This document shows, piece by piece, positions 1-64,000 of a stretch of DNA of 64,000 nucleotides (position 1 is the first letter of the stretch; each line of letters starts with the position of its first letter). A program made the translations under genes and the position numbers. The DNA is from Bacteroidales bacterium (lineage in GTDB: Bacteria; Bacteroidota; Bacteroidia; Bacteroidales; UBA932). Below the pieces are notes generated by a model. The model searched no databases and was not told the DNA's origin. It saw only the letters and a list, made by a program, of their open reading frames with translations. The stretch lies in the NCBI GenBank assembly GCA_017626355.1, contig JAGAIY010000023.1:1-64000 (forward strand), written 5' to 3'.

Positions 1-23
1 CTCTACCCCTGAGCTACACTGGC
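1..23 (-). tRNA. tRNA, 5' part only (isotype not readable)
   Basis: The complement reads as a tRNA 5' half: a 7-base acceptor arm (GCCAGTG), TA, then the D-arm GCTC and a D-loop ending GGTAGAG. The anticodon lies outside the window. The preceding order Thr(TGT)-Tyr-Gly(TCC) matches the conserved Thr-Tyr-Gly-Thr-tuf cluster, so tRNA-Thr(GGT) followed by tuf is the likely continuation. That is inference from gene order. Confidence 0.7.
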
Positions 24-32
24 GTAGTTTGA

Positions 33-104
33 GCGGAAGACGAGGTTCGAACCCGCGACCCTCAGCTTGGAAGGCTGATGCTCTACCGACTGAGCTACTT
101 CCGC
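33..104 (-). tRNA. tRNA-Gly(TCC)
   Basis: 72-base cloverleaf on the minus strand. The acceptor arm GCGGAAG pairs with CTTCCGC, the D-arm is GCTC/GAGC, the anticodon stem is TCAGC/GCTGA around the loop CTTCCAA (anticodon TCC), and the T-loop is TTCGAAC. No CCA is encoded after the discriminator. It begins two bases after the T-run of a terminator-like hairpin, leaving no room for a separate promoter. Confidence 0.95.
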
Positions 105-106
105 TT

Positions 107-135
107 AAAAAAAGCCCGAAATCTAGTCGGGCTTC
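107..135 (-). terminator. terminator-like hairpin between tRNA-Tyr and tRNA-Gly
   Basis: On the minus strand the arms AAGCCCGA and TCGGGCTT enclose a short loop and are followed by about seven T residues, the form of an intrinsic terminator. It starts right after the encoded CCA of tRNA-Tyr and ends two bases before tRNA-Gly. Full termination would cut off the Gly and downstream tRNAs, so partial read-through or a role in processing is more likely. Confidence 0.7.
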
Positions 136-138
136 TGG

Positions 139-221
139 TGGGAGAAGATGGATTCGAACCACCGAAGGTATAAACCAGCAGATTTACAGTCTGCCCCATT
201 TGGCCACTCTGGTATTCTCCC
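139..221 (-). tRNA. tRNA-Tyr(GTA), class II, encoded CCA
   Basis: The acceptor arm GGGAGAA pairs with TTCTCCC. The anticodon loop CTGTAAA gives GTA. A long variable arm marks a class II tRNA, as expected for bacterial tRNA-Tyr. The discriminator A (139) is followed by an encoded CCA (136-138), which the neighbouring tRNA-Gly lacks. Confidence 0.95.
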
Positions 222-243
222 AAAATTCGTTTAGAACTTTTGA

Positions 244-316
244 GCCGATGGAGGGAATCGAACCCACGACCCCGAGATTACAAATCACGTGCTCTGGCCA
301 ACTGAGCTACATCGGC
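244..316 (-). tRNA. tRNA-Thr(TGT)
   Basis: 73-base cloverleaf: acceptor GCCGATG/CATCGGC, D-arm GCTC/GAGC, anticodon loop TTTGTAA (anticodon TGT), T-loop TTCGATT. Two helices contain a T-T mismatch: positions 29-41 in the anticodon stem (CGTGA/TCTCG) and 50-64 in the T-stem (GTGGG/CCCTC). It is the first tRNA downstream of the promoter at 365-395. Confidence 0.93.
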
Positions 317-364
317 AATATTGTTTTTGTTCCCGTTCAGGAGGTTTGTTTCCTTAAGGGATTG

Positions 365-395
365 CAAAGGTAGGCATTTTTTTTAATTCACCAAA
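365..395 (-). promoter_or_regulatory. Bacteroidota-type promoter of the tRNA cluster
   Basis: On the minus strand, TTTG (392-395), a 19-base spacer, then TACCTTTG (365-372). This matches the TTTG-N19-21-TAnnTTTG consensus of the Bacteroidota primary sigma factor. The predicted start near 358 is about 40 bases upstream of tRNA-Thr. Confidence 0.8.
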
Positions 396-400
396 ACTTT

Positions 401-2311
401 TTAACATTTTTTCGAATTTTTCTGCATTTCTTCGGCTAAAACGGCTTTTATGGCGTCTTTAGTCAGTCCGCAAAGAGCCCGAAGCTCCTCCTGAGTGCCC
501 TGACTCACGTACTCGTCAGGAATTCCTACAGCCCTTACCCTAAGCGGATCCGGCATGGCAGACATGAACTCCGCCACAACTCCATGAAGTCCTCCCGCCA
601 CGGTTCCGTCTTCGATCGTAACGACAGAGCGATGCTTCCTCGCCGCCTCCGACAGCAGCTGTTCATCCACAGGCTTTATATACCTTATATTATATATAGA
701 AGGATTCACACCCGTTTCCTCAAGGATCTCCTTTGCCGCCTCAAGAGCCCTGTTCGCCACAGGACCGGCACATATGACCGCGACATCCCTGCCTTCCATC
801 ATCACTTCGCCCTTTCCTTCAGGCATGACAGTGAACTCATGCTCCTCCCATGGCACACCTTCGCCGTTTCCGCGAGGATACCTTATTATGAACGGGCCAT
901 GTTCTGAAAGCATGGCGGTATACATCATGTCCTTGAGTTCGATCTCATCCTTAGGAGCCGCCACGACCGCGCCCGGTATGGTACGGTACACAGCCATATC
1001 ATAGCATCCGTGATGAGTGGCTCCGTCCTCTCCTACCAAGCCTCCCCTGTCCAGGCACAGGACCACAGGCAGATCCTGCAGGGCCACATCATGGATAAGC
1101 TGATCGTACGCCCTCTGCGAGAACGAAGAATAGATGTTGCAGAACGGCTTGAGGCCTCCAGCCGCCAGACCAGCGGAAAAAGTAACTGCGTGCTCCTCCT
1201 CGATTCCGACATCGTGGAAGCGTTCAGGCATCTCCTTGGCAAGCATATTCATACCGCAGCCTGACGCCATCGCCGGCGTGACGCCCACAACCTTCGGATT
1301 CATCTTCGCCAGTTCGAGCAGAACCTTGCCGAAGACATCCTGATAACGGCTGACACCTGCATCATGGCTGAGCCTCTCCCCCGTTTCAGGGTCAAACATA
1401 CCGGGAGCATGCCATTCCGTCTGATTCGCCTCAGCCGGAGCATAACCCTTCCCCTTCTTGGTCAGGGCGTGAAGGAGGATAGGCCCACCAAGGCTCTTGA
1501 GTTTCCTCAAGGTATCCACAACCTGCTCTATATCATTGCCGTCGATAGGTCCGAAGTACCTGAATCCCATGGCCTGAAAAAGATGGCCGCCACTTTCACG
1601 CACCACGAACGACTTTGTCGTCGACACGAAATCCTGCACCTTGTCACGGAACCACCCGTCACCTAGACGGTCCCAGACTCTTTTCTTGGCCTTGTTGTAT
1701 TTCGGATTGGTGGTGATGCGCAGAAGATATTCATGAAGCGCGCCTATATTCCTGTCTATCGAAATGTTGTTGTCATTGAGAATGACCAGGACATCCGACT
1801 TGCTGGCTCCCACATTGTTGAGTCCTTCAAATGCAAGGCCACCTGTCAGAGAGCCGTCACCGATCAGAGCCACAGACCTGTCCGGCCTTCCCATAAGCTT
1901 CGCTGCTTCCGCAAAGCCCAGAGCCGCGGATACGGATGTGGAAGAATGTCCTGCGCCAAAGGCGTCATATTCACTTTCGGAACGCTTTGGAAAGCCGCTG
2001 ATCCCGTCCTTCTGACGATTATGCCTGAACGCATCCCTGCGTCCGGTGATGATCTTGTGGGCATAGGCCTGATGTCCCACATCAAAGACAAGCTTGTCCT
2101 GAGGAGCATCATATACATAATGCAGGCCCACAATCAGTTCGACAGCACCAAGACTCGAGCCGAGATGACCTGGATTGACCGCACAACATTCGATCATATA
2201 ACGTCTGATCTCTTCGCAGAGAGTCCTCAGCTGAGCAATATCCATCCCTTTGATGTCCTTGGGAGAGTCCACCTTGTCAAGAAGAACATATGCATTATTA
2301 TTCTGATCCAT
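401..2311 (-). CDS. dxs: 1-deoxy-D-xylulose-5-phosphate synthase
   Basis: Cytosolic thiamine-diphosphate enzyme that joins pyruvate and glyceraldehyde-3-phosphate to make DXP, the first step of the MEP isoprenoid pathway and a precursor of thiamine and pyridoxal. The 636 residues match the family length. Visible features are the HxxYxHK stretch (VGHQAYAHK, about 78-86), the cofactor motif GDGSLTGG (151-158) followed by LNDNN near 178-182, and the pyrimidine-domain motif GIEEEHAV containing the conserved Glu. The ATG at 2309-2311 lies about 20 bases after the predicted transcription start of a promoter that fully overlaps the promoter of the divergent MFS operon. The gene stands alone; the tRNA promoter lies inside and beyond its 3' end. 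Confidence 0.97.
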   Translation of the reverse strand: MDQNNNAYVLLDKVDSPKDIKGMDIAQLRTLCEEIRRYMIECCAVNPGHLGSSLGAVELIVGLHYVYDAPQDKLVFDVGHQAYAHKIITGRRDAFRHNRQKDGISGFPKRSESEYDAFGAGHSSTSVSAALGFAEAAKLMGRPDRSVALIGDGSLTGGLAFEGLNNVGASKSDVLVILNDNNISIDRNIGALHEYLLRITTNPKYNKAKKRVWDRLGDGWFRDKVQDFVSTTKSFVVRESGGHLFQAMGFRYFGPIDGNDIEQVVDTLRKLKSLGGPILLHALTKKGKGYAPAEANQTEWHAPGMFDPETGERLSHDAGVSRYQDVFGKVLLELAKMNPKVVGVTPAMASGCGMNMLAKEMPERFHDVGIEEEHAVTFSAGLAAGGLKPFCNIYSSFSQRAYDQLIHDVALQDLPVVLCLDRGGLVGEDGATHHGCYDMAVYRTIPGAVVAAPKDEIELKDMMYTAMLSEHGPFIIRYPRGNGEGVPWEEHEFTVMPEGKGEVMMEGRDVAVICAGPVANRALEAAKEILEETGVNPSIYNIRYIKPVDEQLLSEAARKHRSVVTIEDGTVAGGLHGVVAEFMSAMPDPLRVRAVGIPDEYVSQGTQEELRALCGLTKDAIKAVLAEEMQKNSKKC

Positions 2312-2332
2312 ATCGCGTACAAAAGCGTTTGA

Positions 2333-2368
2333 CTTGCGAAGGTACTAAAAAAACACTATCTTCGCAAG
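2333..2368. promoter_or_regulatory. opposed, overlapping promoters for dxs (-) and the MFS operon (+)
   Basis: A perfect 9-bp inverted repeat (CTTGCGAAG at 2333-2341, CTTCGCAAG at 2360-2368) holds two promoters. Plus strand: CTTG (2333-2336), 20-base spacer, TATCTTCG (2357-2364). Minus strand: CTTG (2365-2368), 20-base spacer, TACCTTCG (2337-2344). Each -33 box overlaps the opposite -7 box, so one polymerase should exclude the other. Confidence 0.7.
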
Positions 2369-2401
2369 CTGATTTTCCGAATAATCAACATATCAAATAT
2401 T

Positions 2402-3790
2402 ATGGCAGAAACTATCAAAAAATTCATGAATGACAGCGCCGTCGCAAGATGGACTGTACTTATCCTCGTCGCATCTGCGATGTTCTTTGCCTACATGTTC
2501 GTAGACGTGATGTCTCCGCTCAAGTCGACACTTGAGAAAGCGGTTTCGGAAGGAGGTCTCGGCTGGAGCAGCTCCACTTTCGGAACCTACGCATCTTCAG
2601 AGTACTTCCTCAATGTATTCTGTCTGTTCCTCATCTTCGCAGGTATCATCCTCGACAAGATGGGCGTAAGGTTCACAGGAATACTTTCAACCGCACTGAT
2701 GGTAGGAGGAGCCGCCATCAAGTTCATCGGAATCTCCGACTGGTTCCAGGCGACAGCTTTCTGCGGCTGGCTTGATTCATGGTGGACAGCCATGCCGGGA
2801 AGCGCAAAGATGGCCTCGCTCGGTTTCATGATCTTCGGCTGCGGATGTGAAATGGCAGGTACTACCGTATCCAAGATACTTGCAAAGTGGTTCAAAGGCA
2901 AGGAGATGGCCCTGGCGATGGGTCTTGAGATGGCCATAGCCCGTCTCGGCGTCTTCGCAGTGATGTGGATTTCTCCGCTCATTTCGGCTAAATTCCCTGA
3001 AAGCGCCGTTCTTGCTCCTGTCGGCTTCTGCACAGCCCTCCTCCTCATCGGTCTGATCAACTTCATCGTCTTCTCGGTCATGGACACAAAGTTCGACCGT
3101 CAGCTTCAGGAAGCCGGTCTCGCTACAGACGAGCACTCGGCAGAAGACGAATTCCGTCTCAGCGACCTCGGCAAGATATTCACCAGCAAGATGTTCTGGA
3201 TTGTGGCCCTGCTCTGCGTCCTTTATTACAGCGCAATCTTCCCATTCCAGAGATACGCCCCTAACTTCCTCGAGACAACTCTTCAGGTAAGCGCGGAGAC
3301 AGGTGCAAGACTCTTCAGCTTCTTCCCTATCCTCGCCATGGTCCTCACTCCGTTCCTCGGAGCCTTCCTCGACTTCAAGGGAAAGGGAGCGACAATGCTC
3401 ATGCTCGGAGCAGTCATCATGATCGTATGCCACCTGAGCTTCGCATTCCTGCTTCCTGTCCTGCCGTACAAATGGTTCGCAGTCATGCTCATCGCGATCC
3501 TCGGCGTATCTTTCTCACTCGTTCCGGCAGCACTCTGGCCATCTGTTCCTAAGATCATCGACGAAAAGATCCTCGGCTCGGCCTACTGCGTGATATTCTG
3601 GGTACAGAACATCGGCCTTTTCGCAGTCCCTCTCCTTATAGGAAGCGTACTTGAATCGACAGGCGGATATGTCCTCCCTATGATAATATTCTCGTCATTC
3701 GGTGTACTTGCCTTTGTAATGTCCATCTTCCTCAAGATAGAAGACAAGAAGAAGGGATACGGTCTGGAACTTCCTAACGTACAGAAATAA
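2402..3790 (+). CDS. MFS transporter, MFSD1-like, first of a tandem pair
   Basis: Integral inner-membrane transporter of 462 residues with about 12 hydrophobic segments. The motif KWFKGKEMALAMGL (about 161-174), followed by an AIARLG stretch, and the C-terminal PKIIDEKILGSAY resemble the motifs I recall from MFSD1-type transporters (animal MFSD1 moves dipeptides out of lysosomes). Its stop codon shares one base with the ATG of the next gene, a paralogue, so the two are probably translationally coupled and may act together. A DUF1080 lipoprotein follows. Substrate is not proven; small peptides are an inference from family resemblance, and sugar derivatives remain possible given the DUF1080 neighbour. 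The family call is good, the substrate weak. Confidence 0.85.
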   Translation: MAETIKKFMNDSAVARWTVLILVASAMFFAYMFVDVMSPLKSTLEKAVSEGGLGWSSSTFGTYASSEYFLNVFCLFLIFAGIILDKMGVRFTGILSTALMVGGAAIKFIGISDWFQATAFCGWLDSWWTAMPGSAKMASLGFMIFGCGCEMAGTTVSKILAKWFKGKEMALAMGLEMAIARLGVFAVMWISPLISAKFPESAVLAPVGFCTALLLIGLINFIVFSVMDTKFDRQLQEAGLATDEHSAEDEFRLSDLGKIFTSKMFWIVALLCVLYYSAIFPFQRYAPNFLETTLQVSAETGARLFSFFPILAMVLTPFLGAFLDFKGKGATMLMLGAVIMIVCHLSFAFLLPVLPYKWFAVMLIAILGVSFSLVPAALWPSVPKIIDEKILGSAYCVIFWVQNIGLFAVPLLIGSVLESTGGYVLPMIIFSSFGVLAFVMSIFLKIEDKKKGYGLELPNVQK

Positions 3791-5166
3791 TGTCAAGCCT
3801 GAAAAAGACACTCAGGGACAACAGATGGGCATGCTGGCTTGCGCTGGCATGCCTTGTCGTTCCTATGTTCGCGTCGTATTTCTTCGACGACATGTTCTCC
3901 TCGCTTTCCGAGCTGTTCAAGAACCCGGAAACTCTGGAGCTCGGCTGGGACATGGCTGACTACGGCTTCTACTCGAGCGGATACTCCTTCCTCTGCATAT
4001 GGGGAGGCCTCATCATCTGCGGAGCCCTGCTTGACAAGTTCGGCGTAAGGCTCGTAGGTTCGATATTCGTAGGCATGATGACAGGAGGAGCCGCACTTGT
4101 GACCTTCGCCATATCGGCAGGCTTCGAGCCCAAGACCTCACTGACCATCGCATACATAGGCTGCATGCTCTTCGGTCTTGGAAGCGAAATCGCAGGAGTA
4201 TCGGTGACACGCTCCATAGCCAAGTGGTTCAAGGGTCGCAACATGGCCCTCGCCATGGGACTCCAGCTTGCGATAGCCCGTTTCGGTACAGCGACCGCCA
4301 TCCTCGTAGCCCCGATGATAGTGACCCAGAAGGCAGCCGGAGAGATATACACGCTTTCCGACACGAACAAGCCGGCCCTGATCGGACTGGCGGTCCTTGC
4401 AGCCGGCACCATACTCTGGGCCATATTCGTGGCGATGGATGCCAGATTCGACAAGGAGACAGGCCTGAGCGACAAGGTCGAGACAGCTGAAGAGGACAAG
4501 TTCAGATTCTCGGACATCTGGAAGGTTCTCAGCAACCCTCGTTTCCTCATGATAGCCATCCTGTGCGTTACCTTCTACTGCTGCGTCATCCGGTTCAAGA
4601 AGTTCGGAGTTTCCATACTCCTGCCTCTTTTCGGGGTGAACCTCGATATCGCGACCGTCCTTCTGGCCATGATACCTTTCTTCACCATCCTTTTCACTCC
4701 CCTCTTCGGAGCGCTTGTCGACAAGGTGGGCAAGGCTACCACATGGATGATAGTAGGTTCGGCCCTTGTACTCTTCTCGCATCTCATAATAACATTCGCC
4801 CCTCAGGGAGTGCCGTTCTATGCATATGTCGCGATAGCGCTTCTCGGCATCGGATATTCTCTCGTACCGTCCGCGATGTGGCCGTCTGTTCCAAAGATAA
4901 TTCCGGAAAAGAACCTCGGTACGGCATATTCGCTCATCTACTGGATCCAGAACATGGGAATGTGGGCTGTTCCGATCTATATCGGACACATATTCACGAA
5001 GGAGATTACGGAAGCCGGCAATCATGCGCAGGAAGTGTCTGCAGCGATCCACGCCGAATACATATTCATCTTGCTGGGTATCATAGCAATAGCTGTAGCC
5101 ATAATGCTCAGGCTCTCATCAAGGAAACATCCTGAACTGGAGCTTGACTCTCCCGCACACAATTAA
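3790..5166 (+). CDS. MFS transporter, MFSD1-like, second of a tandem pair
   Basis: Multi-pass membrane protein of 458 residues and clear paralogue of the preceding gene. It has the same layout: KWFKGRNMALAMGLQLAIAR (about 144-163), a cytoplasmic central loop rich in charged residues (DKVETAEEDKF), and a C-terminal PKIIPEKNLGTAY motif. The ATG overlaps the upstream TAA by one base (TAATG). The two copies differ along their whole length, so the duplication is not recent. Together they may form paired or differently selective carriers for one class of substrate. The downstream DUF1080 lipoprotein begins 32 bases later with no terminator between, so all three are probably one transcript. Confidence 0.85.
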   Translation: MSSLKKTLRDNRWACWLALACLVVPMFASYFFDDMFSSLSELFKNPETLELGWDMADYGFYSSGYSFLCIWGGLIICGALLDKFGVRLVGSIFVGMMTGGAALVTFAISAGFEPKTSLTIAYIGCMLFGLGSEIAGVSVTRSIAKWFKGRNMALAMGLQLAIARFGTATAILVAPMIVTQKAAGEIYTLSDTNKPALIGLAVLAAGTILWAIFVAMDARFDKETGLSDKVETAEEDKFRFSDIWKVLSNPRFLMIAILCVTFYCCVIRFKKFGVSILLPLFGVNLDIATVLLAMIPFFTILFTPLFGALVDKVGKATTWMIVGSALVLFSHLIITFAPQGVPFYAYVAIALLGIGYSLVPSAMWPSVPKIIPEKNLGTAYSLIYWIQNMGMWAVPIYIGHIFTKEITEAGNHAQEVSAAIHAEYIFILLGIIAIAVAIMLRLSSRKHPELELDSPAHN

Positions 5167-5198
5167 ACTTCAAGACACAACAACAAAACTAAAACATC

Positions 5199-6491
5199 AT
5201 GTATAAGAAAATCATCAGAACAAGTGCAGCTGCCCTCATCATCGGCATGGCTGCATCATGCGCAAACCACAACACCCTCACAAAGCAGGAGGTAGCTGAC
5301 GGTTGGGTACTCCTTTTCGATGGTGAGACAACCAACGGCTGGAGGAACTTCAATTCTGACAATACCGAGCTTGCATGGCATGTCGTTGACGGCTGCCTTC
5401 AGGCAAACGGCGTAGGTGACGATGCCAACGGATACATCGTCACTGACAAGAAGTATGAGAACTTCGTACTTTCGTGGGACTGGAAACTCTCAAAAGGAGG
5501 AAACAGCGGTATGCTTTACCATGTAGTGGAAAGCCCTCGTTTCGAGGTTCCATATGTTACAGGCCCTGAATACCAGCTTATTGACGTGGAAGGTTGGGAA
5601 GAGGCCAATGCTCCTGTCAAGCTCGAGGAATGGCAGAAGATCGGTGTTGACTACGCCATGCATCTCCCTGACCAGAGCAAGATGAACATCAATCACGGAG
5701 ACTGGAACAATTCGATGATCGTGTTCGACAACGGCCATGTGGAGCACTGGCTCAACGGTGAGAAGATTCTCGAGTTCGAGGCTTGGACTGACGACTGGTT
5801 TGCAAGGAAAGCAAGCGGCAAGTGGGGCAATGCAACCGAATACGGCCTTGCTTCTGAAGGAGTTATCTGCATCCAGGACCATGGTTCACCTGCATCATTC
5901 AGAAACATCAAGATCAAGGAACTTCCACGCAAGGCAGGCAAGACCGTAAGCCTGTTCAACGGCAAGGATCTTACCGGCTGGGAACTTTTCGGAAGCATGC
6001 GCGTATCTGTAGACAATGAAGGCAATCTCGTCACTCAGAACGGCGAAGACCTCCAGTACGGCTACCTCGGAACCCGTGAGTACTACAAGGACTTCGATCT
6101 CACTGTCGAGTTCAAGCAGGAGTCAAACGGCAACTCCGGTCTCTTCTTCCACTCTTTCGTACACGGTGGATATGAGAGCAACGTAGTCAACGGCTGGCAG
6201 TGCGAAGTTGCGCCTAAGGGTAACGACACCGGTGGAATCTACGAGTCATACGGCCGCGGCTGGCTTGTTCAGATTCCTGACGAGAAGGAAGATATCCTCA
6301 AGGAGGGACAGTGGAACACTCTCCGTCTGCGTGTAGAAGGTGACAAGGTACAGACATGGCTCAACGGCCAGCCTATGATCGAGATAGAGGATGAACTTAT
6401 CGGATCGAAGACCGGACGAATCATGCTTCAGATCCACGACGGAAACAACATCACAGTGAAGTGGAAGAACTTCAACCTCACTACCCTCTAA
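5199..6491 (+). CDS. two-domain DUF1080 (3-keto-glycoside hydrolase-like) lipoprotein
   Basis: Probable surface or periplasmic lipoprotein of 430 residues. The N-terminus is a signal peptide ending in MAASC (Cys21). Two consecutive DUF1080-type domains follow (about 32-232 and 246-430). Each starts with a WVLLFDGET- or VSLFNGKD-like strand, has a GNSGM/GNSGL strand pair (about 106-110 and 308-312), and ends with a segment of the type ...HDGNNITVKWKNF. Family members hydrolyse 3-keto-glycosides or act as laminin-G-like sugar-binding modules. Duplicated domains in one chain suggest one catalytic and one binding half, but I cannot tell which. It is the last gene of the MFS operon and ends before a strong terminator. 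Confidence 0.85.
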   Translation: MYKKIIRTSAAALIIGMAASCANHNTLTKQEVADGWVLLFDGETTNGWRNFNSDNTELAWHVVDGCLQANGVGDDANGYIVTDKKYENFVLSWDWKLSKGGNSGMLYHVVESPRFEVPYVTGPEYQLIDVEGWEEANAPVKLEEWQKIGVDYAMHLPDQSKMNINHGDWNNSMIVFDNGHVEHWLNGEKILEFEAWTDDWFARKASGKWGNATEYGLASEGVICIQDHGSPASFRNIKIKELPRKAGKTVSLFNGKDLTGWELFGSMRVSVDNEGNLVTQNGEDLQYGYLGTREYYKDFDLTVEFKQESNGNSGLFFHSFVHGGYESNVVNGWQCEVAPKGNDTGGIYESYGRGWLVQIPDEKEDILKEGQWNTLRLRVEGDKVQTWLNGQPMIEIEDELIGSKTGRIMLQIHDGNNITVKWKNFNLTTL

Positions 6492-6513
6492 GAGCAGTCA
6501 TACAATTTTATAT

Positions 6514-6556
6514 ATGGTGTAGTCCATCTTCAGTTTGGATTACACCATATTTTTTA
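6514..6556 (+). terminator. intrinsic terminator of the MFS/DUF1080 operon
   Basis: A 13-bp stem with one G-T pair (ATGGTGTAGTCCA / TGGATTACACCAT), a 9-base loop and a run of T residues. The 3' arm also carries the -33 box of the next promoter. Confidence 0.9.
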
Positions 6557-6564
6557 TATCTTTG
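6534..6564 (+). promoter_or_regulatory. promoter of the small barrel gene, inside the upstream terminator
   Basis: TTTG (6534-6537), 19-base spacer, TATCTTTG (6557-6564): a full match to the Bacteroidota consensus. The -33 box lies at the loop/3'-arm edge of the terminator hairpin. Confidence 0.8.
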
Positions 6565-6604
6565 TATATGACGAACTAATTTTATTAACTAAACCCAATT
6601 CATT

Positions 6605-7072
6605 ATGAAGAAGATCATTCTTATGGCAGCAATGATTATAGGATTTGCAGTTGCTGCTACAGCACAGCCAAGATCAATAGGTGCACGCATCGGAAATGGA
6701 GCTGAAATAAGCTATCAGCACACACTTGGCGGAGCTAATTTCCTCGAAATCGACGGTGGTCTCGGACTTCCATTTGACGGAACACTCAGCGTGGGAGCAA
6801 CCGGTATCTACAACTTCATGATTGCCCAGCCTGCATGGACTGACAGAGGAGAATGGGGATTCTATGCCGGACCTGGAGCAGGAGTCGGCTTAGGTGTTGG
6901 AGATGCAAACTTCTTTAATCTCTCAGTAGCAGGAATGGTTGGACTGGAATACACATTCTGGTTCCCTCTCCAGCTTTCACTCGACTTCAGGCAGAGTGTC
7001 GGAGTCGGCTTCAACGGACACGGCGGCTGGTATCCTTCAAGTGTAGGTCTTGGTGTCAGATACAGATTCTAA
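6605..7072 (+). CDS. small outer-membrane beta-barrel protein, function unknown
   Basis: Exported protein of 155 residues with a clear signal peptide (about 1-20, ending ATAQ). The mature part is glycine-rich with alternating hydrophobic residues typical of an 8-strand barrel, and it ends in an aromatic residue (GVRYRF), the usual barrel-insertion signal. It resembles small OmpW/OmpX-like barrels in build only; I do not recognise a family motif that would give a function. It is monocistronic: own promoter at 6534-6564, own terminator at 7101-7136. Confidence 0.75.
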   Translation: MKKIILMAAMIIGFAVAATAQPRSIGARIGNGAEISYQHTLGGANFLEIDGGLGLPFDGTLSVGATGIYNFMIAQPAWTDRGEWGFYAGPGAGVGLGVGDANFFNLSVAGMVGLEYTFWFPLQLSLDFRQSVGVGFNGHGGWYPSSVGLGVRYRF

Positions 7073-7100
7073 AACTGTCTGACATACGGATTAAAATCTC

Positions 7101-7136
7101 CGGTTGGAAGTGCTTCAGTACTTCCAACCGTTTTTT
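7101..7136 (+). terminator. intrinsic terminator after the small barrel gene
   Basis: An 11-bp perfect stem (CGGTTGGAAGT / ACTTCCAACCG), an 8-base loop and six T residues. Confidence 0.93.
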
Positions 7137-7407
7137 ATGCCCGAATCCCTAGGCCGGCATCTGTCACCACCATGACAGACATCCGACACTCCACAACAGG
7201 CATCCAGCCACAACACACAACCACCTATCAATCAATATTTTACACATCCACGGGTGTAGCTTTGGGTGTACACGTGGATGTATATTGTGCTGATAATGAG
7301 GAAGATAAGAGTTCGGAGAGGAGAATGTTTATAGGGGAGTTATTTGTCGGGGTTAGCAGGAGAGGAAATTGTGGGGAGGGTGGGATATTATGGTGGAGGG
7401 AGGAAAT
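7137..7407. other. intergenic stretch without a supported gene
   Basis: No convincing gene is present. A 93-codon frame here lacks a signal or family motif and runs through the minus-strand terminator. The only structure I see is an inverted repeat, ACATCCACG (7244-7252) and CGTGGATGT (7273-7281), around a 20-base spacer that itself holds two GGGTGTA copies. Confidence 0.6.
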
Positions 7408-7445
7408 AAAAAAACCGGTGGGGAAGGTTGAACCTTCTCCACCGG
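7408..7445 (-). terminator. intrinsic terminator of the first SusCD operon
   Basis: On the minus strand, a 15-bp stem with one non-canonical pair (CCGGTGGAGAAGGTT / AACCTTCCCCACCGG) followed by seven T residues. It lies about 57 bases after the susD stop. Confidence 0.93.
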
Positions 7446-7502
7446 ATATTTAGGGTCGCCAATTAAGTATAAAGGATACTGGATTGGCAGACTTGATTCA
7501 GA

Positions 7503-9446
7503 TTAGCGTGGAACCTGCTTGTAAAGACCACCAGCCTTTGTAATCTCAGCTGTAGGATAAGGGATTGCGATAAGGTTATCGTTCCAAGCCGGTCTTGGAT
7601 TGTTGTAATCCTGGTATGGACCTACAACGAGCTCTGCACCTGGGTTGTTACGTGCACCGTAGTAAGCAACTGGCTTGCCACCTACGAGACCGTTTCCGAG
7701 CTCATCAACACCGTCGAACTTAACCTTCTGAGGCTCACCGTCAGCACCTGTATATGAATACTCCTTGCCAAGATTTGGAGTTTCACCATCGAAGTCAACC
7801 TTCACGTAAAGCTGGCCGGCATCCATCTGACCGTCACCATCATTGTCGAAGTAGTTGCCTTCCTTGTCAGTGAGAAGACCGTACATTGGAGAGAGCTGTG
7901 CGTGATATACATCAGGATGCTTGAGAAGCTCTTCAAGAGCAAGAGTTCCGAGAACACCGTTCTTGTCAGAAACAGCCCAACGCTTGAGGTCCTCAAGGTG
8001 ACCTGTCATCTCGAATGCAAGCTCGCAACGACGCTCATGATAGAGGGCAGCCCAATCAGCAGCACCCTTCAAGTCAGCACCTGTAGAACGCTTGTGAATC
8101 TTAGCGATGTCACCATACTTATCTGAACCATAGAGGTTGAGACAAGCCTCTGCACGGAGGAGCATAAGGTCAGCAAAACGGAGGAGGTGGAAGTTGATAC
8201 GGGTAGTAGGCCAGTTTCCTGATGAGTTAACATAACCGTTAGCGATAGGATCCTTGTGCTTGAATGCATCGTAGTACTTCTTCACTGCAAGGCATGACTC
8301 AGCATCAGTAGCAGACCAGTAAAGTCTTGGATCGCCGAAGAATACCATGTAGTCACCATACTGCCATACAGACTTAGCAAGACGCTCGTTTCTGATCGGG
8401 TTGCCGTCTTCGTCAGTCTCCCAGTTATCCTTCTCCATCTCAGCTACGATGTCGTAAGAAGCCTTGAACTGACCCCAACCGTTGAAGTAACCCCAACCCT
8501 GGTTCTCGAGGATAACGCCTGGGAACTCTGAACCTCCCTGACCTGATGTACCACCGCTTGAAGTGATAGAGAAGATACACTCCTTGTTCCAGAAATCAGC
8601 AAACTCTGAAGACCAGAGCTGAGTGAATGACTCGTTAAGGCCACTGCCGAACTCGTTCTCGAGACGGTTTACTACAGCCTCAACCTCTTTCCAAGGCTCA
8701 AGACCACGCTCAGCGCATACAGACTTCCAAGTTGCCATGTAAGCCCATACCTTAGCCTGATATCCGATAGCAGATACCTTGTGAGCACGACCTCTGTCAC
8801 CTGGCTCATAAGTAGCAGGTACAGAACCGTTCCATGGAAGGAGTTCCTCTGCCTTCTTAAGGTCAGCAAGGATGTAAAGATAGTTGTCAACTACTGATGG
8901 CTGCTGAGGAAGGATCTCATTGTTGTATCCGTTCTCATACTCCTCCCATGGCTTGAAAGGAACACCAAGTGTACCGAGACCATGACGAGAAGCGATAGCC
9001 CAATGATAGAGTGCACGGAAGAAGTAAGCCTCACCGAGTGTACGTGTCTCGATTGCGCTAAGGCTACCCTGAGCAGCCTTCTTAGCCTCGAGCTTCTGGA
9101 TACCCCACTGGGCATTTGCCATCTGAGTGTAGCAACCGTTATAGATTTCAGCGATTGAACCCTCATCACCGGTGATAGTCATAAGAGCGCCTGAGAAGCG
9201 GTCCGCATAAGTACGGCCAAGTACGAAGTCGTTGGCAGCGATCTGCTCCCACATAATGTTACGGCCGTAGAGCCACTCACCTGAGTATCTCTCATACAGA
9301 CCCTTAGCGAACGACACAGCCTGATCATCATTCTGGAAGAATGTTCCTGCTGTAGGAGAGCCCTGAGGTGATGTATTGAGGAAGTCAGCACATGACGATA
9401 CAGCCAATGCAACTACACTCAAGGCAATGATAAATATTTTCTTCAT
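7503..9446 (-). CDS. SusD/RagB-family nutrient-binding outer-membrane lipoprotein
   Basis: Surface lipoprotein of 647 residues that forms the lid of the SusC transporter and binds the incoming glycan or peptide. The N-terminus is a lipoprotein signal (lipobox ...AVSSC, Cys19). The TPR-like alpha-helical core contains the typical FRALYHWAIASR and LRFADLMLLRAEACLN segments (SusD signature near residue 425), and the C-terminal part ends with a YPTAEI stretch as in RagB/SusD proteins. It is longer than the usual 500-600 residues because of extra C-terminal loops around 520-600. It is the last gene of a three-gene operon, 39 bases after SusC, and is followed by a strong terminator. No regulator or glycoside hydrolase is next to it, so the substrate cannot be guessed. 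Confidence 0.95.
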   Translation of the reverse strand: MKKIFIIALSVVALAVSSCADFLNTSPQGSPTAGTFFQNDDQAVSFAKGLYERYSGEWLYGRNIMWEQIAANDFVLGRTYADRFSGALMTITGDEGSIAEIYNGCYTQMANAQWGIQKLEAKKAAQGSLSAIETRTLGEAYFFRALYHWAIASRHGLGTLGVPFKPWEEYENGYNNEILPQQPSVVDNYLYILADLKKAEELLPWNGSVPATYEPGDRGRAHKVSAIGYQAKVWAYMATWKSVCAERGLEPWKEVEAVVNRLENEFGSGLNESFTQLWSSEFADFWNKECIFSITSSGGTSGQGGSEFPGVILENQGWGYFNGWGQFKASYDIVAEMEKDNWETDEDGNPIRNERLAKSVWQYGDYMVFFGDPRLYWSATDAESCLAVKKYYDAFKHKDPIANGYVNSSGNWPTTRINFHLLRFADLMLLRAEACLNLYGSDKYGDIAKIHKRSTGADLKGAADWAALYHERRCELAFEMTGHLEDLKRWAVSDKNGVLGTLALEELLKHPDVYHAQLSPMYGLLTDKEGNYFDNDGDGQMDAGQLYVKVDFDGETPNLGKEYSYTGADGEPQKVKFDGVDELGNGLVGGKPVAYYGARNNPGAELVVGPYQDYNNPRPAWNDNLIAIPYPTAEITKAGGLYKQVPR

Positions 9447-9485
9447 AATTATTATTCTATTAGTCTTATTATCCTTGCTATATGA

Positions 9486-12400
9486 TTAGTAAGTAAGCTT
9501 CACGCCAAGTGAAAGAACTCGTGATACAGGGAACTTACATGGGTCATAACCGTTGACCTCAGGGTCCATACCAGAGTACTTGGTGAATGTGAAGAGGTTC
9601 TCACCTGAGAAGTAAACTGAAAGACGGCTGCCTCTCTCGTCGAAGTGACCTGCCTTGCGGAGGAGGTTAGTGAAGTCGTAACCTACTGTCACGTTCTTGA
9701 TACGGAGGTAAGAAGCATCCTCAAGATACCAAGTTGAAGTTGTAGCGAAGTTAGAGTTAGGGTCCTGAGTAGTAAGACGTGGAATGTTAGTGTCAGTGTT
9801 CTCAGGAGTCCAAGCGTTGAGGATCTCTGATGAACGGTTGAAACCTACGTTAGCCTCGTTCACGAGATAGAGCTTACCAGGATAGAATGCCTTGGCACCT
9901 GCAACGCCCTGAAGCATCATGCTTGCAGAGAGACCCTTCCAAGAGAAACCTGCTGAGAGAGCGAAGTTAGAATGTGGCATCCAGTTGCCCCAGTACTGCT
10001 TATCGTTATTGTTGATAACACCGTCATTGTTGTAGTCAACGAACTTGAGGTCACCAGGCTGTGCATTTGGCTGGATGAGCTTTCCGTCCTTCTGGTGTGC
10101 ATAAACTTCCTCGATTGACTGGAAGATACCTGCACACTCGATAAGGTAGAATGAGTTAACCTCACCACCTTCCTTAGTCTGATAGTAGTCACGGAGGTTA
10201 CCGAACTCTCCACCGCCTACCCAAAGACCAGGGTTACCCTCTGCATCCTTGATTCCGATGTCCTCGACAACGTTGTGGTTGAATGAGTAGTTACCGTTTA
10301 CATAGTAGCTCCAGTCACCTACCTGATCAGCCCAACCGATTGTCAACTCAGCACCACGGTTACGGATAGCACCCTGGTTAACCTTCATTGCAGAAAGACC
10401 GATTGAACCTGTCCAACCCATTGACTGTGGCTGAATGAGGTTGTAAGTAAGCTTGTCATAGTAGTCAACAGCGATGTTGAGTCTGTCGTCGAACAAATCA
10501 ACGTCAACACCGAGGTCGAGCTGCTGTGAAGTCTCCCAAGTAAGGCGGTTGTTGATTGCAGTGTTGAAGTACCAGTACTGATTACAGAATGTAGGACCCT
10601 CTGCACCATAACCTGGAAGCTCAAGACCATAGTTACGTGAGTTCAAAGAACCTGCCGCATAGTTCTGGCCGATTGAACCGAGGTTACCGATACGACCCCA
10701 TGAAGCACGGAGCTTGAGCTGAGTAAGAGTGCTTGACTTAGGGAACCAGTCCTCGTTAGAGATCTTCCAAGCCGCTGTTGCTGCTGGGAAGTCACCATAC
10801 TTCGCGCCCTCTGGGAGACGTGAAGCATAGTCACGACGCCAAGAAGCTGTCACGAAGTAACGGTCATCATATGAGTAAGCTGCACGGGCAACTACCGCTA
10901 CGTTGTTGTCATCTCCGCCGTAGCTGTCTGATGCTGTGAAAGCATTCTGTGAGAAAGCGAGATACTGGAGGTTTGGAGACTCGTCTGCGAAGTTACTACC
11001 ACTTACAGAGAAGTAACGTGCATGATAGTGAGAAGCTGTTGTTGCAACGAGAGCACCTACAGTGTGCTTGCCGAATGTACGGTCGTAAGTGAGGGTGTTC
11101 TCAGTCTTCCAGTTGTAGTTCTTAGTTGTGCTGTAGCTGAGACCGTTAGAGTCATTTGGCTTACCGATCTCAAGACGACGAGGGTTGAAGCTCTTGTTGA
11201 AGCTCTGATATCTGTTGAAAGTATAACGGCTGTTGAACTTGAGACCCTTAACGATGTCATGGATCTCGATACCTGTAGTAGACCAGAAGTTGTTAGACTC
11301 GTTGATATCCTGTGAGCCGAGGAGGGTACGGAGAGGTGAGATAACGTCACCGAAGATACCTGCATGTGAACCATACTTGGCAACATACTCAGGATCCTCT
11401 GTGAATGTACCACCGAATGAACCGTCAGCCTTGTAAGCCTCTGCTGAAGTCGGCATCCAAACTGCTGAAAGAACGGCACCGTCTGTACGGCCTGAAGTAT
11501 TTACACCACGGCTGTTGTTGTTCTCCCAAGTCATATCCTCAGTGATCTTCACCCACTTGTTGATGTTGTACTCACCAACGTAACGAACCTTGAGCTGCTT
11601 GTTCCATGAACCGAGGAGCACACCGTCGTTGTCATCGTAAGAAACTGAGAGACGGCTCTTGAGCTTGTCAGTGTTGTAGTTGAGAGCTACAGAGTGACGC
11701 TGATAGAAAGCTGTGCGGAAGATCTCATCCATCCAGTCTGTACGTGTCTCAGAGATCCAAGGGTTCAATGTAACATTCCAACCGTCAGGAAGAGTTACGC
11801 CGTCAGCTGCGTGAGCTGCTGCACGTACATCGATCTGCTGCTGAGCGTTGAGAGGCTTGATGAGGTTGGTAGCCTGACGGATACCGTATACACCGTCATA
11901 GTCTACTGAAATACCCTTCTCACCACCCTTCTTGGTAGTAACGAGGATAACTCCACCTGCTCCTGACTGAGCACCGTAGATAGCGGCTGAAGCGGCGTCC
12001 TTGAGGACTACGATAGACTCGACGTCATTCATTGAGAATGGAGCGCCTGGAATACCGTCGACTACCCAAAGAACTGAGTCACCGTTCTGTGAACCCTGAC
12101 CACGGATAACAACGCTTGGAGTTGATGTAGGAGCACCACCGTCAGAAGAAATCTGAACACCGGCAACCTGACCCTGAAGCATAGCCTGAGCTGATGATAC
12201 AGGACGAGCTGCGAGCTCGTCTACATTATCAACGATACCTACCGCTGCAGAAAGGTCCTTCTTCTTGGTTGTAGCACCGTAACCGAGTACCACTGACTCT
12301 TCGAGGACATTGTCTGTTTCAAGCATTACATCAACGACTGAACGGCCGTTTACAGGAACCTGTACGGTTACATAACCCATACATGAGAATTCGAGAGTTG

Positions 12401-12608
12401 CATCTGAAGGAACTGAGATCTCATACTTACCGTCAAGGTCAGTCATTGTGTTCTCAGAACTTCCCGGTACGAATACGACAACCATACCCACTGGGCCTAC
12501 ATTGTCAGATACGGTACCAGTCACTGTTACATTCTGAGCGTAAGCTCCGAAAGAGAATGCCATGCAGAGGAATACTGCCAGCAAACTGATAAGTCTTTTT
12601 GTAAACAT
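9486..12608 (-). CDS. SusC/RagA-family TonB-linked outer-membrane transporter
   Basis: 1040-residue TonB-dependent transporter. Signal peptide 1-24 (ending AYAQ), then a carboxypeptidase-regulatory-like domain (about 27-100) with the LDGKYEISVP segment, a TonB-box/plug region starting at ESVVLGYGATTKKK, plug motifs such as PSVVIRGQGS and LWVVDGIPG (about 160-190), and a 22-strand barrel ending LGVKLTY. It imports the substrate captured by the partner SusD using TonB energy. It lies between the BACON/beta-helix lipoprotein gene (40 bases upstream) and susD (39 bases downstream), so all three should be one transcript from the promoter at 14613-14645. Confidence 0.96.
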   Translation of the reverse strand: MFTKRLISLLAVFLCMAFSFGAYAQNVTVTGTVSDNVGPVGMVVVFVPGSSENTMTDLDGKYEISVPSDATLEFSCMGYVTVQVPVNGRSVVDVMLETDNVLEESVVLGYGATTKKKDLSAAVGIVDNVDELAARPVSSAQAMLQGQVAGVQISSDGGAPTSTPSVVIRGQGSQNGDSVLWVVDGIPGAPFSMNDVESIVVLKDAASAAIYGAQSGAGGVILVTTKKGGEKGISVDYDGVYGIRQATNLIKPLNAQQQIDVRAAAHAADGVTLPDGWNVTLNPWISETRTDWMDEIFRTAFYQRHSVALNYNTDKLKSRLSVSYDDNDGVLLGSWNKQLKVRYVGEYNINKWVKITEDMTWENNNSRGVNTSGRTDGAVLSAVWMPTSAEAYKADGSFGGTFTEDPEYVAKYGSHAGIFGDVISPLRTLLGSQDINESNNFWSTTGIEIHDIVKGLKFNSRYTFNRYQSFNKSFNPRRLEIGKPNDSNGLSYSTTKNYNWKTENTLTYDRTFGKHTVGALVATTASHYHARYFSVSGSNFADESPNLQYLAFSQNAFTASDSYGGDDNNVAVVARAAYSYDDRYFVTASWRRDYASRLPEGAKYGDFPAATAAWKISNEDWFPKSSTLTQLKLRASWGRIGNLGSIGQNYAAGSLNSRNYGLELPGYGAEGPTFCNQYWYFNTAINNRLTWETSQQLDLGVDVDLFDDRLNIAVDYYDKLTYNLIQPQSMGWTGSIGLSAMKVNQGAIRNRGAELTIGWADQVGDWSYYVNGNYSFNHNVVEDIGIKDAEGNPGLWVGGGEFGNLRDYYQTKEGGEVNSFYLIECAGIFQSIEEVYAHQKDGKLIQPNAQPGDLKFVDYNNDGVINNNDKQYWGNWMPHSNFALSAGFSWKGLSASMMLQGVAGAKAFYPGKLYLVNEANVGFNRSSEILNAWTPENTDTNIPRLTTQDPNSNFATTSTWYLEDASYLRIKNVTVGYDFTNLLRKAGHFDERGSRLSVYFSGENLFTFTKYSGMDPEVNGYDPCKFPVSRVLSLGVKLTY

Positions 12609-12648
12609 ATTTGGTTATTAATAAATTATGGTATTTCTGGATATTCTG

Positions 12649-14382
12649 TTACTGAAGCTCGTAGCATCCGAGGTCTACCTGAACACCTGCAATACGTGGA
12701 TTGCCGGCAAAGTCCTTGCTGTAAGTGTTGAGGAGAGCAGAAACAGTAGGATGAGAAGTAACACCTACGTTAACTGTGGTTGCAGCTGCTGCATGCATGT
12801 AGTTGCCGCCTGCATAGTCTACGAAGAAGTCAGAATATGTGTCGCCGAATGCTCTAGCTGTAAGAACAGTGTTGTTAGCATTGAAGTCATTGGTAGCATC
12901 ACCCTCGATAAGGTTGTTTGCAACCACATCCTCATCCCTCTTGTAGAAGCTATTGAAATCCATTGGTCTGTAATGGTTCATTGAAGGAACAGGATGCTGG
13001 CCGAATGTGAGCTTACCAGGTTCCTTAGCAGCTGTATTGTTACCAATGAGGATGTTGTTCATGAATACAAGCGGATAAGCAGCTCTAATAGGGTAATCAT
13101 GACGAGCACCGAACATTGCATAGTCAGCACGACCGCATGTCTGAGTATTGTTAACGAAAGTATTGTTCGCGAATACACCACCTGCATAAGTCATGAAGAC
13201 ATGCCAGTAGTCATCCATATGTGAACCGTGGTTGTTTACAAAGAGGTTGTTTACGAATGTTCCGTTACAGTTGTAATCAATACAGAAGCAAGTACCATGC
13301 TCGATACCACCGTTACGAGTGAAGAGAGAGTTTGCAACAGTATAAACAGACATTCCTGGATCGAGACCACCGTCTGGAGTTGATCCGATAGCACCACCAC
13401 GATGTGAAGCATAGTTGTTATCGAACCAGCAGTACTCGATTGTAGCCTTACCGTCGATCTTAAGACCACCGCCGTCCAGATCATTACCGTTAGCGATCTT
13501 TACTCTGTTGAGTACAAAACCTTCTACAGTATTCTCGATATGCATAACGCAGCTGTTACCTTCTGCATCAAGAACGAGGTAATCCTCCTTATCGTTAGAC
13601 TGCTCAGTGAAGTCTGCATTCCAACCACCGGTAACCTTTACGTTAGATTTTGCTCTGAACTTACCGGTGAATTTAAGACCTGCAAGGAATCTTACCTCAG
13701 AGTAAGGTCTCGCATCATTGATAACAGCCTGGAAGTTAACATCAGGTGAAGTCACAAATACTGGAGGGAGCACACCTATAAGGCTTGATACGACCTCATC
13801 ACCTACGAGAGAAGCAACATAAGCCCAAACATAGTAGTCCGCATCAGGATTGAGACCTGTAAGTTCGATTCTCTTGATACCTGCGCTCATGTCTGTTCCG
13901 CAAGCAAGACGTGTAGCTGCTGCGAAATCATCTGATGTACCATAGTAAACACCATACTCAGAGTAGTCGTCTGAGTTTGAAGTCACGAGGTTGAAATCAA
14001 AAGAAGCAGAACCCTTACCCTGCTCCACTACAGAAATAGAGAGTACAGCATCAAGCTTACCGCTCTTCTGATAGAGAGTGATAGGAGTCTCTTCACCGTT
14101 AGATACTACAGTATAATCCGCTGTACGGATAAGACCTGTAGTGTTGAGAGTTGTGGAGAAAGTAATGGTCTCTCCACCGTTTCCACTGGTCTTCGAAGGA
14201 GTAATCCAATCGTAGCTTCCCTGAAGAGTCCAGCTTCCAGCAGATTCTACCGTGACTTCATAAGTTGAAGGCTTGTAGCCCAGAACTTCCGCGTCATCGG
14301 AAACCTTTACGCTTGGCTCCTGCTGGCAACCAGCAAAGAAAACCATTGAAGCACTTAAAAGCGCAAAAAAGATTTTTTTCAT
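12649..14382 (-). CDS. surface lipoprotein: BACON + Fn3-like + parallel beta-helix
   Basis: 577-residue lipoprotein (lipobox VFFAGC, Cys19). Residues about 30-108 look like a BACON domain (...YEVTVESAGSWTL..., ending TPITLYQKSG), common in Bacteroidota glycan-handling proteins. About 110-208 is Fn3-like. From about 215 to the end is a right-handed parallel beta-helix with repeated asparagine-ladder turns (IEYCWFDNNYA, VANSLFTRNGG, FVNNLFVNNHG, FANNTFVNN). Helices of this type occur in polysaccharide lyases and in binding proteins; I see no catalytic residues I can assign. It is the first gene of the operon, ahead of susC, which is unusual because susC normally leads. Likely role: initial binding or cleavage of the substrate. 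Confidence 0.8.
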   Translation of the reverse strand: MKKIFFALLSASMVFFAGCQQEPSVKVSDDAEVLGYKPSTYEVTVESAGSWTLQGSYDWITPSKTSGNGGETITFSTTLNTTGLIRTADYTVVSNGEETPITLYQKSGKLDAVLSISVVEQGKGSASFDFNLVTSNSDDYSEYGVYYGTSDDFAAATRLACGTDMSAGIKRIELTGLNPDADYYVWAYVASLVGDEVVSSLIGVLPPVFVTSPDVNFQAVINDARPYSEVRFLAGLKFTGKFRAKSNVKVTGGWNADFTEQSNDKEDYLVLDAEGNSCVMHIENTVEGFVLNRVKIANGNDLDGGGLKIDGKATIEYCWFDNNYASHRGGAIGSTPDGGLDPGMSVYTVANSLFTRNGGIEHGTCFCIDYNCNGTFVNNLFVNNHGSHMDDYWHVFMTYAGGVFANNTFVNNTQTCGRADYAMFGARHDYPIRAAYPLVFMNNILIGNNTAAKEPGKLTFGQHPVPSMNHYRPMDFNSFYKRDEDVVANNLIEGDATNDFNANNTVLTARAFGDTYSDFFVDYAGGNYMHAAAATTVNVGVTSHPTVSALLNTYSKDFAGNPRIAGVQVDLGCYELQ

Positions 14383-14612
14383 TTTAATGAATTTTGGTTA
14401 TTAATAATTATAGGGTTGTATAATCAACTTCACTATGTCAAAGTCCCCTGCAGTCTACACAAAACAAGAATCCACATCCAAAGGTAACCCCTTGAATGCG
14501 ACTACATTCATGCAATTGGAACGTTAAAAACAAACGTCTTGGCTGTAGACATATAGGTTATTAAAAGTGTTATTATTCACCGCTACGGTTATAAAAACCG
14601 TATTGTAACGGG

Positions 14613-14645
14613 CAAAATTATATCATATTGTAATCATTCAGCAAA
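14613..14645 (-). promoter_or_regulatory. promoter of the first SusCD operon, with a 5'-end stem-loop
   Basis: On the minus strand TTTG (14642-14645), 21-base spacer, TAATTTTG (14613-14620). The predicted transcript starts near 14606, giving a leader of about 220 bases. A stem-loop (TACGGTT / AACCGTA, 14584-14602) sits within a few bases of the predicted 5' end. I see nothing else recognisable in 14383-14583. Confidence 0.75.
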
Positions 14646-14680
14646 ACAATCGCGCATAAAAGCCCTCAAATAGCGCACAG

Positions 14681-14875
14681 TTATGGATTCATAAGGTCGA
14701 CATTGACGAATCCGTTTATCTCCTGAATCAATTCGACAGAGGCAAGAGAGCGGCTTTTTATGTCGTCTGTTGCATCCGGAGAAGCAGCCGCCGCACGGAA
14801 AGCGTTGATGGCCTCACCGAAGCGGCGGTTCTTTCTATGCTGAACTCCGGCTTCAAACAGCTCCTGAGCACCCAT
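14681..14875 (-). CDS. 64-residue TPR-like protein coupled to rnfA
   Basis: Small cytosolic protein of 64 residues. The segment from LFEAGVQHRKNRRFGEAINA to IKSRSLASVELI has the spacing of one and a half TPR helices (small-large-small pattern with ...FGEAINAFRAA...). Its ATG overlaps the rnfA stop codon by one base (TAATG), so it is almost certainly translated, coupled to rnfA, as the last gene of the rnf operon. No signal peptide or membrane segment. Function unknown; an assembly or interaction role for the Rnf complex is only an inference from position. Confidence 0.75.
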   Translation of the reverse strand: MGAQELFEAGVQHRKNRRFGEAINAFRAAAASPDATDDIKSRSLASVELIQEINGFVNVDLMNP

Positions 14876-15474
14876 TACACAAGTCCTGAGAATCCCATGA
14901 AAGCCATGGCAAGGATGCTGGCTGTAACAAGAGCGATAGGAACACCCTTGAAAGCCTTAGGGACATCGTTGAGAGCAAGCTGCTCGCGAAGACCTGCGAA
15001 AAGCACCATCGCAAGACCGAAGCCAAGAGAAGTCGCGAATGCATACACTGTAGCCTCACCGAGATTGAACATTCCGTCTGCAGCAGCTGCAAATGGAGAA
15101 GACTTCTGCACTACTGTAAGGGCCACACCGAGAACGGCGCAGTTTGTAGTGATCAGCGGGAGGAAGATTCCGAGCGCGGAATAAAGAGAAGGGCTTATCT
15201 TCTTGAGTACGATCTCAACCATCTGCACGAGGGCAGCGATCACAAGGATGAAGGATATGGTCTGAAGGAACTCAAGGCCGAACTTGGCAAGAAGCGAGTT
15301 CAACAGATAAGTCACTACTGTAGCAAGGGTAATCACAAAGCACACGGCCATGGACATACCTGTAGCGGTGCTGAGCTTGTTGGATACACCAAGGAACGGA
15401 CAGACACCGAGGAACTGCGAAAGCAGGATATTGTTTACGAATATCGCTGAAATGATGATAAGTATATATTCCAT
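14875..15474 (-). CDS. rnfA: Rnf complex subunit A, membrane
   Basis: 199-residue integral membrane subunit of the ferredoxin:NAD+ oxidoreductase (Rnf), which couples electron transfer from reduced ferredoxin to NAD+ with Na+ or H+ export. It has six hydrophobic segments and the N-terminal [19 protein letters not shown] motif, which carries the conserved Cys in the membrane; the conserved GLREQL segment occurs near residue 165. It is homologous to RnfE encoded two bases upstream; the two are inverted-topology partners that hold an Fe-S centre between them. Its stop overlaps the start of the TPR-like gene. Confidence 0.95.
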
Positions 15475-15476
15475 GA

Positions 15477-16067
15477 TTACTCTGCCTTTTTAGTTGTAAG
15501 TTTCCTGAAGATTACGATGAGATAGCCCAGTGCAAGGAAGGCTCCCGGAGCAAGCACGAATGCAAGGATGCCGTCACCCTCTATGAACTTGAAGCCGAAC
15601 ACTGAACCGCTTCCGAGAATCTCACGCACCACTCCGAGAAGAGTGAGGGATACCGTGAAGCCGAGTCCGATACCGATACCGTCGAGAGCAGAGTCAAGGA
15701 CACTGTTCTTGTTGGCGAAGGCCTCCGCACGGCCGAGAACGATACAGTTCACAACGATCAGCGGAATGAACAGACCGAGAGTCTCGTAGATATCCGGAAC
15801 ATAAGCCTGCATGACGAACTGCAGAAGGGTCACGAAAGTCGCGATAACCACGATATATGAAGGGATACGGACCTTATCCGGAATATATGCAGCTATAGCC
15901 GAGATAACCATGTTGGAAAGGATAAGCACGAACATTGTCGCGAGTCCCATGCTCATACCGTTCACAGCTGAAGTGGTTGTGGCCAGGGTAGGACACATAC
16001 CGAGAAGGAGCACAAAGGTAGGATTCTCCTTTATCAGTCCTTTAGTAATAAGTTGAAGTTTTCCCAT
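15477..16067 (-). CDS. rnfE: Rnf complex subunit E, membrane
   Basis: 196-residue integral membrane subunit with six hydrophobic segments. The N-terminal [20 protein letters not shown] motif is the RnfE counterpart of the Cys-bearing RnfA motif, and [13 protein letters not shown] (about 109-121) is the conserved mid-membrane segment. With RnfA it forms the central ion and electron path. It lies between rnfG (17 bases upstream) and rnfA (2 bases downstream) in the order B-C-D-G-E-A. The C-terminus is short and basic (RKLTTKKAE). Confidence 0.95.
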
Positions 16068-16084
16068 TTTCTGTTCCTCCTATA

Positions 16085-16666
16085 TTAATTAAGCGGCATC
16101 GGGGTCTGAAGAATGGTCTGGAAGACCTTTGATGCTGTAGCGAGACCGTCAGCATAGGCTCTTGAAGTGATCGTAGAAGCCGTGATGGCATCCACATCGC
16201 CTCCGTCCTTCTTCACAGAAAGCTTCTTCTGCGCAGGATCGAAGCCCTTGAACTGCTCCGAGAAAGAAGCCTCGGTACACTTTGCGCCGAGACCCGGAGT
16301 CTCTGCCTGAGAGAGTACCTTGGTATTCCAGATGACGCCGTTGACATCGAAGCCGACCTTGATGGCGATAGGGCCACCGAAGCCGACAGGAGCCACATTG
16401 ATGGCGCAGCCTACGGTGTTGCCAAGCTCATCATAGGCAAGGTTGTAGTCATATTTCTGACCGTCCATCTCAACTGTCCTCACCTCTTCGATCTGAACAG
16501 CAGTATCGGGAAGGACTTCCTTGATGGCCGCCTCATTCTTGGCAGCAGCTGCAGCAGCAATCGGCTCGGCTGTAAGTGCATAGACACCTGCAAGAAGGGC
16601 CGAGCATACAAGACAGATGGCGAAAAGACACACTGTCATATTTCTGAATGATGATTTTACTGCCAT
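16085..16666 (-). CDS. rnfG: Rnf complex subunit G, flavinylated
   Basis: 193-residue subunit with one N-terminal membrane anchor (about 10-32) and a periplasmic FMN-binding domain. The flavinylation motif is DAITASTITS (159-168); by analogy with other RnfG/NqrC proteins, FMN should be phosphoester-linked to Thr167 by the enzyme ApbE, which is not encoded here. SQAETPGLGAKC (119-130) is the second conserved family motif. It receives electrons from RnfD/E side carriers in the complex. The start is ATG 16666, four bases after the rnfD stop. Confidence 0.94.
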   Translation of the reverse strand: MAVKSSFRNMTVCLFAICLVCSALLAGVYALTAEPIAAAAAAKNEAAIKEVLPDTAVQIEEVRTVEMDGQKYDYNLAYDELGNTVGCAINVAPVGFGGPIAIKVGFDVNGVIWNTKVLSQAETPGLGAKCTEASFSEQFKGFDPAQKKLSVKKDGGDVDAITASTITSRAYADGLATASKVFQTILQTPMPLN

Positions 16667-16669
16667 GAC

Positions 16670-17635
16670 TTATGCCCTCCCGTACTTTTTGGTGTGGAAC
16701 CACTTGTTGAGAAGAGGAACCACCGAGTTCATGATAAGGATAGCGAATGACACTCCCTCCGGATATGCACCGAAATAGCGGATAAGCATCGTGATTAGAC
16801 CGATTCCGATACCGAAGACGACACCGCCCATATTGCTCATCGGAGAAGTCACATAGTCGGTAGCCATGAAGATGGAACCGAGAAGGAGACCTCCGGTGAG
16901 AAGGTTGAAGAGAGGGTCGGTGTACTCTGCCGGATTGATGATCCAGAATATGCCGGAGAACACGGCCACGGTAGCAAGGATCGAAAGGGTTATGTACGGC
17001 TTGATGACCTTGCGTGCAAGGAGATAGATGAAGCCGATTATCAGAGCGATGGCCGAAAGCTCACCTGCAGAACCTCCGATGTTGTAGAAGAGCATATCCA
17101 TGTAGTCAAGGCTCTCCACAGCAGCGACACCGCCTTCCTTGGCCAGTCCGAGAGGAGTTGCACCTGAAAGGGCGTCAAGTCCTCCTCCGACAAAGCCCTG
17201 AGGCCTCGTCCAGTCGGTCATGTATGTAGGGAAGGAGATGAGAAGGAACACACGTCCTGCAATGGCAGGGTTGAAAAGGTTCTGTCCCAATCCTCCGAAA
17301 GTCATCTTTGCGACTCCGATAGCGAATACAGCACCGATGAATACAACCCACCATGGTGTGGTCGCAGGAAGGTTGAGCGCGAGAAGCACACCTGTGATGA
17401 CAGCAGACCAGTCACCGAGCGAGCATGGCTTCTTGAGAAGATATTTCGTGATCAGATATTCCAGCAGGAGGCAGGATGCCACACTGGTTCCGAGCACAAG
17501 AAGCTCTGACCATCCGTAGAAAAGCACGGACACCAGAACAGCCGGAATCAAAGCTATCACTACATCACGCATCAGAGACTTGGTCGAAGTCTTCGTATGA
17601 AGATGCGGTGATGGTGAAACGATTAGTCTATCCAT
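16670..17635 (-). CDS. rnfD: Rnf complex subunit D, flavinylated membrane subunit
   Basis: 321-residue membrane protein with about nine to ten hydrophobic segments. The N-terminal SPSPHLHTKTS is typical of RnfD. The SGAT motif (157-160, DALSGATPLG) is the covalent FMN site, Thr160. FGGLGQNLFNPA (113-124) is the conserved family stretch. It shares ancestry with NqrB and relays electrons across the membrane. It is coded 19 bases after rnfC and three bases before rnfG. Confidence 0.95.
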   Translation of the reverse strand: MDRLIVSPSPHLHTKTSTKSLMRDVVIALIPAVLVSVLFYGWSELLVLGTSVASCLLLEYLITKYLLKKPCSLGDWSAVITGVLLALNLPATTPWWVVFIGAVFAIGVAKMTFGGLGQNLFNPAIAGRVFLLISFPTYMTDWTRPQGFVGGGLDALSGATPLGLAKEGGVAAVESLDYMDMLFYNIGGSAGELSAIALIIGFIYLLARKVIKPYITLSILATVAVFSGIFWIINPAEYTDPLFNLLTGGLLLGSIFMATDYVTSPMSNMGGVVFGIGIGLITMLIRYFGAYPEGVSFAILIMNSVVPLLNKWFHTKKYGRA

Positions 17636-17654
17636 TTTATTGAGTTGTTAATTG

Positions 17655-19019
17655 TTACTTTTTGGCCGCTCTTGTGCGGATGATTCTGATGACATCTCCC
17701 TTGGCGATGCGGATGATGTCGAGAAGTGGAATGTTGGCAGGGCAGCTGTACAGACAGCATCCGCACTCTATGCAGTCCTGAACCGCATTCTCTTCAAGTT
17801 CATCCATCATGCTGTTGCGTGCAAGCTTGTTGAGAAGGAAAGGCTCGAGACCCATAGGGCAGGCCTCCGCACATTTGCCGCAACGGATACATGACGATTC
17901 CTCGCCTCTTACCGTCTGTTCCGCAGTAAGATAAAGCAGAGATGACGATCCCTTTACAGTCGTAGCGTCGAGATTGGCTATAGCCTTACCCATCATAGGA
18001 CCTCCGCTCACGATCTTGGCTGCCTGCTCAGGCACTCCGCCGGCATACTCCGCGATGTATGAAAGAGGCATACCTATACGGAACTTGTAGTTGTGCTGCT
18101 TCTCGAGCGGCAGGCAGTCGCCTGTTATCGTCATGACATTTGTCACGAGAGGGATATTCTTCTGGACAGCCTCGTAGACTGCGAGAGATGTAGCTACATT
18201 CTGAACCACAGCGCCGACATCGATAGGAAGGCCCATGGACTTAACCTGACGGCCCATCACAGCATCGATGAGCTGCTTCTCACCACCCTGAGGATATTTC
18301 TTCTTGAGAGTCATGACAGAGATTCCGTCATATCCCTTGGCAGTCTTCTGAAGTTCAGCAACGGCTGCAGTCATTGCAGCTATGGCCTCAGGCTTGTTCT
18401 CCTCGATACCGATTACGGCTGGGCAACCGCCCAGAACCTGCTTCATGATTGCTGCGCCGACCACAATCTCCCTGCTTCTCTCGATCATTATACGGTTGTC
18501 GGAAGTAAGATAAGGTTCGCACTCCGCTCCGTTGAGAATGAGGCACTCGGCCTTCTTGCCCGGAGGAGGACAGAGCTTGACATGTGCAGGGAAGGTAGCT
18601 CCTCCGAGTCCGACAACTCCATTGAGCTTTATCTTCTCGAGTATCTCCTTGTTGTCTTCAGGAATCGATGTGACGAGAGTGTCGGAAAGGTCGACGCCCT
18701 CCACCCACTCGTCTCCTTCCACATCGATCTCAATGTGGGTCATGTTGTTGCCGGCAAGATCCTTGCGCGGGCCGACCGACTTTACGGTTCCTGATACGGA
18801 AGAATGGACATAAGCTGAAATGAAGCCGGCCGGCTCGGCAATCACCTGACCTGCCTTGACCTTGTCACCTACCTTGACTACCGGAGTCGCCGGTGCGCCA
18901 AGATGCTGGGCGACAGAGATGAACACCTTTGAAGGAACAGGAAGAACCTCGATTCTGCAGTCCTTGGAAATCTTGCTGTCGCTCGGGTGGATACCACCGA
19001 TTGAAAATGTCTTCATCAT
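17655..19019 (-). CDS. rnfC: Rnf complex subunit C, NADH/Fe-S subunit
   Basis: 454-residue cytoplasmic subunit that binds FMN and NAD(H) and two [4Fe-4S] clusters. Visible: an N-terminal barrel-sandwich part (...VGDKVKAGQVI...), the flavin/NAD motif GLGGATFPAHVKL (about 137-149), then two ferredoxin motifs CIRCGKCAEACP and CIECGCCLYSCP in the last 90 residues. Length is near the family usual. It starts with two consecutive ATG codons four bases after the rnfB stop; either could serve. Confidence 0.95.
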   Translation of the reverse strand: MMKTFSIGGIHPSDSKISKDCRIEVLPVPSKVFISVAQHLGAPATPVVKVGDKVKAGQVIAEPAGFISAYVHSSVSGTVKSVGPRKDLAGNNMTHIEIDVEGDEWVEGVDLSDTLVTSIPEDNKEILEKIKLNGVVGLGGATFPAHVKLCPPPGKKAECLILNGAECEPYLTSDNRIMIERSREIVVGAAIMKQVLGGCPAVIGIEENKPEAIAAMTAAVAELQKTAKGYDGISVMTLKKKYPQGGEKQLIDAVMGRQVKSMGLPIDVGAVVQNVATSLAVYEAVQKNIPLVTNVMTITGDCLPLEKQHNYKFRIGMPLSYIAEYAGGVPEQAAKIVSGGPMMGKAIANLDATTVKGSSSLLYLTAEQTVRGEESSCIRCGKCAEACPMGLEPFLLNKLARNSMMDELEENAVQDCIECGCCLYSCPANIPLLDIIRIAKGDVIRIIRTRAAKK

Positions 19020-19023
19020 AATC

Positions 19024-19929
19024 TTATTCCTCCTTCTTGACTGGTTCTGCTACAGGAGCGGCTTCAGGCTTTACTGCGGCTGGAGCGGCCTCTGGCTTCG
19101 GTTTGATAACAGGGAAATTCACTGCATGGATGGCACCTGTAGGGCACTCTGCCACACATTTCTTGCAGAGTCGGCACTTTGTGAAGTCGATGTAAGCCAC
19201 ATTGTTCTCCACGGTGATAGCCTCGAAAGGACAGGCCTTGGCACACTTGCCGCAACCGATACAGGCTGCCTTGCAGGCCTTGCGTGCGACAGCACCCTTG
19301 TCCTTGTTGACGCATGAAACATACACACGCATGTTCCTGCGGCCTTTGTTACGGAGTTCGATGATGTTCTTAGGGCAAGCCTTGACACAAGCGCCGCAGG
19401 CTGTACATTTCTCTTCGTCCACTACAGGAAGCCCTGTTGCAGGATCCATCGAAATGGCGCCGAACTGACAGGCCGAGACACAGTCTCCACAGCCCAGACA
19501 GCCGAATGAGCAGCCTGTGTCACCGCTGTAAAGCGATGCCTTGACGCGGCATGACTGATATCCGCCGTACTCGTTCACACGCGGACGATTCTCACATGAT
19601 CCGTTGCAGCGCACCACAGCGACCATAGGTTCCTTTACGGCAACCTCGACGCCGAGGACGGCAGCAACCTTCTGCATGCCCTCGTTACCTCCTACAGGAC
19701 AGAAACATCCTTCAAGATTCGGAGATGACTCGACACAATGCTGGGCGAAGGCACGACAGCCGGCCTGACCGCAGCCTCCACAGTTTGCACCAGGCAATAC
19801 CTTCTCCACCTCGTCGATCCTCGGATCCTCCTCTACCTTGAACTTCTCTGCAACAAGGTAAAGGACTACAGCGAGAACCGCACCGAGAACGGTGACGATT
19901 GCAATAGTCCAGATAATTGTTGTTGTCAT
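19024..19929 (-). CDS. rnfB: Rnf complex subunit B, ferredoxin-type
   Basis: 301-residue subunit that takes electrons from soluble ferredoxin. An N-terminal membrane anchor (about 4-27) is followed by the Fe-S motif CGGCGQAGC (50-58, with Cys75), then several CxxCxxCxxxC ferredoxin motifs such as CTACGACVKACP, CIGCGKCAKACP and CRLCKKCVAECP. The C-terminal tail is Ala/Pro/Lys-rich and probably flexible. I chose the ATG at 19929; the open frame extends 39 codons upstream, but those lie inside the rseC-like gene and lack the family pattern. The gene follows rseC-like by 11 bases. Confidence 0.95.
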   Translation of the reverse strand: MTTTIIWTIAIVTVLGAVLAVVLYLVAEKFKVEEDPRIDEVEKVLPGANCGGCGQAGCRAFAQHCVESSPNLEGCFCPVGGNEGMQKVAAVLGVEVAVKEPMVAVVRCNGSCENRPRVNEYGGYQSCRVKASLYSGDTGCSFGCLGCGDCVSACQFGAISMDPATGLPVVDEEKCTACGACVKACPKNIIELRNKGRRNMRVYVSCVNKDKGAVARKACKAACIGCGKCAKACPFEAITVENNVAYIDFTKCRLCKKCVAECPTGAIHAVNFPVIKPKPEAAPAAVKPEAAPVAEPVKKEE

Positions 19930-19940
19930 TATAATTAGTT

Positions 19941-20369
19941 TTAGTTGTTTTTGATATAAAATACGAACTCCGTTGACAATCTGTCCCTGAAAAGCCAGAT
20001 GCCAAAGTAGTACAATCCGACTCCTGCTATGGCCGCAAGACCGCACAGGAACTCGTTCTCAAATATCGGAGACAAAGATAATATTAAAATCATTAAAATC
20101 GCCAACGGAATCACATAAGATATCCATACAGCCTTCAATCCCATGGTCATTTTTGTCATCACGTTGACTTCATCGCCCACCTTGTGGTCTGCAAATCCGT
20201 CCGTAGGCACCATTATGAGCTTGTCCTGCTCTTCAGACATGCCGCACAGAGCCTTGGCATGACACGACGAGCATGCCGATGATACAATGATCTCCACCGT
20301 AGTAAAGTCCGGGCCGATCTCGACGATCCTTCCTTTGTGCGCTATTTCGTTTTTCTTTGCCATAATCAT
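19941..20369 (-). CDS. RseC/MucC-like SoxR-reducing-system protein
   Basis: 142-residue inner-membrane protein: an N-terminal cytosolic part with CSSCHAKALCG (Cys motif about 33-43), then two hydrophobic helices (about 80-99 and 107-128). In Proteobacteria RseC is part of the Rnf-like system that reduces SoxR, and in Bacteroidota this gene leads the rnf operon. Its first ATG (20369) overlaps the TGA of the upstream DUF3108-like gene (ATGA); a second ATG two codons later is also possible. Probable role is support of Rnf redox function; no direct proof here. Confidence 0.85.
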   Translation of the reverse strand: MIMAKKNEIAHKGRIVEIGPDFTTVEIIVSSACSSCHAKALCGMSEEQDKLIMVPTDGFADHKVGDEVNVMTKMTMGLKAVWISYVIPLAILMILILSLSPIFENEFLCGLAAIAGVGLYYFGIWLFRDRLSTEFVFYIKNN

Positions 20370-21250
20370 TTTCTTTTATCTTCCACAAGGGCTGTGAAAG
20401 GATGTTTCAGACCGCTGCAGCCGGTCATTCTTCCGGAAGCGACTCCAACGATAAGCGGAGCTTCGAAATATACCGGAAGCCTGTTCTCATCGTCCGTAAC
20501 CCAGATAAGCATATCTTCCTCACCCTTGAACACCTCACCTTCAAGCAGTTTTGCTGCGAACTTGATGGTCTTGACTGTTCCAAGCCCCTTCACCTTGATG
20601 GTTTCCCTTCCGTGCAGGATGAAGTAGACATTGTAGATATCATCATCGATGGCGAAGGTCATCGGGTACCTCTTTCCCGGCACCACTGAATCGAAATCCA
20701 TGTTGCGTGCAAAGAAGAAAAGTGCGGGAAGGTCGAAGGTACATCTGGTCAAGGGCAGCTCAAGATAACGCTGTCCCCTCTTCGAAGAGTAGACTTCCGC
20801 CAGGATATGATGTTCCGCAGTATTCCTGTTATAGTAATATGTGTTCTTGGCCACATAACCGCCTTCGTACGTATCCCTTGTGAACTTCAATGGTACGAGA
20901 CCGTCACGGGTGAACCAGGACTTGAAGTCTTCGCGCACCTTGAACACAAAGTCGAACATCCTGGTTGTCCTGCCTGATGCAGAGCAGAGGAAGGCCTTCT
21001 CGCCATTGTAGGTAAGCGAATCCAGGGAAACGGTTGCGGAACCTACATCCGTATTTATGCTGCCCCATCTGTAATGGAGAAGAAAATCCATCTTCTCCCC
21101 CGCCCTGAAGGCCAGGGCATCCTCGGTCACAGCCATTACAGGGATACAGGAGGTCCCCTTTAAATCAGACTTCTCCTGTGCATGCGACGTAAACATCAGA
21201 AGAGACATGCACAGGAGAAGTATTATCTTTACAAATGATTTCATAATCAT
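20366..21250 (-). CDS. exported DUF3108-like protein
   Basis: 294-residue periplasmic protein with a signal peptide (about 1-24, ending SHAQ). The body is beta-rich with the pattern I associate with DUF3108: FRAGEKMDFLLHYRWGSIN near 48-66, ...VFKVREDFKSWF..., GLVPLKFTRDTYEGGY, and a C-terminal ...LIWVTDDENRLPVYFE.... Function unknown; relatives are beta-barrel-like or lipocalin-like envelope proteins. It starts two bases after the dnaB stop and overlaps the rseC-like gene by four bases, so it is co-transcribed with both. Confidence 0.8.
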   Translation of the reverse strand: MIMKSFVKIILLLCMSLLMFTSHAQEKSDLKGTSCIPVMAVTEDALAFRAGEKMDFLLHYRWGSINTDVGSATVSLDSLTYNGEKAFLCSASGRTTRMFDFVFKVREDFKSWFTRDGLVPLKFTRDTYEGGYVAKNTYYYNRNTAEHHILAEVYSSKRGQRYLELPLTRCTFDLPALFFFARNMDFDSVVPGKRYPMTFAIDDDIYNVYFILHGRETIKVKGLGTVKTIKFAAKLLEGEVFKGEEDMLIWVTDDENRLPVYFEAPLIVGVASGRMTGCSGLKHPFTALVEDKRK

Positions 21251-21252
21251 TG

Positions 21253-22761
21253 TCAGAAATCATTATTCGAGCCAAACTCGTCCACACCCATAGAGGCTAT
21301 AGGGACATAACCCTGAGGAACAGCCGCTCCAGTTATTTCAGCGGCCTGGTTGACCATGCTTTCGTGTTCGTCCACGAAACGAACCTCGTCGGCACGGAAC
21401 CTCATGTCGATATCTGCGATGGCACCGTTACGATGCTTCGCGATGATGATCTGGGTTCGTCCGACGTCGTCCGGATTATCCGAAAGTCCCTGATAATCAT
21501 ATCTATGGATAAATATTACCATATCGGCATCCTGCTCGATTGAACCGGATTCGCGAAGGTCGCTCAACTGAGGGCGTCTGTTGCTGCCCTGCCTGTTCTC
21601 GGACTGACGGGAGAGCTGGGACAGAGCGATGATAGGCACATCCATTTCCTTGGCTGTAGCCTTGAGGGTACGGGAAATCGCAGCCACTTCCTGCTCGCGC
21701 ATTCCACGAAGCTCGGACGGTCCCTGCATGAGCTGGAGGTAGTCGACCACCACGAGTCGCACGCCCTTCTGCTTCACAAGCCTCTTCACCTTGGAACGGA
21801 ACTCCATCACAGGAAGCGAAGGAGTGTCATCTATATATATAGGTGCCTTGGTGAGCCTCTTCAGCTGGATGTCAAGCTGCTGCCACTCCCAGTCCTGAAG
21901 CTTCACGCCTCCTTTGATCTTCTCTGCGCTCAAGCCCGTTTCAGAAACCATCATACGGTTGGCCAGCTGCTTTGCAGGCATTTCAAGCGAGAAGATGGCG
22001 ACCGGCATGTTGAAGTCCACCGCAGCATTGCGGGCCACATTGACCACAAAGGCGGTCTTACCGACAGACGGACGGGCTGCAAGGATGATAAGGTCGGAAG
22101 GCTGCCAGCCGAGGGTGATGTTGTCCACAGAAGGAAAGCCGGAAGGGACTCCGCTGTAACCGGAGCTTTCCTGACGCTTCTGAAGATCGTCCAATGCGTC
22201 ATTGATGACCTTGCCGATCTCCTGCACATCCTTCTTGACATTGTTCTGGATGGCCGCATAGACCTTTGACTGGGCCGCATCCACAAGCTCGTCAACATTG
22301 ACGGACTCATCGTACGACGACTTGAGGATCTCGTAGGAAGCCGTTATGAGCTCCCTCTGGATGCATTTCTGCTTGAGTATGCGGATGTAGTATTCGATAT
22401 GCGCGGCAGCGCCTATCTTCTGGGAAAGCTGCACGAGGGCTACAGTTCCTCCCACTGCCTCAAGATTGCCGTTGGCCTTGAGCTTCTGGGACACGGACAG
22501 CAGGTCAAGAGCCACATGCTCGTTGACAAGCGAGCTCATGGCCTCGAAGATCATACGATGCTTCTCACTGTAGAAGCATTTCGCAGAAAGTTCGTCCATC
22601 GCTTCATCGATGCAGTTGGGTTCGATGAGCAATGCTCCGAGGACTGCCTCTTCGACATCAAGAGCTTGAGGCGGTCTGTTACCCATCTCAAGCCCAAGTG
22701 TATCGAGATTCACTCCCGGAGTCTTTCTTCTTGCCGTTCTTTTCTTTCCCTCTTCAGCCAT
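21253..22761 (-). CDS. dnaB: replicative DNA helicase
   Basis: 502-residue hexameric helicase that unwinds DNA at the replication fork. The N-terminal primase-interacting domain spans about 25-130 (DVEEAVLGALLIEPNCIDEA). The RecA-like motor has Walker A ARPSVGKT (about 229-236), Walker B VVVDYLQLMQG (about 327-337) and the C-terminal ATPase stretch DLRESGSIEQDADMV. No intein interrupts it and the length is standard. Unusually it is embedded in a run with envelope genes: eight bases after the zinc-ribbon gene and two bases before the DUF3108-like gene that leads into rnf. Confidence 0.97.
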   Translation of the reverse strand: MAEEGKKRTARRKTPGVNLDTLGLEMGNRPPQALDVEEAVLGALLIEPNCIDEAMDELSAKCFYSEKHRMIFEAMSSLVNEHVALDLLSVSQKLKANGNLEAVGGTVALVQLSQKIGAAAHIEYYIRILKQKCIQRELITASYEILKSSYDESVNVDELVDAAQSKVYAAIQNNVKKDVQEIGKVINDALDDLQKRQESSGYSGVPSGFPSVDNITLGWQPSDLIILAARPSVGKTAFVVNVARNAAVDFNMPVAIFSLEMPAKQLANRMMVSETGLSAEKIKGGVKLQDWEWQQLDIQLKRLTKAPIYIDDTPSLPVMEFRSKVKRLVKQKGVRLVVVDYLQLMQGPSELRGMREQEVAAISRTLKATAKEMDVPIIALSQLSRQSENRQGSNRRPQLSDLRESGSIEQDADMVIFIHRYDYQGLSDNPDDVGRTQIIIAKHRNGAIADIDMRFRADEVRFVDEHESMVNQAAEITGAAVPQGYVPIASMGVDEFGSNNDF

Positions 22762-22769
22762 ATTTCAGC

Positions 22770-23579
22770 TTATTCGAAATCAGGGTTGACGAGAATCCTT
22801 CCGCAGTACTCGCAGATGATCATCTTCCTGTTTGAAGCGATGTCGATGAGCTTCTGAGGAGCGATTGTATTGAAGCAGCCGCCGCATGCATTGTTATTGA
22901 ACACCGACACAACAGCAAGGCGGTTGTTGCTGCTCTTGCGGATGTGGTCATATGCACTCATTGTCCTGGCGTCGATCTTGGCTGCGCAGGTCTCCCTGTT
23001 GGCACGAAGCTTCTCCTCTTCCTTTGAAGTGGACTCTACGATTGTTTCAAGCTCCTCCTTCTTCGCCTTGAGGTCATCTGTCTTTACCGAAATCTTCTCC
23101 TTTACGGTCTCGAGTTCAGCCTTCTTCTCAAGGATGCACTCCTTGGTCTCGTAGATGTTCTTCTCTGCGATCTGCCTTACATAGCCCTGGTTCTCGATCT
23201 CCTTGTTGAGCGAGTCGTACTCACGGCTGTTAGCGATGTTCTCGAGCTGAGACTTGTACTTCTCTATCTGAGCGTCACACTCAGTGATGTTGTGCTTGTT
23301 CTCAGTGATGGACTTTGTATACTCTTCGATGATTTCGGCAATGCGGGCCGCCTTTGCCTTGAGTTCCGCAATCTCTGTCTCAAGGTTCTCCACCTCTACA
23401 GGAAGCTCTCCCCTGAGCTGAAGAATCTTGTCGATAGCTGTATCCGCCTGCTGAAGAGCGTACAGTGTGGCAAGTTTCTCGCTTACGCTGAGATCTGAGT
23501 CAGCAAAGCTCTTCTGAATGGATACGAACGTCTCTCTCTGGTCAATAGGCGTCTCGATTTTCTTTGTCTTTTTAGCCAT
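22770..23579 (-). CDS. coiled-coil protein with C4 zinc ribbon (zf-RING_7-like)
   Basis: 269-residue cytosolic protein. The first about 200 residues form a long helical hairpin of heptads rich in Glu/Lys. The C-terminus carries a C4 zinc ribbon: CGGC and, about 20 residues later, CEYC. Relatives are thought to bind nucleic acid or to work with Nif3-type proteins, whose gene sits 24 bases upstream, a pairing conserved in Bacteroidota and beyond. A likely internal promoter in the 3' end of nif3 (23654-23682) could start a transcript here that also covers dnaB. Confidence 0.9.
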   Translation of the reverse strand: MAKKTKKIETPIDQRETFVSIQKSFADSDLSVSEKLATLYALQQADTAIDKILQLRGELPVEVENLETEIAELKAKAARIAEIIEEYTKSITENKHNITECDAQIEKYKSQLENIANSREYDSLNKEIENQGYVRQIAEKNIYETKECILEKKAELETVKEKISVKTDDLKAKKEELETIVESTSKEEEKLRANRETCAAKIDARTMSAYDHIRKSSNNRLAVVSVFNNNACGGCFNTIAPQKLIDIASNRKMIICEYCGRILVNPDFE

Positions 23580-23603
23580 ATCGCTTGAAAACTGTTATGT
23601 GTT

Positions 23604-24380
23604 TTAAAAATAAAATATCGGATTACTGTATATATTCTGCGTAATGCGAACCGCAAAGGTAGGAAAATTTTTCTTTATCAAAGAAAATAAAATGTCAACT
23701 ATCTCTATTTCACTCTCATAATGGCCTATATCCATGAGCATGAAGCCTTCTGTCGTGAAGAAATTATGATAAGATATGTCTCCGCTTATATATAGCTGGG
23801 CCCCGGATGCCTTAGCCGCACCGATGAGCGAACCACCGGATCCTCCGCACATCGCAACGCGCGAAATCATGCCCTCGACAGGTCTGGAAGCCCTCATGGC
23901 CTTAAGTCCGAAACGGCTCTTGACCAGTTCGACAGTCTCTGATGCAGTCAGCGGCTGAGGAAGATCCCCCACGACTCCCAGCCCGGTACCTTCGCCATCC
24001 TCGTCAAGTATGGCGACATTCTCCAGACCGAGCCTTGCCGCCATGGCGCCGCTGACACCGGCAAGAACCTTGTCCGCACTTGTATGTGCCGCATAGATGC
24101 TGATGCCGGCACGGACGGCCTTGATCACAGCCTCGCCGACCGGATCCTCCGCCGATATCTTCTTTAGGCCGGAGAATATGAGCGGATGATGGGTGACGAT
24201 CATGTCAGCGCCGCAGGCCACGGCCTCATCGACCAGTTCCGGAGTGCAGTCAAGTCCGAGAAGCACAGACGACACCTCATCCTCCGGCGACCCGATGCAC
24301 AGTCCGCTGTTGTCCCATTTCTCCTGAAGCCCGAGAGGAGCGAAATCCTCGATGACTCCTATTATATCTTTTACCTTCAT
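23604..24380 (-). CDS. Nif3-like dinuclear-metal protein (YbgI family)
   Basis: 258-residue cytosolic protein forming a hexameric toroid with a two-metal site. Metal-binding motifs are THHPLIF (63-69, His64/His65), AAHTSAD (about 97-103) and the C-terminal GHYESE. It lacks the extra CutA-like insert of the longer (about 370-residue) family members, so it is the short type, like E. coli YbgI. Biochemical role remains debated (annotated as GTP cyclohydrolase I type 2). Its ATG overlaps the stop of merR (ATGA). Confidence 0.9.
   Translation of the reverse strand: MKVKDIIGVIEDFAPLGLQEKWDNSGLCIGSPEDEVSSVLLGLDCTPELVDEAVACGADMIVTHHPLIFSGLKKISAEDPVGEAVIKAVRAGISIYAAHTSADKVLAGVSGAMAARLGLENVAILDEDGEGTGLGVVGDLPQPLTASETVELVKSRFGLKAMRASRPVEGMISRVAMCGGSGGSLIGAAKASGAQLYISGDISYHNFFTTEGFMLMDIGHYESEIEIVDILFSLIKKNFPTFAVRITQNIYSNPIFYF
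23654..23682 (-). promoter_or_regulatory. possible internal promoter in the 3' end of nif3
   Basis: TACCTTTG (23654-23661) is a perfect -7 box; TTTG at 23679-23682 is only 17 bases upstream instead of 19-21. A transcript would start near 23647 and carry the zinc-ribbon gene and dnaB. Confidence 0.45.
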
Positions 24381-24700
24381 AGTTCCGTCCTTATTTCTGT
24401 AAGCTGCTGCCTTATCGACTTGAGCGACTCCAGCACGCGAGCCTTGTTTATGACATCCTTCCTGTCTCCCTTGAGACGCTTGGCCGCTCCTTCAAGAGTC
24501 AGGCCCTCAACCTTTACAAGCATATGGATATGCTTGAATGTCTCCACATCCTCCTTCTTGAACAGACGGTTTCCCTTGGCGTTCCTTTCAGGATGTATGA
24601 ACTTAGGGAACTCATTGGCCCAGAAGCGCACCAGAGAAGTGCTTTCTCCCAGAATCCCGGCAACCTCGCCGATTGTGTACAGGTACTTTTCCATAATCAA
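24377..24700 (-). CDS. MerR-family DNA-binding protein
   Basis: 107-residue protein with a MerR-type winged helix at the N-terminus: YTIGEVAGILGESTSLVRFW (7-26) followed by GNRLFKKEDVETFKHI. The second half is a short helix and no effector-binding domain, metal cysteines or drug pocket are seen. Start by ATG 24700 overlaps the stop of the M23 peptidase gene; a second ATG lies two codons in. It overlaps nif3 by four bases at the other end. Regulatory target unknown; its tight coupling to peptidoglycan peptidase genes suggests a cell-wall or growth link. Confidence 0.88.
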   Translation of the reverse strand: MIMEKYLYTIGEVAGILGESTSLVRFWANEFPKFIHPERNAKGNRLFKKEDVETFKHIHMLVKVEGLTLEGAAKRLKGDRKDVINKARVLESLKSIRQQLTEIRTEL

Positions 24701-25608
24701 TCCATCGACTGTCCTGTCGAAACCGACAGAATCATCATGTTTATATATTCTTCAGGGGTGACGCTGGCAAACATATGGTTCACCGGATCGAGAACGACGG
24801 TATCCCTGAGCACTTCGTAATGGAGATGAGGGGCGAACGAGTTGCCGGACACGCCGACATGGCCAATACGCGTCCCCCTTCTGACCTTCCGGCCCCTTAC
24901 CGCCTCAACATCAGACAGATGGGCGTACCGGGTGAAATATCCGTTCTCATGGTCTATGACCACCACATTGCCAAGTCCCTTGCGAGACCGGATAACTTCC
25001 TTGACGACTCCGTCTGCCGCGGCATGCACAGGCTCTCCGGAAGGGGCGATCAGATCAAGGCCGTCATGTCTCATGTTCACTTTATAGAAAGGGTTCATCT
25101 TGTCACCCGTCGAGGCCCCCGTCTGGGCGAAAGAGAAATCTTCCAGAGGGCTGGTCATCGGAGGCATGACAAAACCTGAATCGGAAATGACTTCCATCAC
25201 CTGACGGAAATTCGCCTCCACAAGATTCGAGCAGCTTTCCAGGAAAGCGATCTTCTTTTCAGCATACTGGACTATGTCGTTGTCCGCGATGGAGTCGAGA
25301 CCGGCAAGAAAATCGACGGAAGCATGAGGTTCCATATCAGGAGCCGAGGTATGGAATATATTCTCGTATATGAGGTCGTCCTTCACCCTGAGACCTTCCA
25401 CCACATCGGCTATGAGAGCTTCCTTGCGGGAGAGTTCGGGAAACTCCTGCTCGTACATACGGTTTTCCATGAGCAGCCTCCTCTCCGTATCCGTGCTGAA
25501 TATCAGAGCGAAGACGGCATAGTACAGGATGGCCATCGAGAGCGTTCCCACAAAGAACCTCAATATCCTGCGCAAGACCTTTCCTACTGTAAGTTTACGT
25601 GCCTTCAT
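24697..25608 (-). CDS. M23-family peptidoglycan endopeptidase, second of two
   Basis: 303-residue membrane-anchored zinc metallopeptidase. One transmembrane helix near the N-terminus (about 14-36), a helical stalk, then the LytM/M23 domain with intact zinc and catalytic residues: HDGLD (His, Asp), YAHLS and the HLH of PHLHYEV. It should cleave peptide cross-links of peptidoglycan or regulate an amidase. It is a divergent paralogue of the gene just upstream, whose stop codon shares one base with its ATG. It overlaps merR by four bases. Confidence 0.92.
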   Translation of the reverse strand: MKARKLTVGKVLRRILRFFVGTLSMAILYYAVFALIFSTDTERRLLMENRMYEQEFPELSRKEALIADVVEGLRVKDDLIYENIFHTSAPDMEPHASVDFLAGLDSIADNDIVQYAEKKIAFLESCSNLVEANFRQVMEVISDSGFVMPPMTSPLEDFSFAQTGASTGDKMNPFYKVNMRHDGLDLIAPSGEPVHAAADGVVKEVIRSRKGLGNVVVIDHENGYFTRYAHLSDVEAVRGRKVRRGTRIGHVGVSGNSFAPHLHYEVLRDTVVLDPVNHMFASVTPEEYINMMILSVSTGQSMD

Positions 25609-26579
25609 TACCTGCCCTTTACCTTTTTCTGATGTGACGGATGGAGAGTGATCTTCGGAGAAGCATCCGCCGTACTCTGGACGAGGGTCGAATATTCATC
25701 CGGAGACATATCCAGATCATAATAGTTGTAAGGATTGACCGGCCGTCCCTTGTATAACACTTCATAGTGGAGATGAGGTCCGGACGATTTGCCCGAATTG
25801 CCGCTCTGACCGATGCACTCCCCTCTCTTCACAGGCATGCCTTCCACCACTCCGATGGACTTCAGGTGGGCATAGCGGGTCTTGTATCCGAAGCCGTGGT
25901 CTATCAGCACGGAGTTACCGTATCCGAAGAATTCGAAGCCCACGCTCTCCACCACGCCATCTCCCGTCGCATATACCGGATTGCCCGGCTTCATGGAGAA
26001 ATCCACTCCCTTATGCATCGTGCTGCGTCCGGAGAACGGATCGGACCTGTACCCGAAAGTGCTTGAAAGCCTGTATTTCCGCTTATCCGGAACGATCGGA
26101 GGTATGGCCGGGATGCACGAAGCCATGTCGCCCGCCCTTTTCGAAAGAAGAGCCACCTCGTCGAACGAACGGCTCTGGACATAGGTCTTCTTGGTCATCC
26201 TGTCAAGCCTTATGGCCGTATTCTTCAAGAGGCCGTCAGCGTCTATAAGGTCGTATTTCTCATATCGGTTGACTCCACCGAAGCCGGCATTCCTGACCGC
26301 AGCAGGAATCTCGTTCATACCGAAGATGGCACGGTAGATGTCGTCATCCCTCATCTGAAGCATGTTCAGGGCCTCATCGTGCCTGTCCAGCTGGGAGTTC
26401 AGCACTTCTATCTTCGATCCCCACTGCGCATTGCTCTTCTTCAGATAGGCGGTCTTCGGCAGTTCAAGCCCAAGCACAGACGTATATATCCAGAAATATA
26501 TAAACGCCATGACAAGACTGACCGCGAACATTACGCCCAACCTCAGAAATCCCCTCTTATGTCTTTCTTTTTTTTGCAT
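25608..26579 (-). CDS. M23-family peptidoglycan endopeptidase, first of two
   Basis: Membrane-anchored zinc metallopeptidase of 323 residues from the chosen ATG at 26579. The N-terminus is KKERHKRGF followed by a transmembrane helix, then a stalk and the M23 domain with HKGVDFS, RYAHLKS and PHLHYEV, all zinc ligands present. The open frame extends 17 codons further (to 26630), but a consensus promoter (26586-26619) lies inside that extension and the basic residues at MQKKERHKRG are the normal membrane-entry signal. A typical M23 pair sits opposite alaS in this phylum. The predicted transcription start almost coincides with the ATG. Confidence 0.9.
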   Translation of the reverse strand: MQKKERHKRGFLRLGVMFAVSLVMAFIYFWIYTSVLGLELPKTAYLKKSNAQWGSKIEVLNSQLDRHDEALNMLQMRDDDIYRAIFGMNEIPAAVRNAGFGGVNRYEKYDLIDADGLLKNTAIRLDRMTKKTYVQSRSFDEVALLSKRAGDMASCIPAIPPIVPDKRKYRLSSTFGYRSDPFSGRSTMHKGVDFSMKPGNPVYATGDGVVESVGFEFFGYGNSVLIDHGFGYKTRYAHLKSIGVVEGMPVKRGECIGQSGNSGKSSGPHLHYEVLYKGRPVNPYNYYDLDMSPDEYSTLVQSTADASPKITLHPSHQKKVKGR

Positions 26580-26585
26580 AACAGG

Positions 26586-26619
26586 CAAATATAGTAAAAA
26601 AAGAGATATTTTCCACAAA
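26586..26619 (-). promoter_or_regulatory. promoter of the M23/merR/nif3 operon
   Basis: TATATTTG (26586-26593) with TTTG at 26616-26619 and a 22-base spacer, one longer than usual. The predicted transcription start is about 26580, next to the chosen ATG at 26579. Confidence 0.6.
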
Positions 26620-26645
26620 GCGTCCTGCATATGAGAAAAAAATTG

Positions 26646-26653
26646 TATTTTTG
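26646..26653 (+). promoter_or_regulatory. -7 box and leader hairpin of the alaS operon
   Basis: TATTTTTG (26646-26653) fits the Bacteroidota -7 consensus; I see no good -33 box. The leader of about 57 bases contains a 6-bp stem-loop, GCCGTA (26665-26670) and TACGGC (26680-26685). Confidence 0.5.
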
Positions 26654-26716
26654 CGAGTTAATATGCCGTAGCTTGGGCTTACGGCAACATGAACATGAAA
26701 TAAAATACAACAAAAT

Positions 26717-29332
26717 ATGACTTCTAAAGAAATCAGAAAAGCATTCTTGGACTTCTTTGCTTCAAAGGGCCATCAGATCGTGCCATCGGCACCTATGGTC
26801 GTAAAGAACGACCCCACTCTTATGTTTACAAATGCCGGAATGAACCAGTTCAAGGACTGGTTTCTCGGTAACAGCCCCGCTAAATGGAAGAGGGTTGCGG
26901 ACAGCCAGAAATGTCTCCGTGTCAGCGGAAAGCACAATGACCTCGAAGAGGTAGGACGAGACACATACCACCATACGATGTTCGAAATGCTCGGAAACTG
27001 GAGCTTCGGCGACTACTTCAAGGAAGAGGCCATAGACTGGGCATGGGAGCTCCTCACAGAGGTGTACAAGCTCGACAAGGACAGACTCTATGCAACAGTG
27101 TTCGAAGGTTCCGAGGCTGACGGCACACAGCTCGACACAGAAGCTATGGAAGCATGGAAGAAGCATCTTCCGGAGGACAGGATCCTGCTTGGAAACAAGA
27201 AGGACAACTTCTGGGAAATGGGCGATACAGGCCCTTGCGGCCCATGTTCGGAGATCCATATCGACCTTCGTTCAGACGAGGAGCGTGCCGCTGTTCCGGG
27301 CGCATCGCTTGTCAACAAGGACCATCACCTCGTGATCGAGATCTGGAACAATGTGTTCATGCAGTACAACCGCAAGGCAAGCGGAGAGCTTGAGCTTCTC
27401 CCTAACAAGAACGTGGACACAGGAATGGGCTTCGAGCGTCTCTGCATGGCTCTCCAGGGCAAGCAGTCAAACTACGACACAGACGTATTCACCGGAATGA
27501 TCTCAAAGATCGAGGAGCTTTCGGGACATAAATACGGAAACACTACAGAAGAGGATATCGCCATGCGCGTTATCGCAGACCACATCCGTGCCATCAGCTT
27601 CTCCATCGCTGACGGCCAGCTTCCTTCAAACGTGAAGGCCGGCTATGTGATCCGCCGCATCCTCCGTCGTGCAGTAAGATACGGATATACTTTCCTCGGC
27701 TTCAACGAGCCTTTCCTCTGCCGCCTCGTGCAGCAGCTTATCGACGACATGGGCGAGTTCTATCCTGAAATCGTCAAGCAGCAGACCCTCATCGAGCGCG
27801 TGATCAAGGAAGAGGAGATGGCTTTCCTCCGCACTCTCGACAGAGGTATCCGCCTGATGGACAACATCATGGCAAAATCAGCAGAGACAAAGGTCATTTC
27901 AGGAGAGGATGCATTCGTGCTCTATGACACCTTCGGTTTCCCTATCGACCTTTCGGAGCTCATCGCTTCGGAGAAGGGATATACCATCGACCTCGAAGGC
28001 TTCCAGGTGGAGCTTCAGAAGCAGAAGGACAGGGCAAGAAACGCGACAGCGATCGAGTCCGGAGACTGGGTGGAGTTCGCACACTGCGACAACATCGAGT
28101 TCCTCGGCTATGATGCGACAGAGATAGAGGGTGTCCAGCTCACCCGTCACCGCACCGTAAAGGCAAAGAACAAGACAATGTACCAGCTCGTGTTCGAGCG
28201 CACTCCGTTCTATGCCGAGATGGGAGGTCAGGTCGGAGACACCGGCTACATCCTTTCAGAGAGCGGCGAGAAGATAAACATCGTCAACACGATCAAGGAG
28301 AACAACCTTACCATCCATGTAGCGGAGCGCATTCCTTCCGACTGCACTGAGAGCTTCAGCCTCCATGTGGATGCGGAAAGAAGGACACAGATCGAGAACA
28401 ACCATACAGCGACCCACCTTCTCCATCAGGCCCTCCGCGAAATCCTCGGAACACATGTGGAGCAGAAGGGTTCATATGTATGTGACAAATATTTCCGCTT
28501 TGACTTCTCTCATTTCGAGAAGCTCAGCGACGAGCAGGCAAAGCTTGTGGAGAGAAGGGTCAACGAGCTCATCAGAAGCAACAACCCTCTCGACGAGAAC
28601 CGCAACGCCACCATGGAGCAGGCACAGGAGATGGGCGCGATGGCCCTCTTCGGAGAGAAGTACGGCGACACTGTACGCGTGATCAGATTCGGTGATTCAT
28701 GCGAGCTCTGCGGCGGTACACATGCAGCAGCAACAGGACGCATCGGATATTTCAGGATCGTTTCAGAGTCGGCTATCGCTGCCGGAGTACGCCGTATCGA
28801 GGCTACTACAGGAGTACACGCCGAGGCTCTCGTCGACGAGATGGCTGAGACAATCCATGCAGCAAAGGCATTCTTCAACAATGTCCCTGACCTCGCAGGA
28901 GCCATCAGGAAGATGGTCGAGGAGAACGAGGCGTACAAGAAGCAGATGGAGGAGATCGCAAAGGAGAAGACTCTTGCCCTCAAGAACAGCCTCAAGGGCA
29001 TGGCAGTAGAGACCAAGGGCATCAATGTAGTGAAGATCGATACTCCTATGGATCCGGTGATGCTCAAGAATGCGGCATTCATGCTCCAGAAGGAGGCGCA
29101 GAACCTCGTGATCGCCGCAGCGTTCGAGAGCGCAGGCAAGCCGCAGCTCCTGCTCATGTACTCCGAGGACCTTGTAAAGGCCGGCCACAACGCAGGCGCC
29201 GATGTACGCGAAGCTGCAAAGCTCATCCTCGGCGGAGGCGGCGGACAGCCTGGACTTGCTACAGCAGGAGGAAAGAAGGCTGAAGGTCTTAAGGAAGCCC
29301 TCGACTCAATGATTGAGGCCGCTGTAAAATAA
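26717..29332 (+). CDS. alaS: alanyl-tRNA synthetase
   Basis: 871-residue enzyme that charges tRNA-Ala. The N-terminal catalytic domain begins [16 protein letters not shown] and contains [15 protein letters not shown] (motif 1 region). The editing domain carries the zinc motif [11 protein letters not shown] (HxxxH) and CGGTH (near residue 658) with SCELC. The C-terminal domain ends with the Gly-rich [10 protein letters not shown] segment. Length and order are standard. The lptF-fmt fusion follows after six bases, so tRNA charging and initiator-tRNA formylation are co-expressed. Confidence 0.98.
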
Positions 29333-29338
29333 GATGAA

Positions 29339-31798
29339 ATGAAGAAGCTTGACCAGTTCATACTGAAGTCATTCGTGGGACCGTTCTTTGCGATCCTGCT
29401 TGTGGTCGTGTTCATCCTCGTGATGCAGTTCCTATGGCTTTATATCGATGAGCTGGTCGGCAAGGGACTGAGTCTCAAGGTCATACTCGAATTTCTCGGC
29501 TGGGGAAGCGTGACCATGCTTCCGCTTTCCCTCCCGCTCGCCACCCTGCTGGCTTCGATGATGACTCTGGGAACCTTGGGAGAAAACAACGAGCTCCTCG
29601 CGATAAAGGCTGCTGGCATATCTCTACAGAGGGTCATGATACCTTTGGGAATATGCTGCGCTCTTATCAGCGTCGGAGCCTTCTTCATCTCCAACGACCT
29701 CATTCCCGTAGCATACAACAAGATATACACTCTCAGGGACGATATCGGAAAGACCAAGGACGAGATCAAGATTCCGACCGGTACATTCTACAACGGTATC
29801 GACGGCTACATCCTCAGAGTCAATGAGAGGAACGACGAAACAGGCATGATGCACGGAGTGATGGTATACAACCACACCGGCAACAAGGGCAACACAAGCC
29901 TCACGCTCGCGGACTCTGCTCTCATGAAGATGTCCAAGGACAAAAGCTACCTCAACTTCGTCCTCTTCAACGGATCCAACTACGAAGAGACCAACGAGAA
30001 GAAGTTTCGCGACACTACCCTTCAGTTCCAGAAGATAGACTTCAGCAGGCAGGAAATGTTCATTCCTCTGGAGAACTACGCCTTTCAGAAATCGGATTCC
30101 TCACGATTCGACGACCAGGTCAAATCAATGAACCTGAAGCAGCTGTATCATGACCAGGACTCCATCGGAAAGCTGAGCCTCACCGCAAAGAACGAGAACT
30201 ACGATGCTATCAGAAGGTCAAGGACACTGATCTACAACTCACAGCTCGACACCGCAGGAAAGGAGGGAAGAAGCACGAACTTCAACAAAGATGTCACCCA
30301 GTGGAGAAGCATAGAGATGGAGATCACTGCTGTCGGCAAGGCCAAGAAGGCCGCAGAGGACATGCAGATGGTTCTGACCTCATATTCAAGAGAAAGGTTC
30401 CAGTACACATTCAAGCTCAGGAACATCGACATCGAGATCCTCAAGAAGTTCGCGCTTGCGATAGCATGCTTCGTCTTCTTCTTCATCGGAGCGCCTCTCG
30501 GAGCCCTTATCCGCAAGGGCGGTCTCGGTACGCCTGCCATCATCTCGGTGCTTTTCTTCGTTGCATACTGGGTTATCGACATTTCGGGAACCAAACTGGC
30601 CCGAGACGGAGCCGTGGGACCGTTCCACGGAGTATTCTTCTCCAGCTACGTACTGCTTCCTACAGGACTGTTCCTGACATGGAAGGCCATAAACGATGCA
30701 TCCATCTTCAATATGGATCTGATAAAGAGCGGATTCAAAAAGTTTATTTCCAAGATCATGGGCAAAGCCAGAAAGACAAGGATCGTGTACATGGGTACTC
30801 CTGAATTTGCGGTCGCACCGCTCGAGGAGCTCATCAAGACAGGACATAACATCGTAGGAGTTGTCACTGTTGCAGACAAGGCCAGCGGACGCGGCCTCAA
30901 GATAAATGAAAGCGCAGTCAAGAAGTACGCCGTAGAGCATGGCATTCCGGTGCTCCAGCCGGTTTCCCTCAAGGATCCGGAATTCCTCGAGGCCCTCAAG
31001 GCATGGAAAGCCGACATATTCGTCGTGGTGGCCTTCAGGATGCTTCCTAAGGTCGTATGGGAGATGCCGAGACTCGGAACATTCAACCTCCACGCCGCCC
31101 TCCTTCCTCAGTACAGAGGTGCCGCTCCTATAAACTGGGCAGTGATAAACGGAGACAAGGCGACCGGAGTGACAACCTTCATGATCGACGAGGGAATGGA
31201 TACCGGAGGCATCATGTTCAGGGAACAGTGTCTTATCGGTCCTGATGAGAACGTCGGCCAGGTGCATGACAAGCTCATGGCCATAGGTTCCGACCTTGTC
31301 GTACAGACAGTCGACGCAATAATCGAGAACAACGTCGAGACAAGGGTGCAGAAGAGCTTCATACAGGGATCCGAAACCCTCAGGCCTGCCCCTAAGCTCA
31401 CAAGGGAGCTCATGCACATAGACTGGAATGTCAAGACGAAATACGCATACAACCTGATAAGAGGTCTCAGCCCATACCCTGCAGCATTCACGGAACTTGT
31501 CAAGGATGACAAGACCATCCAGATGAAGATCTACGCCGCGGCCAAGGTTACAGGAGAGGACTACACAGCCATGCTGGAACAGAACGGCATAGAAGCCGCA
31601 GCTCCGGGAACCGTACTGTCGGATGGCAAGACTTATCTTGCAATAGCCGCTTCGGACGGAGCCATAAGCATTACAGAGCTTCAGATCTCCGGAAAGAAGA
31701 GAATGGCTGTAAAGGACTTCCTCATCGGTTTCCGTGAGCCTCAGACATACACAACATCCAAAGGTACCTCATCATCCATCACCGGACACCATGCATAA
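29339..31798 (+). CDS. LptF/LptG permease fused to methionyl-tRNA formyltransferase
   Basis: One open frame of 819 residues joins two unrelated proteins. Residues 1-470 are an LptF/LptG-family permease: membrane segments about 15-35, 55-80 and 100-120, a periplasmic domain about 130-345, and three C-terminal helices about 370-450. Such permeases extract lipopolysaccharide with LptB. Residues 479-805 are a complete Fmt: RIVYMGTPEFAV (481-492), the formyl-transfer residues Asn583, His585 (FNLHAALLPQYRG) and Asp621 (EGMDTGGI), and the C-terminal barrel domain ending KDFLIGFR. The join, FKKFISKIMGKARKT, has no stop or frame change. Met474 (ATG at 30758) could start a free Fmt, because normal Fmt begins a few residues before RIVYMGTP. 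It overlaps the thiamine diphosphokinase gene by eight bases. Confidence 0.9.
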   Translation: MKKLDQFILKSFVGPFFAILLVVVFILVMQFLWLYIDELVGKGLSLKVILEFLGWGSVTMLPLSLPLATLLASMMTLGTLGENNELLAIKAAGISLQRVMIPLGICCALISVGAFFISNDLIPVAYNKIYTLRDDIGKTKDEIKIPTGTFYNGIDGYILRVNERNDETGMMHGVMVYNHTGNKGNTSLTLADSALMKMSKDKSYLNFVLFNGSNYEETNEKKFRDTTLQFQKIDFSRQEMFIPLENYAFQKSDSSRFDDQVKSMNLKQLYHDQDSIGKLSLTAKNENYDAIRRSRTLIYNSQLDTAGKEGRSTNFNKDVTQWRSIEMEITAVGKAKKAAEDMQMVLTSYSRERFQYTFKLRNIDIEILKKFALAIACFVFFFIGAPLGALIRKGGLGTPAIISVLFFVAYWVIDISGTKLARDGAVGPFHGVFFSSYVLLPTGLFLTWKAINDASIFNMDLIKSGFKKFISKIMGKARKTRIVYMGTPEFAVAPLEELIKTGHNIVGVVTVADKASGRGLKINESAVKKYAVEHGIPVLQPVSLKDPEFLEALKAWKADIFVVVAFRMLPKVVWEMPRLGTFNLHAALLPQYRGAAPINWAVINGDKATGVTTFMIDEGMDTGGIMFREQCLIGPDENVGQVHDKLMAIGSDLVVQTVDAIIENNVETRVQKSFIQGSETLRPAPKLTRELMHIDWNVKTKYAYNLIRGLSPYPAAFTELVKDDKTIQMKIYAAAKVTGEDYTAMLEQNGIEAAAPGTVLSDGKTYLAIAASDGAISITELQISGKKRMAVKDFLIGFREPQTYTTSKGTSSSITGHHA

Positions 31799-32450
31799 CA
31801 ATGTCGTCATCATCTGCGACGGAGAATTCCCGAAAACGGAATATCCGCGATACCTCATCCGTACAGCGGATTTCATCATATGCTGTGACGGAGCTCTGGT
31901 CAAGTTCCTGCGCAACAGCAAGGCTGTTTTCGGACAGGAAAGGCTTCCCGACCTGGTCATCGGAGACATGGACACCCTTTCGTCCGCAATGCAGAAGCGG
32001 TATGCCGACATCATCATAAAGGAAGACGAACAGGATCATAACGACCAGACCAAGGCTGTCAGATGGGTCCTTAACAATCTGAAAGGAGTCGAGTGCATCC
32101 GCATTGTCGGAGCGTCAGGAGGTCGTATCGACCATACGATAGGCAACGCATCCCTGCTGATGGAATACACACGGATGTTCGACCTGGACGGCATAAGCAT
32201 CGAATCGGTTTCCGACAACGGGACGATCTTCCCGATCTGCGACACGACCGAGATCGAGTGCGGATACGGCAGGAGCGTATCTATATTTTCCCCCGACAAC
32301 AGTCTGAAGATAAGGTCGGAAGGACTCATGTACCCTACAGACGAGGTTGTTTTCGACAACTGGTGGAAGGCGACTCTCAACAAAAGCACAGCCGAAACAG
32401 TAAGGTTGACTTTCAGCCACAGGTCCCTTGCCTTGATAGTTCTGGACTAA
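31791..32450 (+). CDS. thiN: thiamine diphosphokinase
   Basis: 219-residue cytosolic enzyme that transfers diphosphate from ATP to thiamine, giving the cofactor used by Dxs and pyruvate-handling enzymes. Motifs: CDGAL near the N-terminus, DLVIGDMDTL (Mg-binding), DHNDQTKA, and GASGGRIDHTIGN. I chose the ATG at 31791, which overlaps the fusion gene by eight bases and gives the family N-terminus (HNNVVIICDG); an ATG 19 codons upstream adds only a low-complexity His/Pro stretch. No thiamine riboswitch is visible upstream of the operon. Confidence 0.92.
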   Translation: MHNNVVIICDGEFPKTEYPRYLIRTADFIICCDGALVKFLRNSKAVFGQERLPDLVIGDMDTLSSAMQKRYADIIIKEDEQDHNDQTKAVRWVLNNLKGVECIRIVGASGGRIDHTIGNASLLMEYTRMFDLDGISIESVSDNGTIFPICDTTEIECGYGRSVSIFSPDNSLKIRSEGLMYPTDEVVFDNWWKATLNKSTAETVRLTFSHRSLALIVLD

Positions 32451-32543
32451 TTTGAGACCAAATTGCAGAATTTATTAGGATTTCCCCGATTTTAATTATA
32501 TTTTTGACATATAATTCGCAATATGATTTAAATTCATAAAACA

Positions 32544-33803
32544 ATGAGCGAAACCAAGTACTTTCCTACAACCGAAAATATTGAAAAAGCGGCTGCAGTG
32601 TTGTCGGAAATAATTGATCCGACACCGTTCAACAGGAACAATTTTCTTTCTGATGTATATGATGCGGAAGTCTATCTCAAGAGGGAAGACCTCCAGATCG
32701 TACGTTCATACAAGATCAGAGGAGCATACAACAAGATCAGGACTCTCGAACCTGAAATCCTGAAATACGGAATCGTATGCGCCAGTGCAGGAAACCATGC
32801 CCAGGGCGTTGCCTTCTCATGCAACAAGCTTCAGATCATGGGTTCCATCTTCATGCCGACAACTACTCCGAAACAGAAGATCGAGCAGGTAAGGATGTTC
32901 GGAAAGGAGTACATTGATATAGTGCTTACCGGCGATACTTTCGACGCGGCTAACTCGGCTGCCATCGATTTCGCCAACAAGAGCGGACGCACCTTCATCC
33001 CACCTTTCGACGATCCTAAGGTCATGGAAGGCCAGGGCACGATAGGAAGGGAGATCATGAGCCAGACCACCGAAAAGCTTGACTATATCTTCGTACCTAT
33101 CGGAGGAGGCGGACTTGCATCCGGCCTCGGTTCATATATCAAGGCGGTTTCGCCTGAGACCAAGATCATCGGAGTAGAGCCTGCAGGCGCTCCTTGCATG
33201 AAGGCGGCAATTGAGAAAGGCGAGGTCGTGGAGCTTGAGCAGATCGACAAGTTCGTGGACGGCGCAGCTGTGAAGAAGGCCGGTTCGCTCACCTACGAGG
33301 TCTGCAAGGAAGTGCTTGACGATATCGTGATCGTTCCTGAGGGAGCCGTGTGCACGACCATCATCCAGATGTATAACAAGAGCGCCATAGTTGTGGAGCC
33401 AGCCGGAGCCCTGGCGGCGGCAGCCCTCAGATTCTATGCTGACAAGATCAAGGGAAAGAGGGTGGCCTGCATCGTGAGCGGCAGCAACAATGACATAACA
33501 AGAATGGAGGAGATACGTGAGAAATCACTGCTCTACGAGGGTCTGAAGCACTATTTCCTTGTGAATTTCCCTCAGAAGTCAGGAGCGGTACTCTCATTCA
33601 TCCGCGATGTGATCGGCCCTACTGACGACCTCGTATACATCCAGTACATCAGAAAGACCAACAAGGAGTCAGGTCCCGCCCTCATAGGCATCGAGCTTGC
33701 GGACAAGGAAGACTTCGCTCCACTGATGAGAAGGATGGAGGCTCACGGAATATCTTACGAATACATAAACGAAAACAACATACTTTTTGAAATACTAATC
33801 TGA
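32544..33803 (+). CDS. ilvA: threonine ammonia-lyase
   Basis: 419-residue PLP enzyme converting threonine to 2-oxobutyrate, first step of isoleucine synthesis. The PLP lysine sits in RSYKIRGAYNKI (about 52-63); the phosphate loop is GGGGLASGL (about 187-195) and SAGNHAQG binds substrate. A C-terminal ACT-like regulatory domain (about 335-419, ...FLVNFPQKSGAVLSF...) is present, so feedback control is expected. It is followed after seven bases by ilvE, an obvious functional partner. No terminator separates it from thiN, but 93 bases of A/T-rich DNA lie between. Confidence 0.95.
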   Translation: MSETKYFPTTENIEKAAAVLSEIIDPTPFNRNNFLSDVYDAEVYLKREDLQIVRSYKIRGAYNKIRTLEPEILKYGIVCASAGNHAQGVAFSCNKLQIMGSIFMPTTTPKQKIEQVRMFGKEYIDIVLTGDTFDAANSAAIDFANKSGRTFIPPFDDPKVMEGQGTIGREIMSQTTEKLDYIFVPIGGGGLASGLGSYIKAVSPETKIIGVEPAGAPCMKAAIEKGEVVELEQIDKFVDGAAVKKAGSLTYEVCKEVLDDIVIVPEGAVCTTIIQMYNKSAIVVEPAGALAAAALRFYADKIKGKRVACIVSGSNNDITRMEEIREKSLLYEGLKHYFLVNFPQKSGAVLSFIRDVIGPTDDLVYIQYIRKTNKESGPALIGIELADKEDFAPLMRRMEAHGISYEYINENNILFEILI

Positions 33804-33810
33804 TAACATC

Positions 33811-34848
33811 ATGACAAAGATCGACTGGAGCAAACTGACATTTTCCTACACTAAAACGAACACTATCCTCAGCACAAGCTACAGGGATGGCGCATGGTCA
33901 CCTGTGGAGAGCCTTACTGACGACACCCTCAGACTGACTTCATTTGCCGGAGCACTCCATTACGCAATCGAGTGCTTTGAAGGCTTGAAGGCATTCCGTG
34001 GAAAAGACGGCAAGGTAAGACTTTTCAGGCCTGAAGAAAATGCCAGACGTCTTCAGAGATCGGCAAAATATCTTGGAATCGAGGCTCCGTCGACAGAAAT
34101 GTTCGTCGAGATGTGCAAGCAGGCAGTAAGGGAGAACCTGGATTTCCTCCCACCGTACGAGGCAACCGGAGCATCACTTTATCTTCGTCCTACACTGATC
34201 GGTTCCAACCCTCAGCTTGGAGTGCAGTCATCGAAGGAAAGCACCTTCCTCATGCTTTGCTCGCCGGTAGGAGCATACACAGGCGGAGCTCTTGAGGCTA
34301 TCGACTGCGTGATTGCAAGAAACTACGACAGAGCCGCTCCAAACGGTTCAGGAGCCTTCAAGGTAGGCGGCAACTATGCATGCTCGCTCTGTTCCCTCAA
34401 CATAGCCCATGAGCTCGGATACAAGGCTGTACTTTATCTCGATCCTGCCACAAAGACAACAATAGACGAATTCAACTCATCCAACTTCTTTGCTATCAGA
34501 GGAAACTCATACATCACACCTAAATCGGACTCGATCCTCCCATCAATCACCAACATGTCACTTGAGACAGTTGCTGCCCATCTGGGAATGGAGGTAGAGA
34601 GAAGACCTGTTCCTGTAGAAGAGCTCGCCACATTTGACGAAGTCGGCGAATGCGGAACAGCAGTAGTGATCACACCTGTCCACAAACTTGTAGACAAGCC
34701 TTTCCTTGAGTCAGAAGAAGAGACCGTCTATACTTACGGTGACGGCATGTGCGGCCCTAAGTCGCTCAGACTCTACAATTACATAACACAGCTCCAGCGC
34801 GGCGAAATCGAAGACATCTTCGGCTGGAATGTCGAGGTGGAAATCTAG
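33811..34848 (+). CDS. ilvE: branched-chain amino-acid aminotransferase
   Basis: 345-residue PLP-dependent transaminase for the last step of valine, leucine and isoleucine synthesis (and the first of their breakdown). The PLP lysine is Lys184 in GAFKVGGNYA. ECFEGLKAFRG (54-64) and RPEENARRLQRSA (73-85) are typical of the longer (group II) BCAT family. Its stop codon is one base from the stop codon of the convergent lptF/G gene, so the two transcripts must overlap at their ends. Confidence 0.95.
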   Translation: MTKIDWSKLTFSYTKTNTILSTSYRDGAWSPVESLTDDTLRLTSFAGALHYAIECFEGLKAFRGKDGKVRLFRPEENARRLQRSAKYLGIEAPSTEMFVEMCKQAVRENLDFLPPYEATGASLYLRPTLIGSNPQLGVQSSKESTFLMLCSPVGAYTGGALEAIDCVIARNYDRAAPNGSGAFKVGGNYACSLCSLNIAHELGYKAVLYLDPATKTTIDEFNSSNFFAIRGNSYITPKSDSILPSITNMSLETVAAHLGMEVERRPVPVEELATFDEVGECGTAVVITPVHKLVDKPFLESEEETVYTYGDGMCGPKSLRLYNYITQLQRGEIEDIFGWNVEVEI

Positions 34849-34849
34849 T

Positions 34850-35947
34850 TTACTTCGGAGCTATCCTGTAAAGGAAGGCCGCGATTATCGCGAACACGAC
34901 ATTCGGAATCCATAGGGCGATGAAAGGTGGAAGGGCACCTGCGTGGACGAACATCTGACTGAATCGCAGGAAGAGGATATAGGTGAAGGCCAAGGCGATA
35001 CCTATTCCGATATTCCAGCCTATACCACCCCTTCGCTTCTTGGATGACAGGGCCACTCCCATGATCGTCAGAATAAATGCCGAGAATGGGAGGGCAAAAC
35101 GTGTATTCTTCTCGATCTGAGCGAACTTGACATTTGCATCACCTCGAAGCTTCTGAACATCTATCAGCTCGTTGAGTTCCTGATAGTCAAGGGTTTCCAC
35201 AGTCTTTTCCGTCATATAGAAATCCTTGACGGACAGATCGATGACAGTATCCAGCTGCTTTCCGCTGCGGACTTTGTCAGTCAGGTCGTCATTGTACTCG
35301 CGGATGAAATACTTCTTGAGTCTCCATGAACAGTTCACAGTATCATATACTGCCGTCTCAGCGGAAATCTTCGATACAAGCTTGTTGTCCTCGATCTTCT
35401 CGAGAGTGAACTTATAGGCGGTATTGTTCCATTTGCTGAAAGACTCGGCATAGACGAACTCGCCCGGAGCCAGCTGATAATGCACATTCCTTCCCACCGA
35501 CTTGTAACGGTTCTTGATGTACTGGTTCTCGAAGTCCAGCCTCGTCTTGTTCGCATCCGGTATTATGAACAGGTTCAGACAGAGCGAGAATATGGCGATG
35601 AGCGTCGCCGAGAACAGGTACGGGAGCATCATCCTGTGGAAACTGACGCCACACGACAGTATGGCCACTATTTCAGAATCCGCAGCCATCTTGGACGTGA
35701 AGAATATAACCGTAATGAACACGAACAGAGGACTGAACATGTTCATGAAGTATGGCACGAAGTTCAGATAATAGTCGAAGATGATGGCCTTGAGCGGAGC
35801 CTCCTTCGATACGAAGTCATCGATCTTCTCGCTGATGTCGAAGATGATGACGATGCCTATGATAAGGAGCAGCGCCACAAAGAATGTGACGATGAACTTC
35901 TTGACAATGTAAACGTCAAGCTTTTTCGGTCTGAGGTCAAAATCCAT
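34850..35947 (-). CDS. LptF/LptG-family permease
   Basis: 365-residue inner-membrane protein with the family layout: N-terminal helix (about 14-34), two more helices by about 110, a periplasmic domain (about 130-265), and three C-terminal helices. The start MDFDLRPKKLDVYIVKKFI is typical for the copy next to tgt. It is the usual length, unlike the 819-residue fused copy 3 kb away; together they would supply the two permease halves needed with LptB for lipopolysaccharide export. The gene follows tgt by five bases. Confidence 0.9.
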   Translation of the reverse strand: MDFDLRPKKLDVYIVKKFIVTFFVALLLIIGIVIIFDISEKIDDFVSKEAPLKAIIFDYYLNFVPYFMNMFSPLFVFITVIFFTSKMAADSEIVAILSCGVSFHRMMLPYLFSATLIAIFSLCLNLFIIPDANKTRLDFENQYIKNRYKSVGRNVHYQLAPGEFVYAESFSKWNNTAYKFTLEKIEDNKLVSKISAETAVYDTVNCSWRLKKYFIREYNDDLTDKVRSGKQLDTVIDLSVKDFYMTEKTVETLDYQELNELIDVQKLRGDANVKFAQIEKNTRFALPFSAFILTIMGVALSSKKRRGGIGWNIGIGIALAFTYILFLRFSQMFVHAGALPPFIALWIPNVVFAIIAAFLYRIAPK

Positions 35948-35952
35948 GTCCG

Positions 35953-37083
35953 TTAAAGTCTTGTTGTTATCCTTTTGACAGTCTCATCCTTCCATGCCTT
36001 GAAATCACCGGCCTTGATGTGCTTTCTGGCCTCCCTTACAAGATCCAGGTAGAAGGCAAGGTTATGTTCGCTCGCTATCTGTCCTGCGAAGATCTCCCCT
36101 GACACGAAAAGATGGCGGACATACGCCTTGGTATATGTATGGTCTACGAAAGAAGTACCCTTCGGATCAAGAGGGGAAAAGTCGTCAGCCCATTTCCTGT
36201 TCTTCATGTTCATTATTCCGTCCCAGGTGAAGAGCATGCCGTTACGTCCGTTTCTGGTCGGCATCACGCAGTCGAACATATCCACTCCCCTTGCGATGCC
36301 TTCAAGGATATTGGCAGGTGTTCCCACTCCCATCAGATACCTCGGCTTGTCCTCCGGCATGATAGGGCAGACGGTCTCGAGCATCTCATACATCTTCTCG
36401 GTCGGCTCACCCACGGCAAGACCGCCGATGGCATAACCCTCACGGTCAAGCGATGCCGCATGCTCCACAGCCTCACGACGGAGATCCGGATAGACACAGC
36501 CCTGAATGATAGGGAAAAGGGCCTGTGAGTATCCATACAGCGGTTCAGTCTCGTCGAAATGCTTCACACAGCGCTCCAGCCACCTCTGGGTAAGCTTGAG
36601 CGACTTCTTCGCATAATTATAGTCTGCATCTCCGGGACAGCACTCGTCAAGTGCCATGACAATGTCCGCACCGATGATGCGCTGGGTGTCCATGTTGTTC
36701 TCCGGAGTGAATATATGCTTGGAACCGTCGATATGGGAACGGAAGATGCATCCGTCTTCGGTAAGTTTCCTGATAGGACTCAGGGAGAAGACCTGGAATC
36801 CTCCGCTGTCGGTGAGGATAGGTCTGTCCCATGATTCGAACTTGTGAAGTCCGCCGGCAGCCTTGAGCACGTCAAGACCGGGACGCAGGTAAAGATGATA
36901 AGTGTTGCCGAGGATGATCTCAGCCTTGATGTCATCCTTCAGGTCCCTGTGATATATGCCCTTGACAGAACCGACTGTGCCTACAGGCATGAAGATAGGG
37001 GTCTCGATCTGCCCGTGGTCTGTCGTGATGACACCACATCTTGCCGCAGAGCAAGGGTCGTTATGCGTCTTTACAAATTTCAT
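35953..37083 (-). CDS. tgt: tRNA-guanine transglycosylase
   Basis: 376-residue enzyme that exchanges guanine 34 of GUN-anticodon tRNAs (such as the tRNA-Tyr in this window) for a queuosine precursor. DSGGFQVFSLSP holds the general-base Asp; MFDCVMPTRNGRNGM holds the nucleophile Asp. The zinc site of E. coli Tgt (CxCxxC...H) is not present: the matching stretch reads GTSFVDHTYTKAYVRHL with no cysteines, although the final His (SEHNLAFY) remains. I chose the ATG at 37083 (KFVKTHND), ten codons inside the open frame, the usual family start. A -7 box (37102-37109) lies upstream. Confidence 0.93.
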   Translation of the reverse strand: MKFVKTHNDPCSAARCGVITTDHGQIETPIFMPVGTVGSVKGIYHRDLKDDIKAEIILGNTYHLYLRPGLDVLKAAGGLHKFESWDRPILTDSGGFQVFSLSPIRKLTEDGCIFRSHIDGSKHIFTPENNMDTQRIIGADIVMALDECCPGDADYNYAKKSLKLTQRWLERCVKHFDETEPLYGYSQALFPIIQGCVYPDLRREAVEHAASLDREGYAIGGLAVGEPTEKMYEMLETVCPIMPEDKPRYLMGVGTPANILEGIARGVDMFDCVMPTRNGRNGMLFTWDGIMNMKNRKWADDFSPLDPKGTSFVDHTYTKAYVRHLFVSGEIFAGQIASEHNLAFYLDLVREARKHIKAGDFKAWKDETVKRITTRL

Positions 37084-37101
37084 TCGAATCAATTTAAACG
37101 T

Positions 37102-37139
37102 CAAAGATAGCAACTTTTACTCAAAATCTTGTATATTTG
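37102..37139. promoter_or_regulatory. divergent -7 boxes for tgt (-) and the MFS gene (+)
   Basis: Minus strand TATCTTTG (37102-37109) toward tgt; plus strand TATATTTG (37132-37139) toward the MFS gene. Neither has a clear TTTG box at 19-21 bases, so the -33 part is weak or missing. Confidence 0.5.
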
Positions 37140-37174
37140 TTTCTGATATGGCAATAACACAAAAACAGATAACA

Positions 37175-38458
37175 ATGAACAAATCGATCAAACTCAGGCT
37201 GATTATCATGAACATCATCCAGTGGGCCGTGTGGGGAGCCTACCTCACCTCTATGGGAAGCTATCTCGCATCGGTCGGACTGGCTACAAGAATCGGCATC
37301 TTCTATTCGATGCAGGGCATCGTTTCCATATTCATGCCGACCCTTATGGGTATCGTTGCGGACAGATTCATACCTGCACAGAAACTTCTCGGTTTCTGCC
37401 ACGGAATCGCAGGAGCGGCCATGGCTGCCGCCGGATTCTACGGAATGACTGCAGGAAACGAAGTATCGTTCGGAGTCCTCTTCGGTCTGTATGCGCTCAG
37501 CGTCGCATTCTACATGCCGACAATCGCCCTCTCCAACTCAGTGGCCTACAATATCCTTGAAAGGAACGGATACGACACAGTCAAGGACTTCCCGCCTATC
37601 CGCGTCTTCGGTACCATCGGCTTCATCTGCGCGATGCTGTTCGTAAACTTCATGACCAACGGCAACGGAGTCCAGTACCAGCACTCTTACAATCAGTTCA
37701 TCGTGTCCGGCATACTCGGACTGATCATGCTGCTCTACTGCTTCAGTCTTCCGGAATGCCCTTGCCACAAGGATTCCGGCGAGCAGCAGACCCTCGCACA
37801 AAGGTTCGGTCTTGATGCATTCTCGCTGTTCAAAGACCGCCAGATGGCGATTTTCTTCATCTTCTCGATGCTTCTCGGAGTCGCTCTCCAGATCACCAAC
37901 GGCTTCGCCAACCCTTTCATCTCACACTTCAAGGAGGTTCCTGAGTTCGCAAACAGCTGGGGCGCCCGCAACGCCAATGCCCTCATTTCCATCTCACAGG
38001 TGTCCGAAACCCTCGGCATCCTTCTCATCCCTGTAGCGATGAGGCTCTTCGGCATCAAGAAGGTAATGCTTATCGCCATGTTCGCATGGGTGCTCCGCTT
38101 CGGACTTTTCGGAGCAGGCGATCCGGGCAGCGGAGTCTGGATGCTCATCCTTTCAATGATCGTCTATGGCGTAGCCTTCGACTTCTTCAACATCTCAGGT
38201 TCCCTCTATGTGAACATGAGGACCACCGGAAGGATCCAGAACAGCGCCCAGGGACTCTTCATGCTCATGACCAACGGTATCGGAGCTACCATCGGAACAC
38301 TCAGCGCTCAGGCTGTAGTAAACCATTTCGTATATAATGCCGCCGAGCCTGACTGGAGCACAGCCTGGTATGTATTTGCAGCCTACGCCCTTGTAGTCGC
38401 AATCCTGTTCATGATTCTCTTCAAGGCGCCGAAGGACGCAAATGAAAAACTTGCATAA
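37175..38458 (+). CDS. nucleoside-permease-like MFS transporter (NupG family)
   Basis: Inner-membrane transporter of 427 residues from the chosen ATG. The N-terminus NKSIKLRLIIMNIIQWAVWG is the hallmark of the NupG/XapB nucleoside:proton symporter family in Bacteroidota, and about 12 membrane segments follow. An in-frame ATG at 37148 lies only nine bases after the -7 box, probably too close to the transcription start, so I prefer 37175. It is monocistronic and ends at a bidirectional terminator. Likely substrate is nucleosides; a sugar substrate cannot be excluded. Confidence 0.85.
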   Translation: MNKSIKLRLIIMNIIQWAVWGAYLTSMGSYLASVGLATRIGIFYSMQGIVSIFMPTLMGIVADRFIPAQKLLGFCHGIAGAAMAAAGFYGMTAGNEVSFGVLFGLYALSVAFYMPTIALSNSVAYNILERNGYDTVKDFPPIRVFGTIGFICAMLFVNFMTNGNGVQYQHSYNQFIVSGILGLIMLLYCFSLPECPCHKDSGEQQTLAQRFGLDAFSLFKDRQMAIFFIFSMLLGVALQITNGFANPFISHFKEVPEFANSWGARNANALISISQVSETLGILLIPVAMRLFGIKKVMLIAMFAWVLRFGLFGAGDPGSGVWMLILSMIVYGVAFDFFNISGSLYVNMRTTGRIQNSAQGLFMLMTNGIGATIGTLSAQAVVNHFVYNAAEPDWSTAWYVFAAYALVVAILFMILFKAPKDANEKLA

Positions 38459-38488
38459 AAAAAGAAGCCCGCGGGCTTCTTTTTTTTA
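38457..38488. terminator. bidirectional terminator
   Basis: A perfect palindrome GAAGCCCGCGGGCTTC (38464-38479) flanked by seven A residues on the left and eight T residues on the right. It can end both the plus-strand MFS transcript and the minus-strand M3 peptidase transcript. Confidence 0.93.
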
Positions 38489-38491
38489 TCA

Positions 38492-40585
38492 TTACTTTGT
38501 GAGTCCCAACTTCTTCATGAGGGCCTCAGGCTGAGGGTCATGACCTCGGAAGTTACGATAGATCACCGCTTCGTCTTCAGCACCGCCCTTCTCAAGAATA
38601 TTCTTTCTGAACGAAGTCGCTACATCAGTGTTGAAGATACCCTTCTCCTTGAAGAGCGAGAAAGCGTCAGCCTCAAGCACCTCCGCCCACTTGTACGAAT
38701 AGTAGCCGGCAGAATATCCGCCTGAGAAGATATGCGAGAACGATGTAGAGAAAGCGGAGCCCTCTACAGCAGGCATCACAGCATACGGAGCAAGAGTCTT
38801 CTGCTCGAAAGCAATTGCATCCTCAGCAGGAAGTTCTGTAAGGGCATGCCAAGCCATGTCAAGATAACCGAAGTGGAGCTGGCGTACCTGACCGTAACCT
38901 GCAAGATAGTTCTTTGCAGCAACAATCTTCTCGATAAGCTCGGCCGGAATAGGCTCGCCTGTCTGATAATGCTTTGCGAATGAGTTGAGATACTCCGGCT
39001 CGAAGGCCCAGTTCTCCATGATCTGCGAAGGAAGCTCCACGAAATCGCGGCTCACGCTTGTTCCTGTAAGTGACGGGTAACGTCCCTGGGCGAAAATGCC
39101 GTGAAGAGCATGACCGAACTCGTGAAGGAAGGTCGTGAGCTCGTCATGGGTGATAAGTGCAGGAGCATCAGCTGTAGGCTTGGTGAAGTTGCATACGATG
39201 CTGATGAAAGGTCTGTATTCCACACCGTCCTCGATCCTCTGGCCGCGGAACTCGGTCATCCATGCACCGCCTCTCTTGCTTGCGCGCGGGAAGAAGTCAG
39301 CATAGAAGAGAGCAAGGTGGCTGCCGTCTGTATCAAGAACCTCATATACCTTCACATCTTCATGATACACAGGCACATCCTTACGCTCCTTGAAAGAGAT
39401 GCCGTAAAGACGTGTAGCAAGTCCGAAGACAGCATCGATGCAGCTCTCAAGCTGGAAATAAGGCTTAAGTTCCTCTGCATTAAGAGAGTACTCGGCCTCC
39501 TGATAGCGCTCTGACCAGAAGCTGAAATCCCAAGGCATAAGTTCCTTGTCCTCGAATCCGTTCTTCTTTGCATAGGCAAGGACATCTGCGACATCCTTCT
39601 TTGCATACACCATCGAAGGCTCGAGAAGATTCCTTATGAATTCGTTCACGGTGTTCTTGTCCTTGGCCATTCTTTCCTCAAGAGCATAGTCGGCATAAGT
39701 CTCATAACCGAGGATGTTGGCCATCTTTATCCTGAGATCCACAATATTCCTTACGATCTCTGTATTGTCGTTCTCGCCCTGGGTAGCCCTTGAATTGTAA
39801 GCTGTCCACATGTCCTTGCGAAGGTCACGCACAGTGCTGTACTTGAGGAAAGGTCCGTAGCTCGGATAGTCAAGGGTGAAAGCCCAGCCTTCAAGTCCCT
39901 TCTCGGCAGCAGTCTCGGCACCCATAGTCCTGACATACTGTGGAAGGCCGGCGAGCTGGGTGGAATCCGTGATGTGAAGGGTATATGCATTAGTAGCGGC
40001 GAGTACGTTCTTGCCGAAAGCAAGGGTTGCAAGTGAAAGTTCCTCAGACCACTTGCTGTAGAGAGCCTTGTCTTCGTCCGAAAGATTCGCTCCGCCACGT
40101 ACGAAGCTCTTGTAGTTGTCCTCGAGAAGCTTCATCTGGTCCACATCAAGTCCGAGCTCGTCCTTCTTCTCGTAGACAGCCTTCACCTTCTTGAAAAGGT
40201 CTTCATTGAGCGAGACATACATCGAGAATTCGGTCATCTTTGGAGCGATCTCCTCTGCGATGGCCTGCATCTGGTCGTTTGTGTGAGCCTCCATGAGGTT
40301 GTAGAAGATTCCGGCGACAGTATTAAGGGTCTGGCCTGAATACTCCATGGCTTCGATGGTATTCTCGAAGGTAGGCTCATCAGGATCTGCCACAATGGCA
40401 TCTATTTCAGCCTTAGCCTCGGCGATAGCCGCTTCGAAAGCCGGAATGTAATGTTCTGTCTTGATCTTGTCAAACTGCGGAGCACCGAACGGAGCGGTGG
40501 ACTCCGTCAAAAGCGGATTTTCCATATTGCTGCAGGATGTGATTAATGCAAGCGCAGCGCCTGCAATGATAAGTTTTGATTTCAT
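38492..40585 (-). CDS. dcp: M3-family peptidyl-dipeptidase (Dcp-like) lipoprotein
   Basis: 697-residue zinc metallopeptidase that removes dipeptides from peptide C-termini. The zinc motif is HEFGH (488-492) with a downstream Glu in the helical domain. The N-terminus is a lipoprotein signal (LALITSC, Cys18), so it is placed in the envelope rather than the cytosol. Length fits the family. It would feed dipeptides to transporters such as the MFSD1-like pair at 2402-5166 (inference). A -7 box (TACCTTTG, 40629-40636) lies upstream, inside the end of the zinc-ribbon gene. Confidence 0.93.
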   Translation of the reverse strand: MKSKLIIAGAALALITSCSNMENPLLTESTAPFGAPQFDKIKTEHYIPAFEAAIAEAKAEIDAIVADPDEPTFENTIEAMEYSGQTLNTVAGIFYNLMEAHTNDQMQAIAEEIAPKMTEFSMYVSLNEDLFKKVKAVYEKKDELGLDVDQMKLLEDNYKSFVRGGANLSDEDKALYSKWSEELSLATLAFGKNVLAATNAYTLHITDSTQLAGLPQYVRTMGAETAAEKGLEGWAFTLDYPSYGPFLKYSTVRDLRKDMWTAYNSRATQGENDNTEIVRNIVDLRIKMANILGYETYADYALEERMAKDKNTVNEFIRNLLEPSMVYAKKDVADVLAYAKKNGFEDKELMPWDFSFWSERYQEAEYSLNAEELKPYFQLESCIDAVFGLATRLYGISFKERKDVPVYHEDVKVYEVLDTDGSHLALFYADFFPRASKRGGAWMTEFRGQRIEDGVEYRPFISIVCNFTKPTADAPALITHDELTTFLHEFGHALHGIFAQGRYPSLTGTSVSRDFVELPSQIMENWAFEPEYLNSFAKHYQTGEPIPAELIEKIVAAKNYLAGYGQVRQLHFGYLDMAWHALTELPAEDAIAFEQKTLAPYAVMPAVEGSAFSTSFSHIFSGGYSAGYYSYKWAEVLEADAFSLFKEKGIFNTDVATSFRKNILEKGGAEDEAVIYRNFRGHDPQPEALMKKLGLTK

Positions 40586-40598
40586 ATCTTATTGGTTT

Positions 40599-41024
40599 TT
40601 ATCGATTACTCATTTCCGTGCCAACCTGCAAAGGTACGGAAACATTTTGTATTTTCGATATGGAAGACAGCCTGCTTGGTGTCATTATATATTTAATATC
40701 GTAACATGCATACTCCACACGCGTCCGCGTACGCTTGAATGATGTCGCCAATGCAGGCATAAATCCCATGGACATGAGATCCGTCATATCCGCCGCCGTC
40801 ACTCCGGAATGTATAAGGGAATCAAGGATTTCATAATTCCTGTCCAACTGTCTGAGCACTTTCCTGCGGAAGGCCCTGCTCCCTTTTGCCTGCCGGTTGT
40901 AATGTCTGGTCTTGCACTCATCACAACAGAATTTCTTGTCGGCCCTGCCATACCTGATCCTGTCCCCGCATTCCAGACAGACCGGCATGTGCCTGATGTA
41001 GCTTTTGTAGTCCATATCTTTCAA
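40599..41024 (-). CDS. small zinc-ribbon protein conserved in Bacteroidota
   Basis: 141-residue protein. The N-terminus holds a treble-clef-like zinc ribbon: CLECGDRIRYGRADKKFCC followed by Cys37 of DECKTRHYNRQA. The rest is helical with a conserved ...DRNYEILDSL..., ...MGFMP... pattern that I recognise from uncharacterised Bacteroidota proteins. Function unknown; nucleic-acid binding is plausible. The start may be ATG 41024 or the ATG three codons later (MDYKSY). The 3' end overlaps the -7 box of the M3 peptidase gene, 13 bases downstream. Confidence 0.8.
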   Translation of the reverse strand: MKDMDYKSYIRHMPVCLECGDRIRYGRADKKFCCDECKTRHYNRQAKGSRAFRRKVLRQLDRNYEILDSLIHSGVTAADMTDLMSMGFMPALATSFKRTRTRVEYACYDIKYIMTPSRLSSISKIQNVSVPLQVGTEMSNR

Positions 41025-41318
41025 GGTCTTTTATAACCGTATGCAAATTTGAAACGGGGCGGCCTCATTTCAAAGAAGCACGATGCGGTTTTTCTTTTTC
41101 TTATAGCTCTTTTTTCTTTTTTTTATAATCCGGGAACAGTTAAAAATAAATTTTAAAGTCATAAAACAAATCTTATGAACCTAAAGAAAAATCTCATGAA
41201 CCATAAAAAAAGGAAATGATTTAAAAATAAAGAAAAACATGGCTCTCACGGCCTTCAAACGCATGGCGGACCGGTATTTTTTGCCTTATTTTGCCTCAAA
41301 CCCTTAAACAAAATTCAT
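41025..41318. other. A/T-rich intergenic region with a 21-base direct repeat
   Basis: Between two divergent genes. Two contiguous, imperfect 21-base repeats occupy 41168-41188 and 41189-41209, with shared core ATGAACC. A/T content is high. No full promoter consensus is clear; a TATTTTG near 41288 may be a degenerate -7 box for ssb. Confidence 0.5.
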
Positions 41319-41660
41319 ATGGAACACATCAACAGAATCGAACTTCAGGGACGTGTGGGCAACATCAGGACCAACATCGTCGGCGAAACGAGAGTGGCGA
41401 ATTTCTCCCTGGCCACCGATTATCTTTACAAGACAAGAGAAGGAGCCGCCATCTCGGAAACTACATGGCACAATGTCGTCGCATGGTCTGGCAGGAACAT
41501 GCCCGACCTGGAAAGGATCACGGTCGGGACTCCCCTCCACCTCACAGGAAGGCTGAGGACAAACAGGTATACCGCAGCCGACGGCACGGAAAAGCAGTTC
41601 TATGAAGTCTTCGCCTACAGAGTAAGAAGGCTGGATGAGGAAGCTCCTGACAATCAGTAG
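41319..41660 (+). CDS. ssb: short single-stranded DNA-binding protein
   Basis: 113-residue OB-fold protein of the bacterial SSB family: NRIELQGRVGNIRT (5-18), ...VANFSLATDYLY..., TTWHNVVAWSG and LHLTGRLRTNRYT are the usual strands. It lacks the long Gly/Pro-rich linker and the acidic DDDIPF-like tip that recruits repair proteins in standard SSB, so it is probably an accessory paralogue rather than the essential SSB. It stands alone, downstream of the A/T-rich repeat region. Confidence 0.88.
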   Translation: MEHINRIELQGRVGNIRTNIVGETRVANFSLATDYLYKTREGAAISETTWHNVVAWSGRNMPDLERITVGTPLHLTGRLRTNRYTAADGTEKQFYEVFAYRVRRLDEEAPDNQ

Positions 41661-41738
41661 AAAGCGGAACTGAAGCAAGGATGCGTTCTTCCAATCACGA
41701 ATATCTGTCGGCATTTTACCATCTCGTCAGGCAATAGG

Positions 41739-41770
41739 ATTGATAAATATTCTTTTTGGATGTATATTTG
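41739..41770 (+). promoter_or_regulatory. promoter of pflBA
   Basis: ATTG (41739-41742), 20-base spacer, TATATTTG (41763-41770). The predicted transcript starts near 41776, leaving a 5' leader of only about 7-16 bases. Confidence 0.7.
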
Positions 41771-41791
41771 CACCGAAATTCTATGAGTACT

Positions 41792-44013
<2,222 letters not shown>

Positions 44014-44014
<1 letters not shown>

Positions 44015-44739
44015 TGGTAAACATACACTCATACGAATCAATGGGAACATACGACGGGCCGGGACTCAGGCTCGTCGTTTTTATGCAGGGCTGCCCGTTC
44101 CGCTGCCTTTACTGCGCTAATCCCGACACGATCCCATTCGAGGGAGGAAAGGCCACCGAAACAGAAGAAATAGTGAAGATGGCCGTCAACCAGAAGCCTT
44201 TCTTCGGAAAGAGAGGAGGAGTAACATTCTCAGGAGGAGAGCCGACAGCCCAGGCCGCCCAGCTCGTCCCTCTGGTGAAGAGGCTCAAGGAAGAGGGGAT
44301 AAACATCTGCATCGACACGAACGGCGGAATATGGAACAGCAGCGTAGAGGAGCTTCTCACCATGACAGACCTTATCCTTCTGGACTGCAAGCAGATAGAC
44401 CCTCAGAAGCACGAGGCTCTCACAGGAAGGAGCAACTCCAGGACCCTCGAGACAGCCCGCTGGCTTGAAGAGAACGGGAAGCCTTTCTGGCTCAGGTATG
44501 TGCTTGTACCGGGAATAAGCGACTTCGAGGAGGACATCAGAGCCCTCGGAGAGCATTTCAAGGACTACAGGATGCTCCAGAGAGTGGAAATACTCCCCTA
44601 CCATACTCTCGGAATCCATAAATACGAGTCTTTAGGTCAGGAATACCAGCTTAAGGATACGCCTCTGAACACTCCGGAACAGCTCGACAGGGCCCTGAAA
44701 CTTTTTCAGGAATATTTCAGTTGCGCTGTAATGAATTAG
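44014..44739 (+). CDS. pflA: pyruvate formate-lyase activating enzyme
   Basis: 241-residue radical-SAM enzyme that installs the glycyl radical on PflB. The [4Fe-4S] motif is Cys27-x3-Cys31-x2-Cys34 (GCPFRCLYC), followed by the SAM-binding GGVTFSGGEPT and DTNGG. Start ATG overlaps the pflB stop by one base. Ends at a composite terminator-promoter. Confidence 0.96.
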
Positions 44740-44748
44740 ATTTTACGG

Positions 44749-44786
44749 CCGGCCATTGACAAAATTTTGTCATCGGCCGGTTTTTT
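44749..44786 (+). terminator. intrinsic terminator of pflBA
   Basis: Large hairpin: CCGGCC / GGCCGG outer stem and GACAAAATTTTGTC inner palindrome with a small internal mismatch, then six T residues. The inner 3' arm contains the -33 box of the next promoter. Confidence 0.88.
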
Positions 44787-44796
44787 GTTATTTTTG
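44766..44796 (+). promoter_or_regulatory. promoter of the patatin gene, inside the pflA terminator
   Basis: TTTG (44766-44769), 19-base spacer, TATTTTTG (44789-44796). The -33 box is part of the terminator hairpin, the same arrangement as at 6514-6564. Confidence 0.78.
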
Positions 44797-44818
44797 AGAG
44801 CCGTAAAATCTTAAGAGT

Positions 44819-45826
44819 ATGAATACTGAAATGAAAAAGGAAGTTGCTCTCGTGCTTTCCAGCGGAGGACCAAGAGGATTCGCCTATATCGGAGCGATAG
44901 AGGAACTCGAAAGACGCGGCTACAGGATAACATCGATTGCAGGAACTTCCATAGGTTCCCTGATCGGAGGCATCCATGCTGCAGGCAGGCTCAATGAGCT
45001 GAAGGCCTGGCTGTATGACCTTGACAGCTGGAAGGTCTTCACCCTCATGGACCTTTCCATCGGCAAGAACCATCTGCTCAAGGGAGACAAGCTCATCCAT
45101 GCCATAAAGCAGATCGTTCCGGAAATCGACATTGAAGACCTGAGGATTCCGTTCAAGGCTGTCGCTACAGATCTCTACACCGGGGAAGAGGTTGTCTTCG
45201 ACAGCGGAAGCCTGTTTCAGGCCATCAGGGCATCGATTTCAATCCCTTCATTGTTCCGGCCGGTAAGATACGGCTACAGGACACTGATTGACGGAGGAAT
45301 AGCCAACACCTTGCCGCTGAACAGGGTGCATAGAAACGGGAATGACATACTTGTCGCCTTCAACGTGAACGATGTGGACGTGGATGAGGTAAGAAAGAAC
45401 ATCATTGACGAAGCCAATCAGGCACAGGAGAAGGCACAGCAGCAGAAGGAGCTCGATGCCCGGACAAAGGCAGTGATGGACTCGATAAGGCATAATCCGT
45501 CCATGACCTTCCTGGACAAGATGAAGCTGGCAGGACAACAGGGGCGCAAGGTCATAGAGCATGCCATAAACGATAACGGAGCAGACGAAAGCCATGAGAT
45601 GGGAGAGAACTATTACGGCATATTGACCAGGACATTCTCGCTCATGAACCACGTCAACTCGAAACTTGCCGCGGAGCTCTACAGGCCTGATATCCTTGTG
45701 AACATGCCTTTCGATGCCTACGGAGACATTTCCGACTATGCGAAAGCTGATGAAATTGCCGAAGCCGGCAGGACTCTGATGAAGACTGCCCTCGACAGAT
45801 ATGAAGACGAACACAGCACGTTCTGA
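44819..45826 (+). CDS. patatin-like phospholipase
   Basis: 335-residue lipid acyl hydrolase. The oxyanion loop is SSGGPRGFAYIG (14-25), the nucleophile Ser44 lies in GTSIG, and the dyad Asp158 is in IDGG. No signal peptide, so probably cytosolic or inner-membrane associated, like bacterial RssA/YchK-type proteins. The second half carries a helical, Gln/Lys-rich segment (AQEKAQQQKELDARTK) of unknown role. No terminator separates it from the ferredoxin-type gene 32 bases on, so they may share a transcript. Confidence 0.92.
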   Translation: MNTEMKKEVALVLSSGGPRGFAYIGAIEELERRGYRITSIAGTSIGSLIGGIHAAGRLNELKAWLYDLDSWKVFTLMDLSIGKNHLLKGDKLIHAIKQIVPEIDIEDLRIPFKAVATDLYTGEEVVFDSGSLFQAIRASISIPSLFRPVRYGYRTLIDGGIANTLPLNRVHRNGNDILVAFNVNDVDVDEVRKNIIDEANQAQEKAQQQKELDARTKAVMDSIRHNPSMTFLDKMKLAGQQGRKVIEHAINDNGADESHEMGENYYGILTRTFSLMNHVNSKLAAELYRPDILVNMPFDAYGDISDYAKADEIAEAGRTLMKTALDRYEDEHSTF

Positions 45827-45858
45827 TGTTCCCCATTAACAACTAAACTTAATCCATT

Positions 45859-47364
45859 ATGCTTAGAAAGATCAGGATTGCCTTGGCAACCGTATTTTTT
45901 GCCGGAATCACGCTTCTGTTCCTGGATGTCACAGGAACTCTCCACACGTGGCTCGGCTGGATGGCCAAGATCCAGTTTCTGCCGGCAGTGCTGGCCCTCA
46001 ATGTTGTAACAGCAGCGGTGCTCCTGCTGCTCACTCTTCTTTTCGGAAGAGTCTATTGTTCTGTGATCTGCCCTCTCGGAGTGATGCAGGACGTCATTTC
46101 ATGGATCCATGGAAAGACAAAGAAAAAGAATAGATTCCGTTTCAGCTACTCCCCTGCCAAGAACTGGCTCAGGTACGGTGTACTTGCACTTTTCATAGTG
46201 CTTCTCTTCGCAGGAATCCATTCGCTTGCCGCCCTCATTGCGCCATACAGCGCTTACGGCCGCATAGCATCCAACCTTTTCGCTCCTGTATACCAGCTCG
46301 GAAACAATCTCTTCGCATGGGTGGCGGAAAGGGCCGACAGCTACGCATTCTACAGCACCGAGGTATGGATCAGGTCAGCCGCTACATTTGCGGTTTCCGC
46401 CGTAACATTCATCGTCATAGCCATTCTCGCCTGGAGGCACGGAAGGACATGGTGCAACACCGTCTGCCCTGTCGGAACAGTATTGGGCTTCGTTTCGAGA
46501 TTCAGCATCTTCGCGCCTGTCATCGATACTGAGAAATGCCGTAACTGCGGTCTCTGCGGCCGTCAGTGCAAGGCTTCATGCATCGATATGAAGGAGCACA
46601 GGATCGACTACAGCCGCTGCGTCGCTTGCATGGACTGTCTTGACAACTGTTCGGAAGGAGCCATCCATTATGCCTTCCGCTACGGAAACAAGCCTGCAGC
46701 TTCGGAGCCGTCAAAGTCAGGAAACAGCAGTCATGATGCAGGCAGAAGGGCTTTCGTAAGCTCTGCCGTGATAGCCGCTACAGCTGCCGCAGCAAAGGCT
46801 CAGGAGATCAAGATGGACGGAGGTCTCGCCGAGATAGAAAGAGCTCAGAAGCCGTCAAGAAAGACGCCGCTTGTTCCTGCCGGAGCATTGAGCCTCAAGA
46901 ACTTCTCGAATCATTGTACAGCCTGCCAGCTCTGCGTGAGCAACTGTCCGAACGGAGTGCTCAGGCCGTCCACCTCGCTTCTCACCCTCATGCAGCCTGA
47001 GATGTCCTATGAAAGAGGCTACTGCCGCCCTGAGTGCACGACCTGCTCGGATGTGTGCCCTGCAGGCGCGATAAGGCCGATTTCCGTGGAAGAAAAGTCG
47101 TCAATACAGATCGGTCATGCAGTGGTGGACCTCAACAGCTGCGTGGTCAACACGGACAACGTCAAATGCGGCAACTGCGCCCGCCACTGTCCTGCAGGAG
47201 CGATAAGGCTCGTAAGGAAGAATCCGGACGATCCGAAATCACTGATGATACCGACAGTGAATGAGGAGAAGTGCATCGGCTGCGGAGCATGCGAGAATCT
47301 GTGCCCTGCAAGGCCGTTCACAGCCATCCATGTAGAAGGACACGAAGTACATAGAGAATTATAG
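45859..47364 (+). CDS. membrane-bound polyferredoxin (NapH/NosR/YccM-like)
   Basis: 501-residue protein with an N-terminal membrane part (helices about 8-27, 38-62, 105-125 and 165-190) carrying two short cysteine motifs, CSVICP (67-72) and a WCNTVCPVG motif, and a C-terminal part with at least four ferredoxin motifs (CRNCGLCGRQC, CVACMDCLDNC, CTACQLCVSNC, CIGCGACENLC). A Ser/Ala-rich stretch near 290-315 resembles an internal export or linker segment. Such proteins move electrons between the quinone or ferredoxin pool and a partner oxidoreductase. The partner is probably the aldo/keto reductase gene two bases downstream. Confidence 0.88.
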   Translation: MLRKIRIALATVFFAGITLLFLDVTGTLHTWLGWMAKIQFLPAVLALNVVTAAVLLLLTLLFGRVYCSVICPLGVMQDVISWIHGKTKKKNRFRFSYSPAKNWLRYGVLALFIVLLFAGIHSLAALIAPYSAYGRIASNLFAPVYQLGNNLFAWVAERADSYAFYSTEVWIRSAATFAVSAVTFIVIAILAWRHGRTWCNTVCPVGTVLGFVSRFSIFAPVIDTEKCRNCGLCGRQCKASCIDMKEHRIDYSRCVACMDCLDNCSEGAIHYAFRYGNKPAASEPSKSGNSSHDAGRRAFVSSAVIAATAAAAKAQEIKMDGGLAEIERAQKPSRKTPLVPAGALSLKNFSNHCTACQLCVSNCPNGVLRPSTSLLTLMQPEMSYERGYCRPECTTCSDVCPAGAIRPISVEEKSSIQIGHAVVDLNSCVVNTDNVKCGNCARHCPAGAIRLVRKNPDDPKSLMIPTVNEEKCIGCGACENLCPARPFTAIHVEGHEVHREL

Positions 47365-47366
47365 CC

Positions 47367-48734
47367 ATGAAAAAGAATATAGACAGAAGAGAATTCCTGA
47401 AGACCGCGGCAAGTGCTGCGGCCGTGACTACGGGTATAAGCGTCCTCCCCGGCTGCAAAGGGAGCGGTGCCTCGTCTACCGCTGACGCCGGAACGGAAGC
47501 ATCAGGAGAAATGACATACAGGACAAATCCCAAACAGGGAGACAAGGTCAGCATCCTCGGTTACGGCTGCATGAGATGGCCTATGACCAAGGACAAGGAT
47601 GACAAGGACATAGTGGACCAGGAGGCAGTGAACCGCCTTGTTGACCATGCTCTCGAAAACGGTGTCAACTACTTCGACACTGCTCCCGTTTACCTTCAGG
47701 GACAGAGTGAAAGAGTCACAGGAAATGCATTGAAACGCCATCCGCGTGACAGCTACTTCATTGCCACCAAGCTTTCCAACATGAGGGGCAACTACACATT
47801 CGAAGAAGCTGAAGCCTTGTACAGGAAATCATTCCAGGAGCTCCAGACAGATTATATAGACTACTATCTTCTCCACAGTATCTCAGGCGAAGATGTATTC
47901 AACATGAGATTCCGCGACAACGGAGTCATAGATTTCCTCATGAAAGAGCGTGAAGCGGGCCGCATCCGCAATCTCGGCTTCTCGTTCCACGGAAACAAGG
48001 AAGGCTTCGACAGTCTGCTTGCTCTCCACGACAAGTACCATTGGGACTTCGTCCAGATCCAGCTGAACTGGGTCGACTGGACTCATGCCGGAAACAGGAA
48101 TACGGACGCGCAGTATCTGCAGGCAGAACTCGACAAGAAGGGCATACGGTCCATAATCATGGAACCGCTGCTGGGAGGACGTCTCTCCAAGGTCCCTGAC
48201 CATGTGGCCGACATACTCAAGGAGCGCAACCCTCAGGGCAGCGTGGCTTCATGGGCCTTCCGCTTTGCCGGAACCCACGAAGGTGTCCTGTGCGTTCTCA
48301 GCGGCATGACCTACATGGAACACCTTCAGGACAATATCAAGACCTACTCCCCTCTCGTACCGTTGAATCAGGATGAGCTTGATTTCCTCGAAAAGACGGC
48401 GGATCTGATGATGACATATCCTACAGTTCCATGCAACGACTGCAAATACTGCATGCCTTGCCCATACGGCATCGACATCCCTGCCATCCTCCTGCACTAC
48501 AACAAATGCGTCAACGAAGGAAACGTATCACAGAGCAAGGAAGCGGAGAACTACAGGAAGGCCCGCCGTGCGTATCTTGTAAGCTACGACAGAGCAGTTC
48601 CGAAGCTCCGTCAGGCAGACCGCTGCATAGGCTGCAACCAGTGCAGCATAAACTGTCCTCAGAAGATCAACATCCCTAACGAGATACACAAGATCAGCAG
48701 GTATATCGAGAAGCTCAGACGGGACACGCTTTAA
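47367..48734 (+). CDS. Tat-exported aldo/keto reductase with Fe-S clusters
   Basis: 455-residue protein. N-terminal Tat-type signal DRREFLKTAA (6-15, Arg7-Arg8) ending in a lipobox-like VLPGC (Cys30). The aldo/keto reductase barrel has the catalytic residues in YFDTAPVY (Asp, Tyr), ATKLSN (Lys) and LLHS (His). The C-terminus has two [4Fe-4S] motifs, CNDCKYCMPCP and CIGCNQCSINCP. It begins two bases after the membrane polyferredoxin gene, which probably supplies or accepts its electrons. Substrate unknown. It is the last core gene before the accessory island. Confidence 0.9.
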   Translation: MKKNIDRREFLKTAASAAAVTTGISVLPGCKGSGASSTADAGTEASGEMTYRTNPKQGDKVSILGYGCMRWPMTKDKDDKDIVDQEAVNRLVDHALENGVNYFDTAPVYLQGQSERVTGNALKRHPRDSYFIATKLSNMRGNYTFEEAEALYRKSFQELQTDYIDYYLLHSISGEDVFNMRFRDNGVIDFLMKEREAGRIRNLGFSFHGNKEGFDSLLALHDKYHWDFVQIQLNWVDWTHAGNRNTDAQYLQAELDKKGIRSIIMEPLLGGRLSKVPDHVADILKERNPQGSVASWAFRFAGTHEGVLCVLSGMTYMEHLQDNIKTYSPLVPLNQDELDFLEKTADLMMTYPTVPCNDCKYCMPCPYGIDIPAILLHYNKCVNEGNVSQSKEAENYRKARRAYLVSYDRAVPKLRQADRCIGCNQCSINCPQKINIPNEIHKISRYIEKLRRDTL

Positions 48735-48768
48735 TCCTGTCACCCAACCTGTTGATTCACAGCATTTC

Positions 48769-48810
48769 AGGCATTCACGGGTGTTCCTTGCGGAACACCC
48801 GTGAATGCCT
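48769..48810. repeat. perfect 19-bp inverted repeat at the left island edge
   Basis: Arms 48769-48787 and 48792-48810 are exact reverse complements around a 4-base loop (TTGC). No T-run flanks either side, so it is not a standard intrinsic terminator. It also encodes the last ten or so residues (RHSRVFRKEHP) and stop of the gene on the minus strand. Confidence 0.9.
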
Positions 48811-49554
48811 ATATTCCATTTCTTCATTTGCATCGTGCCATTTGTCGTGCAGAATCGACTTGACCTTTGCACAGGCATTGGATAATTGAGTATATCCTAC
48901 GCAATCGATGAGGCTTGAAATGAAGTTATGGAAGTCCTTTTTGCTTGTTCCGATGTAACTCTTTTCTACCATCAAGAGGTAGAAGATCGCCATATCTTCA
49001 CCGGAACTAAATCGGTTTGGATTGGTCTTGATGAAGGCTTTGAGAGCTGGTTCGTTAATGTCTTTTGAAAAGTATGTATTTGCGCTTATAGATAGCAGAT
49101 CCAGGATTTCAGATTTCGGTTCTGACGGTTGCGGCTTACTATGGATAGGTAGCGGGACCTCTATCGGATCAACTTTCACCATCGGAACAATCTCTTGAAT
49201 CAATGATTCCTCATCGTTGGTTTCCGTCTTCTTTTTGACAAATTCTTCAATGATCTCAATCAGTTCCAGCACAAACGGTTTCAACAGCAGGACTCCAGCG
49301 ACAATGCCCACATATACAATAATATCACATAACAGATACAGACTGAACTTAGTCCATACCAGACGATCCGCCGCATCCGGAAACACCACCTCAAACGTCT
49401 TACTAATAGCGTGAGTCGGTATTGTAGCCAACAATATAAGAGACAGCATAATCTTCACTCCTCTCTCCACCTCAACACTCATCCATTTCCCACTCAACCT
49501 GATCGGCACGATCCAATCCAGCACTCTATCTACTCCTGTTCTCTCGTTGGACAT
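48775..49554 (-). CDS. unrecognised two-helix membrane protein in the accessory island
   Basis: 259-residue protein from the chosen ATG at 49554 (SNERTGVDRVLDW); the open frame runs 23 codons further upstream without coding character. Two hydrophobic segments (about 30-50 and 70-95) are followed by a charged helix, a Pro-rich linker, and a cytosolic helical domain with ...FIKTNPNRFSSGEDMAIFYLL.... I do not recognise the family. Its last residues are encoded within the perfect hairpin 48769-48810. The cytosolic domain behind two membrane helices resembles effector-like proteins in defence islands only in general form. Confidence 0.65.
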   Translation of the reverse strand: MSNERTGVDRVLDWIVPIRLSGKWMSVEVERGVKIMLSLILLATIPTHAISKTFEVVFPDAADRLVWTKFSLYLLCDIIVYVGIVAGVLLLKPFVLELIEIIEEFVKKKTETNDEESLIQEIVPMVKVDPIEVPLPIHSKPQPSEPKSEILDLLSISANTYFSKDINEPALKAFIKTNPNRFSSGEDMAIFYLLMVEKSYIGTSKKDFHNFISSLIDCVGYTQLSNACAKVKSILHDKWHDANEEMEYRHSRVFRKEHP

Positions 49555-49731
49555 AATTATATTGTTTTGATTGTTATTAACCCTTCGACATCCGTCTCCA
49601 CATTTTATCGTTGAATAAGGCAAATCGAAGCCCTGTTTGCTAACAAGACTTCGTTTGACTTTATATGGATTGCTTCAAATATTTTGCCAGGTAAGTATGA
49701 TATTAGAATACGGTTATATAAATGTATCATA

Positions 49732-50790
49732 TCACTCAATATTCGGACAAAGTATCATATCATATTTCACCTGCTTAATCCTCACATGATTAATACTCAC
49801 AACCTCTAACTTACCGTCTTGAATCGGAAAACCAAATATCGCATAATTCCTCACTTGATATATATCCGCATAATGTTTGTTATAAACAAAATAAGAAAGA
49901 CCTACATAGTTATCAACGAACGGATCATTTCCGTTACGAATATGAGAGAAATATGAAGGATATATGATCCCATCATACCCTTTATCTCTGATAGCATTCG
50001 CCAACTGACGAGATATTCTATATGAATGAGAAGACGCCAGGAATAAATGATGGACTGCTAACCTCACGCTTTCAAATTCAGTACATTCCTCATCAAAGTA
50101 AGCCGTTAAATCCAATAATCGTAAATCTTTATTCACCTTTAATGTAGCAACATAAATATTATCTTCAACTGTTGCTCGACACTCATGAATACAGGTCTCC
50201 AGATCACTTGACAGATATATAAGATTGTTGTCTGGAGAATCTAAACGGCCATAAGATGTCCTATGAACTGTTGTTGGGGGCGTATCGTATTCACTGATAT
50301 CATACGGCTTATTAGGATCAATTCTCAATCTATAATAATATTGAGACCTATCCATCGTAACTACAGGATAAGAGGATAAAATTGCATCTATAGCATATTG
50401 TATTCGGTCTGACCTTAAATCATCTAATACATCATTGAACCCTACCATACAAAGCCTTGGGCCATACAAAAAAACGCACCACCCTGTCATTTGATACAAT
50501 AACCTGCAATCATCATTAAGATCTGCAGATATTGATTCAATGTCTTCATAAGCCCTACAATCATTCATTTGCAATACAGGAGCCCCACCATATTCTGTCC
50601 TATGAACGGTTCCATTCACAAAAAACAAGTGCATAACATTAAGTAACGAATTTAAGTCGACCTTAGAACCGCTACACTTACCACAATGAGGACATTGTAT
50701 TGTAGTATCATGAACCCCATATGAAGATATCATATATTTAAATGCTGCATCTTTGAAACAATCGCTGCAGGCAATGATTTTATCAGACAT
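49732..50790 (-). CDS. RES-domain protein with zinc-ribbon N-terminus (HEPN/RES-NTD type)
   Basis: 352-residue protein. The N-terminus has a zinc ribbon (Cys8, Cys11, Cys33, Cys36) of the type found ahead of RES domains. The RES domain (about 150-310) shows YYYRLRI (Arg154), YGRLDSP, IYLSSDLETCIHE (Glu203) and a SHSYRISRQLA ... DGIIYPS stretch. RES proteins of toxin-antitoxin pairs break down or transfer NAD+. No Xre-type antitoxin gene is next to it; the partner may be absent or it may be self-controlled. A/T-rich, unlike the flanking core genes. Confidence 0.82.
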   Translation of the reverse strand: MSDKIIACSDCFKDAAFKYMISSYGVHDTTIQCPHCGKCSGSKVDLNSLLNVMHLFFVNGTVHRTEYGGAPVLQMNDCRAYEDIESISADLNDDCRLLYQMTGWCVFLYGPRLCMVGFNDVLDDLRSDRIQYAIDAILSSYPVVTMDRSQYYYRLRIDPNKPYDISEYDTPPTTVHRTSYGRLDSPDNNLIYLSSDLETCIHECRATVEDNIYVATLKVNKDLRLLDLTAYFDEECTEFESVRLAVHHLFLASSHSYRISRQLANAIRDKGYDGIIYPSYFSHIRNGNDPFVDNYVGLSYFVYNKHYADIYQVRNYAIFGFPIQDGKLEVVSINHVRIKQVKYDMILCPNIE

Positions 50791-50948
50791 GCTAAGAGTT
50801 ATTTATTTGAATGTCCATCGGATAAAGGTACTTATTCCCTTGAATTTGCGATAGTTCAATGGCACTATCCTTTTGATGTCACACAAATTCCGACGTTCGT
50901 TCAGCAATATTCTACAAAATTCTGACGAATGAGAGTTGCTATATCCTA

Positions 50949-52454
50949 TTACTGAATCATCGATATGACAAACCTTGCAAACGGCAGGATGTCACCCTTG
51001 ACACTTGCAGACTCCAAAGCTGCCATATATTCTGCTCTCTTGTCAGTCGTAATGACCACCCAGTCATAACCACCGGATGCCAGCATCACATTCATCAGGA
51101 AACGGCACATTCTACCATTTCCGTCCATATATGGGTGGATATATCCGAAGAAGAAGTGACCGAGTACGGCCCTGACTATAGCATTAGGTTCTTTTTTCAG
51201 CAGATCAAACAGCACAGGCATTGCCACACGTACATTGTCCGGGCTTAACGGAGTATGCAATGAGCCTCTGATATAGACCTGATTGTTTCTATATCCGATA
51301 AGATCGGATGCTTTAAGGAGGCCTACACCGACGAACGGAGACCACATCTGAAGATACCATTGCTGATGATTCTTTTTAACGACCATACCGGCCTCAGCCC
51401 CCTCAAGAACCTCCTGAACACTTTCCTTTACAATCTGGAATGCAAGATAGTACCCTCTGGCAACCAACGCATTCTTATTCTCTTTATCTTCCGCATCGGG
51501 CCTCCAGTTACCGCTTCTCACTTTTTCTATGAGTTCAGCTGAAATCTTGTATCCTTCAATCGACAATGAATGATAGGCATCATCCTTATACTTCACATCC
51601 AAAGAACTCATATAACCCTTAACATCGTCGATCTTCATTTCCGATTTATCAATTAGAGGAAGTATCTGCTCTCTCATCTCTTTCCACATCAGAGTGATTC
51701 TGGCTTCGTATGGTGAAGAGAATGCCAACGACTCATCTGCCGGTTTCTCAAAAGGATCAGTCTCCCTCACATCATATCCGAAGCCTCGCATAGTCCTGAG
51801 AATATCATCAGCAATATCATCCTTTCCGATATGACGGAATGCACCGACCATTCGTCCGGCACGCACCGAAGCACCATTGTCTGCAAGAAGTCGAAGTATG
51901 GCAGAAGAATCCTGAACAAGTGAAAGACATATCTTTGCAGTAAGTTCATTCAGAACAAAAAAGGAAGGCGATACATTTATCAACGCTTCTTCAAGAGTAT
52001 AGACATTCACTCCAGTCACAGGGTCCTTGACAATATTCTCCGGAAGTTTTCCTTTCATTGGGAATATTGAAGTACCATAAAGGAGATTGGTCACGTTATT
52101 AGCTCCCTCTGGAGCCTTGACAATGCATTGTTTAGCGATCACAGTGCTTCCTGACCACCTGTCCAATGACAGCTCAGGACTTAAGACCCACTGCTCTCCA
52201 TATTTTCTGTTGCAATATGCCTTTATGAAACTCCAGAAAGACGAATACCACACGGTAGTATCTCCCTCTGCCCCTGGCTTGCTTACTATATACCAGCCCT
52301 TCAGAACTTCCTGAAGCCAACCATTCAACTTAAGCCGGTCCAGATGCGTCCTGCTCAACTGGGTTGTACCGTATATCACCAGACTGTTATCCTTATCCTG
52401 CAATTCTTTCAGAACCTGCAAAGACTCCGCTAACTTCTCACTAGGTGTTGCCAT
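50949..52454 (-). CDS. Fic-domain AMP-transferase with AbiEi-like N-terminus
   Basis: 501-residue protein. Residues 1-110 contain a winged-helix segment like the N-terminus of AbiEi antitoxins (YGTTQLSRTHLDRLKLNGWL). The Fic domain carries HPYMDGNGR (440-448), a canonical catalytic loop with all key residues. An inhibitory (S/T)xxxE(G/N) motif, SLSIEG (296-301, Glu300), lies before the core, so it is a self-inhibited class II enzyme. It would AMPylate (or otherwise modify) a target protein. Promoter at 52541-52570; three 24-base repeats in the leader may be a binding site for its own N-terminal domain. Confidence 0.88.
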   Translation of the reverse strand: MATPSEKLAESLQVLKELQDKDNSLVIYGTTQLSRTHLDRLKLNGWLQEVLKGWYIVSKPGAEGDTTVWYSSFWSFIKAYCNRKYGEQWVLSPELSLDRWSGSTVIAKQCIVKAPEGANNVTNLLYGTSIFPMKGKLPENIVKDPVTGVNVYTLEEALINVSPSFFVLNELTAKICLSLVQDSSAILRLLADNGASVRAGRMVGAFRHIGKDDIADDILRTMRGFGYDVRETDPFEKPADESLAFSSPYEARITLMWKEMREQILPLIDKSEMKIDDVKGYMSSLDVKYKDDAYHSLSIEGYKISAELIEKVRSGNWRPDAEDKENKNALVARGYYLAFQIVKESVQEVLEGAEAGMVVKKNHQQWYLQMWSPFVGVGLLKASDLIGYRNNQVYIRGSLHTPLSPDNVRVAMPVLFDLLKKEPNAIVRAVLGHFFFGYIHPYMDGNGRMCRFLMNVMLASGGYDWVVITTDKRAEYMAALESASVKGDILPFARFVISMIQ

Positions 52455-52470
52455 ATTCGTATCTGTTTGT

Positions 52471-52542
52471 GTATCAAATTTAGTATTTATTATTGCATCA
52501 ATTTTAGTGCTTATTGATGTATAAATTTTCGTATTAGCTGCA
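52471..52542 (-). repeat. three 24-base repeats in the fic leader, likely operator
   Basis: Contiguous units 52471-52494, 52495-52518 and 52519-52542. Each contains an imperfect palindrome close to TAnnAAATTTnnTA (for example TACTAAATTTGATA on the minus strand). A partial unit may precede the first. The array reaches into the -7 box, so a bound protein would block transcription. Confidence 0.65.
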
Positions 52543-52570
52543 AATATAATAAAAATTAAAATTCACCAAA
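52541..52570 (-). promoter_or_regulatory. promoter of the Fic gene
   Basis: TTTG (52567-52570), 18-base spacer, TATATTTG (52541-52548). The array of repeats abuts and overlaps the -7 box and covers the predicted transcription start. Confidence 0.65.
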
Positions 52571-52811
52571 TAATTCTGGGCATCACTATTTACATCACGA
52601 ATCACCTTTCCGCGATTTTTGGAAGATACGAGATTACACCTTTCCTAGATTTTCTATTAATCATTTAGTCCAAATTTTACTACTCATATCTAGGCTATTC
52701 AATCTAACGTATTATGCGATTACTGTTCGCTATAATTTATTGAAAATAATTAAGTAAATTTGCACTTATACGAGATGATGAACAATAGTAATTTCTAACA
52801 GCTTAACGATA
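52571..52811. other. A/T-rich region between fic and abiH
   Basis: Non-coding. It holds two 17-base near-repeats starting CACCTTTCC (52603-52619 and 52637-52653) and a -7 box TAAATTTG (52755-52762) for abiH without an obvious -33 box. The abiH leader would be about 45 bases. Confidence 0.5.
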
Positions 52812-53786
52812 ATGAATGTACTTTACATATTAGGAAATGGCTTTGATAAGGCTCAGGGAATGAAAACCAGTTATCCTGAGTTTTATGAGTATTTGAAGAC
52901 AATTGATCCAAGTAAAGAGAGTTCCCTGTTAAAGAAGATGAAACAGGAAATTAAAGCAGATACTGCATTATGGTCTGATATGGAAGAGGCATTAGGAAAA
53001 TTTACTGAAAGCATCACTTCCATTCAGGAGTTTGAAGACTTCTACTATGAATTATCCAATCATCTTCAAGATCATCTTAACAATGAAAACAATCATTTTA
53101 CCCCTTCTGATAAATTAAAGACAAAATTTCAAAACGATTTTTTGGCTATTAGCAAATATTTAGGAGATCTTGACAAACCTAGATTTACGTCATTTTCTAA
53201 CACAATAAGTGGCGGAAAGGATATTTCTGTTATAAGTTTGAATTACACGAATACCCTTGAAAAATTATTGTCGTTAGGTAGTAACAACTCAAAATCATTT
53301 GGTAGTAGTCAAACATTAAGTAACATTATTCATGTTCACGGGATTCTCAATGATTCAATTATCCTAGGGGTGAATGATAGCTCGCAAATAGCAAACAATG
53401 ATTTGAGAGATGATGATGACATCAAAGATTTTATGATTAAGCTCCAGTCTAATCAATGTATGAAGTCAACAAGGCATCTTAAATGTTCTGAACTAATAGC
53501 CAATGCTCACTGCATTATTTTGCACGGGGTTTCGCTTGGAGACACAGATGCACACTGGTGGAAACTTATTGGCGAACAATTGATTCGCAGAAAGTCTCTC
53601 TGCATTATTCAGCATGTATATGCACCTAAAGCAATCGAGCCAACCAAGAAACATTTAATGGGGAGAATTGAAAGGCAACAGCAAAATCTACTCCTTCAGA
53701 AAATGAGAATTGACAAGAAAGATGTTAGCGACGAATTAAAAAATCGATTATTCTTCATTGTCAACGCACCGATCTTTACAGTATAA
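52812..53786 (+). CDS. AbiH-family abortive-infection protein
   Basis: 324-residue cytosolic protein. Typical AbiH motifs: the N-terminal YILGNGFDKAQG (5-16) with TSYPEFYEYL, then VISLNYTNTLEKLL, IIHVHGIL and HGVSLGDTDAHWW. AbiH-type proteins give phage resistance in Lactococcus by an unknown mechanism. A/T-rich codon use marks it as acquired. It is transcribed away from the fic gene from its own -7 box. An integrase remnant on the opposite strand ends next to its stop codon. Confidence 0.88.
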   Translation: MNVLYILGNGFDKAQGMKTSYPEFYEYLKTIDPSKESSLLKKMKQEIKADTALWSDMEEALGKFTESITSIQEFEDFYYELSNHLQDHLNNENNHFTPSDKLKTKFQNDFLAISKYLGDLDKPRFTSFSNTISGGKDISVISLNYTNTLEKLLSLGSNNSKSFGSSQTLSNIIHVHGILNDSIILGVNDSSQIANNDLRDDDDIKDFMIKLQSNQCMKSTRHLKCSELIANAHCIILHGVSLGDTDAHWWKLIGEQLIRRKSLCIIQHVYAPKAIEPTKKHLMGRIERQQQNLLLQKMRIDKKDVSDELKNRLFFIVNAPIFTV

Positions 53787-53982
53787 CTACCCCAAAATAT
53801 CCACCAGGCTCTTCTTAAGATCCTCTTCGATAGTGCGATACCGGGCAAAGGCACGGCTGCCATCGACGTGACCGGTCATTGAACCGATGACGTTTGGGTC
53901 GGGAACTTTGTTATAAATATTGATAGACAGCCAGATAGACGCCGCCGATCCTTGACTATAATACGGCAGCGTCAGGCTTTGG
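53787..53982 (-). pseudogene. tyrosine-recombinase (integrase) C-terminal remnant
   Basis: About 65 codons that read NKVPDPNVIGSMTGH and GSRAFARYRTIEEDLKK before a stop, matching the C-terminal end of Bacteroidota tyrosine recombinases: the catalytic His (TGH) and the nucleophile Tyr (ARYRT). The upstream catalytic part is missing and the frame runs into the PorV-like gene. It marks the right border of the island and suggests arrival by an integrating element that has since decayed. Confidence 0.6.
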
Positions 53983-53997
53983 TCAGGCTGGGCAGAT

Positions 53998-54918
53998 CTA
54001 GAAGCTGTAGCCGAGGGAGAGGGATAGAGTGTTGCCGAGCACTTCGTTGGCGAAGAGGTAAGCGGCATCTATCCTTATGCCGGCGATATGTACTCCGACT
54101 CCGGCAGATGCGAATGAGGGGATGACAGTCTCACCTCCGTATCTGTATCCTGCCCTTACAAAGACCAGTTTCCTGAAGTTATACTCCGCTCCGAAAGCAG
54201 CTCCGAATGCGCCAGAGAAGGCATATTCAGCATCTACCTCCAGATCTATTCCATGTGCTTCACCTATGTCGGAACCATAGCCCAGAGCCACTGCAGCGGA
54301 AGCTGGAAGACCGAACTTCGCTCCTGAAGCAGAGACGACACTGCCGCCAAGGTCAGACACTCCTGCAGCAACTTTGAAACCGTTGAACTCTCCCATAAGG
54401 AAAACGTCAGCTGTCACTGCGCCATAGGATACCGCTTCCGACAAGGATGCAGAAGCATAGCCCACATTTACACCCACCGACATAGCCGGTATGAAGCGAT
54501 ATGAGACTCCGGCCATGAACTGCATTTCCGAAGGCTTGAACAGGCCTTTGGAAGCCCCAGAAGCGTCATAGATGTCATAGGCCGGATTCATGCCGTATGA
54601 GAAGCCTGCTGTCACACCTAACCTGTCAGCCACATTGTATGCTCCGGCTGCACTGATGACATTCGTATTCACACCCTGAGGCGCCCACATTGCATAACCA
54701 GCAGCAAAATCTCCTTTGCCATCATAGAAAGGCACTGCAGCCGGATTGGCAAAAGCGCCATATGCGGCAGAAGATGTACTGAGACAGGAAGCGCCAGCCC
54801 TCGCTACAGAGCCCGCGTCATAATTGACTGCGGTAAAAGGCAGGGTCTGGGAATAGATCACGGCAGGAAACAGAAGCATTGAAGCCGCAACTATGAATCT
54901 GTATATGTATCGGGTCAT
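53998..54918 (-). CDS. PorV/PorQ-like outer-membrane beta-barrel
   Basis: 306-residue barrel protein with signal peptide (ending VIYSQ). Strand pattern and GARAG-like motif DAGSVARAGASCLSTSSAAYG (split here as DAGSVARAG and SSAAYGAFANP) fit the PorV/PorQ family, whose best-known member PorV shuttles type IX secretion substrates to the sortase. The barrel ends with LSLGYSF. It lies 12 bases after the subtilase carrying a T9SS sorting tail, so it may be that protein's dedicated outer-membrane partner. The mRNA probably reads on into the integrase remnant; no terminator seen. Confidence 0.75.
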   Translation of the reverse strand: MTRYIYRFIVAASMLLFPAVIYSQTLPFTAVNYDAGSVARAGASCLSTSSAAYGAFANPAAVPFYDGKGDFAAGYAMWAPQGVNTNVISAAGAYNVADRLGVTAGFSYGMNPAYDIYDASGASKGLFKPSEMQFMAGVSYRFIPAMSVGVNVGYASASLSEAVSYGAVTADVFLMGEFNGFKVAAGVSDLGGSVVSASGAKFGLPASAAVALGYGSDIGEAHGIDLEVDAEYAFSGAFGAAFGAEYNFRKLVFVRAGYRYGGETVIPSFASAGVGVHIAGIRIDAAYLFANEVLGNTLSLSLGYSF

Positions 54919-54930
54919 AAGATCAGGTTT

Positions 54931-57519
54931 TTATAATTTGACAATCACTTCCTTATGTTCTGTATCAGAGAACGTCACAGTGACAGAATATATTCCCGGC
55001 GCATAAGGGGTCATATCGATGCGGGCCGGATCCACTGCACTTACTTCGGAAGTTTCGTCATAGACAATCTGTCCGGTAGATGAAGCTATCATTATCCTTG
55101 TCTGTGCAGGATCCATCGTCCTGACATTCAGGAAGTCTGACACCGGATTAGGGAAGACTTCAACCGGTCTCGAAGGATCTTTCACAAGAACGCTGAAAGA
55201 CAGGACGCAGGTCTCGCCCCTCGAATCGGTTGCGATGATCGAGACATCAGTCCTTCCGTATGCGAGAATGGTAGCATGAAGATTGTTGCCGGAAGGATTG
55301 ATGTGCAGCACCCCTTTTTCAGATGAGGTTATGGTATATTTAAGCTGCTCTCCATCAGGGTCATGGAGATATTCGTCCATATTCAATGTGAAAGTCTCTC
55401 CTGTCCTGATGTATACCATATCTTCTATATCCTTCACTATCACCGGTGCATTGTTCTCCAACACTTCATAGTCAATGTCCAGGCTTACAGAAGCTCCATA
55501 ACTGTCAACGGCAGCAAGAACCGCCTTGTACTGTCCCGGAGCCGCTGCATTACCGACAATTGTGAGCTGATGAGAGTTGTCATTGACCTTGACATACGAA
55601 TCGGCAGAGGATCCGGAAGCGAAGGTCACATTCAGGGCATGTCCGTCAGGCTCGGTTACAGTAAAGTTAAGACGCAGGGTTTCATGCGACTTGACCTTGT
55701 AAGGTCCTTCCTGAGAAGCCGTTATTACAGGAGGATTATTGATTCCGGTAACGACAGCCTTGACCGGTGACAGAGCCGACCAGTTCCTGTTATAGTCAAA
55801 GCCGGCCACTGCAACATGATATTCGGTTTCGAATTCAAGACCGGATACTGTCCCGGACAGAAGGTTTCCCACAGATGCATCGCCGGTCATGACGACAGAC
55901 GAGCGGACATCGGCAGGAAGGGATGACAGATTGATCCCGCTGAGATGTGAAGGGTCCTTTGCTGCAAGGAGGATGTAGCCATAAGCCTTCTTGTCATCCT
56001 TGTCAGAAGTGACTTTCCAGGTAAAGTCCACATTGTTCGACCTTGATGCCGCCTCAAATGAAGAAACGGCTTCAGGAGGTGTCGTTCCACCATAAGTCAT
56101 GGCTCCAAGAGCATCAAGAAGGACACCTATCTTCGCATTCCTGGACAATGCCGCCTTGTCTGCGCCTTCCATAAGCTTGCTGCGAAGATTATCTGCCGTA
56201 AAGCCCGGGCCACCGTACTGAGAGACAATAAGAGCTGCGACTCCTGAGACATGAGGACAGGCCATGGAAGTTCCCTGCATAGGGCCGTATGAGTTTCCCG
56301 GAAGCGTGCTTATGACCATATGAGGAGCATCACCGCCAGGTGCAGCTATATCCACCCAGTCTCCATAATTGGAATATGAGGCTCTCGTAAAATCAGCACC
56401 TATAGCTCCTACAGAAAGGACCGGTTCATACTTGCATATAGGATCATGCGCACGAGCTTCATTTCCGGCAGCAAAAATCACCAGACCGCCGCGCATAGGA
56501 CCGGTCTGAACTCCATTCGTCATACCCGCATTGGCGATGAAATAGTCTATTGCATCGGCAAGATATCCCGGGATCTCGGCTGCAGCCTGCTCCTCCTCGG
56601 TCTCATATACATAGCCCCAGCTGTTCTGAGAGATGACTGCACCGTTATCAGCGCTCCACTTGATGGCTGCCGCACCGTCTCCCCCGAAATCCTTCGTAGG
56701 ATCAGCCGGATCAGGGGCAAAGATCTGACATGAAAGAAGACCCGCTCCCTTGATTCCCTTGGCGGCATCGCCTCCTGCGATACCAGCGACTCCGATACCG
56801 TTGTTATTGACGGCTGCGATCGTACCGGCCACATGGGTTCCGTGATCGTGTGGAACGACCTTCGACTGCTCATTCACAAAGCTCCTGCCCTTGATGTAGT
56901 GAGCTGCAAGATCTTCATGCATATAATCGATACCTCCGTCCACAACTCCGACTATCACATCGCTGCTGCCGACAGTATAATTTTCCCACACAGGATAGAC
57001 ATTGATATCGGCTCCTGAGATCATGCCGTCAGCATTTCCCGGATTGTAATAATGCCACTGATTCCCGAGCCTCGGATCATTGAACACCGCCGTATTCCTT
57101 ATCCTGCGCACGACTTCGACATCTTCCACACCGGGAACAAGAGAGAAATCGGCAGAAGCCCTTGTCGAAGGTATGTTCTTGTCGAACTTCACCTTATACC
57201 ATCTGTGAAGTCCGGCCTCCCTCGTCCTCTGCTCAAATTCTCCTGCATGCTCGAACACCCTCTCCATGGAAAGAATGCCGAGCTGCTCAGAAAGCAGATT
57301 GAAATCCGAAGACCTCGTGACAACCGTGCCTGCATTTACCGCATCCTCGATCATCAGGGTCATCTCGTCCGTGAATTTAACGACCATCTCACCGGAAACG
57401 ACAGCCGGTTCCGGTTCTTTTGAAGAAGGAGCCAGCTCCTCATTTGAATATACAATATCCTGCGCACATGAAGAGCACAGGATAACAAGAAAGGCAAACA
57501 ATGATCTTTTCGTATTCAT
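54931..57519 (-). CDS. S8 subtilisin-like protease with T9SS sorting domain
   Basis: 862-residue secreted protease. The catalytic triad is Asp194 (GVVDGGIDY), His226 (HDHGTHVAG) and Ser418 (GTSMACPH), with the oxyanion Asn353 (AAGNEA); all are intact. An N-terminal propeptide (about 40-140) precedes the catalytic domain. After it come an Fn3-like domain (about 485-595) and two Ig/cadherin-like domains. Residues about 785-862 (VFPNPVSDFLNV ... GIYSVTVTF) are a type A T9SS sorting domain. A cysteine-rich signal end (ILCSSC) could be a lipobox but is atypical. It likely supplies peptides for the SusCD pair upstream. Confidence 0.93.
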   Translation of the reverse strand: MNTKRSLFAFLVILCSSCAQDIVYSNEELAPSSKEPEPAVVSGEMVVKFTDEMTLMIEDAVNAGTVVTRSSDFNLLSEQLGILSMERVFEHAGEFEQRTREAGLHRWYKVKFDKNIPSTRASADFSLVPGVEDVEVVRRIRNTAVFNDPRLGNQWHYYNPGNADGMISGADINVYPVWENYTVGSSDVIVGVVDGGIDYMHEDLAAHYIKGRSFVNEQSKVVPHDHGTHVAGTIAAVNNNGIGVAGIAGGDAAKGIKGAGLLSCQIFAPDPADPTKDFGGDGAAAIKWSADNGAVISQNSWGYVYETEEEQAAAEIPGYLADAIDYFIANAGMTNGVQTGPMRGGLVIFAAGNEARAHDPICKYEPVLSVGAIGADFTRASYSNYGDWVDIAAPGGDAPHMVISTLPGNSYGPMQGTSMACPHVSGVAALIVSQYGGPGFTADNLRSKLMEGADKAALSRNAKIGVLLDALGAMTYGGTTPPEAVSSFEAASRSNNVDFTWKVTSDKDDKKAYGYILLAAKDPSHLSGINLSSLPADVRSSVVMTGDASVGNLLSGTVSGLEFETEYHVAVAGFDYNRNWSALSPVKAVVTGINNPPVITASQEGPYKVKSHETLRLNFTVTEPDGHALNVTFASGSSADSYVKVNDNSHQLTIVGNAAAPGQYKAVLAAVDSYGASVSLDIDYEVLENNAPVIVKDIEDMVYIRTGETFTLNMDEYLHDPDGEQLKYTITSSEKGVLHINPSGNNLHATILAYGRTDVSIIATDSRGETCVLSFSVLVKDPSRPVEVFPNPVSDFLNVRTMDPAQTRIMIASSTGQIVYDETSEVSAVDPARIDMTPYAPGIYSVTVTFSDTEHKEVIVKL

Positions 57520-57527
57520 AAGTCTGT

Positions 57528-58208
57528 CTATTTAAGTCTGTCAGCGATATAATCAACCAAAGGCAGAAGCGACTGCGGATCCTTCCATTTCACCTGCTTC
57601 TCCTTCAGGAATGCATTAAGTTCCTTCTTGTCAACTCCCTGGAGTTCGGAAACATCTTTTTTCGCAGCATAGATCTGATAGCCCGGAACCACTATGTAGA
57701 GCTTGACGTTCAGAGGCAGGACCTCGCCATCATTTCTGGAGCGTTTCAGCTCCATATGGTTCATGTTCGTACGAGTGCCGCCTATACCCTCAAGAGAAGA
57801 AAGAGCCTGGGTAGAGATGGAATTGGAAGACGAACCGTAGGCTCCTCCGGTATTGTTCAGCTGCGCCACATCCACCACCGCCTCCTGAGCCACAAATCCT
57901 TTCTCTGATTTTGCCAGCACCTTCATCATGCTGCCTCCTACATTCGCATAATAGTCGTTGCCTATCCTGACCGAGAATATCTCGGAAGCCGCCGCCTCCC
58001 TGATCAGGTCACCGTCAATGAAATGAAGAGTGCTTTCAAACAGATGTACATTGTACTTACCGGCTTTAGGAGAACCCTGCAGCACCTGGAGCTCTCCGTC
58101 AGTGAAGTCAGGATAAAGATAAGGCCATGTTGTAGTAGGCTCATACTGAGCGAAAAGCGATGTCGCTGACATCAGCATGACAATCGCGAGGAAAAGACGA
58201 TGTCTCAT
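57528..58208 (-). CDS. exported protein of unknown function
   Basis: 226-residue protein with a signal peptide (ending LFAQY). The mature part has no motif I recognise; the C-terminus ends in a helical segment (LNAFLKEKQVKWKDPQSLLP). It lies between a lipoprotein gene and the subtilase in the second uptake locus, with a hairpin (58234-58257) just upstream. A chaperone or accessory role is only guesswork. Confidence 0.7.
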   Translation of the reverse strand: MRHRLFLAIVMLMSATSLFAQYEPTTTWPYLYPDFTDGELQVLQGSPKAGKYNVHLFESTLHFIDGDLIREAAASEIFSVRIGNDYYANVGGSMMKVLAKSEKGFVAQEAVVDVAQLNNTGGAYGSSSNSISTQALSSLEGIGGTRTNMNHMELKRSRNDGEVLPLNVKLYIVVPGYQIYAAKKDVSELQGVDKKELNAFLKEKQVKWKDPQSLLPLVDYIADRLK

Positions 58209-58233
58209 ACCGGCATATTTTAAGAATGGAAGA

Positions 58234-58257
58234 TGAAGGGCGTTTCACCGCCCTTCA
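58234..58257 (-). other. intercistronic hairpin in the second SusCD operon
   Basis: Perfect 9-bp stem TGAAGGGCG / CGCCCTTCA with a 6-base loop and no T-run. It sits in the only large gap (63 bases) of the operon and may set the ratio of transport genes to downstream protease genes. Confidence 0.6.
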
Positions 58258-58271
58258 CCTTGAATATGGAA

Positions 58272-59840
58272 TTAGAAGTTCCTTGCAACAAATGATGGCT
58301 TGAAGCCTGCAGCTGCAGTCTCAGCACCCTCGGAAGCATCCTGTCTTACGAGGTAGCACTCAGTGTAGGCATCATACCAGCCGGCTCCGTTGATATATGC
58401 ACCGAACCATGCGGATGGAGCAGTGAGGACACCGCTCTCCGGCATCATGAGATCAACATAATCAGCACCGTTCACTGCGAAGAATATCACGTCCTCACCT
58501 TCTACGAAGAATACCTGTCCACTTGCGATGGTAAGGGTACCTGCATCACCGTTGAAGTTGGCATAGATGTTTCCTGCCGAGCATGGAAGACCCATGTAAG
58601 AGCCTGTGATCATCACGTTACCAGCCTCAGCATCATCGCTTTCAGCTACAGTGAAAGAAAGTTCGAGCGGACCATCCCAGTAGCTCACAGCCTCACCTGC
58701 GTATGTTCCGAGAACATCCTCAAGAGTGTAGCCGTATGAGTAGAGCATTGTGTGCTCCCATGCCTCACAGTCATTGCCGTAGATGTCATAAAGACAGCCT
58801 GCAGGAACACTGATGGTAACATATGCACCCACAACAGGAGGCTCAGGAAGATTCACTACGAAACCGAGGGTAGTAAGAGCGTAGTCAGCACCTGGGGTAA
58901 GAGTGTGAACTACAGTCTTGTTCTCGCTTTCATAGGTAACAGTCACGAACTTCTTGCTGCTGTAACCGGCTGCAGGATACTTGAAGTCAACAGGGATAAC
59001 GAAACCATTGTCCCACTCTGCAAAAGACTCAAGGCCAAGCTCACCGAGCATAGGAAGCTCCACATATGAAATCGAGCCTGCAAAACCCTGAGCAGCAGGG
59101 CCGCTCTCACTCATCACGAATGCACTCTTGTAGGCAGGAAGCTTGTGGCCTACCTGATCTACGAAAGCACCCTCAGCGATATCAACTGTATAGTATGCAC
59201 CTGTAGGGATCTCGGGAACAGTGATCTGTGCCATGTCATCAGCAACCTGAATATTCTCCTCAGGAACCACGACCTCTCCTGCAGGAGCAGCCGTAGTCTT
59301 GAAGTCAGAAGAATATGGAGCATAATAAGCGACTTTGATCTGGCCTGAACCTCTTGCAACTACCTCAGAGAAAGTGAAAAGAACTTCATTCTCCTCAGCC
59401 TGGACACTGGCATAAGCAGGAGCCACGTTGTCTGATGTAGTTACATTCGCAACAGCCACCTCGCCTGCAAAACCCATAGGGCTGCCTGCAACGGCATAGA
59501 CCTGATATGTAGTGTTAGGCTCTGCTGATACCTCGAAAGTATATGAAGGGTTCTTTGCGTAATCAACAGTTCCCTGAGCTACACTTGTATAGCCTACCTC
59601 ATAAAGAGTCGTAGGATCGAGTGTCTCGACAGCTTCAGACTCATCAACGAGGTATGAGTAGTAAGACGATTCACCTGAAGGAGTAACTGTCACCTTGAAT
59701 GAATTGTCTGTAACATCTGAGATTGAAATCTGCACGCTCGCAGCGGTATCCGGTGTGAGCGGAGTCTCCTCCGGTCCGTAAAGCTCGTCACAAGCCACGG
59801 TCAGAGAAAGAACTGAAAGTAAAAGTATGAATCTCTTCAT
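58272..59840 (-). CDS. surface lipoprotein with Ig-like repeats
   Basis: 522-residue lipoprotein (signal ending SLTVACD, Cys17). It contains an N-terminal Fn3/Ig-like domain (about 35-135), an SbsA/Ig-like domain (EVLFTFSEVVARGSGQI, about 152-240), another Ig-like unit (FAEWDNGFVIPVDFKYP, about 265-355), and a C-terminal beta domain (about 370-520). It is probably a surface glycan- or peptide-binding protein (SusE/F-like role) of the upstream SusCD pair. Position: 12 bases after the Calx-beta-like lipoprotein gene. Confidence 0.75.
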   Translation of the reverse strand: MKRFILLLSVLSLTVACDELYGPEETPLTPDTAASVQISISDVTDNSFKVTVTPSGESSYYSYLVDESEAVETLDPTTLYEVGYTSVAQGTVDYAKNPSYTFEVSAEPNTTYQVYAVAGSPMGFAGEVAVANVTTSDNVAPAYASVQAEENEVLFTFSEVVARGSGQIKVAYYAPYSSDFKTTAAPAGEVVVPEENIQVADDMAQITVPEIPTGAYYTVDIAEGAFVDQVGHKLPAYKSAFVMSESGPAAQGFAGSISYVELPMLGELGLESFAEWDNGFVIPVDFKYPAAGYSSKKFVTVTYESENKTVVHTLTPGADYALTTLGFVVNLPEPPVVGAYVTISVPAGCLYDIYGNDCEAWEHTMLYSYGYTLEDVLGTYAGEAVSYWDGPLELSFTVAESDDAEAGNVMITGSYMGLPCSAGNIYANFNGDAGTLTIASGQVFFVEGEDVIFFAVNGADYVDLMMPESGVLTAPSAWFGAYINGAGWYDAYTECYLVRQDASEGAETAAAGFKPSFVARNF

Positions 59841-59852
59841 GATTACCCGAAT

Positions 59853-60731
59853 TTAGTTTTTAGTGAATGTTACACCTGAAACGATGATATCAAAGTTACC
59901 TGCACCCTCACCTGATGTAACGTAAACCGCATAGAAGCTCCAGCCATAGTCTACAGCTACGAATGGTTTGCCAGCACCCTCACGGGTAAGAGTGATGGAT
60001 GCCATATCAGTCTCATCATAGATGTATGAACCGTCGAACGCATAGAAGTATGCATTGTAGGTAGAGCTGTAAGGAAGCATCTGTCCGAGAGGGATAGTGA
60101 TTGTGTTATGATCCTCTGATACAACGCCATAGATAAGGTCTGTAGCCATTGTGAAGCCTGGAGCGAGACCACGCATCCATACCTTTGTAAGGTCATTTGC
60201 ATCCTTGGTGAACTCAGCCTCCCATGTTGCAGGACCGTTGAAGTATGACTCACCGCTTACAGTGTAAGTTCCGAGAACATCTGAAAGCGGATGGTCAAGG
60301 TCGGCGATAGTCACTGTACATGTGCTGTTGTGACCGATATTGAGGTCACCTGCGCTGACAAGGTTTACAGAGAAGGTAAGGTCACCTGTGAACTCACCTG
60401 CCAGATCAACGATGTCGATCTCGATGACATTCGAACGTGCCTGACCGTCGAATACAACTGTCGCAGCTTCATTGACAAGCTTGAAGTTCGTACCTGCCGA
60501 CGCAGTTCCGTCAACAACCTCATAAGCGACTGTAACACCTACAGGATCAATGGAAGCGACCGATACAGGAAGGGAGATCTTTCCTACATTCTCGTTAACG
60601 ATCATCGAACCCTTGTCGAAAGCTACGAAAGAATCCTCAGCTGAGAATACAGGAGTCTCGTTGAGCTTGCTGCATGAAAAGGCAGCTGAAAGTGCAAGTG
60701 CACAAGCTGTATATTTAAGTATGTTCTTCAT
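59853..60731 (-). CDS. surface lipoprotein with Calx-beta-like domain
   Basis: 292-residue lipoprotein (LSAAFSC, Cys20). An N-terminal Calx-beta-like domain (about 38-145, ...DGTASAGTNFKLV..., ...VTIADLD) is followed by a beta-rich domain (about 150-290) similar in strand pattern to the C-terminal domain of the next gene product (DVLGTY start in both). The two proteins probably share a common C-terminal module. Role: accessory substrate binding for the SusCD pair (inference). It starts 17 bases after susD. Confidence 0.75.
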   Translation of the reverse strand: MKNILKYTACALALSAAFSCSKLNETPVFSAEDSFVAFDKGSMIVNENVGKISLPVSVASIDPVGVTVAYEVVDGTASAGTNFKLVNEAATVVFDGQARSNVIEIDIVDLAGEFTGDLTFSVNLVSAGDLNIGHNSTCTVTIADLDHPLSDVLGTYTVSGESYFNGPATWEAEFTKDANDLTKVWMRGLAPGFTMATDLIYGVVSEDHNTITIPLGQMLPYSSTYNAYFYAFDGSYIYDETDMASITLTREGAGKPFVAVDYGWSFYAVYVTSGEGAGNFDIIVSGVTFTKN

Positions 60732-60748
60732 ATTAAATCCTCCATCTA

Positions 60749-62188
60749 TTAATAACCTGCGTTCTGAACGAGGTTCGGGTTAACCTGAAGCTCTCTGAGC
60801 GGAATAGGCATAGCCCACTTGTTGTCACCCCATGGAAGGCTCTTTGCAGCGTCCGCACCGACGAAGTCAGTTCTTGACATGCTTCTCTTTGTACGACCGA
60901 GGTCGAACCAGTAGTGTGCCTCCCAAGCCAGCTCCTTCTGACGCTCAGCCCAGACATCCTCTACGGTATTTCCGATCTTGGCAGCGTTTGCAGGATCGTA
61001 TACACGATTGAGGTATACGGTCTGAAGGTCAGTGAGAACGTTGCAACCTGGAACAGATGCTCCGTTAGCCATAGCCTCAGCACGGTTGAGATACATCTCG
61101 GAAAGACGAAGTACGATAGTGTTTGTAAGATCCGGAGTAGCCTGACCCTTACCTACATACTTTGCAGTCCAGTAAACGCCGTCCTTCTCCTGGAAGAGAG
61201 TTCCGCGGACATCGTCCTCTGCATAGAGGTCCATAAGGTCAGCTGAAGCACCTGCGTCACCGTAACCGTTAGGACCGCACATAGGTGAAAGTCCCTCACG
61301 ATATGGATCGTATGAGTTCGACTTGCTTCCGTAGATCTCGAAGATCACCTCTCCACCTGCAGGAGCATCCTCAGCATAGCATGCAGCATCTGTAAGATCC
61401 TCTACAGTCCACATCTCGAACTTGCCGCTGTCGATTACCTTTGTAGCATAGTCAGCAGCATTCTGCCACTGCTGTGAGTAGAGATAAACACGGCTGAGAA
61501 GAGCCTGGATAGCCTCCACAGAAGCTACTGCCTTTGAGTCTGCAACACCGCTTCTCACATAACCAGGTCCGATGATAGACTCGGCTTCTGTAAGGTCTGC
61601 GATAACCTGAGCATAAACTTCAGCTACAGTGTTTCTTGCAGGAACGGCCTGTGAATCAGTCTTGAGGACTACAGGAACTCCCGGATGAGAAGCATCTGCC
61701 GTGAAGCAGTAAGGCTGAGCATAAGTCCTCACGAGGTCGAAGTGTGCGAGAGCACGGAGGAAAAGGCACTCTGCCTTGAGGTTGTTGAGATCCTGAACAG
61801 TGACGTCAGGTGTCTCCTTGCCCTCGAGATTGTCCATTACGTTGTTCACTGCAGAGATCACATAATATGCATAGCTCCAGAGTCCTGAAGTGTTGCTTGC
61901 ATTGTAGATCATGTTATAGAGGTCGTTGCAGCGTCCTGAGTCAAAGTCTGAACCTATATACTTCTTTCCGTTCATGGTGTTCAGCTCATAACGAAGCACG
62001 AAATCTGCACCATACCAGTTATATGCAGCAAGTGGAGAATAAGCACCGGCTGTAGCCTGGTTGAGTCCCTCGTAGCTTGAAAGAGTCAGCTCGTTGCTCT
62101 GCGAAAGGATAGGATCCTCAACGAGGAAGTCCTGACATCCGCAGAATGTAGCGAGAGCCACAAATGTTATTACTATATATTTTTTCAT
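60749..62188 (-). CDS. SusD/RagB-family nutrient-binding lipoprotein
   Basis: 479-residue surface lipoprotein (lipobox FCGC, Cys19). It shows the typical SusD core: LKAECLFLRALAHFDLVRTY (about 131-150), ...LRLSEMYLNRAEAMAN... (about 365-380) and the C-terminal PWGDNKWAMPIPLRELQVNP. Length is standard for peptide- or small-glycan-type SusD proteins. It pairs with the SusC gene 12 bases upstream. Confidence 0.95.
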   Translation of the reverse strand: MKKYIVITFVALATFCGCQDFLVEDPILSQSNELTLSSYEGLNQATAGAYSPLAAYNWYGADFVLRYELNTMNGKKYIGSDFDSGRCNDLYNMIYNASNTSGLWSYAYYVISAVNNVMDNLEGKETPDVTVQDLNNLKAECLFLRALAHFDLVRTYAQPYCFTADASHPGVPVVLKTDSQAVPARNTVAEVYAQVIADLTEAESIIGPGYVRSGVADSKAVASVEAIQALLSRVYLYSQQWQNAADYATKVIDSGKFEMWTVEDLTDAACYAEDAPAGGEVIFEIYGSKSNSYDPYREGLSPMCGPNGYGDAGASADLMDLYAEDDVRGTLFQEKDGVYWTAKYVGKGQATPDLTNTIVLRLSEMYLNRAEAMANGASVPGCNVLTDLQTVYLNRVYDPANAAKIGNTVEDVWAERQKELAWEAHYWFDLGRTKRSMSRTDFVGADAAKSLPWGDNKWAMPIPLRELQVNPNLVQNAGY

Positions 62189-62200
62189 ATCCTTAGTCTT

Positions 62201-64000
62201 TTAGAATGATAATTCAACACCGCCTACGAATGACTTGGTCAATGGATAGATACCTGCTCCGGCTCCTGTCACACCCATCTCGGGATCCCAGAAGTTGACA
62301 TCATTGAAGCAGTAAAGATTAAGACCGCTGACATAGAATCTGAGGCCCTTGATATGAAGCTTGTCGAGAGCCACCTGAGGAAGCGAGTAAGAAAGGGTCA
62401 CGTCCTTGATTCTGAGGTAGTCACCTCTTTCGAGCCATCTGTCGCTGAGAGCGGTAGACGAGCTTGTAGAGTTACCTGCGATCGGCTTAGGGTTTACACC
62501 CACATCACCCGGCTTCTTCCAGTAGTTGAGTGATGAAGCCATCTGGTTCATTGTCATCTGGGCACCGTCTGAGTTGAGGTAGCTGTGCTCGTTGAGGATA
62601 AGCACGTGGCAGCCTGCCTTGAACTCGAAGAATGCGCTGAGGCTGAGTCCCTTCCAGTTGAGTGAAGTATTGAAACCTCCGAGAAGCTTAGGCTCAGGTG
62701 AACCAGCATAGTACTTGCGTGCATCATTGTAGTTGTTAGAGAGCGAACCGTCCTCGGTAACCCAGAGAGCCTCACCGTTTGCAGGGTTCACTCCGTAGTA
62801 GTCAGACACCCAGTAAGTGTACATTGACTTTCCTACAACATGGTAAACGAAAGAACCGTTTGCGATTCTCTCCTCGCCGTTTGCATCCGGCTCGACTGCG
62901 AGGTCGAGGATTTCAGTCTTGTTGTGAGCAAGGTTGAAGCCTGCTGTCCAGAGGAAATCAGGAGTAGAGATGATGTCAGCGTCGAGCTGGAACTCAACTC
63001 CGGAGTTCTTCATCGAACCTGCATTCTTGAAGTTTGTGCTGAAACCTGTTGTCTGAGGCACATTCACATCAAGGAGCATATCCTTGGTCACACGGTCATA
63101 TACATCGAAGTTACCTCTGAGTCTGTTACCGAAGAAACCGAAATCGAGACCGACATTCCATGTAGAGTTCTTCTCCCAAGAAAGATAGTCATTAGATGGC
63201 TGTGATGGTACCATACCTACGCCATTGTTGTACTGAGTAGAAGAATATACACCGTATGCCTTGTATGGGTTGATACCGTTGTTACCGTTGAGACCGTAGC
63301 TTGCACGTACCTTAAGAAGGTCGAGCCAGCTGTCTGTGCTGTCCATCCACTTCTCGTTGCTGAGGTTCCATGAAGCCGAAGCCGACCAGAAGAGACCCCA
63401 CTTGTTCTTTGAACCGAAGAGTGAAGAACCGTCCTCACGGATTGTAGCCTGAACGAAGTATCTGTTGTCGTAGTTATAGTCAGCGATACCGAAGAACGAC
63501 ATGAGGGTCTCGTTTGAGAAACCTACCTCTGACTCAACATTTGACTGAGGAGCTGTGTTCTGGTAAGGGATGTCAGGATTTACGCCCGGAGCATATACAT
63601 ATGAATACTCATACTTGTATGCGTTAGCCTCCTGACCGGCAAGAACACGGAGAGAGTGATAACCGCCGAATACATTAGAGTAATTGATTGTATTCGAAGT
63701 GGTGAGGTTTGTGTACTGGCTCTTTGTCGCCTGAAGTGTAGCATCAGAACCTGAACCGTCTGAAAGCGGGTTCCAGTAACGTCTGTCCTGAGTGAATGCA
63801 GCCTCGGCTGAGTTTCTAGTCTCGATCACGAGGTGCTTCACAGGCTCCCATCTGAGGAACATTGTACCGTTGAACTTGTATGACTTAGACCACTGGTCAT
63901 CATACATTGCGGTAGCACGTGGATTGCTATATGAGTTTGAAGGGATGTTCACATTGTGGTTTCCGTTCTCGTCGTACTTTGGAATCCAAGGGAGGAGGGT
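62201..64000 (-). CDS. SusC/RagA-family transporter, C-terminal part (gene continues beyond the window)
   Basis: The open frame runs off the right edge; about 600 residues of the barrel are present and the signal, plug and TonB box lie outside. Recognisable SusC barrel strands include RYFVQATIREDGSSLFG, KVRASYGLNGN, the conserved DYLRIKDVTLSYSLP and the C-terminal GGVELSF. The visible start-like GTG at 63952 is internal; codons upstream of it (TLLPWIPKYDENG...) continue the SusC pattern. It imports the substrate bound by the following SusD and heads the protease-bearing locus. Confidence 0.94.
   Translation of the reverse strand, partial: TLLPWIPKYDENGNHNVNIPSNSYSNPRATAMYDDQWSKSYKFNGTMFLRWEPVKHLVIETRNSAEAAFTQDRRYWNPLSDGSGSDATLQATKSQYTNLTTSNTINYSNVFGGYHSLRVLAGQEANAYKYEYSYVYAPGVNPDIPYQNTAPQSNVESEVGFSNETLMSFFGIADYNYDNRYFVQATIREDGSSLFGSKNKWGLFWSASASWNLSNEKWMDSTDSWLDLLKVRASYGLNGNNGINPYKAYGVYSSTQYNNGVGMVPSQPSNDYLSWEKNSTWNVGLDFGFFGNRLRGNFDVYDRVTKDMLLDVNVPQTTGFSTNFKNAGSMKNSGVEFQLDADIISTPDFLWTAGFNLAHNKTEILDLAVEPDANGEERIANGSFVYHVVGKSMYTYWVSDYYGVNPANGEALWVTEDGSLSNNYNDARKYYAGSPEPKLLGGFNTSLNWKGLSLSAFFEFKAGCHVLILNEHSYLNSDGAQMTMNQMASSLNYWKKPGDVGVNPKPIAGNSTSSSTALSDRWLERGDYLRIKDVTLSYSLPQVALDKLHIKGLRFYVSGLNLYCFNDVNFWDPEMGVTGAGAGIYPLTKSFVGGVELSF

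Follow-up and report, generated by a model that had tools for sequence, protein, structure and literature searches.

Methionyl-tRNA formyltransferase (Fmt; TIGR00460, with the E. coli structures 1fmt and 2fmt) is normally a free soluble enzyme. The LptF and LptG permeases of LptB2FG (PF03739) reside in the inner membrane, each with six transmembrane helices and a C-terminus in the cytoplasm. Formyl-transferase domains fused to other proteins are familiar from ArnA, 10-formyl-THF dehydrogenase and linear gramicidin synthetase, in which the joined domains belong to one pathway and the acceptor is not initiator tRNA. In infB and cheA, an in-frame internal start yields a long and a short product from one gene. 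In the 64,000-nucleotide stretch of Bacteroidales DNA analyzed here (the window), an LptF/LptG-family permease and an Fmt share one open reading frame. This fusion is real and conserved, a confirmed union of two known families. No paper on a permease-Fmt fusion was found in the literature searched, most subscription journals lying outside that material.

The fused ORF occupies 29339..31798 on the forward strand and translates as a single 819-codon frame (819 aa) with no internal stops. Its permease domain (residues 7-449, 29357..30685, forward strand) matches PF03739 (LptF_LptG) over its full length, at 228.9 bits against a cut-off of 27.9 (E 1.2e-67). Because this half scores below both NCBIfam equivalog cut-offs (150.5 versus 230 for LptF, 97.5 versus 240 for LptG), we name it only as a member of the LptF/LptG family. 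Its sequence matches to solved LptF and LptG chains (5x5y, 6mit) are weak, and a simple hydropathy scan finds five separate hydrophobic regions over threshold where six helices are expected for the family. The formyl transferase N-terminal domain (Formyl_trans_N, residues 481-657, 30779..31309, forward strand, E 2.8e-35) is followed by the C-terminal domain (PF02911, Formyl_trans_C, residues 686-798, 31394..31732, forward strand; 67.1 bits, cut-off 21.1, E 1.7e-18), and this half passes TIGR00460 (fmt) at 232.9 bits against a cut-off of 201.5. The closest solved structure is E. coli Fmt (1fmt, E 4.5e-60), with which it shares both domains, the Gly-Arg-Gly loop and, in the N-terminal domain, Asn583, His585 and Asp621. 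These three, which we take to be the catalytic residues, are identical in an alignment to 1fmt and unchanged in 19/19 fused proteins. The original prediction, made from the sequence of the window alone, had described an uninterrupted 819-codon frame containing a complete permease and then a complete Fmt with all catalytic residues; translation, Pfam and TIGR00460 bear it out, and the Met474 that it placed at 30758 is indeed an ATG at codon 474 (30758..30760, forward strand). Unlike a typical soluble Fmt, the fused enzyme forms the C-terminal part of a membrane-protein frame. The permease differs from known LptF and LptG in carrying an enzyme of ~340 residues, besides its scores under both equivalog cut-offs. 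ArnA, 10-formyl-THF dehydrogenase and linear gramicidin synthetase come up as relatives of the Fmt half and likewise join a formyl-transferase domain to another protein, but the halves of LptF/G-Fmt serve unrelated pathways.

Directly upstream on the same strand, 6 nt away, lies alaS (26717..29332, forward strand; TIGR00344). Downstream, a thiamine diphosphokinase gene (31791..32450, forward strand; TIGR01378, ORF 31734-32450) shares its first 8 nt, counted from an ATG read from the sequence, with the 3' end of the fused ORF (31791-31798), so that the gene row stays tightly packed. A second LptF/LptG-family permease of 365 aa (34850..35947, reverse strand; PF03739) is a possible partner subunit; it too falls under the LptF and LptG equivalog cut-offs and is filed accordingly. 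Two M23 peptidase genes of 303 and 340 aa stand in tandem at 24697-26630 on the reverse strand.

In the genus of the window (g1), 34 of 37 genomes carry the junction within a single open frame, and an open frame of 791-862 aa containing both halves is found in 33 of the 37. In G025 the junction is in frame and the permease half is broken farther upstream; G004, G010 and G014 give no match over the junction. Among named public genomes 72 of 74 loci are fused, the other two having Fmt only (L099) or permease only (L103). These fused loci are titled Bacteroidales or Bacteroidia, come nearly all from metagenome-assembled genomes (MAGs), and include Candidatus Cryptobacteroides faecigallinarum, intestinavium and caccocaballi. 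PMC8035907 places Candidatus Cryptobacteroides in the GTDB family UBA932, and we infer that g1 is this genus and f1 this family. In all, 121 distinct fused ORFs were collected.

The junction foreseen by the original prediction is therefore no error, because the fused state recurs in 34/37 genus genomes and 72/74 named loci. Of the two observations that were to count against it, separate genes in relatives do exist, and a sequencing error at the junction is ruled out. That the fusion is a sequencing, assembly or annotation artefact might be suspected from the prevalence of MAGs among the named genomes; recurrence in separate genome records excludes it for the window and leaves it next to no chance in general. 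One locus that could be such an artefact is that of G119, the sole fused genome among the three of its genus examined.

A family-wide search of 299 genomes with the Fmt model was made, and 30 chosen genomes were searched again, giving 15 fused and 15 separate (the latter including G050, of another family). Fused genera among the matches listed are g1, g27, g29, g30, g39, g40 and g41, some of them from one genome only, and g26 and g47 have both fused and separate members among those matches. In an order sample of 393 genomes from 120 families, stop-free matches to both halves occur in 4 of 6 f1 genomes among the matches listed; in a phylum sample of 395 genomes, the only both-half match among those listed is in the window's own genome. 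No fusion appears among the matches listed for the 387 other order and 394 other phylum genomes (five common to both), in lists ranked by E-value where fused matches would rank first and fragmented ones could be missed. Within Bacteroidota, where the spread was examined, the fusion is confined to one family in the genomes sampled. Two apparent fusions elsewhere were rejected. The 821-aa frame of G050 (f15) is actually two genes in the same frame with intervening stops, the span holding two, and the large 'open frame' of G423 arises where a permease, a ribBA-like gene and fmt share one frame with stops between them.

Sixty regions were retrieved, 23 of them fused, 34 with both genes apart and 3 with no permease in the region. 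In five outer families, 3.6-3.7 kb lie between permease and fmt, and in g31 and g32 the spacing is about 1.2 kb. Family f93 has 1.4 kb with one gene, presumably ribBA-like, in between; its locus L200 (G423:C22:29000-37000) is intermediate between the 3.6-kb spacing and direct contact. At 25 of 27 separate family loci the permease stop lies -16 to +80 nt from the start of Fmt homology, the two frames differ in all 27, and 16 of the 25 close loci have an in-frame Fmt ATG before the end of the permease gene. In g36 and g43 (five loci: L169, L172, L173, L196 and L197), the permease TAG is read out of frame from conserved Ile-Val codons near the Fmt start. Since the genes abut or overlap in different frames, a small indel would be enough to fuse them. 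The unfused permeases of L178 (G067), L179 (G066) and L187 (G116), from genera g32, g31 and g45 respectively, have a C-terminal tail of 172-181 residues past the anchor, in the position where Fmt is joined elsewhere; at other separate family loci the tail measures 29-68 residues.

The fused or separate state has changed repeatedly, with at least three changes on the best trees. A permease+Fmt tree of 46 rows, an AlaS tree of 41 rows and a combined AlaS+permease+Fmt tree of 41 rows, all from short searches, each require 3 changes, 2 of them forced by well-supported branches; a permease+Fmt tree of 57 rows that includes G119, likewise from a short search, requires 4, with 3 so forced. Placing the fused rows in one clade is rejected with p-AU 0.0066 for permease+Fmt, 0.0015 for AlaS and 5e-7 for the combined set, and with p-AU 6e-9 when G119 is included, a rejection that does not separate gain from loss. 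G119, whose region contains no AlaS and which is thus absent from the combined tree, has separate members of its genus beside it and would be one further event unless it is an error. One early fusion in the ancestor of a 28-row clade, later undone by two or more fissions, would suit the combined tree, where a starred clade unites all 21 fused rows with 7 separate ones and where one gain plus two losses would account for the 3 changes. Three gains are, however, equally costly on that tree, the count rises to 4 on the permease+Fmt tree that includes G119, in which separate g28 and g34 sit near fused rows at unresolved forks, and only 2 or 3 changes are forced by well-supported branches. We regard a single origin, as against several fusions, as falling just short of an even bet.

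The alaS-permease junction served as an unfused control for the permease-fmt junction, in 132 distinct loci with both genes. The alaS-permease gap is -60 to +150 nt in 121 of these, with all three frames represented; in the other 11 the genes are 152-285 nt (eight loci) or about 2 kb (three loci) apart. None of the 121 tight loci has an alaS-permease fusion, and permease and fmt are fused in 99 of them, a count that is no frequency, since the set is enriched in fused loci by the way it was gathered. Tight packing alone is insufficient for fusion in this operon, although an extra tail on AlaS or an extra head on the permease may be less well tolerated.

The two halves are joined by a basic, amphipathic linker of 32 residues (450-481, 30686..30781, forward strand). 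Counted from anchor residue 449, it measures 31-33 residues in Cryptobacteroides-type ORFs and 31-47 in other fused genera. Codons 458-481 are nearly gap-free in 102 sequences; few gaps are seen in other variable stretches of the protein as well. Net charge ranges from +2 to +12 (mean 6.15, 120 linkers), and across 95 linkers the helical moment averages 0.47, compared with 0.27 (sd 0.14) in shuffles, which suggests a helix, basic and amphipathic, at the membrane face. With the permease half in the inner membrane, the basic and probably helical linker of about 32 residues would join it to Fmt, and a read-through product would display Fmt on the cytoplasmic face; tethering in the full-length product is proposed because of the topology of LptF/LptG permeases. 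Where the linker has no ATG, GTG or TTG, as in 5 of the 120 fused ORFs, a tethered Fmt is probably the only form. The membrane anchoring of Fmt put forward in the original prediction gains from this topology and from the five start-less linkers; the link that it drew to nascent membrane-protein synthesis finds no support.

An internal Fmt start at Met474, with tight co-expression, had also been suggested, and for the window's own lineage such a start has indirect support. Of the 120 fused ORFs with a boundable linker, 14 have no ATG in it and 5 have no ATG, GTG or TTG; only the 5 count as start-less, because GTG or TTG seems to serve as the Fmt start in some separate relatives. The test set comprised 101 Cryptobacteroides-type ORFs (from genus genomes, named loci and seven further g1 regions, with duplicates removed). 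Of these, 60 have an ATG at codon 474, 17 at 476 and 33 at 459, and 95 have one somewhere in codons 455-481. Met474, at 60/101, is conserved no better than the neighbouring residues. Ahead of Met474 (n = 60) the adenine fraction is 0.75 at -3, 0.92 at -6 and 0.88 at -12, versus 0.34, 0.40 and 0.23 for 1863 other internal ATGs, a pattern largely explained by Lys and Ile codons. In Bacteroidetes an A at -3 favours initiation, according to PMC6847099.

Synonymous positions carry a further signature. Third-position AT content (AT3) upstream is 0.50 for Met474, 0.52 for the true start (93 sequences) and 0.27 for other internal ATGs. Matched for amino acids, AT3 in the seven codons before Met474 (467-473, 30737..30757, forward strand) is 0.501 observed against 0.297 expected where Met474 is kept (n = 60), 0.533 against 0.245 where Met476 is kept (n = 15) and 0.307 against 0.277 with neither (n = 26), an excess of +0.236 with an ATG at 474/476 (75 ORFs) and of +0.042 without (26). 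This AT-rich signature upstream of a kept ATG 474/476 is a new observation, and the stretch is a probable initiation context. In a phylogenetic regression of AT3 on ATG 474/476 the effect is +0.14 with t 3.07 (101 ORFs), for a codon window that was picked after the AT-rich context had been seen. None of 101 control windows reaches this t (largest 2.42), and the same regression at 24 other polymorphic internal ATG positions gives a largest t of 1.56. The windows directly upstream are opposite in sign (460-466, t -2.42; 453-459, t -1.95), ATG 474 without pooling of 476 gives only t 1.5, and M459, tried as an alternative start, was rejected with no significant association (t 0.68). A binary independent-pairs test of the internal ATG, run before the continuous regression, gave no significant result (median p 0.25 over 9 pairs); the relatedness tree behind both is a FastTree tree with a long-branch warning. 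Synonymous diversity at the junction is ordinary and not reduced (ratio 1.02), RNA structure there does not exceed that of shuffles (z -0.17), and no promoter was found by two simple scans, the second with a Bacteroidetes-type motif.

Since the AT-rich synonymous stretch tracks the internal ATG, the gene of the window probably yields both LptF/G-Fmt and free Fmt. The suggestion of a start at Met474 is thus favoured by the AT3 signature corrected for relatedness and not by the binary pairs test; we consider such a start likely in the window's lineage, where Met474 would be the former Fmt start codon, persisting in a start-like context. The AT-rich context could also be a decaying relic. The probable long and short products recall those of infB and cheA; the arrangement differs in deriving from two once-separate neighbour genes, and is predicted here from sequence.

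Copy number was examined in 26 genomes, 25 fused (16 in which both halves were matched by homology, 9 judged from frame length alone) and the separate G083. Each has exactly one match over the Fmt cut-off, which in 25/25 fused genomes sits in a frame of 796-856 aa; no second, free Fmt exceeds the cut-off in these 25, and 17 further matches are all below it. The single copy in the window's genome is weaker evidence than in its near-complete relatives, because that genome is only 74% complete. Peptide deformylase (PF01327) is present in all 26, and 13, including the window's own genome, have a second deformylase match. In L209 (G111:C10:81000-88500) the second deformylase starts, as read by eye, with a hydrophobic stretch ending in Ala-Gly-Cys, which is lipoprotein-like, so that the protein is possibly exported as a lipoprotein. 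Also in G111, a deformylase frame of 1032 aa was dismissed: its length comes from open sequence ahead of a normal gene.

We put at about 0.7 the probability of an inherited fusion with both halves working, two products in the window's lineage and only tethered Fmt in some others. Two adjacent operon genes, for an LptF/LptG-family permease and the cell's sole recognisable Fmt, would have become one by true fusion, both halves most likely retaining their ordinary jobs. The window's lineage would most likely make a fusion of ~90 kDa and a free Fmt of ~38 kDa (both estimated), and some other lineages, having lost all the usual linker start codons, would probably have tethered Fmt only. We infer both the topology and the production of two active products. 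If instead the fusion polypeptide were the only product in all fused lineages, Met474 would be a relic and initiator-tRNA formylation would take place wholly at the inner membrane. Linkers without ATG (14/120) or any usual start (5/120), the want of a promoter-like junction signal in two simple scans, ordinary synonymous diversity and the non-significant pairs test agree with this; we nevertheless think it unlikely, given that synonymous AT-richness follows the internal ATG after correction for relatedness and does so more weakly at 24/24 other ATG positions, and that 95/101 ORFs retain an ATG in codons 455-481. Cleavage of a whole polypeptide in the linker, freeing Fmt, would suit a basic and variable linker, but no conserved cleavage motif is seen by eye in the listed linkers, and we hold it to be very improbable.

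A different question is why the fusion is retained; a neutral answer is almost as probable here as one that invokes function. Overlapping genes would lose their frame boundary by a small indel, harmlessly, the state would flicker and the tether would have no function. This can be true together with two products from an inherited fusion. It is in keeping with the separate relatives, most of which overlap or abut in another frame, one small indel from fusion; with the 3 changes of state on the best trees (4 with G119); and with linker lengths that vary between genera (31-47). Set against it are a frame unbroken in 34/34 genus genomes showing the junction, an adjacent tight alaS-permease junction fused in 0/121, and a nearly constant linker length in Cryptobacteroides-type ORFs, the last tempered by the gap-poor state of other variable parts. 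Neutral fusion as a whole we rate only slightly less probable than its contrary.

On the preferred reading of an inherited, working fusion with two products in the window's lineage, a normally soluble translation-initiation enzyme, in its sole recognisable copy, rides on a membrane protein of unrelated job in an uncultured genus of gut bacteria. The fusion opens to test the activity of tethered Fmt, the cellular location of formylation, and the ways in which the downstream start codon survives or disappears when genes fuse. A further proposal, which we consider rather doubtful, is that in start-less lineages all initiator-tRNA formylation occurs on the LPS exporter, at the inner face of the inner membrane, and that lineages with Met474 adjust, through the strength of that start codon, how much of the enzyme is tethered and how much free. 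If true, exporter-bound formylation would couple translation initiation to outer-membrane building, both physically and in stoichiometry.
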